This document shows, in pieces, positions 1-40,048 of a DNA stretch of 40,048 bases (the first letter of the stretch is position 1; each line of letters begins with the position of its first letter). The translations under genes and the position numbers were made by a program. Where the stretch lies: positions 1 to 40,048 of the forward strand of contig PFSB01000011.1 in NCBI GenBank assembly GCA_002788855.1, given 5' to 3'. The stretch is from Candidatus Roizmanbacteria bacterium CG_4_9_14_0_2_um_filter_38_17 (GTDB lineage: Bacteria; Patescibacteriota; Microgenomatia; GCA-00278855). The notes below the pieces were generated by a model. It was given only the letters and a program-made list of their open reading frames with translations. It ran no database searches and was not told where the DNA came from.

Positions 1-195
1 TCGTTTAGCATCTTTTGCAATAATTCTCGCCAATGTTGTTTTGCCACATCCGGGAGGCCCCCAAAGTAGAAGCGAGTGCAAATTCCCAGACTCTAACATT
101 CTTCTTACGGGCTTATCTTTATTTACTAGGTGGTCTTGACCAATAAACTCACCTAAATTTGTTGGCCTAACCTTATCTGCAAGTGGCTGAGGCAT
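1..195 (-). CDS. rarA: RarA/MgsA-type AAA+ ATPase, N-terminal part (runs off the window)
   Basis: Only the first 65 codons are present; the gene continues beyond base 1. RarA (MgsA) is a clamp-loader-like AAA+ ATPase acting at stalled replication forks. The fragment opens MPQPLADKVRPTNLGEFIGQ, the usual RarA start, followed by a Walker A motif GPPGCGKT at residues 46-53. The RarA opening separates it from RuvB or DnaX. The ATG lies 7 nt after a TACAAT -10 box (203-208, reverse strand), so the mRNA is probably leaderless. It is divergent from the 16S gene and the two promoters lie within about 30 bp of each other. Confidence 0.88.
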   Translation of the reverse strand, partial: MPQPLADKVRPTNLGEFIGQDHLVNKDKPVRRMLESGNLHSLLLWGPPGCGKTTLARIIAKDAKR

Positions 196-202
196 TTAAG
201 CA

Positions 203-208
203 ATTGTA
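203..208 (-). promoter_or_regulatory. -10 box of rarA (TACAAT)
   Basis: Read on the minus strand, TGCTACAAT stands 7 nt before the rarA ATG. The transcription start would fall on or next to the start codon. Confidence 0.5.
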
Positions 209-229
209 GCATAGGGTCCAGTTTCATGA

Positions 230-235
230 TAGAAT
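230..235 (+). promoter_or_regulatory. Probable 16S rRNA -10 box (extended, TGATAGAAT)
   Basis: TAGAAT with an upstream TG fits an extended -10. It would start pre-16S RNA near 242, about 20 nt before the processing stem at 261. No good -35 is seen at 17 bp. Confidence 0.4.
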
Positions 236-260
236 ACTGCCTAGAACAAGTACTTTGAAA

Positions 261-286
261 ATTTGGCAAACTTTGTGTGGTAGGAA
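261..286 (+). other. 5' arm of the pre-16S processing stem
   Basis: This 26-nt segment just before the 16S gene pairs with 1907-1932 just after it, with two G-U wobbles (T276/G1917 and G265/T1928) and no mismatch. Long stems that bracket 16S rRNA are the classical RNase III processing sites. Confidence 0.85.
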
Positions 287-294
287 ACTACTAT

Positions 295-1814
<1,520 letters not shown>

Positions 1815-1833
1815 CTAAATTTACTTTATTTAA

Positions 1834-1884
1834 GCCCTAAATAGCTATTTTAGAGTATATTTTATGTTCTATATTATTTAGGGC
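1834..1884 (+). other. Hairpin downstream of 16S (10-bp stem, 31-nt loop)
   Basis: GCCCTAAATA (1834-1843) pairs perfectly with TATTTAGGGC (1875-1884). It lies inside the processing stem, between the mature 16S 3' end and the 3' arm, and probably belongs to the pre-16S trailer. It is not a classical terminator because no T-run follows. Confidence 0.5.
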
Positions 1885-1906
1885 AATAAAGATCAAAAAA
1901 AACGTG

Positions 1907-1932
1907 TTCCTACCACGCAAAGTTTGCTAAAT
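1907..1932 (+). other. 3' arm of the pre-16S processing stem
   Basis: Complementary to 261-286 over 26 nt. The last nine bases run into the pilin reading frame and into the first copy of a 21-bp tandem repeat. Confidence 0.85.
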
Positions 1933-1962
1933 ACTAATAAAAGTTTGCTAAATACTAATAAA
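1921..1962 (+). repeat. Perfect 21-bp tandem duplication at the pilin start
   Basis: Bases 1921-1941 are repeated exactly at 1942-1962. Each copy holds an in-frame TTG (1924, 1945) and codes for the same seven residues. The first copy contributes to the 16S processing stem. Confidence 0.95.
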
Positions 1963-2460
1963 GGCTTCACATTGATAGAGCTTCTGGTTGTTATATCTAT
2001 AATAGGTCTTTTAGCGGCAGCTGGACTTGCAGTATTTACCAGTGCACAAAAAAGAGCAAGAGATGCCACTCGAGTTTCACATATGAAGGATTTACAATCA
2101 GCGCTTGCCCAATATTATCTTGCAGAAAACACATATCCAACCACATCAGGAGGATTATCAAGTAACTGTGTTGAGAGAGATACTCATGGAGTCTCTCATA
2201 TAGAAGACATATTATCTCCACTAGTCACAGAAGGATATATTCAAAAAATTCCTAGTGATCCCAAAGGTAATCCTCTTAGTGTTTGGCCTTATTGTTATTA
2301 TTATCAATATCCCTCATCGTATTTGCATTGCTCTGGAGCTACAAACAGAGACTATCTGATGATTTTTACAACAGAAAGTACTAATTACGATGGTTTTATT
2401 GAATACGGTATACAAGGAGAACTAGGTTCTAAAGCAAGATACTGCATGTACAACATATAA
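1924..2460 (+). CDS. Type IV pilin-like protein (prepilin N-terminal motif)
   Basis: A 178-aa secreted pilin/pseudopilin with the prepilin peptidase signature KG^FTLIELLVVISIIGLLAA: Gly -1, Phe +1, Glu +5 and a long hydrophobic helix. A C-terminal domain with several Cys and many Tyr residues follows. Prepilin peptidase would cut after Gly and the subunit would enter a type IV pilus or T2S-like filament. No ATG is present. TTG at 1945 gives a leader of MLNTNKG, the usual length; TTG at 1924 lies within the 16S processing stem and gives a 14-residue leader caused by the tandem duplication. I favour 1945 as the working start. No Shine-Dalgarno is seen. The gene may be read from the 16S transcript or from a promoter inside the duplication. 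Confidence 0.85.
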   Translation: MLNTNKSLLNTNKGFTLIELLVVISIIGLLAAAGLAVFTSAQKRARDATRVSHMKDLQSALAQYYLAENTYPTTSGGLSSNCVERDTHGVSHIEDILSPLVTEGYIQKIPSDPKGNPLSVWPYCYYYQYPSSYLHCSGATNRDYLMIFTTESTNYDGFIEYGIQGELGSKARYCMYNI

Positions 2461-2466
2461 CTTAGG

Positions 2467-2540
2467 TGGGCGACCGTGGAATCGAACCACGGACCTCTGC
2501 TTTATCAGAGCAGCGCTCTAAACCTCTGAGCTAGTCGCCC
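2467..2540 (-). tRNA. tRNA-Ile (anticodon GAU)
   Basis: A 74-nt cloverleaf: acceptor GGGCGAC/GTCGCCC, D arm GCTC/GAGC, anticodon stem CTGCT/AGCAG with loop CTGATAA (anticodon GAT), T arm CGTGG-TTCGATT-CCACG and discriminator A. The 3' CCA is not encoded; the gene continues CCT, so CCA must be added or completed after transcription. Confidence 0.96.
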
Positions 2541-2584
2541 TTATTCATAACCAACTTAAGTTAACGGCCCAAAATAAATATCTG

Positions 2585-2656
2585 AGGCACGAAGGGGAAT
2601 CGAACCCCTGTATCGCGGTTTTGCAGACCGCTGCGTTACCACTTCGCCACCGTGCC
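2585..2656 (-). tRNA. tRNA-Cys (anticodon GCA)
   Basis: A 72-nt cloverleaf: acceptor GGCACGG/TCGTGCC, anticodon stem GCGGT/ACCGC with loop CTGCAAA (anticodon GCA), T arm AGGGG-TTCGATT-CCCCT. The discriminator is U73, the known CysRS identity base. CCA is not encoded. It lies 44 nt upstream of tRNA-Ile in the direction of transcription. Confidence 0.96.
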
Positions 2657-2711
2657 ACAGTCCTAATTTTATCACAAAGATAGGAAGAATAAGCTAATCT
2701 GCTAATACAGA

Positions 2712-2734
2712 AATTAAGGGTTCACCCCTTAATT
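2712..2734. repeat. REP-like palindrome, left flank of the RAYT gene
   Basis: Arms AATTAAGGG/CCCTTAATT (9 bp, perfect) enclose the loop TTCAC. It lies 16 bp past the RAYT stop codon. The copy at 3476-3497 is its inverted partner. Confidence 0.85.
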
Positions 2735-2750
2735 AGATTGGATTTACAGA

Positions 2751-3437
2751 TTAATCTATTTGAATATCTTTAATTATAGAAAGTTTCTGTTCATCAGATC
2801 TATTAGTAAGTGCCCCAATAAGCTGATTTTTATCTGTAAAATAATCAGGTAATCTTCCCACACTAATAATTTTTTGCTCCCTAGTGTCAATTAATTCGGG
2901 GACACTTGACCACTGATAAACTGGGTTAGTATTGGAAACCAATTTAGCCTCTATTGGATTACGTAATACATAAAGTATGAGCTGATGCAGCTGTTCATCA
3001 GTTATAGCTCGTAGCGCTTTATATCTACCCTGAAATAAAGATCCAGTCATATTATATTTTTGATTAAAGTATTGGGTAAACGCGGTCGATAATTTATGCA
3101 TATACTTTGAAATACCATATTCTACATTTTGCTCGAGGACCATATGATAATGATTAGGCATTTCAACATAAGCGTAAATCAGAACTAAAGGCTTATCCAT
3201 TCTATATTTCTTCTCTATTTCAGAGATATACTGATCAAGATCTCCGTTATGCTCCTTCAAGTGCTCCAATCTTTGAGCATAGATACTGAGAGGATAATCA
3301 AAATGTGCGTACCAATATAGCATTCTTTCCCATTTGACATAATCAGAAGAGGATAAAAATGTATCGCTCCTGTGAACTCCACGATTATAGACGTGATAGA
3401 CATAACCCACAGCAAAATCCGACTTTCTGCTAACCAC
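2751..3437 (-). CDS. RAYT/IS200-like Y1 transposase (REP-associated)
   Basis: A 228-aa single-domain transposase of the HUH/Y1 superfamily. Seen: HVYNRG near the N-terminus (residues about 15-20), the metal-binding HUH motif in MPNHYHMVL, the following helix with candidate nucleophile tyrosines (YGISKYMHKLSTAFTQYFN), then GSLFQGRYKAL and YVLRNPIEAKLV, all standard for REP-associated tyrosine transposases. RAYTs act on single-stranded palindromic repeats and are usually domesticated single-copy genes. Start is GTG at 3437; an overlapping ATG lies in another frame. The gene sits between two inverted AAGGG-N5-CCCTT palindromes, the expected REP-BIME arrangement. It appears intact. Confidence 0.9.
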   Translation of the reverse strand: MVSRKSDFAVGYVYHVYNRGVHRSDTFLSSSDYVKWERMLYWYAHFDYPLSIYAQRLEHLKEHNGDLDQYISEIEKKYRMDKPLVLIYAYVEMPNHYHMVLEQNVEYGISKYMHKLSTAFTQYFNQKYNMTGSLFQGRYKALRAITDEQLHQLILYVLRNPIEAKLVSNTNPVYQWSSVPELIDTREQKIISVGRLPDYFTDKNQLIGALTNRSDEQKLSIIKDIQID

Positions 3438-3475
3438 ACAAACACCATAACAAAATTAGACTTTGTTTGCAAGCG

Positions 3476-3497
3476 AATTAAGGGGTGAACCCTTAAT
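3476..3497. repeat. REP-like palindrome, right flank of the RAYT gene
   Basis: AATTAAGGG, loop GTGAA (reverse complement of TTCAC), then CCCTTAAT. It is the inverted copy of 2712-2734 and ends 2 bp before the stop codon of the Clp-like gene. Confidence 0.85.
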
Positions 3498-3499
3498 CT

Positions 3500-5647
3500 T
3501 TAATTCAAAAGAAGTTTGTCTGCCAAGGGAGAGGTTACAATCCTTTCAATGGCTCTGTTTATCTCTCTTGCCCCAAACTCTGGCTTATATCCTTCCTCCA
3601 CAATTTTATCTAGTAGTCGCTCTGTTATATCAATAGGGTCTCTATGCTCAGCGTTTAGTCGCACATTTAACTGCTTTAATTTCATAACTGCAATTTTTTT
3701 AAGCTCATCTTTCCCAAGTGGCTTAAAAACAACAACTCCGTCAAATCTATTTACAAATTCAGGACTAAAAATACTTTCCTTTAATATATAATTCAACACT
3801 TCTGTTTCTAAGCCATGACTATCTATATTCTCTCTAATATACTCTGCAGCAGCATTAGAAGTGCTAATGATAAAAGCATTCCTGCAATCGACCCGATCTC
3901 CATCAAGGTCCATAAAATATCCCTCATCAATAATTGACAAGAAAATATTCAAAAGATCCTTGTGAGCTTTTTCTATCTCATCCAACAAAAGTACGCTATA
4001 TGGTTGTTTTCTAATCTGCTCAGCTAACTCAGCTATTAACCGATTTGAATCACTTTTATTCTGAAAGTTAGACATATCAAATCTAGTCAAATGCGACCTC
4101 ACATCCGCAAAATAAATAGCAGCCAAGGCTTTGGCTGTCTCGGTCTTTCCCACACCAGTTGGACCCAAAAATAAAAAGCTCGCCAAAGGCCTATTTTCAC
4201 TCTGTAGTCGTAATCTTGCTCTCCGCAAAGCATCAGAAATTTGCGATATTGCCATCTGTTGATCAACAACATGTTGATGTAATAAATCTTCCATGTTTCT
4301 TAGCTTAGCCTTTTCCTGTGGACCAATTTCTGATAGGGGAGTTTTAAATTTAATCTCTGCCACTTGTTTTATCTTTGCTGGCGTGACTTTTACTTCTTGC
4401 TTATCTCTCACCTCTAGAGCCATTTCTTCCAAAAGGTCAAGCGATGCATCGGGTTGATTATTCTGCGATCTGTTTCCTAATTCAATTATTAAATCTAAGC
4501 TCTCAACTGGAAATACTGTCTTAAACTTTTTTTCATACCTTAATGAACTTGTTTGTAAAAGTTGTAAGATATATTTATTAGCTAATGGCGGGATTTCTAT
4601 GGGTTCCAAGATTTTTTGAATAAGCTCATTTTTTAGCAGCACTTCGTGATATGCATCCGTTGAAGTTAAACCAATAATGCGCACGTCTTCTTTTTGCACA
4701 TAGTCTGCCAAAACTCCAGAAAACTCAGCAACCATATGAATTTGATCAAGTACCAAAATAATGTTTCCAGCTTGTGTTGCTTCATCCAGCAAATCTTTCA
4801 ACTGGGCATGTATTTGATCGGCAGATTTTCCAGCTCTAGATAGTCTTGGAACATCCAGCTTTACCAATCGGTTATACCTTAATTTACCTGGAATAGATGC
4901 GTGATCAATACTCAATCTTCTGGCAACTTCATAAATAACAGCATGTCTTCCGCTACCAGTAGCACCATAAACAAGTACACCAGGCTGCTTTTCCCTTTTC
5001 AAAATTGTCAGAATTCTTTCAACCTCACCATCTCTTCCTATTATTTCGTTCTCAACAATATTAACCTTATCTGTCAGGTCCAGTGAATATTTATCCAATA
5101 AAACTGTGTATCCATAATGCCAACTGCTAAAAGGAGAAACAATCGAAAATAACCCATGCTCGCTATTTGAAGATTTGTTTTTAGTCCTCCAGTATCTTTC
5201 AAACCACTCCACGGCTATATTAAATCCTTGATCAGTCATTGTATGATCTTTCACAAACCTCCTTTTAGCGGAAGATTTTACTCTGGGCTTCCTAAGTTCG
5301 CCAATATAAAATATCAGAGAAAAAGGAAAAAAAATAACCCACAATAGAGTAAATATCATTCCAATGATAGTCGTTGGCAGGCAAACTGCCACCCACACAA
5401 CAAGCACAGCTGATCGAAGTATTAACCCAATAACACTAGAGATAAAATTAAAAAAAAGCTTTGAAACCTCATGCTCAATATCTAATCCTCTAGTTTTTTT
5501 AATATCTATAATCAGATGCCATGGCACCAACAAAGTTCGAAATAAAAGCCCAGCCGCAAAATAGTGAGAGTAAAATTGCAGTAGAGTATCCGTCTGTTTC
5601 AGAATACGCTTCGGAACAACCCAAAAATGCCATACAAAATAATGCAT
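3500..5647 (-). CDS. Membrane-anchored Clp/HSP100-like double AAA+ ATPase with degenerate first module
   Basis: A 715-aa protein. Residues 1-115 hold hydrophobic segments (about 28-48, 66-90 and 92-115), replacing the ClpC N-domain. The first AAA+ module (about 200-420) is degenerate: Walker A GATGSGRH at 228-235 has Arg for the catalytic Lys and Walker B LVLDQIH at 298-304 has Gln for Glu, so it may bind but probably does not hydrolyse ATP. The second module (about 455-715) is canonical ClpA/B/C type: GPTGVGKT at 495-502, LLLDEIEK at 553-560, arginine finger in FVNRFD (631-636) and sensor-2 GAREINRAIE (692-701). It would be a membrane-bound unfoldase or remodeller. It follows the dockerin gene after 3 bp, so the three genes 8199 to 3500 look co-transcribed. 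No ClpP gene is in the window. Confidence 0.82.
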   Translation of the reverse strand: MHYFVWHFWVVPKRILKQTDTLLQFYSHYFAAGLLFRTLLVPWHLIIDIKKTRGLDIEHEVSKLFFNFISSVIGLILRSAVLVVWVAVCLPTTIIGMIFTLLWVIFFPFSLIFYIGELRKPRVKSSAKRRFVKDHTMTDQGFNIAVEWFERYWRTKNKSSNSEHGLFSIVSPFSSWHYGYTVLLDKYSLDLTDKVNIVENEIIGRDGEVERILTILKREKQPGVLVYGATGSGRHAVIYEVARRLSIDHASIPGKLRYNRLVKLDVPRLSRAGKSADQIHAQLKDLLDEATQAGNIILVLDQIHMVAEFSGVLADYVQKEDVRIIGLTSTDAYHEVLLKNELIQKILEPIEIPPLANKYILQLLQTSSLRYEKKFKTVFPVESLDLIIELGNRSQNNQPDASLDLLEEMALEVRDKQEVKVTPAKIKQVAEIKFKTPLSEIGPQEKAKLRNMEDLLHQHVVDQQMAISQISDALRRARLRLQSENRPLASFLFLGPTGVGKTETAKALAAIYFADVRSHLTRFDMSNFQNKSDSNRLIAELAEQIRKQPYSVLLLDEIEKAHKDLLNIFLSIIDEGYFMDLDGDRVDCRNAFIISTSNAAAEYIRENIDSHGLETEVLNYILKESIFSPEFVNRFDGVVVFKPLGKDELKKIAVMKLKQLNVRLNAEHRDPIDITERLLDKIVEEGYKPEFGAREINRAIERIVTSPLADKLLLN

Positions 5648-5650
5648 GCG

Positions 5651-7579
5651 TTAATTTTGTGACACGGACACAGTGGAAACTGAGTTACCAATATTATGAA
5701 TTATAAGTGAAATATCCACAGCATTGACCCTTCCATCCAAGTTAACATCCTCAGCCAATATCTCCCCAGCCAGCTCCCAAGTTTTTCCATATTGACGGAT
5801 AACCCTAGCAAAATCCAAAGTAGTAATATTCCCACTCTCATCAATATCAATTCTCTGTTGCAAAGAAGAAGCTTGGGAACCACCCACCTTAGTGAATTTA
5901 TAATTATCATTATCCCAAGTAATATCTATATTAAAATAGTACATTCCGATTCTTAAGTTGACTGGAGCTGGTGTGTACAGTGTTACATCGTTTTTATCCA
6001 ACACTCCATATTTTAGCTCGTAATCAATGTTGGGAAGAACATTATTGAGAAAACTTACTGACAAAGTGTAATATTGGCCAGTAAAATTAAGGCCACTGCG
6101 GATAGTAGTGCAACTTCCCTCTGATGGACACAGTTCTGAAATGTTAACCAGATCTTTTATTTCTTTACCAGATTGATTATTAAAAATATAATAAAGCTCT
6201 ACCTTCGGTTGACTAGTAATGGTAGGAGTAGGAGATAGAGTTTGTGTAGGTGTCACGGTAGGCGAAGGGGTAGCAGTGGCTCCTGCTGTTCTTGTAGGTG
6301 TTGGTGTAGGTGTAGCATTAGGAACGCTTGTTGGACTGGGAGTTGGAGTTTGAGTTGCACAACCAGCTCCTGTTGATGTAATACCACTTTCACTGCAAGT
6401 ATAAGTACAGTTATTTTTTGAATCAATATCACTACCAATCTGCCTTGAATATGTGTCACAGCTAGCACTACACGCATTACATTCATAATATTGGCAATGT
6501 AGAAGGCGATCATTTCCAGGAATTGATATAGAGTTACCACTGACAGTGCAAGGGTTATTACTGCCAGGCCAATTGCTTATTCCCTCACTACACGAATTAG
6601 CTGACCAAATGGTGGAGCAAATACCACCACTACTATCTGTCCACTTAATAGATTTACGCTTGACCTGTGTATTTGGAGTTGGAGTAGGTGTACTGGGTGC
6701 ACTCACCTCACCCGTTGGAGTAGGTGTACTAGGTGTACCTCCTACATCTCCACCCACTGTCCCCACCGCAGTCTTACCAGTACAGCGAGTTGTGGAGATA
6801 AAATCACGTCCCACCATCGTAAATGCAGATCCTGCGCTCATATCAGACGGCATTACACAGTTAAATGTAGCCGTATCTCCATTCCATCCACCAAAGCTAG
6901 TATCAGAAGGGCAGATATTCTCAGGCCAATCAGTTGCCGGATCCCATGATTCTTTTCTCACTAATCCACATGAAATCTCGCCAGACCCAGGCGCCGCAGA
7001 CACCTTCACTCTACAAGTAAAGCTCTCTCCAGCATTAGGATTCGCCTTGTTCAAAGTCACACTATCTATCGGTGTACATTCTCCATCATCATTACCACTA
7101 CTGCCTGGTGTTGGGGTAGCAGTTGGTGGATTTCCTCCACTGGTAGGAGTTGGACTTGGATTACCTCCAACAACAGGCGTAGGAGTCACAGTTGGTGTAG
7201 ATACATCAGCTATTGGAGTGTTTTCAGAATGGCCAGCTGTAGACCGAGTATTACAAGCGCCATCAGGTGCCTGTAGATAGTCATACTGAGTGCTACCATC
7301 CCCCGTCGCATAACATCCACCTAATTCACGACCTCCACCACATGCTTCCCACCACCTGCATCCTGCATATCCGCATCCATAATTATGATTATTCAAGCAG
7401 CCTCCACCGCAGCCTTCAGGATTAGTGCAATTAACCGTGGCTACTCCTATTTCCTGCGCCTTTGGAAATGATTCTTGAGTGCTCTTTTGCACCAAAGAAG
7501 TACCTGCCAAAATCCCTGCAATAGCTGCCAGAGTTATAAGTAATGGTATTGCTGCAAGTCCTCGTCTCATTTGTTTCAT
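5651..7579 (-). CDS. Large secreted protein with Thr/Pro linkers and C-terminal dockerin-like repeats
   Basis: A 642-aa modular surface protein. Residues 1-30 form a signal peptide or membrane anchor (MKQMRRGLAAIPLLITLAAI). Then come a Cys/Gly-rich module (about 50-95), a TPTP-rich linker, an Ig-like region with Cys, a second TP linker, another Cys-rich segment (about 310-410), a third TP linker and a beta-rich region. The C-terminus carries two calcium-loop repeats typical of type I dockerin: DIDESGNITTLD at 578-589 and DVNLDGRVNAVD at 611-622, each followed by a short helix. Dockerins bind cohesins; the gene directly upstream encodes a cohesin-like domain, with a 4-bp overlap. No catalytic domain is recognised. 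The TP linkers are low complexity and produce a misleading Val/Gly frame on the other strand. Confidence 0.8.
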   Translation of the reverse strand: MKQMRRGLAAIPLLITLAAIAGILAGTSLVQKSTQESFPKAQEIGVATVNCTNPEGCGGGCLNNHNYGCGYAGCRWWEACGGGRELGGCYATGDGSTQYDYLQAPDGACNTRSTAGHSENTPIADVSTPTVTPTPVVGGNPSPTPTSGGNPPTATPTPGSSGNDDGECTPIDSVTLNKANPNAGESFTCRVKVSAAPGSGEISCGLVRKESWDPATDWPENICPSDTSFGGWNGDTATFNCVMPSDMSAGSAFTMVGRDFISTTRCTGKTAVGTVGGDVGGTPSTPTPTGEVSAPSTPTPTPNTQVKRKSIKWTDSSGGICSTIWSANSCSEGISNWPGSNNPCTVSGNSISIPGNDRLLHCQYYECNACSASCDTYSRQIGSDIDSKNNCTYTCSESGITSTGAGCATQTPTPSPTSVPNATPTPTPTRTAGATATPSPTVTPTQTLSPTPTITSQPKVELYYIFNNQSGKEIKDLVNISELCPSEGSCTTIRSGLNFTGQYYTLSVSFLNNVLPNIDYELKYGVLDKNDVTLYTPAPVNLRIGMYYFNIDITWDNDNYKFTKVGGSQASSLQQRIDIDESGNITTLDFARVIRQYGKTWELAGEILAEDVNLDGRVNAVDISLIIHNIGNSVSTVSVSQN

Positions 7580-8199
7580 GGTTTATCCATGATCTTTATC
7601 ATTAATGTATTACTTCCTGTAAGAATATTTTTGCCTTGTGCCGCAATTGTCGAATTATCCTGATCAATATTCAAATCAGTCTCACCAATAGCAATTCCCT
7701 TAAATTCAATCAAAAAAACTGTTTCATCGAGCCGTACTGGATCTGCCACTCCCACAGTCCCGGATACCTTAATAACCCCATTGCCATATTCTACTATTGG
7801 ATAGGCTGGAAAAAGCGCTGAGGTTTTAACAGAAACTACATCCACTAATGCTTTATCATAATTCAAGACAAAATCAAAAGCCTCTATTTTTTCTCTCTCT
7901 GTCTTTAGCAAAACAGCAACTGTCTTTTTTTCATTAACCGCGAGTTCAAGCATTCCAGGGCTAAACTTATAACTTGGGCCCGAAATAATCGTTGACTCTG
8001 TCGGAACGGTTGTTGGTGCAATGCCAGACTGCTTTGTAACTAAATTTTTAGTCAACACTGGGAGCAGAAAACCAATTCCAAACACCACAGCAATAATGAT
8101 AGCGGGCTTTATCCACACCTGAAGTACACTTTGACCAGCTTCTGGAACGTTTTTCTCCACATAAATATGGTAAACTAATTTAAGTAATTTTGCAATCAA
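7576..8199 (-). CDS. Membrane-anchored cohesin-domain protein
   Basis: A 207-aa protein with one transmembrane helix (about residues 31-49), a short Thr/Pro/Ser linker and a C-terminal beta-sandwich (about 77-205) resembling a cohesin: an opening like LAVNEKKTVAVLL, then EAFDFVLNYDKALVDVVSV, GVIKVSGTVG and FLIEFKGIAIGETDL. Cohesins bind dockerins; the next gene ends in dockerin repeats and overlaps this one by 4 bp (ATGA). I infer that this is the cell-bound receptor for that protein. The longest frame starts at TTG 8199; GTG at 8160 keeps the membrane helix and is a reasonable alternative. It is divergent from dcd. Confidence 0.72.
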   Translation of the reverse strand: MIAKLLKLVYHIYVEKNVPEAGQSVLQVWIKPAIIIAVVFGIGFLLPVLTKNLVTKQSGIAPTTVPTESTIISGPSYKFSPGMLELAVNEKKTVAVLLKTEREKIEAFDFVLNYDKALVDVVSVKTSALFPAYPIVEYGNGVIKVSGTVGVADPVRLDETVFLIEFKGIAIGETDLNIDQDNSTIAAQGKNILTGSNTLMIKIMDKP

Positions 8200-8214
8200 T
8201 AACCTAGCGAAACA

Positions 8215-8673
8215 ATGATACTCTCAGATCAAGATATAAAAAAAACAGTAGAAAAGGGGAGACTTAAAGTAGATCCAATACCTAATTGGGACGAAGCTCT
8301 AGGCTCTTGCACGCTGGATTTAACACTAGGCGAGGTTGAAGAAAATAAATATACTCTCTTGCCCAGAGATTTTGCCCTAGCCACCACAACCGAATATATA
8401 GAAATACCAGACGACCTTTGTGGCATCTTACATGGCCGCTCATCTCTGGGTCGCCGTGGTCTCACCATCCACTCAACAGCTCCCATGTTTGACGCGGGCT
8501 TCCGAGGCAAAGTGGTTCTAGAGCTTTTTAACTCAGGCCGTGAGCCAATTACCCTCCAAAAAGGCCAGCGCGTCTGTGCTATGTCTTTTGAGCAATTATC
8601 AAGCCCGGCGTTGCGCCCTTATCATAAGAAAGACTCCGCCAAATACCTCAACCAACAAAAACCCAATATTTAA
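8215..8673 (+). CDS. dcd: dCTP deaminase (Dcd family)
   Basis: A 152-aa dCTP deaminase/dUTPase-superfamily trimeric enzyme that makes dUTP (or dUMP in bifunctional forms) for thymidylate synthesis. Seen: GSCTLDLTLG (about 30-39), the signature HGRSSLGRRGLTIHSTAPMFDAGFRGKV around residues 73-100, and the catalytic-region Glu in LELFN just after it. It is about 40 residues shorter than E. coli Dcd (193 aa), as in other minimal members. Whether it deaminates only or also releases pyrophosphate cannot be told from the sequence. ATG at 8215, no Shine-Dalgarno, followed by a palindrome overlapping the last codons. Confidence 0.88.
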   Translation: MILSDQDIKKTVEKGRLKVDPIPNWDEALGSCTLDLTLGEVEENKYTLLPRDFALATTTEYIEIPDDLCGILHGRSSLGRRGLTIHSTAPMFDAGFRGKVVLELFNSGREPITLQKGQRVCAMSFEQLSSPALRPYHKKDSAKYLNQQKPNI

Positions 8674-8688
8674 GGACGGTCCTTAAAT
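8668..8688. repeat. REP-like palindrome (AAGGN5CCTT family)
   Basis: Arms ATTTAAGGAC/GTCCTTAAAT, 10 bp and perfect, around a single G. It overlaps the dcd stop codon. Other copies are at 20456-20476 and 29454-29480. Confidence 0.9.
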
Positions 8689-8723
8689 AAAAATTAACAG
8701 TTGTAACAATAAAATAAAAATGT

Positions 8724-8729
8724 TATACT
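8724..8729 (+). promoter_or_regulatory. -10 box of glyA (TATACT)
   Basis: GTTATACT lies 12 nt before the glyA ATG, giving a leader of only about 5 nt. Confidence 0.45.
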
Positions 8730-8741
8730 CTGGCTGCTAAT

Positions 8742-10061
8742 ATGCTAAAGCAAAAGGACAGAGAGATCCATAACATCATTAAAGCCGAAGCCAAAAGGCT
8801 AAACGAGACCTTAATGATGATTCCCTCCGAAAATTATGCGCCATCACTTGTTCATGAAGCGGTGGGATCAATCCTCATCAACAAATACTCCGAAGGTCAA
8901 CCATTCCGCAGGTACTACCAAGGAATGACAAATGTTGACCAGTTAGAAGATCTCGTAGAGAAGCGAGTTCTCGATACGTTTAAGCTTGATCCCGCTAAAT
9001 GGCAAGCCAACGTTCAGCCATATTCCGGTTCACCCGCCAACGCAGCCATTTTTATGGCGCTTCTTAATCCGGGTGATTTAATCATGCCCATGTACTTAAA
9101 AGATGGAGGACACATCTCTCATGGCTGGAGCTTTAAAGGTAAGAATTTAGCTTTTTCCTCAAAATTCTTCAAGGTGGAGTTCTACCATGTTGATGAAAAA
9201 ACATTAGTTTTTGACTACGCAAAGGTTGCCAAAGAGATTAAAAAAGCAAAGCCCAAAATTGTAGTTTCAGGTGGCACAGCCTATCCCAGGGACATTAACC
9301 ATAAAGCACTAGGGCAAGCAGCGCACGCGGTGGGAGCTTATTATTTGGCAGATATTTCGCACGAAGCGGGTCTTATTGCCGGCGGAGTAATGGCTAGTCC
9401 TTTTAAGTATGCAGATGTGGTAATGTTTACTACCCACAAAACCCTGCGAGGTCCGCGCGGAGCAGTCATCGTTGCTAAATCAGAGTTAATTAAGCAAATA
9501 GACATGGCCGTTTTCCCTGGTCTCCAAGGTGGCCCCCACAATCACACTATTGCCGGGATTGGTGTCGCACTCAAAATTGCCTCAACAAAAAGTTTTGCAA
9601 AATATGCAGGACAGATCGTCAAAAATGCACAAGCACTGGCCTTCGAATTAGAGAAACAAGGATTTGATGTTGTGACCGGTGGAACAGATAAGCACCTGGT
9701 TTTGCTTGATCTACGCAATAAAGGTATTTCTGGCAACATCCCTGCTATCGCCCTTGAACACGCTGGCATCGTCTGTAACTTTAATACAGTTCCTTATGAT
9801 ACTGGTTCACCGCTGTATCCATCGGGTTTGCGCCTTGGTACGCCAGGCCTGACCACCCGCAAAATGAAAGAAAAAGAGATGAAGATAATTGCCAAGTGGA
9901 TTGGGGAGGTAGTAAATGAAACGCTAGATTATAAATTACCAGAAAAGGGACGCAAGGAATATGTTCAAGCTGCCAGCACCAAACTAGCCAAAAACAAAAC
10001 AATCCTAAAAATCAGAAAAGAAGTAAAAGCTCTCTGCAAGAAATTTGCAATCCCAAAGTAA
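8742..10061 (+). CDS. glyA: Serine hydroxymethyltransferase
   Basis: A 439-aa PLP enzyme interconverting serine and glycine with tetrahydrofolate, the main source of one-carbon units. Seen: MIPSENYAP (about 26-34), the NVQPYSGSPANAA stretch, and the PLP-lysine motif FTTHKTLRGPRGA with the Schiff-base Lys at residue 233. The C-terminal RLGTPGLTTRKMKEKEM is typical. Length is in the family range. The start is ATG 8742 after a short spacer from a TATACT box; no Shine-Dalgarno. It shares no operon with the next gene, which has its own promoter. Confidence 0.96.
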   Translation: MLKQKDREIHNIIKAEAKRLNETLMMIPSENYAPSLVHEAVGSILINKYSEGQPFRRYYQGMTNVDQLEDLVEKRVLDTFKLDPAKWQANVQPYSGSPANAAIFMALLNPGDLIMPMYLKDGGHISHGWSFKGKNLAFSSKFFKVEFYHVDEKTLVFDYAKVAKEIKKAKPKIVVSGGTAYPRDINHKALGQAAHAVGAYYLADISHEAGLIAGGVMASPFKYADVVMFTTHKTLRGPRGAVIVAKSELIKQIDMAVFPGLQGGPHNHTIAGIGVALKIASTKSFAKYAGQIVKNAQALAFELEKQGFDVVTGGTDKHLVLLDLRNKGISGNIPAIALEHAGIVCNFNTVPYDTGSPLYPSGLRLGTPGLTTRKMKEKEMKIIAKWIGEVVNETLDYKLPEKGRKEYVQAASTKLAKNKTILKIRKEVKALCKKFAIPK

Positions 10062-10065
10062 TACT

Positions 10066-10089
10066 CCACAGGGTTCGTTCCGCCTGTGG
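10066..10089. repeat. Dispersed hairpin repeat, 10-nt loop family (copy 1)
   Basis: Arms CCACAGG/CCTGTGG around the loop GTTCGTTCCG, right after the glyA stop. The loop recurs at 16692-16701 and, inverted, at 21449-21458, while the arms differ. Confidence 0.85.
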
Positions 10090-10127
10090 GCTAATTTACC
10101 AACATTTCTCAATTCTGTTCCTTGTGA

Positions 10128-10133
10128 TATAAT
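10128..10133 (+). promoter_or_regulatory. Extended -10 promoter of the rpsB operon (TGATATAAT)
   Basis: A perfect TATAAT with an upstream TG. Transcription from about 10140 gives a leader of roughly 68 nt, long for this window. Confidence 0.65.
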
Positions 10134-10160
10134 TAACTCAATAAACACGCTTGAGCTTTT

Positions 10161-10206
10161 ATCCCTGGTTGAATAGACCAAATGCAGGCGGGTGAAAAAA
10201 AGGGAT
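10161..10206 (+). promoter_or_regulatory. Structured rpsB leader, possible autoregulatory site
   Basis: ATCCC (10161-10165) pairs with GGGAT (10202-10206) next to the start codon. Inside, TGGT (10166-10169) pairs with ACCA (10177-10180). This would tuck the rpsB start into a helix, as in ribosomal-protein leaders that respond to S2. No match to a named motif can be checked here. Confidence 0.4.
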
Positions 10207-10207
10207 T

Positions 10208-11026
10208 ATGAAAGAAATATCATTAACAGATCTATTGGAAGCAGGTTGCCATTTTGGCCACAAAGCTAGCCGCTGGAACCCTCAATCTAAAAAGTATATA
10301 TATACTGAGCAGGGGAACATTCATATTATCGATCTAGCCAAAACCAAAGAACAGCTAGATCTTGCCGCAGTCAAAGTCAAAGAAATAGCAGCTTCAGGTG
10401 GAAAAATTCTACTTGTAGGAACCAAAAGACAAGCTTCAAAAACCGTAATGGACGCAGCTAAGCGTGGCAACTTACCCTATCTTATCTTTCGCTGGATCGG
10501 TGGCTTTATTACCAACTGGGAACAGATCAAACGCAGAATCGACCACATGAACGACCTTATTAAGCAGGAAAAAGAGGGTGAATGGCGACCACTACCTAAG
10601 CACGAGCAGGTCAAGCTCAGGGCTGACCTAGAGCGCATGCGCCGAGTATATGGTGGAGTTTGGGACTTGACCCAATTACCCCAAGCAATATATATTGTAG
10701 ATGTAAAGCTGGAAAAAACCGCAATTCGTGAGGCATCTCAAGCGGGATTGCTATCTATAGGTATTAGCGATACTAATGCTGATCCAAGAGTGGTAAATAT
10801 CGCTATTCCAGCTAACGACGATGCGGTTGGAGCTGTCGATCTAATAACTAACCATATAGTTGACGCTTATATTGAAGGCCGAGATAAACACACGAAGAAA
10901 ATAGAGACAGATAGAATAGCTGCAGAGAAAGTCGAAGCGAAGCGAAGATCCGCCGAAGAGGCAAAAAAAGAAAAAGCTGAAAAAGTTGAAAAAGCAAAAA
11001 ATAAAGCATTCATGAAAAATAAATAA
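10208..11026 (+). CDS. rpsB: Small-subunit ribosomal protein S2 (uS2)
   Basis: A 272-aa uS2. The start SLTDLLEAGCHFGHKASRWNP, HIIDLAKTKEQL, LVGTKRQA, YLIFRWIGGFITNW and the late GIVDTNADP-type segment (here GISDTNADPRVVNIAIPANDDA) are diagnostic. The last about 45 residues are a Lys/Glu/Ala-rich helical tail. First gene of rpsB-tsf-frr-rseP, a common bacterial order. The stop codon overlaps the tsf start by 1 bp (TAATG). Its leader is structured, unlike most genes here. Confidence 0.97.
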   Translation: MKEISLTDLLEAGCHFGHKASRWNPQSKKYIYTEQGNIHIIDLAKTKEQLDLAAVKVKEIAASGGKILLVGTKRQASKTVMDAAKRGNLPYLIFRWIGGFITNWEQIKRRIDHMNDLIKQEKEGEWRPLPKHEQVKLRADLERMRRVYGGVWDLTQLPQAIYIVDVKLEKTAIREASQAGLLSIGISDTNADPRVVNIAIPANDDAVGAVDLITNHIVDAYIEGRDKHTKKIETDRIAAEKVEAKRRSAEEAKKEKAEKVEKAKNKAFMKNK

Positions 11027-11484
11027 TGAAAATTAAAACTGCAGACATCAAAAAACTACGCGAGGAGACGAGTGCTCCCGTTATGGACTGCAAGCGCGCA
11101 CTGGAAGAAACAGGTGGAGATCTTCAAAAAGCAAAAGAGCACCTAGCCAAACTTGGAGTAGCTAGAGCTCAGAAGAAAAAAGGCAGAGATGCAACTGAAG
11201 GATTAATATACTCATATATTCATACAGGCGGCAAGGTTGGAGCAATAGTTGAGGTTAATTGTGAGACAGACTTTGTAGCAAAAACAAATGATTTCAAGGC
11301 CCTAGTTCATGAAGTTGCAATGCAGATAGCCTCGATGGATCCAAAGGATGAAGCTGAACTATTGGAACAAGCCTACATAAGAGACTCTAAAAAAAATATG
11401 AAGCTTTTAATTGACGAAGCAATTGGAGTTCTTGGAGAAAATATTAAAGTTGCCCGCTTTGTAAGATACGCGGTCGGTGCATGA
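11026..11484 (+). CDS. tsf: Elongation factor Ts, compact form
   Basis: A 152-aa EF-Ts, about half the E. coli length (283). It exchanges nucleotide on EF-Tu. The N-terminal UBA-like domain (LREETSAPVMDCKRALEETGGDL, residues about 11-33) and the core motif VNCETDFVAKTNDF (about 81-94), whose TDFVA contacts EF-Tu, are intact. Only one core subdomain is present; the second and the coiled-coil insertion are missing. Mitochondrial and some reduced bacterial EF-Ts are similarly short. Translationally coupled to rpsB (1-bp overlap) and frr (4-bp ATGA overlap). Confidence 0.93.
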   Translation: MKIKTADIKKLREETSAPVMDCKRALEETGGDLQKAKEHLAKLGVARAQKKKGRDATEGLIYSYIHTGGKVGAIVEVNCETDFVAKTNDFKALVHEVAMQIASMDPKDEAELLEQAYIRDSKKNMKLLIDEAIGVLGENIKVARFVRYAVGA

Positions 11485-12038
11485 TTAAGGAAGAACAACT
11501 AAAAATCAAAATGGATAAGGCCGTTGAGGTTTTAAAAGAAGACCTTTCCTCTATTCGGGTTGGCCAAGCAAACCCTTCAATGGTAGCGGAAATTCGACTT
11601 AGCGTCTATGAAGGAACCCAGAACTTAAGAATAGAAGAAATAGCAACTATTACAACAGAAGATCCCAGTACAATCTCAATTGCTCCTTTCGATATCTCAA
11701 TTCTTGAAGAAATTGAAAAAGGACTAAGAAGAGCGAATACAAATATGAGCGTAATTCCGGATGAAGACAAGATTAGGCTCAAACTTCCACCACTAACCGC
11801 CGATCGTCGCGAGGAGTTTGTAATTCTGATTAGAAAAAAGATTGAGGGAGCACGAATAATGGTTCGCCAGATTAGGCAAGAAGCTATGCGCGATGCTAAA
11901 GGCTCTCAAGATAGGGGAGATATTTCAGAAGACGAAAGATCTATGCTTGAAAAACAGGTACAAGAAATAACAGATAAAACAATGGAAGAAATTAGCAAAA
12001 TAGGTGAACAAAAAGAAACTCAAGTCAGATCTTTATAA
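11481..12038 (+). CDS. frr: Ribosome recycling factor
   Basis: A 185-aa RRF, the normal length, which splits post-termination ribosomes together with EF-G. Typical elements: KMDKAVEVLKEDLSSIRVGQANPSMV in the first helix, the TTEDPSTISIAPFD region, LPPLTADRREEFV (about 103-115) and a long C-terminal three-helix-bundle tail. It overlaps tsf by 4 bp and is followed 6 bp later by rseP. Confidence 0.96.
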   Translation: MIKEEQLKIKMDKAVEVLKEDLSSIRVGQANPSMVAEIRLSVYEGTQNLRIEEIATITTEDPSTISIAPFDISILEEIEKGLRRANTNMSVIPDEDKIRLKLPPLTADRREEFVILIRKKIEGARIMVRQIRQEAMRDAKGSQDRGDISEDERSMLEKQVQEITDKTMEEISKIGEQKETQVRSL

Positions 12039-12044
12039 TAACAA

Positions 12045-13109
12045 ATGGACCCAATAATTTTCATAGTTGCCCTAGCCATACTCATCTTTATCCATGAACT
12101 GGGTCACTTCTTAACAGCCAAAAAGCTAGGAATGTATGTTGAAGAATTTTCCATTGGCTTTCCACCTCGACTCATTAGCAAAAAAGTCAAAGAAACTCTC
12201 TATTCTTTAAATCTTATTCCCATCGGTGGCTACGTTAAGATTTTTGGTGAAAGTGAAGCAGATCTTGGCGATCTTACCAAAGCAGATCCAGACTATGCTC
12301 CCAAGAAAAAGCGCGCTTTTTACAACCAAGCTAGCTGGAAAAAGATTCTTGTTTTACTTGCAGGAGTCGGTATGAACTTTCTGTTTGGCTGGATCATAAT
12401 ATCTCTTGTATTTGTACGAGGTGTATCCGTTCCAGGAGAAGAAGTAAAAGTAATAAATGTAGCAATAGCATCGCCAGCTTCCGCTGCTGGAATTGTGAAG
12501 GGTGACATAATAGTATCAGTTGGGAAAGAGAAAATTATCTCATCCGAGGAGCTAATAGACGAAGTAAGTGAATATCTAGATAAACAAGTGGAACTGGTTT
12601 TACTTCGTGATAACGCGGAAGTTTTTGTAACTCTAGAGCCTCGTAGTAATCCACCCGCCGGCCAGGGGTCCATAGGGGTTGTCATATCTGACTTTACCGA
12701 AAAGAAATATTCTCTACTGCAAGCTCCTTGGTTAGGCTTAAAGGAATCCATTTATATTAGTGGTACTTTTTATTCAGAGATGTATAGGGGGCTTTCCAAT
12801 GTTATAACCCACACTGGCCCTGGTGTGGAAGTTTCCGGACCAATAGGAATCTACAATGCCTATTCCCAGCGCGATGGCTTTTTTGAAAAACTACTTCTTA
12901 CAGGTCTTATTAGCTTAAACTTAGCACTAATCAATATTCTACCAATTCCCGCTTTAGATGGGGGGCATCTATTTATAGTTCTTTATGAAACCATCACCCG
13001 TCGCAAAATATCTACAATAAAAAAACAGCGTCTAACATATGCAGGACTAATAACCCTTTTAGCCCTTTTGGTCTTCATAACAGTCAAAGACGTCATCAAG
13101 CTGTTTTAG
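12045..13109 (+). CDS. rseP: RseP/site-2 protease family membrane metalloprotease
   Basis: A 354-aa intramembrane zinc protease. The zinc motif HELGH is at residues 17-21 in the first membrane helix. A PDZ domain follows (about 125-195: VAIASPASAAGIVKGDIIVSVG). The second active-site motif INILPIPALDGGHL near the C-terminus supplies the Asp ligand. S2P enzymes cut anti-sigma factors or leftover signal peptides within the membrane. Last gene of the rpsB operon; no anti-sigma factor gene is next to it, so its substrate here is unknown. Confidence 0.93.
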   Translation: MDPIIFIVALAILIFIHELGHFLTAKKLGMYVEEFSIGFPPRLISKKVKETLYSLNLIPIGGYVKIFGESEADLGDLTKADPDYAPKKKRAFYNQASWKKILVLLAGVGMNFLFGWIIISLVFVRGVSVPGEEVKVINVAIASPASAAGIVKGDIIVSVGKEKIISSEELIDEVSEYLDKQVELVLLRDNAEVFVTLEPRSNPPAGQGSIGVVISDFTEKKYSLLQAPWLGLKESIYISGTFYSEMYRGLSNVITHTGPGVEVSGPIGIYNAYSQRDGFFEKLLLTGLISLNLALINILPIPALDGGHLFIVLYETITRRKISTIKKQRLTYAGLITLLALLVFITVKDVIKLF

Positions 13110-13115
13110 CAAAAT

Positions 13116-13144
13116 TTGCTCAATTGATATATTGTACATATAAT
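13116..13144 (+). promoter_or_regulatory. Promoter (TTGCTC-17 bp-TATAAT)
   Basis: -35 TTGCTC at 13116-13121, a 17-bp spacer and -10 TATAAT at 13139-13144, followed by a leader of about 15 nt to the ATG at 13166. Confidence 0.6.
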
Positions 13145-13165
13145 ATGCACTAGAAATTAAAAACT

Positions 13166-14125
13166 ATGCATGAAAACAACCCATATCCACAAGAATATAC
13201 GTTTGAATTTATTGAGAACCCGAAAGCTCTTGAGCGTCAAGATGTGGAGGAATACTTAAGAGACCCGAATAATGTTGTATGGAAACCGGCAGGAAATTTA
13301 TTAACGGGCGACTTAACCAGTTCTTGTGTCGATGGTAGAGAAAATGAACCAGCCGTTGGAACACCAGGTGGTGACTTGGGAGGGTTAATTGATGTGGTAA
13401 TAGTTTCAGCACAACACGTAATGCGACGTGAAATTACGGCGTGGGAGTCAAACCAAGTATTAGGGTGGTATTTACAAACATATGGTTCGGCATATATGCA
13501 CACAGATGAACATGCTATGGAACATGTGCTTCAAGTTGCTAAAGAAACAGAAATTGTAGGTGAAGATTTTACAATTCAGCAACTCACAGAGTATATTCGT
13601 AGTGCAGACCCAGATCCAAAACGTGGTCATGATCTAAGAGCGATTGTCACTGATTTTGATGCAGTAGGATGCGGACACATGGCTCTAATGCTTAAGCATA
13701 CTGAAGCTTACAACACAGTGGGTAGTGTTTTAAGACCACTAATGCGCTCTTTTTATGCAAGGCTGTGGGCAGGTGATAGAAGGTGTCTATTTCGTGTTCT
13801 TAGTGGCGAACACACAGAAGGAGCGGTAGTTAATATATTTGTCAACGGTGAGGATTATAAAATTACACCAGAAAGTCAAATACCTCTTGTTCGTCCCTCT
13901 GCAGGTGGTGTATCAATGTTTGTAAACCACCCTCAAGTTATCTCTTGGCAAGAACGTAGAGTTTTGAATGATTTGTATCAATCGGGAGCAATCAAGGGAA
14001 TGGAGAGTCATCCACTAGCAGAGTATCAGGAACATTTAGATTTTCTAATTAACGATGGCACAAGAGAAACCATTAGTAGATTAGCCACGGGACTACCTTC
14101 ATATAATATTCTGTTTAAAAAGTAA
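13166..14125 (+). CDS. Unidentified protein with carbonic-anhydrase-like CxDxR...GTPGG motif
   Basis: A 319-aa soluble protein without signal peptide. I do not recognise it with certainty. Residues 53-70 read SCVDGRENEPAVGTPGGD, and later come clustered His (H112, H116, H120) and VGCGH at 167-171. A Cys-x-Asp-x-Arg followed by Gly-rich turns and a later Cys-Gly-His recalls the metal site of beta- and cadmium-type carbonic anhydrases, whose ligands are Cys, His, Cys with an Asp-Arg dyad. The spacing differs from the enzymes I know, so this is a hypothesis. It has its own promoter, stands alone between rseP and proS, and is followed by a hairpin repeat. Confidence 0.45.
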   Translation: MHENNPYPQEYTFEFIENPKALERQDVEEYLRDPNNVVWKPAGNLLTGDLTSSCVDGRENEPAVGTPGGDLGGLIDVVIVSAQHVMRREITAWESNQVLGWYLQTYGSAYMHTDEHAMEHVLQVAKETEIVGEDFTIQQLTEYIRSADPDPKRGHDLRAIVTDFDAVGCGHMALMLKHTEAYNTVGSVLRPLMRSFYARLWAGDRRCLFRVLSGEHTEGAVVNIFVNGEDYKITPESQIPLVRPSAGGVSMFVNHPQVISWQERRVLNDLYQSGAIKGMESHPLAEYQEHLDFLINDGTRETISRLATGLPSYNILFKK

Positions 14126-14126
14126 C

Positions 14127-14154
14127 ACAACCTCGGGGGTTGCGCAGAGCTTAA
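14127..14154 (+). repeat. Hairpin repeat plus GCGCAGAGCTTAA tail (copy 1, upstream of proS)
   Basis: CAACC/GGTTG arms (14128-14132 and 14138-14142), loop TCGGG, then the tail. The 28-nt block is identical to 15451-15478. Both copies sit directly behind a stop codon, suggesting a role in 3'-end formation, but there is no immediate T-run. Confidence 0.85.
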
Positions 14155-14219
14155 ATAAAGCCCAAACACTCGACATTTTTATTTTATATATAAACAGTGA
14201 GTTAATTATTACTAACTGA

Positions 14220-14225
14220 TATAAT
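14220..14225 (+). promoter_or_regulatory. Extended -10 of proS (TGATATAAT)
   Basis: The -10 ends 8 nt before the proS ATG, so the transcript is predicted leaderless. Confidence 0.6.
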
Positions 14226-14233
14226 CAAGCCAT

Positions 14234-15451
14234 ATGAAATATTCAAAACTATTCGGAAAAACCATAAAGGAGCCACAAAGTGATATGAAAGCAGCTTCTC
14301 ATAGACTATTGCACCAAGCTGGATTTGTCCGTGAGTCGACAGCTGGTCGTTACTTCTTTTTGCCTCTAGGAAACCTCGTCAGAAGTAAAATAATAAACAT
14401 CATTCGTGAGGAGATGAATAAGGCTGGAGCACAGGAAATGATCGCCCCAGTGTTGCATCCATTGGAGCTCTGGAAAGAAACCAACCGCACAGACACCGCC
14501 AGCTTTGAGCTTACTACTCTTAAAGATCGACGTGGAGCTGAGTTTGCTTTAGGAGGAACAGCAGAGGAAATGTTTGTTGACGTTGTCCGAAAATTCCAGA
14601 TCTCTTACCGAGATTTACCTTTTAATATTTACCAATTCTCTCAGAAGTTTCGGGATGAACTAAGAGCTCGGGGAGGCCTCCTTCGTGTCCGCGAATTCCT
14701 TATGAAAGATGCCTATTCATTTCATGCTAATGAGGAAGATTTTAAAAAAGAATACAAAAATATGTGGGATACATACTCTCGTATCTATAAACGAGTAGGC
14801 TTAGACACAGTAGTTGTGGAATCAGACAACGGTTACATTGGAGGAGAATATTGTCACGAGTTTGTTGTAGAAAGTGAGGCAGGTGAGAGCAAATTTTTTA
14901 TAAGTGAGGACGGAAAATACGCGGCTCACGAAGACGTTGTAGATAAAAATAAATACAAAGGCAAACTTATTGAAAAACTTGGTATAGAGGTAGGTAATAT
15001 TTTCCAGCTTGGGTATCACTATTCAAATAAGATGGACAATGCCACATTTGCAGGTGAGGAAGGATCACCCCAAAAATATTACATGGGTTGCTATGGAATT
15101 GGTATTGGTCGGACCCTTGCTACTATAGTTGAAGCTCATCACGATGATAAAGGCATCATCTGGCCAGATAGTGTAGCCCCATTTCAGGTATATCTAATTA
15201 ATCTAAACAAAGACACCTCCAAGGCAGATGAGTTATATAAGGTACTCCAGGGTATCAAGTGGCAGGTGCTCTACGATGATCGCAAGGATGTTTCAGCTGG
15301 AGCAAAATTTGCAGATGCGGATCTTATAGGCATCCCAGTTCGCCTGGTTATCTCCGAGCGCACGGGTGACAAAATAGAATACAAACGCCGAGATAGTGAC
15401 AGATCCGAACTATTATCCATCTCCCAACTCCTCTCAAAACTCAAGAAATAA
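14234..15451 (+). CDS. proS: Prolyl-tRNA synthetase, short form lacking the editing insertion
   Basis: A 405-aa class II synthetase. Motif 1 region (GNLVRSKIINIIREEMNKAGAQEMIAPVL), TAEEMF, motif 2 (QKFRDELRARGGLLRVREFLMKDAYSFH) and motif 3 (GCYGIGIGRTLATIVE) are present, followed by the anticodon-binding domain (VAPFQVYLINL to the end). The E. coli type has an editing domain of about 180 residues between motifs 2 and 3; here that gap is short, so editing of Ala-tRNA-Pro in cis is absent. The short form is also known from alphaproteobacteria. Flanked by two copies of the same hairpin repeat. Confidence 0.95.
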   Translation: MKYSKLFGKTIKEPQSDMKAASHRLLHQAGFVRESTAGRYFFLPLGNLVRSKIINIIREEMNKAGAQEMIAPVLHPLELWKETNRTDTASFELTTLKDRRGAEFALGGTAEEMFVDVVRKFQISYRDLPFNIYQFSQKFRDELRARGGLLRVREFLMKDAYSFHANEEDFKKEYKNMWDTYSRIYKRVGLDTVVVESDNGYIGGEYCHEFVVESEAGESKFFISEDGKYAAHEDVVDKNKYKGKLIEKLGIEVGNIFQLGYHYSNKMDNATFAGEEGSPQKYYMGCYGIGIGRTLATIVEAHHDDKGIIWPDSVAPFQVYLINLNKDTSKADELYKVLQGIKWQVLYDDRKDVSAGAKFADADLIGIPVRLVISERTGDKIEYKRRDSDRSELLSISQLLSKLKK

Positions 15452-15478
15452 CAACCTCGGGGGTTGCGCAGAGCTTAA
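15451..15478 (+). repeat. Hairpin repeat plus GCGCAGAGCTTAA tail (copy 2, downstream of proS)
   Basis: Identical to 14127-14154 over 28 nt and starting in the proS stop codon. Similarity continues weakly into the following AT-rich segment, suggesting an older duplication of about 70 nt. Confidence 0.85.
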
Positions 15479-15562
15479 TCACAGTCCAAAGATCCAACTT
15501 TTTTAATTTACATACACATTGAATAATTACCATGCATTATAATGATTGATAAAGTGCATGAA

Positions 15563-15578
15563 ATTATGTATACATAAT
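15563..15578. promoter_or_regulatory. Palindromic operator of the toxin-antitoxin operon
   Basis: ATTATGTATACATAAT is a perfect 16-bp palindrome ending 4 nt before the antitoxin ATG and overlapping the probable -10. The position fits autorepression by a Phd/YefM antitoxin. Confidence 0.7.
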
Positions 15579-15582
15579 CAGT

Positions 15583-15837
15583 ATGTATGGACGAATTATC
15601 TCTATCACAGAACTGCGCAGAAACTTTGGTGAACTAACCGATGACTTTGCTATAAGTTCACCACTTATTCTTACCAAGGGAGGGGCGCCATTTGCAATTC
15701 TCTCTTCTGCTCCAGAAGAAAAGCGCAAGATCCTTAAAAAATCTGCTGGAAGTTGGGCTACTACCAGTCTTGATGATGGCAATTTATGGAAGAGTTCACT
15801 TAAAAAGAAGTCACGTGCAAAAGCAATTAAGCTGTAA
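15583..15837 (+). CDS. Phd/YefM-family antitoxin
   Basis: An 84-aa antitoxin. The N-terminal half has the family pattern ISITELRRNFGELTDDFAISSPLILTKGGAPFAILSS (about 5-42): a DNA-binding fold starting with a helix after SITELR and the strand-turn GGAPFAIL. The Lys-rich C-terminus would bind the toxin. It overlaps the toxin gene by 1 bp (TAATG), the usual antitoxin-first order, and a perfect palindrome covers its promoter. Confidence 0.85.
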   Translation: MYGRIISITELRRNFGELTDDFAISSPLILTKGGAPFAILSSAPEEKRKILKKSAGSWATTSLDDGNLWKSSLKKKSRAKAIKL

Positions 15838-16223
15838 TGCGGTACTTTATTGAAACGTCTACTATTATCGATTTTCTCCAAGGTAACAAGCAGACAGTGG
15901 AAAGCGTTCTTTCACTTAGTGGAGAACTCGTCTCGAGCTATGTATGTTTAGCTGAGCTCCATGAAGGAATTTATAGAATAGGTGAGGCATCCAAAGAAGC
16001 AGAGGGGATAAAGGATTTTTTTAATGGCTTATCATTTATTTACGGCTTGGATGAAGAAATATCAAAACAGTTTGGTCAAATTCGACTCCACCTTAAGCAA
16101 GAAGGCAACGTAATAAAGGACCTGGATATATTAATCGCTGCCACTTGTAAAGCGCACGGATTAGTTATGGTCACAAAAAACGCCAAACACTTTTCTCGCG
16201 TCCTCAATCTCCAGCTATATTAA
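15837..16223 (+). CDS. vapC: VapC-type PIN-domain toxin
   Basis: A 128-aa PIN-domain ribonuclease. Seen: RYFIETSTIIDFL at the N-terminus, the acidic helix CLAELHEGI (Glu40), and DLDILIAATCKAHGLVMVTKNAKHF (95-119) with Asp97. These are the usual VapC acidic positions, except that the first Asp (normally DTS/DTN) is Glu6. Glu may still coordinate Mg2+, but activity could be altered. VapC toxins cut tRNA or rRNA; the target is not predictable. The last 4 bp overlap the convergent HIT gene. Confidence 0.85.
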   Translation: MRYFIETSTIIDFLQGNKQTVESVLSLSGELVSSYVCLAELHEGIYRIGEASKEAEGIKDFFNGLSFIYGLDEEISKQFGQIRLHLKQEGNVIKDLDILIAATCKAHGLVMVTKNAKHFSRVLNLQLY

Positions 16224-16609
16224 TAGGAAGTAATCTGTTTCTGAATAGCTTTTAATTCTTGTTCGCTTAACTGCAGTGACTTGTTACTCGGCGTCCCAAT
16301 TCCCTGTGAAGGAATTAACTTTATGTGCACATGGGGAACCTCAAAACCCTCAATCATCATCACCACACGTTCACACTCTAGTTTTGACTTTAATAACCTT
16401 GCAACTTTTCTTGAAGCAGTCATTAATCTTAAGTATTGAGCTTTTTCTATTTCAAAAATATAGTCGCCTATATTTGTTTTAGGAATAACCAAAGTATGCC
16501 CTCTAGCCAGTGGATTAATATCCAAAAAAGCCATAAACTCCTCATCCTCCCAAACTATATATCCTGGAATTTCCCTATCAGCTATTTTTTCAAAAATACT
16601 TTTTTCCAC
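16220..16609 (-). CDS. HIT-family nucleotide hydrolase
   Basis: A 129-aa histidine-triad protein, likely a purine-nucleoside phosphoramidase or AMP-lysine/dinucleoside hydrolase. Seen: FEKIADREIPGYIVWEDEEFMAFLDINPLARGHTLVIPK (about 6-44), the standard HIT N-half, and the catalytic segment PHVHIKLIP near residue 95. The triad H-x-H-x-H reads H-V-H-I-K: the first two His, including the expected nucleophile, are kept and the third is Lys. GTG start, 7 nt behind a TATTAT -10. Convergent with vapC by a 4-bp overlap. Confidence 0.9.
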   Translation of the reverse strand: MEKSIFEKIADREIPGYIVWEDEEFMAFLDINPLARGHTLVIPKTNIGDYIFEIEKAQYLRLMTASRKVARLLKSKLECERVVMMIEGFEVPHVHIKLIPSQGIGTPSNKSLQLSEQELKAIQKQITSY

Positions 16610-16616
16610 AATAAAA

Positions 16617-16622
16617 ATAATA
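16617..16622 (-). promoter_or_regulatory. Extended -10 of the HIT gene (TGGTATTAT)
   Basis: On the minus strand TATTAT stands 7 nt before the GTG start, predicting a leaderless mRNA. Confidence 0.55.
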
Positions 16623-16684
16623 CCACATATATTTTAAATGCTATAAATAAATATGTTCTTAATAGAATATCTTAGGCAGTGCAC

Positions 16685-16709
16685 CGACAGGGTCCGTTCC
16701 GCCTGCAAG
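16685..16709. repeat. Dispersed hairpin repeat, 10-nt loop family (copy 2)
   Basis: Arms CAGG/CCTG around the loop GTCCGTTCCG (16692-16701), in the tail-side gap between the alpha/beta hydrolase and HIT genes. Same family as 10066-10089 and 21440-21467. Confidence 0.8.
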
Positions 16710-16713
16710 GTCA

Positions 16714-17715
16714 TTATTTAAGTTTCTCGTCAAAAAACTCAATAGTTCTGGCAATCGTTGTTGGCCACTGACCTTGGGTAAAGTTGTGATTTTCTTGTGA
16801 ATAAGTAAAGTAGGCTATGTCCAACTCTTCATCTTGAAAGTCCTTATACAACTTATCCGACCAGGCAACTGGCACTTCCTCATCAACTCTTCCTTGATGA
16901 AGCTGTATTGGCGTCTCCTTATTTATCCATCTATAGTAATTAGCTGGATCATAATAAAAGACATTATATTTTTCTTCAAATTGGGTCAGCATCTTGCGCA
17001 AAGCCTTGCCACCATCATCATACTCATCTGTAAAATAAAGAATCGAGTAAGGGAAAGGTTTAGACACTGGCGCCCAAAGTACCGTTGGATATGGCTTATT
17101 CATTATTTCAAGAATAGAGATAGCTATCTGACCTCCATTAGAGTGTCCCCAAATTCCTACTCTATTTGCATCAGCTTTTTCAAGAGTTGGGATCGATGCC
17201 AATAAATCTAAAACCGTTGTATTCTTTTCAAACCTCTCTTCAAAAACATCAGCAGAAGGAGAAGCAGACTGCCCATATCCTAAAAAATCTGGAGCCAGTG
17301 TTATATATCCAGCTTCTGCAATAGCTTCGGCGGAATGATTTGTTCCAATCCCTGTTTCATAAATCTCTAGAGGCACAAAACCTCTAAGCATTACTATCAC
17401 AGGAAATGGACCACTTCCCACCGGGATGTTTGCAAGTCCAGAAACTTGCTTATTGTCACTCAAGTATGTGAACAAATAACTAGTATAGTCATCTTCCTCT
17501 TTCAACACTTCCTTTAATCTTATCAGCGTCGAAGCCGCATTGTAATTTTTTAAATTTTCAAATGTGTACTTCACCAAAGGCCTACTAACCTTTGCCACTT
17601 CTTTACCAATCGGGGAAAGCAAAGCTTCATCCTGATCAAAAAACTGTAGGTATAAAAGCATCCCAGTAATGAGCAATAACAAAGACAAACCTCCAATAAT
17701 AATATGCCTCTTCAC
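16714..17715 (-). CDS. Exported alpha/beta hydrolase (S9/dienelactone-hydrolase-like)
   Basis: A 333-aa protein with an N-terminal signal/anchor helix (about residues 4-24), so it probably acts outside the membrane. The fold is seen in VIVMLRGFVP (oxyanion side), LAPDFLGYGQS and the nucleophile elbow GHSNGG with Ser192. A likely acid is in LHQGRVDEEVP (about 276) and the His in ENHNFTQGQW near the C-terminus. It resembles acylaminoacyl-peptidase or acetyl-esterase relatives; the substrate is unknown. GTG start 7 nt after a TATAAT box. Divergent from the DHH-like gene, their starts 48 bp apart. Confidence 0.85.
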   Translation of the reverse strand: MKRHIIIGGLSLLLLITGMLLYLQFFDQDEALLSPIGKEVAKVSRPLVKYTFENLKNYNAASTLIRLKEVLKEEDDYTSYLFTYLSDNKQVSGLANIPVGSGPFPVIVMLRGFVPLEIYETGIGTNHSAEAIAEAGYITLAPDFLGYGQSASPSADVFEERFEKNTTVLDLLASIPTLEKADANRVGIWGHSNGGQIAISILEIMNKPYPTVLWAPVSKPFPYSILYFTDEYDDGGKALRKMLTQFEEKYNVFYYDPANYYRWINKETPIQLHQGRVDEEVPVAWSDKLYKDFQDEELDIAYFTYSQENHNFTQGQWPTTIARTIEFFDEKLK

Positions 17716-17722
17716 ATTTTCA

Positions 17723-17728
17723 ATTATA
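17723..17728 (-). promoter_or_regulatory. -10 of the alpha/beta hydrolase gene (TATAAT)
   Basis: Consensus TATAAT on the minus strand 7 nt before the GTG start at 17715. Confidence 0.55.
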
Positions 17729-17748
17729 TACTTTTATCGCTCATATGC

Positions 17749-17754
17749 TATACT
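17749..17754 (+). promoter_or_regulatory. Extended -10 of the DHH-like gene (TGCTATACT)
   Basis: TATACT ends 8 nt before the ATG at 17763. It is back to back with the promoter at 17723-17728. Confidence 0.6.
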
Positions 17755-17762
17755 AATTTGCC

Positions 17763-18680
17763 ATGCGAAAAATAGTAACTCATATGAACCCGGACCTGGA
17801 TGCAGTTACCTCTATCTGGTTGCTCGTTCGGTGGTTACCAAATTGGCAGACGGCAGAATTTGCTTTTGTGCCAGCTGGTAAAACTATAGATAATGGTGAT
17901 CCAGATCATGACCCAAACGTCCTCCACGTCGATACAGGTAGCGGCAAACTCGATCATCACCAGGCAGGGGATTATACTTGCGCTTCGCGAATTACCCTAG
18001 ACTACTTAATTAAAAACGGTCACAGAGATTTTGTGCCAGCATCAGAAATTCAAATTGTAGGCTCAACAGTTCATATTTCAAAATTAGTATGGAACAAAGA
18101 AGCTCTCTCACGTATAGCAGAGGTGGTAACCCAGACGGATCATTTCCAGGAAGTACACTATCCAGATGCCCAAGCAGATTACCTGGATTTTAGGGTAGAA
18201 GAAATCTTAAATGGCTGGAAATTGTTGTACCGTGATCAAGATGAATATGTGCTTCAAATGGGGCTTAAACTCTTGGATGCAATCTACACAACTATGGTAA
18301 GCAAGGTTGATGCAGAAGATACTCTTGAAAGAGACGGGATTATCTTCAATTCTCCATTTGGCAAAGCAATAGGAGTAGAAACTAAAAATAGCCAGGTCAA
18401 TGATATTGCTCAAAAAAGAGGATATAAACTAGTCGTTCGGCGTCATCCACAGCTAAAAAATATAAACATTAAAGTTCCACCTCCAAACTTAATGAAAAAT
18501 GAAAAAGGTTCTATAGATCTCACCAAGCTTTACGAAGCTCTTAAATCTAAAGACCCTCAAGCTGACTGGTTCTTGCATGCGTCAAAAACAATGCTTCTAA
18601 ATGGCTCAGCAAAAAATCCAGATATGAAGCACACAATCCTAACCCTCAACCAGGTAATAGAAATTATTAAAACACTATGA
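17763..18680 (+). CDS. DHH/MYG1-like putative metal-dependent phosphoesterase
   Basis: A 305-aa cytosolic protein. Residues 6-13 read THMNPDLD, 55-59 HVDTG and 63-68 LDHHQA; a spaced H-x3-D-x-D, D and D-H-H set like this is the metal site of DHH-superfamily and MYG1 (UPF0160) exonuclease-like proteins. The rest lacks a recognised DHHA1 RNA-binding domain. It may act on nucleotides or RNA, but the function is inferred from motif only. First gene of a run where ybeY overlaps its stop by 4 bp and dnaX follows. Confidence 0.6.
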   Translation: MRKIVTHMNPDLDAVTSIWLLVRWLPNWQTAEFAFVPAGKTIDNGDPDHDPNVLHVDTGSGKLDHHQAGDYTCASRITLDYLIKNGHRDFVPASEIQIVGSTVHISKLVWNKEALSRIAEVVTQTDHFQEVHYPDAQADYLDFRVEEILNGWKLLYRDQDEYVLQMGLKLLDAIYTTMVSKVDAEDTLERDGIIFNSPFGKAIGVETKNSQVNDIAQKRGYKLVVRRHPQLKNINIKVPPPNLMKNEKGSIDLTKLYEALKSKDPQADWFLHASKTMLLNGSAKNPDMKHTILTLNQVIEIIKTL

Positions 18681-19042
18681 ACGTTGTAATAAAAACAAAA
18701 TACATGGTAGATACAGACAGGCTTACAAAAACTGCCAAAGAAGAACTAGCAGGCCAGCCGGAGGATAGCTTAGTTCAAGTGACTATTGCAGACAACCAAA
18801 CCCTAGCAAGCCTTAACAAAAAATACCGTAACAAGGAAGGTCCAACTCCAGTACTTTCTTTTTCTCAAATTGAGCCAACTAAAGTCACATTTCCAGAACT
18901 TGATCTTCAACAGCATTACTTAGGCGATGTAATAATCGCATATCCCCTGGCACAAGAATTAGCCAAAGAACGCAAAGAAACAATTTCCGAAACCTTAGAA
19001 ATGTTAGTAAGACACGGTGTAAATAAGTTATGTACTACTTAA
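18677..19042 (+). CDS. ybeY: YbeY-like protein truncated before its zinc motif
   Basis: A 121-aa protein matching the N-terminal two thirds of YbeY: VTIADNQTLASLNKKYRNKEGPTPVLSFS (about 35-63) and LGDVIIAYPLAQELAKER followed by ETLEMLVRHG. YbeY is a zinc-dependent endoribonuclease in 16S maturation whose active site is HGxLHLxGYDH. Here the frame ends RHGVNKLCTT: the first His remains, the second is Lys, and the GYDH part is gone. No other frame restores it. The last 13 bp overlap dnaX. It may be a degraded or non-catalytic copy. Confidence 0.7.
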   Translation: MNVVIKTKYMVDTDRLTKTAKEELAGQPEDSLVQVTIADNQTLASLNKKYRNKEGPTPVLSFSQIEPTKVTFPELDLQQHYLGDVIIAYPLAQELAKERKETISETLEMLVRHGVNKLCTT

Positions 19043-20079
19043 AATATAGACCACAATTAATCGATGAATTAGACTTGCTTTCTGTCCGTGATAGACTTGC
19101 AAACATTCTTAAAAGTGCGAGCTTACCCCATGCCTTTCTTTTCACAGGCCCCAGGGGTGCTGGTAAGACAAGCGCAGCCAGAATTATTGCAAAGTTCATT
19201 AACTGTAAAAAAAGAACCAAAAATGGTGAGCCCTGTAATAACTGTGATTCCTGTATATCTGTTAAAGCTAATCGCCACATGGATGTCTTCGAGATTGATG
19301 CAGCCTCAAACCGAGGAATTGATCAAATTAGAGATCTTCGAGACAAAATAGGTCTTTCTCCCTCTTCGGGGGATTATAAGATATATATTATTGACGAGGT
19401 GCACATGTTAACAAAAGAAGCTTTTAACGCGCTTCTAAAAACTCTTGAAGAGCCACCAAAACACGCCGTATTTATCCTCGCCACCACCGAAGCACATAAA
19501 CTACCAGAAACCATCAAAAGTCGTTGCATCGAAGTAGTTTTTCCCAAAGCAAGTGCCGAGGAGATCGTACGCTCTCTGAAGAGAGTAGTAGTTGGTGAAA
19601 AATTAACAGTTACCAACGAGGTACTACTGAGCATTGTAGATGTTGCCGATGGGTCTTTTCGCGATGCCACAAAAATATTAGAAGAAGCATCAAGTAAAGA
19701 TACAACTATAACTAATGAGTTACTAGCCAAAGTAGCAGGAACTGGTCGGGGAGAAGTGGATAAATTTATTATTCTTTTAGGTAAGAAAGATGCCTCAAAA
19801 CTAATCGAGTATATCAATTCCAGAGTTAACGATGGAATTGACCCTTCTTGGCTTACCAAAGCAACGCTCGATGCCCTCCATCAACAGTTTCTAGCAAGCC
19901 ATGGAATTATTGAGATTCAAGATTCAAGAATCAAGATTCAAGATTCTGAACTTATTAAGCTTATGCGCGTGCTTGAGCAAGCTTCACGCGATGAAAAGTT
20001 TGCGACCATTCCCCAAATGCCATTAGAATTAGCAGTGATTGATTGGTGTAAATCACACTCCCGGAGTGATATAGGTTGA
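19030..20079 (+). CDS. dnaX: DNA polymerase III gamma/tau subunit, short form
   Basis: A 349-aa clamp-loader ATPase. Seen: start YLKYRPQLIDEL, Walker A GPRGAGKT (40-47), the zinc finger Cys59, Cys69, Cys72, Cys75, Walker B IIDEVHML, the sensor region LATTEAHKLPETIKSRC and a clamp-loader collar after residue 230. The long tau-specific C-terminal domains that bind DnaB and the polymerase are missing, so it is effectively a gamma form. Residues about 294-307 are a short repetitive stretch (IEIQDSRIKIQDSE) coded by direct repeats at about 19912-19948. The start overlaps the ybeY end by 13 bp. Confidence 0.93.
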   Translation: MYYLKYRPQLIDELDLLSVRDRLANILKSASLPHAFLFTGPRGAGKTSAARIIAKFINCKKRTKNGEPCNNCDSCISVKANRHMDVFEIDAASNRGIDQIRDLRDKIGLSPSSGDYKIYIIDEVHMLTKEAFNALLKTLEEPPKHAVFILATTEAHKLPETIKSRCIEVVFPKASAEEIVRSLKRVVVGEKLTVTNEVLLSIVDVADGSFRDATKILEEASSKDTTITNELLAKVAGTGRGEVDKFIILLGKKDASKLIEYINSRVNDGIDPSWLTKATLDALHQQFLASHGIIEIQDSRIKIQDSELIKLMRVLEQASRDEKFATIPQMPLELAVIDWCKSHSRSDIG

Positions 20080-20102
20080 CACCAAAGGAAATTAGGTAGG
20101 GG

Positions 20103-20168
20103 TCCCGCTTTTGCGGGATCTAGAGCTCACTATTCCCCCAGAGGGGAATGTGATTCTAGGAGGTGAAT
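20103..20168 (+). promoter_or_regulatory. Two-hairpin leader of ybaB with Shine-Dalgarno
   Basis: TCCCGC/GCGGGA around TTTT (20103-20118) is followed by a long imperfect hairpin (20119-20158) with the core TTCCCC/GGGGAA and outer ends CTAG/CTAG. The next bases are AGGAGGTGA (20159-20167), 5 nt before the ATG. Refolding could expose or hide this site. Confidence 0.45.
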
Positions 20169-20172
20169 AAAT

Positions 20173-20451
20173 ATGCAGAATCCTTTAAAAGGTTTAGGAG
20201 ATTTAAATAAACTAAGAAAACAGGCTCAAGAGATGCAAAAAGCTCTCTCTGGGCAAACTATTGAGATTAATGAGGATGGAGTAGAAATTGTGATGACAGG
20301 TGATCAGAAAATTAAGTCATTAACCATAGACGGAGTTGAAAGTAGCCGCGTCAAAAAAGCGGTCGAGCGTGCTATCAAAGAGGCTCAAACTGTAGCAGCT
20401 CGTCAATTTGCTTCCATGTCTGGAGGCATGGGAGGCCTTCTCGGCCAGTAA
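20173..20451 (+). CDS. ybaB: YbaB/EbfC nucleoid-associated protein
   Basis: A 92-aa DNA-binding dimer that helps organise the nucleoid. The pattern NPLKGLGDLNKLRKQAQEMQKAL, VEIVMTGDQKIKSLTIDG and C-terminal MSGGMGGLLG is standard. It follows dnaX as in most bacteria, but recR, the usual third partner, is 3.2 kb further on. It has one of the few strong Shine-Dalgarno sites in the window, behind a folded leader. Confidence 0.94.
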   Translation: MQNPLKGLGDLNKLRKQAQEMQKALSGQTIEINEDGVEIVMTGDQKIKSLTIDGVESSRVKKAVERAIKEAQTVAARQFASMSGGMGGLLGQ

Positions 20452-20455
20452 GCCT

Positions 20456-20476
20456 ATCTAAGGACCGTCCTTAGAT
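20456..20476. repeat. REP-like palindrome (AAGGN5CCTT family) overlapping a start codon
   Basis: Arms ATCTAAGGAC/GTCCTTAGAT are perfect around a single C. Compared with 8668-8688, the third arm base has changed T to C and its partner A to G. It ends in the first bases of the kinase ATG. Confidence 0.9.
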
Positions 20477-21470
20477 GAAAATTATTATGATAATAGTTAC
20501 AGGAACAGTAGGGTTTGATCATATCATGGATTATGATGGCTTGTTTGCTAATCATATTAATCCTGCAAATATTCACAAGCTGAATATCTCTTTTAATATT
20601 GAGGAGGTAACCAAGCAAATAGGTGGAACAGCAGCTAACCAAGCATATAGCTTAGGCTTGCTTGGCACATATCCATATTTAGTGACAACAGCTGGCGATG
20701 ATTTTGACCAGATCAATGCTTATCTAAAGGCAGTCGGAGTAGATACAAGTAGCGTCTTGCAAATTCCTGGTAAGCCTTGCTGTGTGGGTTTTGTGATGAC
20801 AGACAAGTCAGATAATCAGATCTGGGGGTATGCAGCCGGAGCAGGTAATGCAACGAAAAATCTAAGTTTTGTCAAATTAGCAAAAAAAGTAATAAGTAAG
20901 CAAAAACCCAAGAAGCCGTTTGTTATTATTGCTCCCCAGAATTACCAGGCAATGTTAAATTGGGCCAAAGAATGCAGAGAGCTTAATCTTGCCTACGCTT
21001 TTGACCCAGCTTTTTATATACCCCAGATGGGGAAAGCTCAACTAAAACAAGCCATATTGGGAGCTGAGCTTTTATTTGGAAATGACTATGAAATTGATCT
21101 GATTAAATCAAAACTAAAGCTTAAAAAACTACAATTTAAAAATCCCAATCTCAAAGCAACTATCAAAACCGTTGGGCCCGAAGGATCAGTTATTATAGAT
21201 AACAAAACAGGGAAAGAATTTAAAATTAAGGCGGCAAAGGTACAACAAGTTATAGATCCGACTGGAGCGGGGGATGCGTATCGTTCTGGTTTTATAACAG
21301 GATATCTCAATGGCCAATCATTAAAAGTCTGCGGACAAATGGGCGCAGTCGCAGCTGCCTATGCCATTGAGCACTTAGGAACTATAAATCACAAATTTAC
21401 TATTCCCCAATTTAATAAAAGATATAAACAAAATTACAACTCCACAGGCGGAACGGACCCTGCGGAGTAA
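20475..21470 (+). CDS. PfkB-family nucleoside/sugar kinase (adenosine-kinase-like)
   Basis: A 331-aa ribokinase-fold enzyme. The N-terminal GGTAANQAYSLGLLG (about 50-64) and the C-terminal anion-hole motif DPTGAGDAYRSGF with catalytic Asp are clear. The substrate is inferred from context: ahcY follows at once and makes adenosine, so adenosine phosphorylation to AMP is likely. Start ATG 20475 sits at the edge of a palindrome; ATG 20487 is an alternative. The last nine residues (STGGTDPAE) are coded by a dispersed hairpin repeat that supplies the C-terminus and runs almost to the stop codon. Confidence 0.85.
   Translation: MKIIMIIVTGTVGFDHIMDYDGLFANHINPANIHKLNISFNIEEVTKQIGGTAANQAYSLGLLGTYPYLVTTAGDDFDQINAYLKAVGVDTSSVLQIPGKPCCVGFVMTDKSDNQIWGYAAGAGNATKNLSFVKLAKKVISKQKPKKPFVIIAPQNYQAMLNWAKECRELNLAYAFDPAFYIPQMGKAQLKQAILGAELLFGNDYEIDLIKSKLKLKKLQFKNPNLKATIKTVGPEGSVIIDNKTGKEFKIKAAKVQQVIDPTGAGDAYRSGFITGYLNGQSLKVCGQMGAVAAAYAIEHLGTINHKFTIPQFNKRYKQNYNSTGGTDPAE
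21440..21467. repeat. Dispersed hairpin repeat, 10-nt loop family (copy 3, inside a gene end)
   Basis: Arms CTCCACAGG/CCTGCGGAG (one mismatch) around CGGAACGGAC, the reverse complement of the loop at 16692-16701. It is in the opposite orientation to copies 1 and 2 and is translated as the kinase C-terminus. Confidence 0.85.
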
Positions 21471-21507
21471 GAACAATTGATTCATATGGTACAATGACAA
21501 AATTATT

Positions 21508-22755
21508 GTGGACTACGATATTAAAGATATAAAATTGAGAGCAGAAGGCAAGAAGCGCATCTTGTGGGCAAAGCAACGTATGCCGGTTCTTGCCACAATA
21601 GGAGAGCGTTTTTCTAAGAATAAGACCTTAAAGGGGCTGAAAATTGGCGCCTGTCTACACGTTACAACCGAAACCGCCAATCTTATGATCACCTTGAAAT
21701 GCGCGGGAGCCGATGTTTACTTGTGTGCCTCAAATCCTTTATCTACCCAAGACGACACAGCAGCATCACTAGTCAAAGACTATAAAATACCTGTCTTTGC
21801 TATCCATGGAGAAGACAATAAAACATATTACAAACACTTAAAAAGTGTCTTGGATAAAAAGCCAAACATAACAATGGACGACGGCGCCGATTTAGTTACA
21901 GCCTTACACAAACTGAAAATAGACTGGGCCTTTTATGGCAGTAGCGAGGAAACAACAACTGGCGTCATCAGACTCAAAGCTATGGCAAACGACAATGCTC
22001 TTAAAATTCCGGTCCTCGCTGTAAACGACTCATACACCAAATACATGTTCGATAACCGTTACGGCACAGGTCAATCAACCATCGACGGGATTTTACGGGC
22101 CACCAATATTTTACTCGCTGGCAAAAGAGTGGTCGTGGCGGGCTATGGCTGGTGCGGTCGCGGCTTTGCAGCGCGCGTAAAAGGTATGGGCGCACATGTA
22201 ATTGTTACAGAAGTTGACCCCATAAGAGCGCTTGAGGCAACTATGGATGGCTTTGAGGTAATGCCAATGAATATCGCTGTAAAGACTGGTGACCTTTTTG
22301 TTACCCTGACAGGGGATAAATCAGTTATTACTCTAAAGCATCTAAAAGCCATGAAGGACGGAGCAATAGTCGCAAATTCCGGCCACTTTAATGTAGAGAT
22401 AGAGATGAATAAGCTGGAAAAAGCAGCCTCCTCCAAAAAAGAAATACGAGAAAATACTATGGAGTACACACTTGGCAAAAAACATGTGTATATTTTAGGA
22501 GAAGGAAGGCTTATTAATTTAGCGGCCGCCGAGGGTCATCCAGCTGAGGTTATGGATATGAGCTTTGCCAACCAGGCATTAGCAGCTGAGTGGTTTTACC
22601 AAAACAGGGGAAAACTAAAGCCACAGGTTTACAAGTTATCTAAAAAGTTGGATAATGAAGTTGCCAGTTTAAAGCTTAAAGCTATGGGAGTTAAGTTTGA
22701 CCGTTTGACTCCTGAACAAAAGAAATACTTAAACAGCTGGCAAGAGGGAACTTAA
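21508..22755 (+). CDS. ahcY: S-adenosylhomocysteine hydrolase
   Basis: A 415-aa NAD-dependent enzyme splitting S-adenosylhomocysteine to adenosine and homocysteine, which relieves methyltransferase inhibition. Seen: HVTTETANLM (51-60), the substrate-domain EETTTGVIRL (148-156), NDSYTKYMFDNRYGTGQS (173-190) and the Rossmann motif VAGYGWCGRGF (210-220). The C-terminus LTPEQKKYLNSWQEGT matches the family. GTG start. Upstream is a TACAAT box (21490-21495). Between a PfkB kinase and prs, it fits recovery of adenosine and ribose phosphate. Confidence 0.95.
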   Translation: MDYDIKDIKLRAEGKKRILWAKQRMPVLATIGERFSKNKTLKGLKIGACLHVTTETANLMITLKCAGADVYLCASNPLSTQDDTAASLVKDYKIPVFAIHGEDNKTYYKHLKSVLDKKPNITMDDGADLVTALHKLKIDWAFYGSSEETTTGVIRLKAMANDNALKIPVLAVNDSYTKYMFDNRYGTGQSTIDGILRATNILLAGKRVVVAGYGWCGRGFAARVKGMGAHVIVTEVDPIRALEATMDGFEVMPMNIAVKTGDLFVTLTGDKSVITLKHLKAMKDGAIVANSGHFNVEIEMNKLEKAASSKKEIRENTMEYTLGKKHVYILGEGRLINLAAAEGHPAEVMDMSFANQALAAEWFYQNRGKLKPQVYKLSKKLDNEVASLKLKAMGVKFDRLTPEQKKYLNSWQEGT

Positions 22756-22758
22756 GCT

Positions 22759-23676
22759 ATGAAAATATTTTCAGGCACGTCAAACTTACCACTAGCCCAA
22801 AAAGTCGCGGATTCTCTTAATACCACTTTGGGTAAAGTTGAGATAATTCGCTTTGACGACCAGGAGTGCCGGGTGCGTATTGAGGAGGAAGTTGAGAGGG
22901 AGAACATCGTATTTGTTCAATCAACATCTAATCCACCAGATAAGTTCTTAATGGAGTCATATTTATTTGCGGACTCAGCCAAGCGCTCGGGTGCTAAAGA
23001 AATCACCTTAGTCATGCCATATTTTGGCTATGCCCGGCAAGATAAGGAGCATCGCAAGGGTGAATCAGTATCCGCTTCTATTGTTACAAAATGCCTAGAA
23101 GTGTCTGGATTCACGAAGCTTCTAACTTTTGATATCCATTCCAAATATGTGTTGTCATTTTTTAATAAAGTGCAAACACAACACGAAAGCGTACTGCCTG
23201 AAATGGTTGCACAGTTAATTAAAGAACACAAGTTAGACATGTCCAATCTAGGAATCTTTTCACCCGATCAAGATGGCGCACACCGATCTAGATATGTTAT
23301 CCAGAAAATTGGGGGAGGACAGTACGGCTTTGTCCAAAAAGAGCGCGATCTGGATCAGCTGCACACCTTGCGCGCAATCCATGGACAGCGCCATATGGGA
23401 GATCCTAAGGACAAGGACATCATCCTCATCGATGATATGGTGGCCTCTGGTGGCACTATTATTGAAGCAATGAAAATCTTAAAAGAAGAAGGCGCAAAAA
23501 GAATTTTTGTTGCCGCGACACATGCCATCTTTATTCGTGATGCATTAGCCTTGATGAAAGACCCAAGGCTTGAAGCTGTCTATGTTGCAGATACTATTAA
23601 CCAACCAGAATTAGCAAAAGACCCTAAGTTTACAATTTTCTCCACTGCATCCACTATCGCCTCCATGCTACAATAA
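22759..23676 (+). CDS. prs: Ribose-phosphate pyrophosphokinase
   Basis: A 305-aa PRPP synthetase making PRPP from ribose-5-phosphate and ATP. Seen: SGTSNLPLAQKVA at the start, RFDDQECRVRIEEEVE, the flexible-loop region MPYFGYARQDKEHRKGESVSA, and the PRPP-binding motif DDMVASGGTIIEA. The usual SPDxGGVxRA segment is here SPDQDGAHRSR, a mild variant. It follows ahcY after 3 bp and precedes recR after 6 bp, so ahcY-prs-recR are one unit. Confidence 0.93.
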   Translation: MKIFSGTSNLPLAQKVADSLNTTLGKVEIIRFDDQECRVRIEEEVERENIVFVQSTSNPPDKFLMESYLFADSAKRSGAKEITLVMPYFGYARQDKEHRKGESVSASIVTKCLEVSGFTKLLTFDIHSKYVLSFFNKVQTQHESVLPEMVAQLIKEHKLDMSNLGIFSPDQDGAHRSRYVIQKIGGGQYGFVQKERDLDQLHTLRAIHGQRHMGDPKDKDIILIDDMVASGGTIIEAMKILKEEGAKRIFVAATHAIFIRDALALMKDPRLEAVYVADTINQPELAKDPKFTIFSTASTIASMLQ

Positions 23677-23682
23677 CTTACC

Positions 23683-24297
23683 GTGGCAAAGCTACCTAAA
23701 CCATTACAGAATGTCATTGATGCTTTTGAGCGTTTACCGGGAATTGGCTCCAGATCAGCTCAACGTCTTGGTTTTTATTTGGTAAATGTACCAGAATATG
23801 AATTAACAAAGTTTGCCGATGCTCTTATAGAGCTAAAAAGGGGGACAGTCAAGTGCTCCATCTGCTATAACGTTTCAGAATCCGAACCCTGTTATGTTTG
23901 CGGTGATAACTCTCGCGAGGAGACAACTTTACTTGTTGTTGAGCAACCCATCGACGTACTTAACTTTGAAAAAATGGGAAGATATAAGGGCCAATACCAC
24001 GTCCTACATGGCAGGATCGATCCCCTAAACAACATTGGACCAGATGACATTTACATTGATCAGCTTCTTAAACGCCTGTCAAAAAGCGCTATCAAAGAGC
24101 TAATTTTGGCTCTAAATCCTGACATGGAAGGGGAAGCTACGGCAATGTATATCAGTAAACAACTAACAGACAAAACTAAGTTAAAACAAAAACTAAAAAT
24201 AACACGCCTTGCCAATGGTCTTCCTGTTGGCTCCAGCGTTGAATTTGCAGACGAAATAACATTAGGCAGAGCCCTAGAAGGCCGTCGTGAACTATGA
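23683..24297 (+). CDS. recR: Recombination protein RecR
   Basis: A 204-aa RecF-pathway DNA-binding protein. N-terminal helix-hairpin-helix FERLPGIGSRSAQRLGFYL (about 12-30), a four-Cys zinc finger CSICYNVSESEPCYVC (about 58-73), a Toprim domain with VVEQPIDVLNFEK and LNPDMEGEATAMY, and the C-terminal RLANGLPVGSSVEFADEITLGRALEGRR. GTG start. The stop overlaps the DUF59 gene by 4 bp. Confidence 0.95.
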   Translation: MAKLPKPLQNVIDAFERLPGIGSRSAQRLGFYLVNVPEYELTKFADALIELKRGTVKCSICYNVSESEPCYVCGDNSREETTLLVVEQPIDVLNFEKMGRYKGQYHVLHGRIDPLNNIGPDDIYIDQLLKRLSKSAIKELILALNPDMEGEATAMYISKQLTDKTKLKQKLKITRLANGLPVGSSVEFADEITLGRALEGRREL

Positions 24298-24590
24298 CCA
24301 AAGGAGATATTACAAAAATCCTAAAAACTATTCCTGATCCGGAATTAGGAGTAAGCATCTATGATTTGGGGCTAATATATGATATTAAAATAAAAGGCAC
24401 TAAAGTTACGGTTGTGATGACTCTTACAACCATGGGCTGTCCACTATTTTCAGAAATTTCTGATCCTATCAAGAACAGAGTTGGCAATCTGAAAGGTGTC
24501 TCTGAAGTAAAAATAGAGCTTACTTTCGATCCACTCTGGGAGCCAGATAAGATGTCCAAAAAAGCCAAACTCGAATTAGGCTTTGTGTAG
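24294..24590 (+). CDS. MIP18/DUF59 family protein (SufT/PaaD-like)
   Basis: A 98-aa single-domain protein. The family pattern is clear: DPELGVSIYDLGLIYDIKIKG (about 16-36), the conserved TTMGCPL with the reactive Cys, and a later FDPLWEPDKMS. Members help assemble or deliver Fe-S clusters (SufT, MIP18) or act with phenylacetyl-CoA oxygenase (PaaD); here Fe-S maturation is the likelier role. It overlaps recR by 4 bp (ATGA). Confidence 0.88.
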   Translation: MTKGDITKILKTIPDPELGVSIYDLGLIYDIKIKGTKVTVVMTLTTMGCPLFSEISDPIKNRVGNLKGVSEVKIELTFDPLWEPDKMSKKAKLELGFV

Positions 24591-24602
24591 TAAAATATTG
24601 AT

Positions 24603-25088
24603 ATGCCAGGAAATGTAAACAGGCCCGCTGGATTCAGTCCTTTCTCACAGGTATCTGGTATCCAAGGAGAAAAAGATGCAGAGGTAGGCCGCAGGTTAGA
24701 GCAAGGACTTGTTGCCGATCCAGCCAAACGCCAACAGCAAATCGGCAATCTTCAGCAACAAAAAGATCAAGACTGGGAGCTAAAGCTTGAACAAATGAAA
24801 GCGGCTGATAAGGAAAAGTCTGAAGCTGAAATATCTACTATATCTGCGTTCATTAAAGAAGTGGCTAATGAAGAACGCGAAAGACACGGGGAGATGAGGC
24901 AACGAGCAACAGAAATAAGAGAAGAAAAGCTCTCCGCTGACGCAAAAAAAGAACAAAGAGAGTCTATTATGGGAGAATTAGCCCAGCCAACTTCCAAACC
25001 CAAACAAGGATTTATGATCAAATTGCTTAAAAAAGGACAAGGAGCAATGGCTGAATCCAAAGGTGCCCAAACAAAAGGCGGAGGCTAA
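24603..25088 (+). CDS. Charged coiled-coil protein of unknown function
   Basis: A 161-aa, Lys/Glu/Gln-rich protein with no signal peptide or membrane helix. Residues about 30-125 look like long helices with coiled-coil character; the ends are Gly/Pro/Ser-rich and probably disordered (C-terminus KGGG). I do not recognise it. A TAAAAT box 6 nt before the ATG suggests its own leaderless transcript, although the gene is 12 bp from the DUF59 gene and 6 bp from cysS. Confidence 0.65.
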   Translation: MPGNVNRPAGFSPFSQVSGIQGEKDAEVGRRLEQGLVADPAKRQQQIGNLQQQKDQDWELKLEQMKAADKEKSEAEISTISAFIKEVANEERERHGEMRQRATEIREEKLSADAKKEQRESIMGELAQPTSKPKQGFMIKLLKKGQGAMAESKGAQTKGGG

Positions 25089-25094
25089 TGAGCG

Positions 25095-26504
25095 ATGAAA
25101 CTATATAACACACTAAGTAGAAAAATTGAGGAATTTGAGCCACTAAACCCACCAAAAGTAGGCCTCTATACTTGCGGACCAACTGTATACGACTATGAAC
25201 ACATCGGACACGGAAGAAAATATGTCAACGATGACATTCTAACTAGAACTCTATCATATTTTAATTATGAAGTTAATCATGTCCAAAACGTAACTGACGT
25301 CGGGCATCTGGTTTCAGACGCGGATGAAGGGGAAGATAAGCTTGAAAAAGGAGCAAAAAAGCACAACAAATCCGTCTATGAAGTCGTTGATTTCTTTACA
25401 AAACATTTCTATAGATCAATGGATATGCTCAATATTAAAAGGCCCAATATAATCGCCAAAGCGACAGAGCATATTCTTGCACAGATTAAGCTAGTCAGTC
25501 AACTTGTAGATAAAAATTATGCATACGATACGCCCGAGGCGGTATATTTTAACGTCACAAAATTCAAAAATTATGGCGCTCTTGATCCTCAACAAATGGA
25601 TGAAAAGAAAACAGCGGTTAGGGAAGAAGTTCAAACAGGTGATCACAAGAAAAATCCTGCAGACTTTGCCCTTTGGTTTAAAAGAGTTGGTAGATTCAAA
25701 GACCATATCATGCACTGGGACAGCCCCTGGGGAGACGGATTTCCGGGATGGCATATCGAGTGCTCAGCTATGAGCATGCAGTACCTTGGGCCAACTCTGG
25801 ATATTCATACTGGTGGAGTAGATCATATAGCCGTTCACCATCCGAACGAAATTGCCCAAAGCGAAGGAGCTACAGGGAGAGAGTTTGTAAAGTACTGGGT
25901 TCATCATGAAATGCTTTTGGTGAATGGTAAAAAAATGAGCAAAAGCCTAGATAATGTCTACAAAATAGAGGACATCATAGAAAAAGGATTTGAACCACTA
26001 GATCTTAGGTATCTTTATCTAACAGCCCACTACCGAAAGCAACAAAATTTCACATGGGAAGCGCTAAAAAGTGTCCGTACTACGCGAATACGCTTAGGGA
26101 AGCTGGTTAGTCAGTGGGATGATCCGAGAGAAAACGGAATAGAAGAACTAGAGACAAAATTCTCTCTTGCAATTTGCAATGATTTAAACATGCCCGAAGC
26201 GCTGGCCGTCCTCTGGGAAACTGTTAATTCAGATTACCCAACTGGAGCAAAGCATGCCAGCGTACTAAAAATGGACAAAGTTTTAGGATTACAACTAGAT
26301 AAAGTTAGCGACGGCCGGCTTAAATTAAAAAACTTACCAGATAAAATTCAGAAATTAGTACAAAAAAGACAGGAATATCGCAAACAAAAGGAATGGAAAC
26401 AGGCAGATATTCTCCGCGGGGAGATAAATGAACATGGCTATGAAGTGGAAGATATGGGCGCTAGCAGCGCTGTTTATGCTAAAGACAGATCTGTTAACAA
26501 GTAA
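25095..26504 (+). CDS. cysS: Cysteinyl-tRNA synthetase
   Basis: A 469-aa class I synthetase. Zinc/ATP site TCGPTVYDYEHIGHGR (about 26-41, with HIGH), GWHIECSAMSMQYLG, HTGGVDHIAVHHPNEIAQSE and KMSKSLDN are all intact. The C-terminal helical domain ends in the usual RxEYRKQKEWKQADILRGEINEHGYEVED segment. Its tRNA-Cys gene is at 2585-2656. A terminator lies about 105 bp downstream of the stop. Confidence 0.97.
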   Translation: MKLYNTLSRKIEEFEPLNPPKVGLYTCGPTVYDYEHIGHGRKYVNDDILTRTLSYFNYEVNHVQNVTDVGHLVSDADEGEDKLEKGAKKHNKSVYEVVDFFTKHFYRSMDMLNIKRPNIIAKATEHILAQIKLVSQLVDKNYAYDTPEAVYFNVTKFKNYGALDPQQMDEKKTAVREEVQTGDHKKNPADFALWFKRVGRFKDHIMHWDSPWGDGFPGWHIECSAMSMQYLGPTLDIHTGGVDHIAVHHPNEIAQSEGATGREFVKYWVHHEMLLVNGKKMSKSLDNVYKIEDIIEKGFEPLDLRYLYLTAHYRKQQNFTWEALKSVRTTRIRLGKLVSQWDDPRENGIEELETKFSLAICNDLNMPEALAVLWETVNSDYPTGAKHASVLKMDKVLGLQLDKVSDGRLKLKNLPDKIQKLVQKRQEYRKQKEWKQADILRGEINEHGYEVEDMGASSAVYAKDRSVNK

Positions 26505-26543
26505 AAGACATACTTCGTACGCATCCAGTTTTCCTATAGGTTA

Positions 26544-26572
26544 TTGACCCACCTATACCCCCATGCTATATT
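26544..26572 (+). promoter_or_regulatory. Consensus promoter (TTGACC-17 bp-TATATT)
   Basis: -35 TTGACC at 26544-26549, 17-bp spacer, -10 TATATT at 26567-26572; start predicted near 26579. It points at the terminator at 26610-26633, so the product would be about 55 nt unless the terminator is bypassed. Confidence 0.65.
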
Positions 26573-26609
26573 CACACCATCTTTATGTTACAGATACAAG
26601 CAATCCAAT

Positions 26610-26633
26610 AACTCCGCAACGCCGGGGTTTTTT
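26610..26633 (+). terminator. Rho-independent terminator
   Basis: AACTCCG (26610-26616) pairs with CGGGGTT (26623-26629), 7 bp with one G-T pair, loop CAACGC, then a run of six T. It ends cysS transcripts and would also attenuate the promoter at 26544. Confidence 0.75.
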
Positions 26634-26647
26634 AATGCTTGATTATT

Positions 26648-27328
26648 ATGAGACATCTAATAATTAACGGAGACGATCTAGGATTATGCAACGGTGTAAA
26701 CCGTGCTATCTTTGCCCTTCACGAACTAGGAATGCTCACAAGCGCTTCCCTTATAGTAAGCGGAGAGAGAACAATAGAAGCCATTGAAACAGTAAAAAAT
26801 AAGTATCCAAATATTTCACTTGGACTTCATCTTAGATTTGGTGAACCGCCTTTTAAGATAGATCGTCTTGTAGAGGAGATGAATAATCAATGGAAGAAGT
26901 TCTATCAACTTGTTGGAAAATCTCCAACCCATGTAGACATTCATCGCTATCCCAGCATCGCGCTGCAGATCTCCAGATTTTTGCCAGAACGAGTTCCTAT
27001 GAGAAACGTTGGCTCAATTCACTATATAGATAAATTTAATGGCAATAACGGGGAAGATGGAGTAACCCCTGCTAATCTTATTAAAATATTAAAGCGTATT
27101 AAAAAGGGAATATATGAGCTATCTTGTCAGCCAAGTTACGAACCTATCGAAGAGAATGGGGATATAGAAGAATGTGGCGACTGTCGCCAGCTACAGCTCA
27201 AGACTCTCTTTGATGAGCGGGTTCGTATGATCATGGAAATGCGGGACATTAGCTTGATCTCATATAAAGATGTTCTTACAAATGACATCTTTCGTGTACA
27301 CACCTTAGAGCGCCACTACGTCGGCTAA
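26648..27328 (+). CDS. YdjC/ChbG-like carbohydrate deacetylase
   Basis: A 226-aa member of the YdjC (PF04794) family, which removes acetyl groups from chito-oligosaccharides or related sugars. Seen: the metal motif NGDDLGLCNGVNRAI near the N-terminus, SASLIVSG, the second metal His in LGLHLRFGEPP, and THVDIHRYP, a conserved D-x-H. Some length is missing relative to E. coli ChbG (about 250). ATG at 26648 is preferred over an in-frame TTG 9 bp upstream. It stands behind a promoter-terminator pair, so expression may depend on read-through. Confidence 0.8.
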   Translation: MRHLIINGDDLGLCNGVNRAIFALHELGMLTSASLIVSGERTIEAIETVKNKYPNISLGLHLRFGEPPFKIDRLVEEMNNQWKKFYQLVGKSPTHVDIHRYPSIALQISRFLPERVPMRNVGSIHYIDKFNGNNGEDGVTPANLIKILKRIKKGIYELSCQPSYEPIEENGDIEECGDCRQLQLKTLFDERVRMIMEMRDISLISYKDVLTNDIFRVHTLERHYVG

Positions 27329-27371
27329 CCCCAATTTGACAATATAAAGAGCTAGAGCTAAAATACGCTCT

Positions 27372-27692
27372 ATGCATGAATATAATCATTCTTGCCAATA
27401 TAGGGAAGACCAAGTGTCAGAACCTGGAAGAAAAATATCAGATTTTATAAACCCTTACCAATCTAGGAAATTCCCAGAACAACCTGGAAAGACATTTTCT
27501 ACTCCCAAAGGTCCAAGTATGTCCGAGGCTCAACAAAACCCATACTGCTTTGCAACAAATGAATTAGCCCCAGTGCTTTGCAATATTGACAGCCCCTTTT
27601 GCCCGATAGCGTTTTTTGAATCCAATATTTATAGTTTACAGGAAGCAAAAGATATACTTGAGGAAATTACTTCTTCTTCCTCGTCTTTATAA
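27372..27692 (+). CDS. Hypothetical protein, 106 aa
   Basis: Not recognised. Soluble, Pro/Ser/Gln-rich, probably partly disordered in residues 1-55, with four Cys (C9, and a cluster around 59-77) and a short acidic helix near the end followed by a Ser run. A TAAAAT box 7 nt before the ATG matches the leaderless promoters nearby, which supports a real gene. No homologue can be named. Confidence 0.5.
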   Translation: MHEYNHSCQYREDQVSEPGRKISDFINPYQSRKFPEQPGKTFSTPKGPSMSEAQQNPYCFATNELAPVLCNIDSPFCPIAFFESNIYSLQEAKDILEEITSSSSSL

Positions 27693-27694
27693 CC

Positions 27695-27747
27695 GTAGGG
27701 ATGGGGTTTAGATATGAGGCAAGCCTAAATCCAATATAAGACCCTAC
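27695..27747 (+). other. Nested hairpin between two small genes
   Basis: Outer stem GTAGGG/CCCTAC (27695-27700, 27742-27747) and inner stem GGGTTTAG/CTAAATCC (27704-27711, 27725-27732), one G-U pair. The right arm overlaps the -10 of the next gene. It could end the upstream transcript or be an RNA element. Confidence 0.5.
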
Positions 27748-27750
27748 AAT
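27745..27750 (+). promoter_or_regulatory. -10 box TACAAT of the 85-aa membrane protein
   Basis: Ends 6 nt before the ATG at 27757 and overlaps the right arm of the hairpin 27695-27747. Confidence 0.45.
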
Positions 27751-27756
27751 AATATT

Positions 27757-28014
27757 ATGACAAACAAAAACACACTTTCCAAAATCATACCAATCGTATT
27801 TATAGTGCTCCTTGCTGGACTTTCTGTTTTGTGGATTAAATATCAAAATACTATGAAAGAACTTGAAACAATAACTAAATCATTGCTTATTAAGAAATCT
27901 GAAAACGTAAAACTTAAAAGCGATATAAATGCAACGAAATATTGTCTTTCGTTAATAGAAAGTGGCTCAACAGATTTTACTGTTGAACGATGCAAACTAA
28001 TGCTTGGAGAGTAA
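27757..28014 (+). CDS. Small single-pass membrane protein, 85 aa
   Basis: Not recognised. One transmembrane helix at about residues 10-27 (IIPIVFIVLLAGLSVLWI), then a predicted helical stretch rich in Lys/Glu/Leu (28-60) that could form a coiled coil, and two Cys (C62, C78). The N-terminus is likely inside (Lys-rich). TACAAT box 6 nt before ATG. It lies between another orphan gene and a mobile-element remnant. Confidence 0.55.
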   Translation: MTNKNTLSKIIPIVFIVLLAGLSVLWIKYQNTMKELETITKSLLIKKSENVKLKSDINATKYCLSLIESGSTDFTVERCKLMLGE

Positions 28015-28085
28015 ACCCTAACAGATAACTCCAAACCATTACTTAGAATTTTTTAGACTCAGACCCTTAAGAACCCCCTTTTCTT

Positions 28086-28235
28086 CCTATCATGCTTCTT
28101 CATTTTATGGGGTTAAAATCATCTGTCAAAAGGTGTGTCTTTGATCCTTTTTTTCTCCGTTTCACTTCGTTAAAAACTTTTGACAGAACACTTTCGTTTG
28201 ATTTTCACCCCATGCCACTTTTTTTGCATGATAGG
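28086..28235. repeat. MITE-like 150-bp inverted repeat
   Basis: Ends CCTATCATGC/GCATGATAGG are perfect 10-bp inverted repeats. Inside, CTGTCAAAAG (28123-28132) pairs with CTTTTGACAG (28177-28186), and ATGGGGT-AAAATCA with its complement around 28199-28213. The arms are interrupted by non-matching stretches. It lies 68 bp before the broken transposase; no coding role is evident. Confidence 0.65.
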
Positions 28236-28303
28236 AATAAAAATCTACTGCAGATTATTAATTTAGAGTCTTGCCCAGTTAACGTAGTGTAAAATATCAA
28301 AGA

Positions 28304-29010
28304 ATGACGTTAATTAGGGCAAAAAGGAGCTTTATTAAACGGATTAAAATTTCTGATCAAAAACTAAGGCTTATAGTCAAGTGTTTTTGTGTTGATTGCA
28401 CAGCATTTCAATCGTCAAAAATAGTGGGAGTAAACAGAAAAACTGTTGATAGGTATTTTAACTTTTTGCGAAAAATAGTCATCTCCTCCGCAGTTTTAGA
28501 AAGAAAAGAGAGTAAAATCTCAAACGGAATTGAGGTTGATGAAAGTTATTTTGGAGCAAAACGTGTCAGAGGTAAAAGAAGAAGGGGAGCTGGTAGAAAG
28601 ATTATTGTTTTAGGTCTTCTGAAAAGACAGGGAAAGGTTTTTACAAGCATCATCCCACGGGTGCCGATATTTATACTGACGGCTGGAGTAGCTATGACGC
28701 TTTGGTAGTTTATGGTTACAATCACAAAAAAGTTAAACATGAAGACGATGAATTTGCAAAAGAAGACGGGACTCACATTAACGGGATTGAGTCTTTCTGG
28801 AGTTTTACAAAAAGAAGATTATCAAAATTTAATGGAATACCAAAAAGTCTATTCTCAATTTATCTACTAGAATCAGAATGGCGTTTTAACCACAGAGGTG
28901 ATACCATGATTATGGTGAAAAAACTAATTAAAAATTGTCGACTAACAGAACCTTATAGGTTGGAAAAACTAATCGCTTATCTGGGCAAGACCCTAATTTA
29001 TTCCCCTTAA
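28304..29010 (+). pseudogene. IS1595/IS1016-type DDE transposase, broken by a frameshifting deletion
   Basis: The first frame (28304-28708) gives GVNRKTVDRYFNFLR, then EVDESYFGAKRVRGKRRRGAG and VLGLLKRQGKVFTSIIP, the N-half and first catalytic Asp of the ISXO2/IS1016 DDE domain. Sequence then continues in another frame (to 29010): ADIYTDGWSSYDAL, HINGIESFWSFTKRRLSKFNG and LLESEWRFNHRG, the second Asp and the NGIE-type Glu region. Family members have about 15 more residues between IIP and the xYTDGW motif, so a deletion near 28650-28660 removed them and shifted the frame. It cannot make an active enzyme. No clear terminal inverted repeats flank it. Confidence 0.85.
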
Positions 29011-29024
29011 AGGAGGTGAAAATT

Positions 29025-29213
29025 ATGAAATTGTTAACAAAGGTGTTCTTTGGATTTGTATCGATATTTGGTGATTACAATGACGAGTGGGGATACTTTT
29101 CTCTTAATGAGCTGAAAACTTATGTTGGTAAGTTTGGACTAGGGATAGAAAGAGATCTGCACTTTGAGAAACAAAGAATGAGCAAAGTAATGCCAAGTGC
29201 GATACTGGAGTAG
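29025..29213 (+). CDS. Small DUF2958-like protein, 62 aa
   Basis: A 62-aa protein with the core EWGYFSLNELKTYVGKFGLGIERDLHFE, which strongly resembles the end of DUF2958 proteins (GYFSLxELxxxxGxxGLxxERDLxFxP) found on plasmids and mobile elements. The usual N-terminal half (about 40-50 residues) is missing, replaced by a short hydrophobic start. AGGAGGTGA (29011-29019) stands 5 nt before the ATG, so it is very probably translated. It directly follows the transposase remnant and is followed by a strong hairpin. Function unknown. Confidence 0.65.
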   Translation: MKLLTKVFFGFVSIFGDYNDEWGYFSLNELKTYVGKFGLGIERDLHFEKQRMSKVMPSAILE

Positions 29214-29222
29214 GTTAAAATT

Positions 29223-29262
29223 AATCCGTGGGTAGCGAAAGTTACCTGCGGATTGTTTATTT
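29223..29262 (+). terminator. Strong GAAA-loop hairpin terminator
   Basis: AATCCG/CGGATT plus GGTAGC/GTTACC closed by a GAAA tetraloop (29223-29254), followed by a T-rich tail. It lies 9 bp after the DUF2958-like stop. Confidence 0.7.
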
Positions 29263-29451
29263 CTTCCTTAGTATAAAGAACCAAACAGCTTGAGCAATAA
29301 GTAGTAAAGCAAGTATGCTGATTACAACAATCACCCATGGAGAAGTAAATGGGCTTTTTGATTCAATTTGTACTGTAAAGCTAAATTCTTCAACTTCTCC
29401 ATTAAGTGTTACTGCCTGTTCTCCAACTTGACCTTTGTAATCAATAACTAC
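29257..29451 (-). pseudogene. C-terminal fragment of an anchored surface protein
   Basis: An open frame of 64 codons with no start codon. It reads a beta-rich stretch (DYKGQVGEQAVTLNGEVEEF), then a C-terminal membrane helix (WVIVVISILALLLIAQAVWFFIL) and RKK, as at the end of many cell-surface proteins with extracellular Ig/CARDB-like domains. In-frame TAA lies in the palindrome at 29454-29480, so the gene seems cut exactly there. Confidence 0.65.
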
Positions 29452-29453
29452 TT

Positions 29454-29480
29454 AATATTTAAGGACCGTCCTTAAATATT
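29454..29480. repeat. REP-like palindrome (AAGGN5CCTT family), longest copy
   Basis: Arms AATATTTAAGGAC/GTCCTTAAATATT, 13 bp and perfect, around a single C. It borders the truncated membrane-protein fragment. Confidence 0.9.
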
Positions 29481-29515
29481 GCACTCATATCAATACCAAT
29501 TATTGCATCATCCTG

Positions 29516-29521
29516 TATAAT
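29516..29521 (+). promoter_or_regulatory. -10 box of the ZIP transporter (TATAAT)
   Basis: Consensus -10 ending 6 nt before a GTG start at 29528; predicted leaderless. Confidence 0.6.
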
Positions 29522-29527
29522 AGATTT

Positions 29528-30331
29528 GTGAACAACATTACTCAACTTTTCCTCTTATCAACCTTAGGAAGTGTAGTCGCCCTAGTTGGGGGAGTTATCT
29601 TTCTATACAACAAAAAATGGTCCCAAGCTCTCGAAAAACATTCAATCCCATTTGCCGCTGGCGTACTCATCACAGTTGCTCTTGTTGGACTGCTGCCAGA
29701 GGCTGTGGAGCTAGTTAATGAGCATGCTTATACCATTGTGCTACTTACGTTCCTAGCCACATATGTTTTCGAGCACATCTTTTTTGATCTACATCACCAT
29801 CACGAAGAAAGCAGCCATCACCATCAGCACCACAAATCATCAGTTCCTTTAGTTATTATTGGTGACACTATTCACAATTTTATAGACGGAATAACTATTG
29901 GTGTAAGCTTTTTACTCGCACCAGGGCTAGGACTCATAACTGCCATTTCAACTTTTTTACATGAAGTTCCCCATGAAGTTGGGGACTTTGGAATACTGTT
30001 AAAAGCTGGTTGGCACCGCAAAAATATAATTATAGTTAATCTAATTTCTGCATCGGTCACGATCATTGGAGCATTTTTAGTGTTTTATCTTAATGTAGGG
30101 GATTCCATCGTAGGAACTATGTTAGCTGTTGCTGCTGGTATTTTTCTTTATCTTGGAGCAAGCGATTTTTTGCCATCCATAGAGAAAGAATCCAGTTCAA
30201 AGATGCAGGCCATTTTCCCACTCCTCTTGGGAGCCATTATAATGATGGCAGCCCTCCTTCTCATACCTCACTCACAGCCCAGTGGGCCACAAGAATTCGA
30301 CTCCTTCGCCAATCTCTACAGCAATAAATAA
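29528..30331 (+). CDS. ZIP-family divalent metal transporter
   Basis: A 267-aa inner-membrane importer of Zn, Fe or Mn (ZupT/ZIP). About seven to eight hydrophobic helices. The cytoplasmic loop is very His-rich (residues 89-102: HHHHEESSHHHQHH). The metal pathway motifs HNFIDG (116-121) and HEVPHE (145-150) in helices IV and V are intact. GTG start behind a TATAAT box. Metal specificity cannot be told. It lies 2.3 kb from a copper-resistance locus but in another unit. Confidence 0.9.
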   Translation: MNNITQLFLLSTLGSVVALVGGVIFLYNKKWSQALEKHSIPFAAGVLITVALVGLLPEAVELVNEHAYTIVLLTFLATYVFEHIFFDLHHHHEESSHHHQHHKSSVPLVIIGDTIHNFIDGITIGVSFLLAPGLGLITAISTFLHEVPHEVGDFGILLKAGWHRKNIIIVNLISASVTIIGAFLVFYLNVGDSIVGTMLAVAAGIFLYLGASDFLPSIEKESSSKMQAIFPLLLGAIIMMAALLLIPHSQPSGPQEFDSFANLYSNK

Positions 30332-30392
30332 AAATTTTGACTTTAAAGACCAAAGACGTATAATCAAGCCAAATGTTAGGAGGTGATATGTT

Positions 30393-30614
30393 ATGTGTGA
30401 TATTTTAAATGATGCTAAATGGCTAGCAAAACAAATGGGATTGCCTAAGACCGAGGTTAAATGTGCGTTTGTTGATGTGTGTGAACCAGCAGATGGTGTA
30501 TGCTACATGGGATTTGATCTATCAGAAGCTGACCTTGCTGCAAGCGGAACAGAGCAGGTAGCAAGTTTTTACAATAGCCTACAAGCAACAGTTCAGATAC
30601 AAGCAGCTCGGTAA
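30393..30614 (+). CDS. Hypothetical protein, 73 aa
   Basis: Not recognised. It has four Cys (C2, C24, C30, C37), two of them in CAFVDVCEPADGVCYM, which might hold a metal or a disulfide, then an Asp/Glu/Ala-rich helical tail. AGGAGGTGA (30378-30386) is 6 nt before the ATG, giving good support for translation. Followed at once by a duplicated hairpin repeat. Confidence 0.6.
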   Translation: MCDILNDAKWLAKQMGLPKTEVKCAFVDVCEPADGVCYMGFDLSEADLAASGTEQVASFYNSLQATVQIQAAR

Positions 30615-30617
30615 GGG

Positions 30618-30667
30618 TACAACCCACAACCCACTCCTGGAGTGGGTGTGAGCGCACACTTAAGGAT
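30618..30667 (+). repeat. Duplicated hairpin block, copy 1
   Basis: A 50-nt block repeated at 31457-31506 with one difference. Core hairpin ACCCACTC/GAGTGGGT with loop CTG, then GAGCGCACACTTAAGG. The tail resembles the GCGCAGAGCTTAA tail of the repeats around proS. Confidence 0.9.
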
Positions 30668-30669
30668 AC

Positions 30670-30686
30670 GAAAGGCTGGACCTTTC
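30670..30686. repeat. REP-like palindrome with CTGGA loop
   Basis: GAAAGG/CCTTTC around CTGGA. The same loop and core are found at 39767-39791 with different outer arms. Confidence 0.75.
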
Positions 30687-30699
30687 ATAAATACACATT

Positions 30700-30730
30700 A
30701 GAGATGTATAATAACCAAGAGATGTATAAT
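30700..30730 (+). promoter_or_regulatory. Tandem -10 boxes for the 59-aa gene
   Basis: AGAGATGTATAATA occurs twice, 18 bp apart; TATAAT at 30707-30712 and 30725-30730. The second box would start RNA just before the Shine-Dalgarno at 30739. Confidence 0.5.
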
Positions 30731-30754
30731 ACATCCTAGAGGAGGTGAGAACAT

Positions 30755-30934
30755 ATGTTACAAGAAGGAGATAAAACATTACCACTAAATGTTCTAGCAC
30801 AGGCAGAAGTTCAAGCCTATGAAGCAGCTAGACCTGATGGAAGTCCAATAATAACGACGGCTATAATTAGGGACATTGAACTACAAATACACAATACAGC
30901 TCAAGCAATTCCCGTACTAGGCGAAAGCGCATAA
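30755..30934 (+). CDS. Hypothetical small protein, 59 aa
   Basis: A short gene with GAGGAGGTGA (30739-30748) 6 nt before its ATG and two tandem TATAAT boxes upstream, so expression is well supported. The sequence starts MLQEGDKTLPLNVLAQAEV, has EAARPDGSPIITTAIIRDIELQI and ends PVLGESA; no membrane helix, no Cys. Not recognised. Followed by a CCAACCC/GGGTTGG hairpin (30941-30957). Its SD-led design matches the neighbouring 73-aa gene, but the proteins are not similar. Confidence 0.6.
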   Translation: MLQEGDKTLPLNVLAQAEVQAYEAARPDGSPIITTAIIRDIELQIHNTAQAIPVLGESA

Positions 30935-30940
30935 CCAACT

Positions 30941-30957
30941 CCAACCCTCGGGGTTGG
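30941..30957 (+). other. Terminator-like hairpin CCAACCC/GGGTTGG
   Basis: A 7-bp perfect stem with loop TCG, 6 nt after the stop of the 59-aa gene. No T-run, but the core CAACC...GGTTG plus CTAAGTTAA tail echoes the repeats beside proS. Confidence 0.5.
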
Positions 30958-30972
30958 ACTAAGTTAATGTGA

Positions 30973-30978
30973 TATAAT
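30973..30978 (+). promoter_or_regulatory. Extended -10 of the DUF5680 gene (TGATATAAT)
   Basis: Perfect -10 ending 6 nt before the ATG at 30985. Confidence 0.6.
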
Positions 30979-30984
30979 CCCAGT

Positions 30985-31449
30985 ATGGACAAACAGTTAT
31001 TCCAGTTTATCAAAAGAGCTGCGAAGGCTACCTATGCTGGGGGAGGGAAGTATGAGGAGAATCCAGAGCGACCTGGATTTAATGAGTTAGTCTTTGCAGA
31101 AGGAGAATTTTCATATCGAGATAGTTATACAGGTTTTATCCGTTCCCGTGGAATGGAAGTGGTCCGCCAAAATAATAAACCCCTTTGGTCTTCTTTGTAT
31201 GGCGGGGGAATGGTCGAGGGAAAAGAGGAACTAGCTAGCCAAACATTTGGTTTCCTCAAAAAAGCCATATCTGAGGCTGAAGAAGAATTTTTATCTTTCA
31301 GGGGTCCACACAATTTTAAAGATAACGACTGGGAATATAAGTATACTCAAGAGGGGGACGTAAATGAATTTCATGGATATGAAGAAATATACTATAAACA
31401 AGATCTTGTCTTCTTCCACCGCATCATCGGAGGAATAATCAGGCGGTGA
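30985..31449 (+). CDS. DUF5680-domain protein
   Basis: A 154-aa soluble protein matching the DUF5680 pattern: KRAAKATYAGGG near the N-terminus, RPGFNELVFAEGEFSYRDSYTGF (about 29-51), WSSLYGGG, FRGPHNFKDNDWEYKYTQEGDVNEFHGYEEIYYK toward the end. The family is common, of unknown function, and often occurs in small accessory genes. The predicted mRNA is leaderless. A near-identical hairpin block stands behind this gene and behind the 73-aa gene. Confidence 0.8.
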   Translation: MDKQLFQFIKRAAKATYAGGGKYEENPERPGFNELVFAEGEFSYRDSYTGFIRSRGMEVVRQNNKPLWSSLYGGGMVEGKEELASQTFGFLKKAISEAEEEFLSFRGPHNFKDNDWEYKYTQEGDVNEFHGYEEIYYKQDLVFFHRIIGGIIRR

Positions 31450-31456
31450 TATGTTA

Positions 31457-31506
31457 TACAACCCACAACCCACTCCTGGAGTGGGTTTGAGCGCACACTT
31501 AAGGAT
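31457..31506 (+). repeat. Duplicated hairpin block, copy 2
   Basis: One base differs from 30618-30667 (T for G after the hairpin). A further hairpin-like segment, CCAACCCTCGTCGGGGTTAG, follows at about 31512. Confidence 0.9.
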
Positions 31507-31614
31507 TAACTCCAACCCTCGTCGGGGTTAGAGTAGGCTTGGACTGGTGGGCTAACTGCATAATTAGCTAATGACAACTGAGAGACTTGTATTATGGTGG
31601 AGGAATTAACATGC

Positions 31615-31620
31615 TATACT
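31615..31620 (+). promoter_or_regulatory. Extended -10 of the 76-aa coiled-coil gene (TGCTATACT)
   Basis: Ends 7 nt before the ATG at 31628. Confidence 0.55.
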
Positions 31621-31627
31621 AAAAAAT

Positions 31628-31858
31628 ATGAGTGATACTGACCAAATGCTTAGAGCAATAATTAATGAACAATCGGATCTAAAACAGGAGCTGTTGAAGA
31701 AAATTGAAGAAGTTGATATAAAACTTGGAGGAGTTGAGGAAAGACTTGGTAAAAAGATAGATAAGGTGGAAGGGAAAGTTTTAGTTAATACTAAAAGACT
31801 AGACAAAATAGGATCCCAGCTTGCCTACCTTGAGGATGACACGCCAACCAATATATGA
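31628..31858 (+). CDS. Small coiled-coil protein, 76 aa
   Basis: Not recognised by name. Residues about 5-65 form a continuous amphipathic helix with heptad-like Leu/Ile/Val spacing (IINEQSDLKQELLKKIEEVDIKL and VEERLGKKIDKVEGKVL), as in many short coiled-coil proteins of CPR genomes. No membrane helix. The 22-bp gap to the cupredoxin gene could mean joint transcription. Confidence 0.6.
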   Translation: MSDTDQMLRAIINEQSDLKQELLKKIEEVDIKLGGVEERLGKKIDKVEGKVLVNTKRLDKIGSQLAYLEDDTPTNI

Positions 31859-31880
31859 TATTAGTCTGGAGGTGATATTT

Positions 31881-32330
31881 ATGAGCAAACAAGTAATGAT
31901 AATCGGAGGGGTAGTAATCGCAATCCTAGCCGGTTTTTTAATTTTCTCAAACAAACCAGTAAGCGCACCAGAAGAAATGATGGAGAGAGCTAATGAAGAA
32001 CCAATGATGGAAGAGGATTCCAGCATTATGGAAGGTGAGGAAGGTATGATGAATATCGAACACGAATTTACAGTCACTGGCTCAAATTTTAAATTTGACA
32101 CTGACACTATGACTGTCAAAAAAGGGAACACTGTCAAGGTTACTTTCATGAGTGAGGATAGTACTCATGACTTTGTAATCGATGAGTTTGGTGTCAAAAC
32201 CAAAGTTCTTAAAAGTGGAGAAAAAGAAGTAATTACATTCGTTGCTGACAAAGCAGGGACTTACAGTTTCTATTGTTCAGTGGGAAACCACCGCGCAATG
32301 GGAATGGAAGGAACTCTTATTGTTGAGTAA
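31881..32330 (+). CDS. Membrane-anchored cupredoxin
   Basis: A 149-aa protein: membrane anchor (about residues 5-22), a Met/Glu-rich linker (33-57: MMER, PMMEED, SSIMEGEEGMMN) and a C-terminal cupredoxin domain. Type 1 copper ligands are visible as His96 (STHDFVI), Cys132, His137 and Met142 (YCSVGNHRAMGMEG). The Met-rich linker may also bind Cu(I). ATG 31881 is chosen because GGAGGTGA stands 5 nt upstream; a longer frame from 31821 lacks a start signal. It probably carries electrons or copper outside the membrane and stands before the copper ATPase gene. Confidence 0.9.
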   Translation: MSKQVMIIGGVVIAILAGFLIFSNKPVSAPEEMMERANEEPMMEEDSSIMEGEEGMMNIEHEFTVTGSNFKFDTDTMTVKKGNTVKVTFMSEDSTHDFVIDEFGVKTKVLKSGEKEVITFVADKAGTYSFYCSVGNHRAMGMEGTLIVE

Positions 32331-32347
32331 GTAATTATTCTTGGAGG

Positions 32348-32370
32348 GCCCTTAAGTTTTAATTAAGGGC
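32348..32370. other. Hairpin GCCCTTAA/TTAAGGGC after the cupredoxin gene
   Basis: A perfect 8-bp stem with a 7-nt loop, 17 bp behind the stop. It may terminate the cupredoxin transcript, though no clean T-run follows. Confidence 0.45.
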
Positions 32371-32427
32371 TCTATAGACTAACTTCTTTTCATCGCACCT
32401 TTATCTGTTTTGTGGTTAAATAGAAAT

Positions 32428-34467
32428 ATGGCAAATACCAAGGATTACTACACTTGCACCATGCACCCTGAGATTAGACAGGACAAACCTGGAAAGTGTC
32501 CCAAATGTGGCGGAATGGACTTAGTTAAAAAAAGCGATCTTGATTCCGGACACATAGAGCACGATCATGCTTCCTCAATGGCCACACCCGAAGCCGCCGC
32601 CGATTTTCTAAAACGCTTTTTTATAGTCACGGCTCTGCTTGTACCACTGGCAATATTTTCTAAGCCTGCAATTGAATTTCTTGGTGTTCCAGATTTTGCT
32701 TTTAGACCTTTCCTTGAATTTGGCATTGCTTCGATAATATTTTATTTTGGTCTAATATTTTTCCAACACGCCAAAATGGAAATCCAGATGAAGCAGTATG
32801 GCATGATGACCCTAGTCTCCCTAGGGGTAGGAGCTGGCTACTTATTTTCCGTACTTTCCACATTCCTACCAGCACTTGATGTTGAGTTTTACCTTGAAAT
32901 CTCTACCTTAATCTGGGTCTTATTATTTGGCCACTTTTTGGAAGCTAAGTCATCATCCGCTGCAGGAGACGCCCTAAAAGAAGTTGCAAAATTATTACCA
33001 AAACAAGCCCACTTAAAAGTAGGCAATGATGTAAGAGAAGTTGATGTTGAGTCACTAAAAGAAGGAGATATTGTTCTCGTTAAAGCTGGCGAAAAGTTGC
33101 CCGCCGATGGAGAAATTATTACAGGTAGTGGAAACTTTAATGAATCCCATTTAACCGGGGAGTCTAAACCAATCAAGAAAAGTGTCGGCGACGCAGTCAT
33201 TGCTGGCGCAATTAATATCGATGGATCAGTAGAGGTAAAGCTAACAAGAGTGGGGGAGTCTTCCACCATAGGACAGATCCAGGCCTTAATAGCAACAGCC
33301 AAAAAAACCAAGCCATCTGTCCAGAAGCTAGCAGATAAGGCTGCACGCTGGTTAACATTTTCAGCCCTGACTGTTTCAATCCTAGCTCTCTTTATATGGT
33401 CAGTTATTATTGGAACTCCATTTGTATTTGCGGCAACTCTTGCAATCACCGTTTTGGTTATTGCTTGCCCTCATGCCTTGGGTCTTGCCATTCCCACTGT
33501 TTCTACCATTGCAACACGCCTTGCCGTTAGTAATGGTGTATTCATTAAAGATATGGCCAAGATTGAAGTAGTCAAAGACGCAGACTATATTGTTCTAGAC
33601 AAGACAGGTACCCTTACAAAAGGAGAGTTTGGCGTAACAGAAGTTAAGGCTAAAGGAGTAAGTAGTCAACAGCTAATGAGTATCGCTGCAAGCTTAGAAT
33701 CTCATTCAACACACGTTATTGGCCAATCAATAGTTAAGTATGCCAAAAATAAGGGCATTAAACTACAGAAAGTTGAAGGTGTAAAAAATCTTGCTGGACG
33801 AGGAATTGAAGGGATAATAAATGGCAAAAAATACTTTATTGGTAAACATAACTCAATCTTGGTAGCAGTAGTCTGGGATAAGATAGTACTGGGAGAAATA
33901 TTGCTGGCTGATGAATTAAGAAAAGAGTCCAAACAAACGATTAAAGAGCTACATGGACTCGGTCTAAAGGTAGCAATGTTAACAGGAGACTCCAAACAGG
34001 CTGCAGATCCCATTGCCAAAAAACTGGGAATAGATACAGTTTTTGCAGAGGTTTTACCAAAGGATAAGTATAAGTATATTAAAAGTCTACAAAGCGAAGG
34101 AAATATCGTAATCATGGCAGGGGATGGAGTGAACGATGCACCAGCTCTAACCCAGGCTAATGTAGGAGTAGCCATTGGAGCAGGAACTGATGTGGCTGTG
34201 GAAGCAGGGGATATTGTCTTAACCCAGAGTAACCCTCAACATATAGTTCGCTTAGTGGTCTTGTCTCGCAAAGTATATTCTAAGATGGTACAGAACCTCT
34301 GGTGGGCACTAGGCTATAACATACTAGCCATTCCAGCAGCAGCCGGCCTCTTTATCCCTTTTGGTTTCAGACTTACCCCAGCAGTAGGAGCACTATTAAT
34401 GAGCATGTCCTCAGTAGTAGTGGTTGTAAATGCCTTAACTTTGCGAAAAGCTAAGCTTGTAGTATAA
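32428..34467 (+). CDS. copB: CopB-type P1B copper/silver-exporting ATPase
   Basis: A 679-aa P-type ATPase. An N-terminal Cys-rich metal domain YTCTMHPEIRQDKPGKCPKCGGMDLV (8-33), then about eight membrane helices with the CPH motif (Cys347-Pro-His349), which marks the CopB (P1B-3) group; actuator TGES; phosphorylation DKTGT (Asp391); ATP site GDGVNDAPAL. The nucleotide-domain motif normally SEHP reads STHV, so His429 is kept but Pro is Val. ATG at 32428 is preferred to an in-frame TTG 18 bp upstream. It pumps Cu or Ag out of the cytoplasm. A possible -10 TTAAAT is 6 nt before the ATG. Confidence 0.93.
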   Translation: MANTKDYYTCTMHPEIRQDKPGKCPKCGGMDLVKKSDLDSGHIEHDHASSMATPEAAADFLKRFFIVTALLVPLAIFSKPAIEFLGVPDFAFRPFLEFGIASIIFYFGLIFFQHAKMEIQMKQYGMMTLVSLGVGAGYLFSVLSTFLPALDVEFYLEISTLIWVLLFGHFLEAKSSSAAGDALKEVAKLLPKQAHLKVGNDVREVDVESLKEGDIVLVKAGEKLPADGEIITGSGNFNESHLTGESKPIKKSVGDAVIAGAINIDGSVEVKLTRVGESSTIGQIQALIATAKKTKPSVQKLADKAARWLTFSALTVSILALFIWSVIIGTPFVFAATLAITVLVIACPHALGLAIPTVSTIATRLAVSNGVFIKDMAKIEVVKDADYIVLDKTGTLTKGEFGVTEVKAKGVSSQQLMSIAASLESHSTHVIGQSIVKYAKNKGIKLQKVEGVKNLAGRGIEGIINGKKYFIGKHNSILVAVVWDKIVLGEILLADELRKESKQTIKELHGLGLKVAMLTGDSKQAADPIAKKLGIDTVFAEVLPKDKYKYIKSLQSEGNIVIMAGDGVNDAPALTQANVGVAIGAGTDVAVEAGDIVLTQSNPQHIVRLVVLSRKVYSKMVQNLWWALGYNILAIPAAAGLFIPFGFRLTPAVGALLMSMSSVVVVVNALTLRKAKLVV

Positions 34468-34491
34468 AGAATGAAACAAATTATAAATCAG

Positions 34492-35340
34492 TTACCTATT
34501 TTTCTTTCCCATGTATCTAATAAATTTATATAGTAGCCATATGGCAACCACTACAAATACTATATCCAGCCCTGGTATTCTTTGAACAACCGATGTAACA
34601 AATAAAGCTACAGATTGAATCATGTCTGTAACGCCTTCTTCGCTTCTCTCCATAGCAAGTTTTCCTGAAAGAGAGAGAAATATTGTAAGCAATCCAATTC
34701 CTACAAACATAACAAAAGATACTAAGTTAGAAACAGTAATCATATGTACTTTACCCATAAAACTTACTTCTCTAAATGGCTTTCTTAAAATGGGACTTTC
34801 CAAGATATTACGTTTATCTATAAATAGACTTGCTAGATAAAGAGGTGTTACCATTCCTAGAACATAAAAGAATCCCACTAGGAGCGATTGGACAACCGTT
34901 GGACTTAGTGTAGATAAGGTAATAACTCCTATTAAGACAGGAGCACAGCAGGCGCTAGTGATGCCCGAAATAATTCCAAGTATATAAGTTGAAAGAGGAT
35001 CGTCAGCCTGTTTGGTTTGTTTGAATTTTGGCATTGGCAGTTTTAGACCTAGGAGTGTTAAAAATCCAAGAATAACTAAGAATAGGCCACCGATAACATA
35101 TGTCTTATCGTGAAGATTAAAGAACATCAGACTTAACGTTTTTGCCCCCAAAACCACTGGCAGCATGACAGTAAATATTCCCAGAGAATAAATAAAGGTC
35201 ATTAGTACAACGCGCTTTTTCTCCTTAAAGATATTGGCAAAATAGGCTGGGAGAAGAAATGTAATACAACAGGGTGCAAATAGAGCTACCATCCCAGCAA
35301 TAAAGGAAGCCAACAAAGAAAGCTGGAATAGCGTATCCAT
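34492..35340 (-). CDS. CcdA/DsbD-like membrane thiol transporter
   Basis: A 282-aa membrane protein with about seven to eight helices. It has the two Cys-bearing helices of the CcdA/DsbD-beta family, here as APCCITF (Cys24-Cys25) and SACCAPV (Cys131-Cys132); the family usually has one Cys in each (PCxLP, SPC). These carry electrons from cytoplasmic thioredoxin across the membrane. A long hydrophilic C-terminal side and a last helix are extra. The start directly abuts the rhodanese-DUF1573 stop, so they are co-transcribed. Likely partners are the Cys proteins upstream. Confidence 0.8.
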   Translation of the reverse strand: MDTLFQLSLLASFIAGMVALFAPCCITFLLPAYFANIFKEKKRVVLMTFIYSLGIFTVMLPVVLGAKTLSLMFFNLHDKTYVIGGLFLVILGFLTLLGLKLPMPKFKQTKQADDPLSTYILGIISGITSACCAPVLIGVITLSTLSPTVVQSLLVGFFYVLGMVTPLYLASLFIDKRNILESPILRKPFREVSFMGKVHMITVSNLVSFVMFVGIGLLTIFLSLSGKLAMERSEEGVTDMIQSVALFVTSVVQRIPGLDIVFVVVAIWLLYKFIRYMGKKNR

Positions 35341-36084
35341 TTAAGATTTCTTAATAACAGTTGCAGTTATGTTAGACTCAAGCCTAGGGAAGTTGGGATT
35401 ATCTGTTTCGATGTAAATAGTCCTAGTCAAGTCTCCTAAGTCTGTATCATTTTTGTGTACGGCAGGATCAAATGAAACATTAACTACCGTGCTCTCATAG
35501 GCTCCTAAATCCTCATTTTCAACGCTTGCACTTGTACAGCCGCACGAAGTAGAGACTCTAGTGATTTTAACAGGTAGGGGAGTATAGTTGGTTAGGGTGA
35601 AACTTGTGGTTGCTACATCTCCATAAATTACAGTTCCCAATGCCTGTTGCAAAGGCCACAAAGAAACTGAAACTTGCTGCTCTTTATAAGCATCTGTTCC
35701 TCCATCAAGGTCATAGACATTAGTATATCCTAATTCAACAATCTCGGCAGATGCTTGAGCGCTCATACTACCAGAACGGCAATAGACCAATATAGGTGTG
35801 GATTTGTCCTCAGGTAGTTTATCTCTGTTTTCACCAATCTGATCATAGGAAATGAAAGCATCAGTGCCGGGAATGTGTGTCTGCTCTGGCGTATGTACAT
35901 CCAGCAGATATGCAGTTTTATCCTCAGCAAGTTCTGCAAACTTCCCAGAAGATACAAGTTGAACCTTAACACCATCTTGTTCCATTGCGACTTGCTTACT
36001 GCTTTTTGGCTGTTGGCCTAGATACCAAATACCACCAAGTCCAAGTATTACCGCAATTCCTATAATAACTGTTTTTTTATTCAT
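35341..36084 (-). CDS. Rhodanese-DUF1573 fusion, membrane-anchored
   Basis: A 247-aa exported protein: signal/anchor helix (5-23), rhodanese domain (about 42-138) with the active-site loop VYCRSGSMSAQA (Cys102), then a DUF1573 Ig-like domain (about 145-247) with TSCGCTSASV (Cys181, Cys183). Rhodaneses handle sulfane sulfur; DUF1573 domains often carry CxC and follow a membrane anchor. The combination suggests an extracytoplasmic sulfur or copper-thiol relay. Overlaps the neighbouring DUF1573 gene by 1 bp and touches the CcdA-like gene. Confidence 0.85.
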   Translation of the reverse strand: MNKKTVIIGIAVILGLGGIWYLGQQPKSSKQVAMEQDGVKVQLVSSGKFAELAEDKTAYLLDVHTPEQTHIPGTDAFISYDQIGENRDKLPEDKSTPILVYCRSGSMSAQASAEIVELGYTNVYDLDGGTDAYKEQQVSVSLWPLQQALGTVIYGDVATTSFTLTNYTPLPVKITRVSTSCGCTSASVENEDLGAYESTVVNVSFDPAVHKNDTDLGDLTRTIYIETDNPNFPRLESNITATVIKKS

Positions 36085-36629
36085 TATCTTTTAACCACGT
36101 TTGCCGTTAGTTGAAACGATAGGGTAGGGTTATTCTCGTCATTTGTTTCCAGAGTTACGGTACGGCTGATAGCCCCAACACCGCTAGGTCCATGAAAAGC
36201 TGGATCAAACTCAACTATAAGCTCGGCAATTTCACCGGGACTTACTTCAAATACGTCAGAGCTTTTTGTATGCATACCATATCTTTCAGACGACTCGTCA
36301 CCTACTTTTAATTGAGCAGTTGTACACATACAAGACGTGTTTACATTATATAACTTAAGAGGCGAGCTTCCCTTATTCTCAATTGCAAATGATTTAGACA
36401 CTTTCCCTCCATCAATATCTATCTCTCCCCAGTCATGAGTATCATTCAAAACAGCTAACTCCACTTGGCTATCCACGGTAACTGGTGTAGTTGCCCCACC
36501 CGCCTTTAATCCAAAGAAGATTACACCTACGAGTAGAAGCGCTGTGGCAACAACTATTCCAATCACAAATGGATCCATTCCTTTTTTTGTATTCTTAGTA
36601 TTTTTATCGTTACAGCAGTCTTTAGTCAT
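36084..36629 (-). CDS. DUF1573 protein with CxC motif
   Basis: A 181-aa protein. It starts MTKDCCNDKN (Cys5, Cys6), has a membrane helix (about 21-40) and one DUF1573 domain (about 58-181) with TSCMCTTAQ (Cys100, Cys102). The longer frame from 36683 adds 18 residues overlapping the upstream gene and is unlikely; ATG 36629 is 4 bp behind that gene's stop. Its domain is clearly related to that in the following fusion gene, so the pair looks like a duplication with added rhodanese. The CxC pairs could bind Cu(I) or form disulfides served by the CcdA-like protein. Confidence 0.85.
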   Translation of the reverse strand: MTKDCCNDKNTKNTKKGMDPFVIGIVVATALLLVGVIFFGLKAGGATTPVTVDSQVELAVLNDTHDWGEIDIDGGKVSKSFAIENKGSSPLKLYNVNTSCMCTTAQLKVGDESSERYGMHTKSSDVFEVSPGEIAELIVEFDPAFHGPSGVGAISRTVTLETNDENNPTLSFQLTANVVKR

Positions 36630-36633
36630 ATTA

Positions 36634-37593
36634 TTATGCTCCGCAACCACCACCACCAAGCTCCGGCTTGGGCAAGCTTTCAATTAGTTGTTTGGTCTGT
36701 TGATACCCCTGTGCACTGGAGTACTCTGCGCTAAGAGCTAGCTCTGGATCTACACTAGCCCAATCAGTTCCTTGCTCTTCAAAGTATGTGGCTAGATCAA
36801 TGTATGTCTGGGGAAACCAGAAGGAGTTTACCTTTAGAGCAACACTGTACATTTCAATTTCAGTTGCGCCATTTTTTGCCATTAGCTCTAAAAGTCCCAA
36901 CATTGCCATTCCGTGATTGCAGTCAGGAAAGTGGGTAGAGTTACCACAGCAAGGCCTAAATATACCTAAAGATACCTTATCCACCAAAGCCTGTTGTTTC
37001 GCATCTAAAACTATATAAGAATGCATACTGTAATGATCAATTCCTGCGCCCTTAGCCAACGACCAGCCACCAGTCGAGGCAAAGTTACCGGCACCATCAT
37101 ACTGTTCGTCTGTCATTTCTCCGTTGTCTAAGATATCATTTTTATTAGCGAGTCCAAATGCCCACAATAAATCTAAAAGATACCGGCTGTTTTTCTCATT
37201 TAGAACAATCGGAGAATCCATATTTCCCGTCAACATCTGCTCCTCGTTTGTTGTCAAACCACCTTCAAACAAAGCTCTAAACTTTGCCTCATCAATCACT
37301 CCATCACTAATCATCTGTTTACCAAAATCTCCCCAGGCAACTGGAAGCGTCACACCCTCTTCTGGTAATACAACTTTTGAGATTGAGTCAATATCTATAT
37401 CTATATTATCGGGTTCAGCAACTATCCGTGTGTCTAACCACTTTGGCGTAATAGAAATTTCAAAAACTTGAGTCAAAACCAAAATTGCCAGTAATATAAT
37501 CGAGAAGCCTTTCCAAAAACTAGTGTCAGCTATAAGTTTCCTAAATTTACTAATTACTTTTTTCTTGCTTGCACGAAGAACTTTAATAGTCAT
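36634..37593 (-). CDS. Anchored protein with CC-H-CxH-M-x-M motif and GGGGCGA tail, function unknown
   Basis: A 319-aa protein with one membrane helix near the N-terminus (about 29-46); the rest is outside. I do not recognise the family. Its central segment RPCCGNSTHFPDCNHGMAM places Cys215, Cys216, His221, Cys225, His227, Met229 and Met231 in 17 residues, a likely metal site, preferably Cu. The C-terminus ends GGGGCGA with Cys317. It heads the group DUF1573, rhodanese-DUF1573, CcdA-like, and follows a two-component system, so a role in copper handling is probable. Confidence 0.6.
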   Translation of the reverse strand: MTIKVLRASKKKVISKFRKLIADTSFWKGFSIILLAILVLTQVFEISITPKWLDTRIVAEPDNIDIDIDSISKVVLPEEGVTLPVAWGDFGKQMISDGVIDEAKFRALFEGGLTTNEEQMLTGNMDSPIVLNEKNSRYLLDLLWAFGLANKNDILDNGEMTDEQYDGAGNFASTGGWSLAKGAGIDHYSMHSYIVLDAKQQALVDKVSLGIFRPCCGNSTHFPDCNHGMAMLGLLELMAKNGATEIEMYSVALKVNSFWFPQTYIDLATYFEEQGTDWASVDPELALSAEYSSAQGYQQTKQLIESLPKPELGGGGCGA

Positions 37594-37635
37594 AATAAGA
37601 GATTAACAGAGCAAAGATGAAAAGAAGATGAAACA

Positions 37636-38997
37636 TTAGGAGAACGTAATTAAAACAGTTGTTCCTTTATTAAGTGTGGATTTTATAGTTAATTTTCCAC
37701 CTAAAGACAAAATTGCAGAATGTGAAATAGCCAAACCTAGTCCCGAGCCTGGACTTTTTATATTGGATCCTCGAAAGAAACGTGCTAATGCCTGTGCTTG
37801 GTCGTTCCTTCCAATACCAATGCCTGTGTCTTTGATCGCAATTGCAATGCGACCGGATCGCTTAGTTAAACTTAGGATAATTTTCCCCTTAGTTTTATTA
37901 TATGAAACTGCGTTATATACAATGTTACCCAAAGCGCGTTTTAGAAGTTTCTTATCCGCTAAGAGGTTTACATTTTCTTGTATATTGCCTAATACTGCTA
38001 TTTCTTTGCTCTCTCCTAAAGCTTCTGCAAGCTCAGACAGATCGGTCATTATTGTACTAAGCGAAACATGCTCCATTTTTAGGTGACTGCTTTCAATTTG
38101 AGACAGAAATAACAGATCCTGAATTGTTTCATTTGCCGTATCTATTACTTTAAGAATCTCAAGGTGAGCCAAATCTCTAGTCTTTATATTCTCAACTTGA
38201 GAACGTATCACAGCCAAAGGTGTCTTTAATGTATGCGCAGCATCTGCAAAAAATTCTCTTTCATTTTTAAATATCTGCTCAAGCTTTCCGAGCATCACAT
38301 TTAAAGCATCTTGAATAATCTTTAGCTCCTTTGTTGGTGAAGATATGCTAATTCTTCGGGATAGAGAAGTGGTGCCAGTAACTTCTTTTGCTTGTGCAGC
38401 TATACTCTCCAATGGAGACAGCTGTTTTTTTATAAATTTGTAACCAAGATATGTAATTGGCAAAACAATAAAGATAATAACTCCAAAAATAATACCCAGC
38501 ACCCTATAAAAGGTAGCATGAAGAATTTGAGTAGAGTAGCCTACCGCAACAATTCCTTTTCCACTTTTCACCTGGACAGGCATTGCCGCAAAACGAATAT
38601 TTCCTTCCGTAAAATGCACTAGTTTTTCTTCATTTAATTTTGTTGTAGCCAGGATTTTTTGCAGCTGGTGTTCAGTTGATAAAGCCACATCCACGCTGTT
38701 AGTTTCAAGTTCTGCAGCTCCATCAGGTGACAGCACAACAACTGTCATTCCTTGGCCACTGACCAAATTCTTAATAAGGTTATCTCGCTCATTGCCACGA
38801 TAATTTTGCACAATAGACCTAGCTTCATTAACACCGATTAACACATGATGATCGATCTGGCGCTCAAGTGTTATCCAAAACAACAAGCTTAAAGCTATAG
38901 AAAAAAGCAGAAAAATAACTCCGGATGATACCAAATACCATAAGGCTAATCTCCCTTTAAGTGTGCTGGTAATCTTAATAAGTAGCTTATTTTTCAT
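37636..38997 (-). CDS. Sensor histidine kinase (CusS-like)
   Basis: A 453-aa membrane kinase: helix 1 (about 22-43), an extracytoplasmic sensor domain (about 44-160), helix 2 (about 164-186), HAMP (about 186-240), HisKA with the phospho-acceptor His255 (FADAAHTLKTPLAVIRSQ) and HATPase with GIGIGR and GSGLGLAIS. The architecture and neighbourhood match heavy-metal sensor kinases such as CusS, but the sensor domain carries no obvious metal motif. Overlaps the regulator gene by 11 bp. Confidence 0.9.
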   Translation of the reverse strand: MKNKLLIKITSTLKGRLALWYLVSSGVIFLLFSIALSLLFWITLERQIDHHVLIGVNEARSIVQNYRGNERDNLIKNLVSGQGMTVVVLSPDGAAELETNSVDVALSTEHQLQKILATTKLNEEKLVHFTEGNIRFAAMPVQVKSGKGIVAVGYSTQILHATFYRVLGIIFGVIIFIVLPITYLGYKFIKKQLSPLESIAAQAKEVTGTTSLSRRISISSPTKELKIIQDALNVMLGKLEQIFKNEREFFADAAHTLKTPLAVIRSQVENIKTRDLAHLEILKVIDTANETIQDLLFLSQIESSHLKMEHVSLSTIMTDLSELAEALGESKEIAVLGNIQENVNLLADKKLLKRALGNIVYNAVSYNKTKGKIILSLTKRSGRIAIAIKDTGIGIGRNDQAQALARFFRGSNIKSPGSGLGLAISHSAILSLGGKLTIKSTLNKGTTVLITFS

Positions 38998-39664
38998 TAT
39001 TACCTAATATATATCCTTTGCCGCGGATGGTTTTTATGAGCTTACTCTTTGTATATTTTTCCAGTTTTCGCCTTAGATTTCGAATATATACATCAACTAC
39101 ATTAGAAAATGTTTCAAAATCACTTCCCCAGATATGTTCCATGAGCATCGTGCGAGTTATTACCTGTCCGCTGTGAGTACCCAGATACTCCAAAACAGCA
39201 AACTCCTTGGCGGTTAGGTCAAGCTGTTTTTCATTTATTATTGCCACGTGTTCAGCGGGCTTAATAGTTAAACTACCAACACGTATAACTGGTAGGGGAT
39301 TATTACTGCTTCGCCGTATGACAGCGCGAATCCTAGCAATTAACTCGGCAGAATCAACAGGCTTAGGAATATAGTCATCAGCTCCTAGATTTAAGCCTTT
39401 TACCTTATCCTCCAGTTGACCACGGGCTGTAACAATTATTGTAGGTGCTTTGTTTCCTTCTTTTCGTAGTTTTGTAAGAAGATCAAATCCAGTTCCATCT
39501 GGTAAATTAATATCCAAGACCAAGCAGTCATATTCATTAACTTCTGCCTCAACTAACCCAGTTTCTTTGGTAATTGCAACATCCACCGCAAATCCTTCCT
39601 TCTGCAAAATATCTCTAAGGTTTTTGGCAAGTGTCTTATCATCTTCAACTATTAACACCTTCAT
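38987..39664 (-). CDS. OmpR/PhoB-family response regulator (CusR-like)
   Basis: A 225-aa regulator. Receiver domain with acidic pocket Glu7-Asp8-Asp9, phospho-acceptor Asp51 (LVLDINLPDGTG), Thr near VTARG and Lys in IPKPVD; winged-helix DNA-binding domain from about residue 128 with VDVYIRNLRRKLEK and IRGKGYIL. First gene of the minus-strand copper locus. A 17-nt palindrome lies over its predicted -35 region (39695-39711), a candidate self-binding site. A GGGGGTGAG stretch precedes the ATG. Confidence 0.93.
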   Translation of the reverse strand: MKVLIVEDDKTLAKNLRDILQKEGFAVDVAITKETGLVEAEVNEYDCLVLDINLPDGTGFDLLTKLRKEGNKAPTIIVTARGQLEDKVKGLNLGADDYIPKPVDSAELIARIRAVIRRSSNNPLPVIRVGSLTIKPAEHVAIINEKQLDLTAKEFAVLEYLGTHSGQVITRTMLMEHIWGSDFETFSNVVDVYIRNLRRKLEKYTKSKLIKTIRGKGYILGNNEK

Positions 39665-39694
39665 CTCACCCCCATTCTACACCAACAGTCCTAA

Positions 39695-39711
39695 GTAAGG
39701 CTTAGCCTTAC
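39695..39711. promoter_or_regulatory. Palindrome upstream of the response regulator
   Basis: GTAAGGCT/AGCCTTAC around one T. The minus-strand -10 TAGAAT (39674-39679) places the -35 inside it. Either an operator or a member of the AAGGN5CCTT repeat family. Confidence 0.55.
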
Positions 39712-39766
39712 AATAACCCCGCAAATAAGGCCCAAAAAAACTCACTCTTATTCTTCATTGACGTAA

Positions 39767-39791
39767 TTATTAAAGGCTGGACCTTTAATAA
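39767..39791. repeat. REP-like palindrome with CTGGA loop, long copy
   Basis: Arms TTATTAAAGG/CCTTTAATAA, perfect 10 bp, loop CTGGA. Same core as 30670-30686. Confidence 0.9.
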
Positions 39792-40037
39792 GACCGCATT
39801 CAAGCCCCAAATCCACTAGGTTATGTAGAAGGTAGAAACAGGGGAATAAATTTTGCATCTGGAGCAAATATCCTCATCAGAGGAACAGTAAATAATATAG
39901 GAGGCGGAGAAGTGCACAGGGCGTGGGCAATTGCCCCATTTATAGCAGCTGGATGCGCAGCCATTGGTTCGTACATAGCAGTAGACGAACTCCTGAAACA
40001 CCACCCACAAGTTCTAGAAACGATCGCAACCCCCTAG
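39792..40037 (+). pseudogene. Open frame without start codon, probable C-terminal gene fragment
   Basis: 81 codons open from directly behind the palindrome at 39767-39791 to TAG at 40035. It reads DRIQAPNPLGYVEGRNRG, then GANILIRGTVNNIGGGEV and a hydrophobic WAIAPFIAAGCAAIGSYI. No ATG, GTG or TTG occurs in the first 30 codons. I do not recognise it; it could be a beheaded gene or a non-coding stretch open by chance. Between 39712 and 39766 I see no gene. Confidence 0.4.
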
Positions 40038-40048
40038 GAACAATTTGT

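Follow-up and report, generated by a model that had tools for sequence, protein, structure and literature searches.

A conserved operon of a cohesin, a surface protein and a membrane-anchored Clp-like ATPase in Patescibacteria

Results

Genes and features at the locus

The window (the whole 40,048-nucleotide stretch of DNA analysed here) carries on its minus strand, from 8199 to 3500, three co-oriented and nearly touching open reading frames, which encode in succession a cohesin, a surface protein that we refer to as the cargo, and a membrane-anchored ATPase that we refer to as mClp. The frames lie at 8199–7576, 7579–5651 and 5647–3500; the first two overlap by 4 bp and the last two are 3 bp apart, which bears out the tight three-gene arrangement described in the initial annotation. 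A divergent dCTP-deaminase-like gene, dcd, starts on the plus strand just upstream (8215–8673; PF22769, 112.7 bits); its product is short at 152 aa and lacks about 30 residues that its homologues in family f23, which is distant but belongs to the same class, have. Just 3' of the operon, a consensus scan picks out a stem-loop at 3477–3497 that might be a terminator. Directly after the trio comes a minus-strand gene for an IS200-like/REP-associated tyrosine transposase (2751–3437, PF01797), and a similar-looking protein is encoded after another cohesin/dockerin cluster, on contig C24 of the same genome (L018, 5022–5672, plus strand). Elsewhere in the window are a complete 16S rRNA gene (295–1814) and, after it, a gene for a prepilin-like T2SSG/N_methyl protein (1924–2460).

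The first gene (7576–8199, minus strand) was predicted by the initial annotation to encode a cohesin-like protein anchored in the membrane, and it does match Pfam Cohesin PF00963, at 28.6 bits against a cut-off of 24.1, its relatives scoring 34.7–41 bits. The anchor is N-terminal and single-pass, with the transmembrane segment at about 8032–8094 and the cohesin domain at about 7585–7968. A profile built from the window cohesin and its operon relatives matches solved cohesin structures, first 3kcp (E=5.9e-6) and after it many other scaffoldin cohesins; the AF2 model from the single sequence has 8 strands at a pLDDT of 39. The true start is probably GTG 8160 (MEKNVPEAG..., about 194 aa) and not TTG 8199, because the f23 relatives in the orthologue alignment begin MEQK/MEEK at that place and because TTG 8199 would be separated from the divergent dcd by just 15 bp.

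The second gene (5651–7579, minus strand) encodes a single-pass cargo of 642 aa, with a signal anchor at its N-terminus, Cys-rich and Ig-like domains, TP linkers and, at the C-terminus, a dockerin. Here, too, the dockerin that had been read from the sequence of the TP-linker protein is confirmed by Pfam (Dockerin_1, PF00404, 45.6 bits against a cut-off of 22.9). The dockerin domain lies at 5681–5866 (minus strand; Pfam match at residues 578–630), and it is of the canonical two-loop kind, with two F-hand calcium loops exactly at residues 578–589 and 611–622 as claimed (5813–5848 and 5714–5749). The Ig-like domain (residues 166–288) is homologous to one in an f23 cargo (genome G040, locus L184; E=7e-7), the comparison scoring 25.2 bits against 12.0 for the best of 200 shuffles. 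An FN3-like domain common to the window and f23 cargos before the C-terminal plug was looked for and is not detectable, and the Pfam scan of the window cargo shows neither enzyme nor carbohydrate-binding domains. With respect to class III (pilin-like) processing of the anchor, G-F-x-x-x-E is present in some f23 cargos, its Glu is missing from the window cargo, and Pfam N_methyl matches none of the window and f23 cargos scanned.

A Clp-like ATPase without the canonical pore loops

The third gene (3500–5647, minus strand) encodes a protein of 715 aa that matches AAA_2 and ClpB_D2-small, and the initial reading of it as a Clp-like double AAA+ protein with membrane helices stands, several such helices being predicted. 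Hydropathy places an N-terminal membrane domain at 5294–5590 (minus strand), a helical hairpin with a P-W motif at residue 42; a proline-aromatic motif is present in this region in 76 of 94 members of the class, in an alignment that also took in the ClpB- and ClpC-like proteins of the window genome. No Clp_N domain is matched in mClp among the Pfam families listed. The AAA+ core is modelled by AF2 with moderate confidence (pLDDT mostly 70–90), and Foldseek ranks ClpC and ClpB first for it; for the membrane domain there is no confident model, the result being unreliable there because the AF2 input consisted of distant homologues only.

The two rings have fared differently in the alignment. In ring 2, Walker A and B, sensor 1, the arginine finger and the sensor-2 Arg are kept in all 94 members, and the GYVG pore loop has been either deleted or replaced (deletion site 4016–4042 in the window, minus strand), the Tyr column being a gap in 86 members and non-aromatic in the rest. 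In ring 1, Walker A is degenerate in the window (GATGSGRH, 4943–4966, minus strand) and its lysine is present in 72 of 94, Walker B is degraded, one of the two finger-motif arginines is lost, and the column of the pore aromatic (KYRG/KFRG) is aromatic in none of the 94. Some members have an aromatic residue nearby (12 at ring 2 and 27 at ring 1, out of 94), and our claim is therefore that the canonical loop has been lost, not every aromatic.

Other Clp proteins, cohesins and dockerins in the genome

The genome of the window measures 1.09 Mb, a very small size that is in keeping with a CPR bacterium, and is 98.85% complete. ClpP was not found in it, at that completeness, while 12 of 14 control genomes were positive. 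Two ordinary Clp proteins are encoded elsewhere (contigs C9 and C13). The ClpC-like one on C9 (1233 aa; L020, 3560–7261) has roughly 300 extra residues in ring 2 past sensor-1, at about the position of the ClpP-binding loop in ClpC and ClpA. Genome-wide, trio locus included, Pfam matches cohesin five times, at three places, and dockerin three times; further cohesin and dockerin proteins are on contigs C24 and C5, and some carry both domains. Beside the C24 cluster lies a gene for a subtilase-like protein of 809 aa with a weak dockerin-like match (L018, 5838–8267).

Recurrence of the trio in a distant family

The initial annotation knew of no other linkage of a cohesin/dockerin pair with a Clp-like ATPase. 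The trio is not unique to one genome: cohesin, cargo and mClp also stand together in f23. The window genome is the sole sampled member of its family and order; the comparison spanned the class. The complete order of cohesin, cargo or cargos, and mClp is present in the f23 genomes G147, G081, G071, G040, G057 and G098; in G137 the cohesin and cargo are followed by a frame that runs into the contig end and has two membrane helices that match the N-terminus of mClp; G090 has the cargo first, then the cohesin and mClp; and the loci of G176, G157 and G022 are broken off at contig ends. In four f23 genomes (G147, G137, G057 and G081) dcd stands divergent and immediately before the cohesin as in the window, and intergenic distances from −4 to 6 bp are again seen within the trio of several genomes. 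Most f23 genomes keep the cohesin beside mClp while their cargos vary.

Cohesins occur in 237 of 374 genomes of the class, so that a chance neighbour is possible, but it would be rare: with 2–7 cohesins per genome and 1200 genes, a cohesin would by rough estimate fall in one of the two upstream same-strand genes in about 0.2–0.6% of genomes. Because of their common ancestry the f23 members do not count as independent cases; nevertheless, the same four-gene order in two separate lineages (f1 and f23) is very unlikely to have arisen by chance. We regard the trio as real because it is found again in f23, far from the window genome within the class. Two f23 genomes have more such domains: directly downstream of mClp in G098 are two proteins with both cohesin and dockerin domains (L186, 9750–11960), and contig C6 of G057 has about 20 dockerin matches in 24 kb (about 44845–68350).

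Many f23 cargos, though their bodies vary, have in common an anchor at the N-terminus, often KGEIATLLT, and at the C-terminus a module of 60 residues, W-x-N-G-Q-I-x-P-x-x-x-S-x-F-I...RVPGLQKATCDP, carried by up to three successive proteins at one locus (G081, G022 and G057). The module gave 20 matches in the 26 genomes searched, all of them in f23 and at mClp loci or contig ends. It has no Pfam or PDB match. The idea that it is a degenerate dockerin was tried and found no support (HHalign probability 8.9%). As the module is not recognisably a dockerin, it is from its position only that we infer that it plugs into the adjacent cohesin. The two differing C-termini of the cargos, dockerin and f23 module, predict a new cohesin-binding module. 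In a tree, the operon-adjacent cohesins of f23 form one clade (support 95/100) apart from the other cohesins of the same genomes; neither the tree nor leave-one-out profiles place the window cohesin inside this operon type, the profiles scoring it at 56.8 bits for the f23 operon type and 75.4 bits for the others.

Distribution of mClp

mClp itself is not tied to cohesins. At E<=1e-70 it has matches in 204 of 380 genomes of the phylum, some of which may be ordinary Clp proteins, so that mClp or its close relatives occur in about half of the sampled genomes. Eight of the best loci outside the class all have membrane helices and lack GYVG. A search with generic Clp patterns, uninformative for mClp, returned mostly proteobacterial ClpG-type proteins. 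Most mClp loci read in the class have no cohesin beside them; the neighbours include, in f6 and f37, genes for thymidylate kinase, for a Big_1 protein and for an NTP transferase as well as rpsB-tsf (which is near the window mClp too), PBP and topA in f3, TspO, FKBP and LytR_C in f18, and SOD in f13. In some families dcd is near mClp without a cohesin, and G025 and G129 read dcd, a GEI-anchored protein and mClp with no cohesin in between. A further mClp-like gene in G157 is more divergent and lies among other neighbours. In the mClp tree the window protein groups with that of G025 of f2 (SH-aLRT 97), outside the f23 clade. Given this breadth and the mostly cohesin-free neighbourhoods, we consider mClp an old, general component, to which some lineages have probably added the cohesin/cargo pair.

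Discussion

The conserved cohesin–cargo–mClp operon is confirmed as real; the functions considered below for its ATPase are proposals. It is reasonable to infer that the cohesin and the dockerin cargo would serve surface attachment, as was first proposed. We give a probability of about 0.5 to the reading that the locus is a conserved surface-protein operon in which mClp remodels membrane proteins without threading them. In such a scenario, the cohesin, exposed at the outer face of the membrane, would capture the operon's cargo by the dockerin end, and this cargo, anchored also at its N-terminus, would thereby be held at both ends; alternatively, the cohesin might capture the cargo of neighbouring molecules, perhaps giving an ordered surface layer or an adhesin complex. 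mClp would be embedded in the membrane, its ATPase rings lying on the cytoplasmic side, and its conformational change would assemble, space or dissociate membrane proteins via the membrane domain, with no pulling by the pore.

The main rival, to which we give somewhat less credence, holds that mClp is a general membrane ATPase of Patescibacteria with a housekeeping function, and that the cohesin and cargo have settled in the slot between dcd and mClp, the link being positional. The breadth of the matches across the phylum, the varied non-cohesin neighbours, and the families with dcd near mClp and no cohesin, G025 and G129 included, are all as this would predict. It sits less easily with the 4-bp overlaps and 2–6 bp gaps in several genomes, and with the cohesin being kept beside mClp in most f23 genomes while the cargos vary. 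Extending the remodelling reading to the whole phylum, we might picture mClp as a non-threading membrane Hsp100 that acts as a remodelling switch for membrane and surface assemblies, a bacterial functional counterpart of the torsins, which two lineages have wired to a cohesin with interchangeable C-terminal plugs on the cargo, a dockerin in one lineage and the f23 module in the other; we offer this tentatively and think it doubtful.

The partners at the surface need not all come from the operon. The window dockerin might bind cohesins of the C5 and C24 clusters, and vice versa, which the number of cohesin and dockerin matches in the genome, and the other proteins with both domains, would favour. 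However, the overlapping genes suggest matched production of cohesin and cargo, and we consider such promiscuity unlikely.

As for the ATPase, the initial annotation allowed that it might extract or export the pair, and this part of it is not supported, given the loss of the canonical aromatic pore loops and the lack of a cohesin beside mClp in most genomes that carry it. If mClp were an unfoldase or extractor bound to the membrane, threading surface proteins so as to remove them from the membrane or carry them across it, this would accord with the Clp/Hsp100 fold and the intact ring-2 ATPase site. Yet torsins, which likewise lack these loops, have been judged unlikely to thread (PMC4999309, PMC5425593), and the loss of GYVG in all 94 members, together with the degenerate ring 1, its aromatic missing at the aligned position, and the undetected ClpP, makes extraction or export by threading very improbable here. 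By analogy, a membrane-remodelling role for mClp, loosely like that of torsins, seems more likely than threading. Cellulosomes are defined by cohesin and dockerin. That the cohesin docks polysaccharide-degrading enzymes in a cellulosome-like degradative complex is hardly to be expected, even though expressed cohesin and dockerin genes of Shapirobacterales have been interpreted in this way (PMC9123182) and an f23 cargo of 903 aa (L172) resembles a TIM barrel on visual inspection, since the window cargo has no enzyme or carbohydrate-binding domain, the f23 cargos scanned have none above the Pfam cut-off, and the locus has a single cohesin and no multi-cohesin scaffold.

Few surface-assembly mechanisms are known for these tiny, probably host-associated bacteria, and here is a compact conserved operon in which receptor, cargo and ATPase can all be named. 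The sequence of the mClp family, which is common in the phylum, speaks against threading of the textbook kind, and knowledge of its role would have a bearing on the way in which AAA+ proteins function when the pore gives no grip.

Comparison with known systems

The limited open literature searched yielded no description of the operon or of the mClp ATPase family. For a cultured Saccharibacterium, a dockerin protein has been listed as one of the essential genes (PMC10633639). Non-cellulosomal cohesin and dockerin modules (Peer et al., 2009, as cited in PMC10066038) resemble the present ones in that both domains occur outside a cellulosome in single-domain proteins; here, in contrast, they are paired in an operon with a membrane Clp-like ATPase, and a different module takes the place of the dockerin in f23. 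The scaffoldin and anchoring systems of Clostridium thermocellum are related at the level of domains, the profile of the window cohesin and its operon relatives matching the cohesins of CipA and of anchoring proteins and the window dockerin aligning with that of CipA (E=0.015), whereas enzyme domains and a multi-cohesin scaffold are absent from the operon and no SLH domain was found there.

mClp shares with ClpC and ClpB the single chain with two AAA+ rings, the catalytic residues of ring 2 and ClpB_D2-small, but has a membrane N-domain in place of Clp_N, a degenerate ring 1 and no GYVG, in a genome in which ClpP was not detected. Torsins, eukaryotic Clp-like AAA+ proteins, are like mClp associated with membranes and devoid of aromatic pore loops (PMC5425593, PMC4999309). 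We treat the likeness as an analogy, no homology beyond Hsp100 being shown. Torsin and LAP1 pair an active AAA+ with a degenerate one, as the active D2 and the degenerate D1 are paired in mClp; in contrast to torsins, which lack the arginine finger, mClp keeps it in 94 of 94 members and joins its two rings in one chain.
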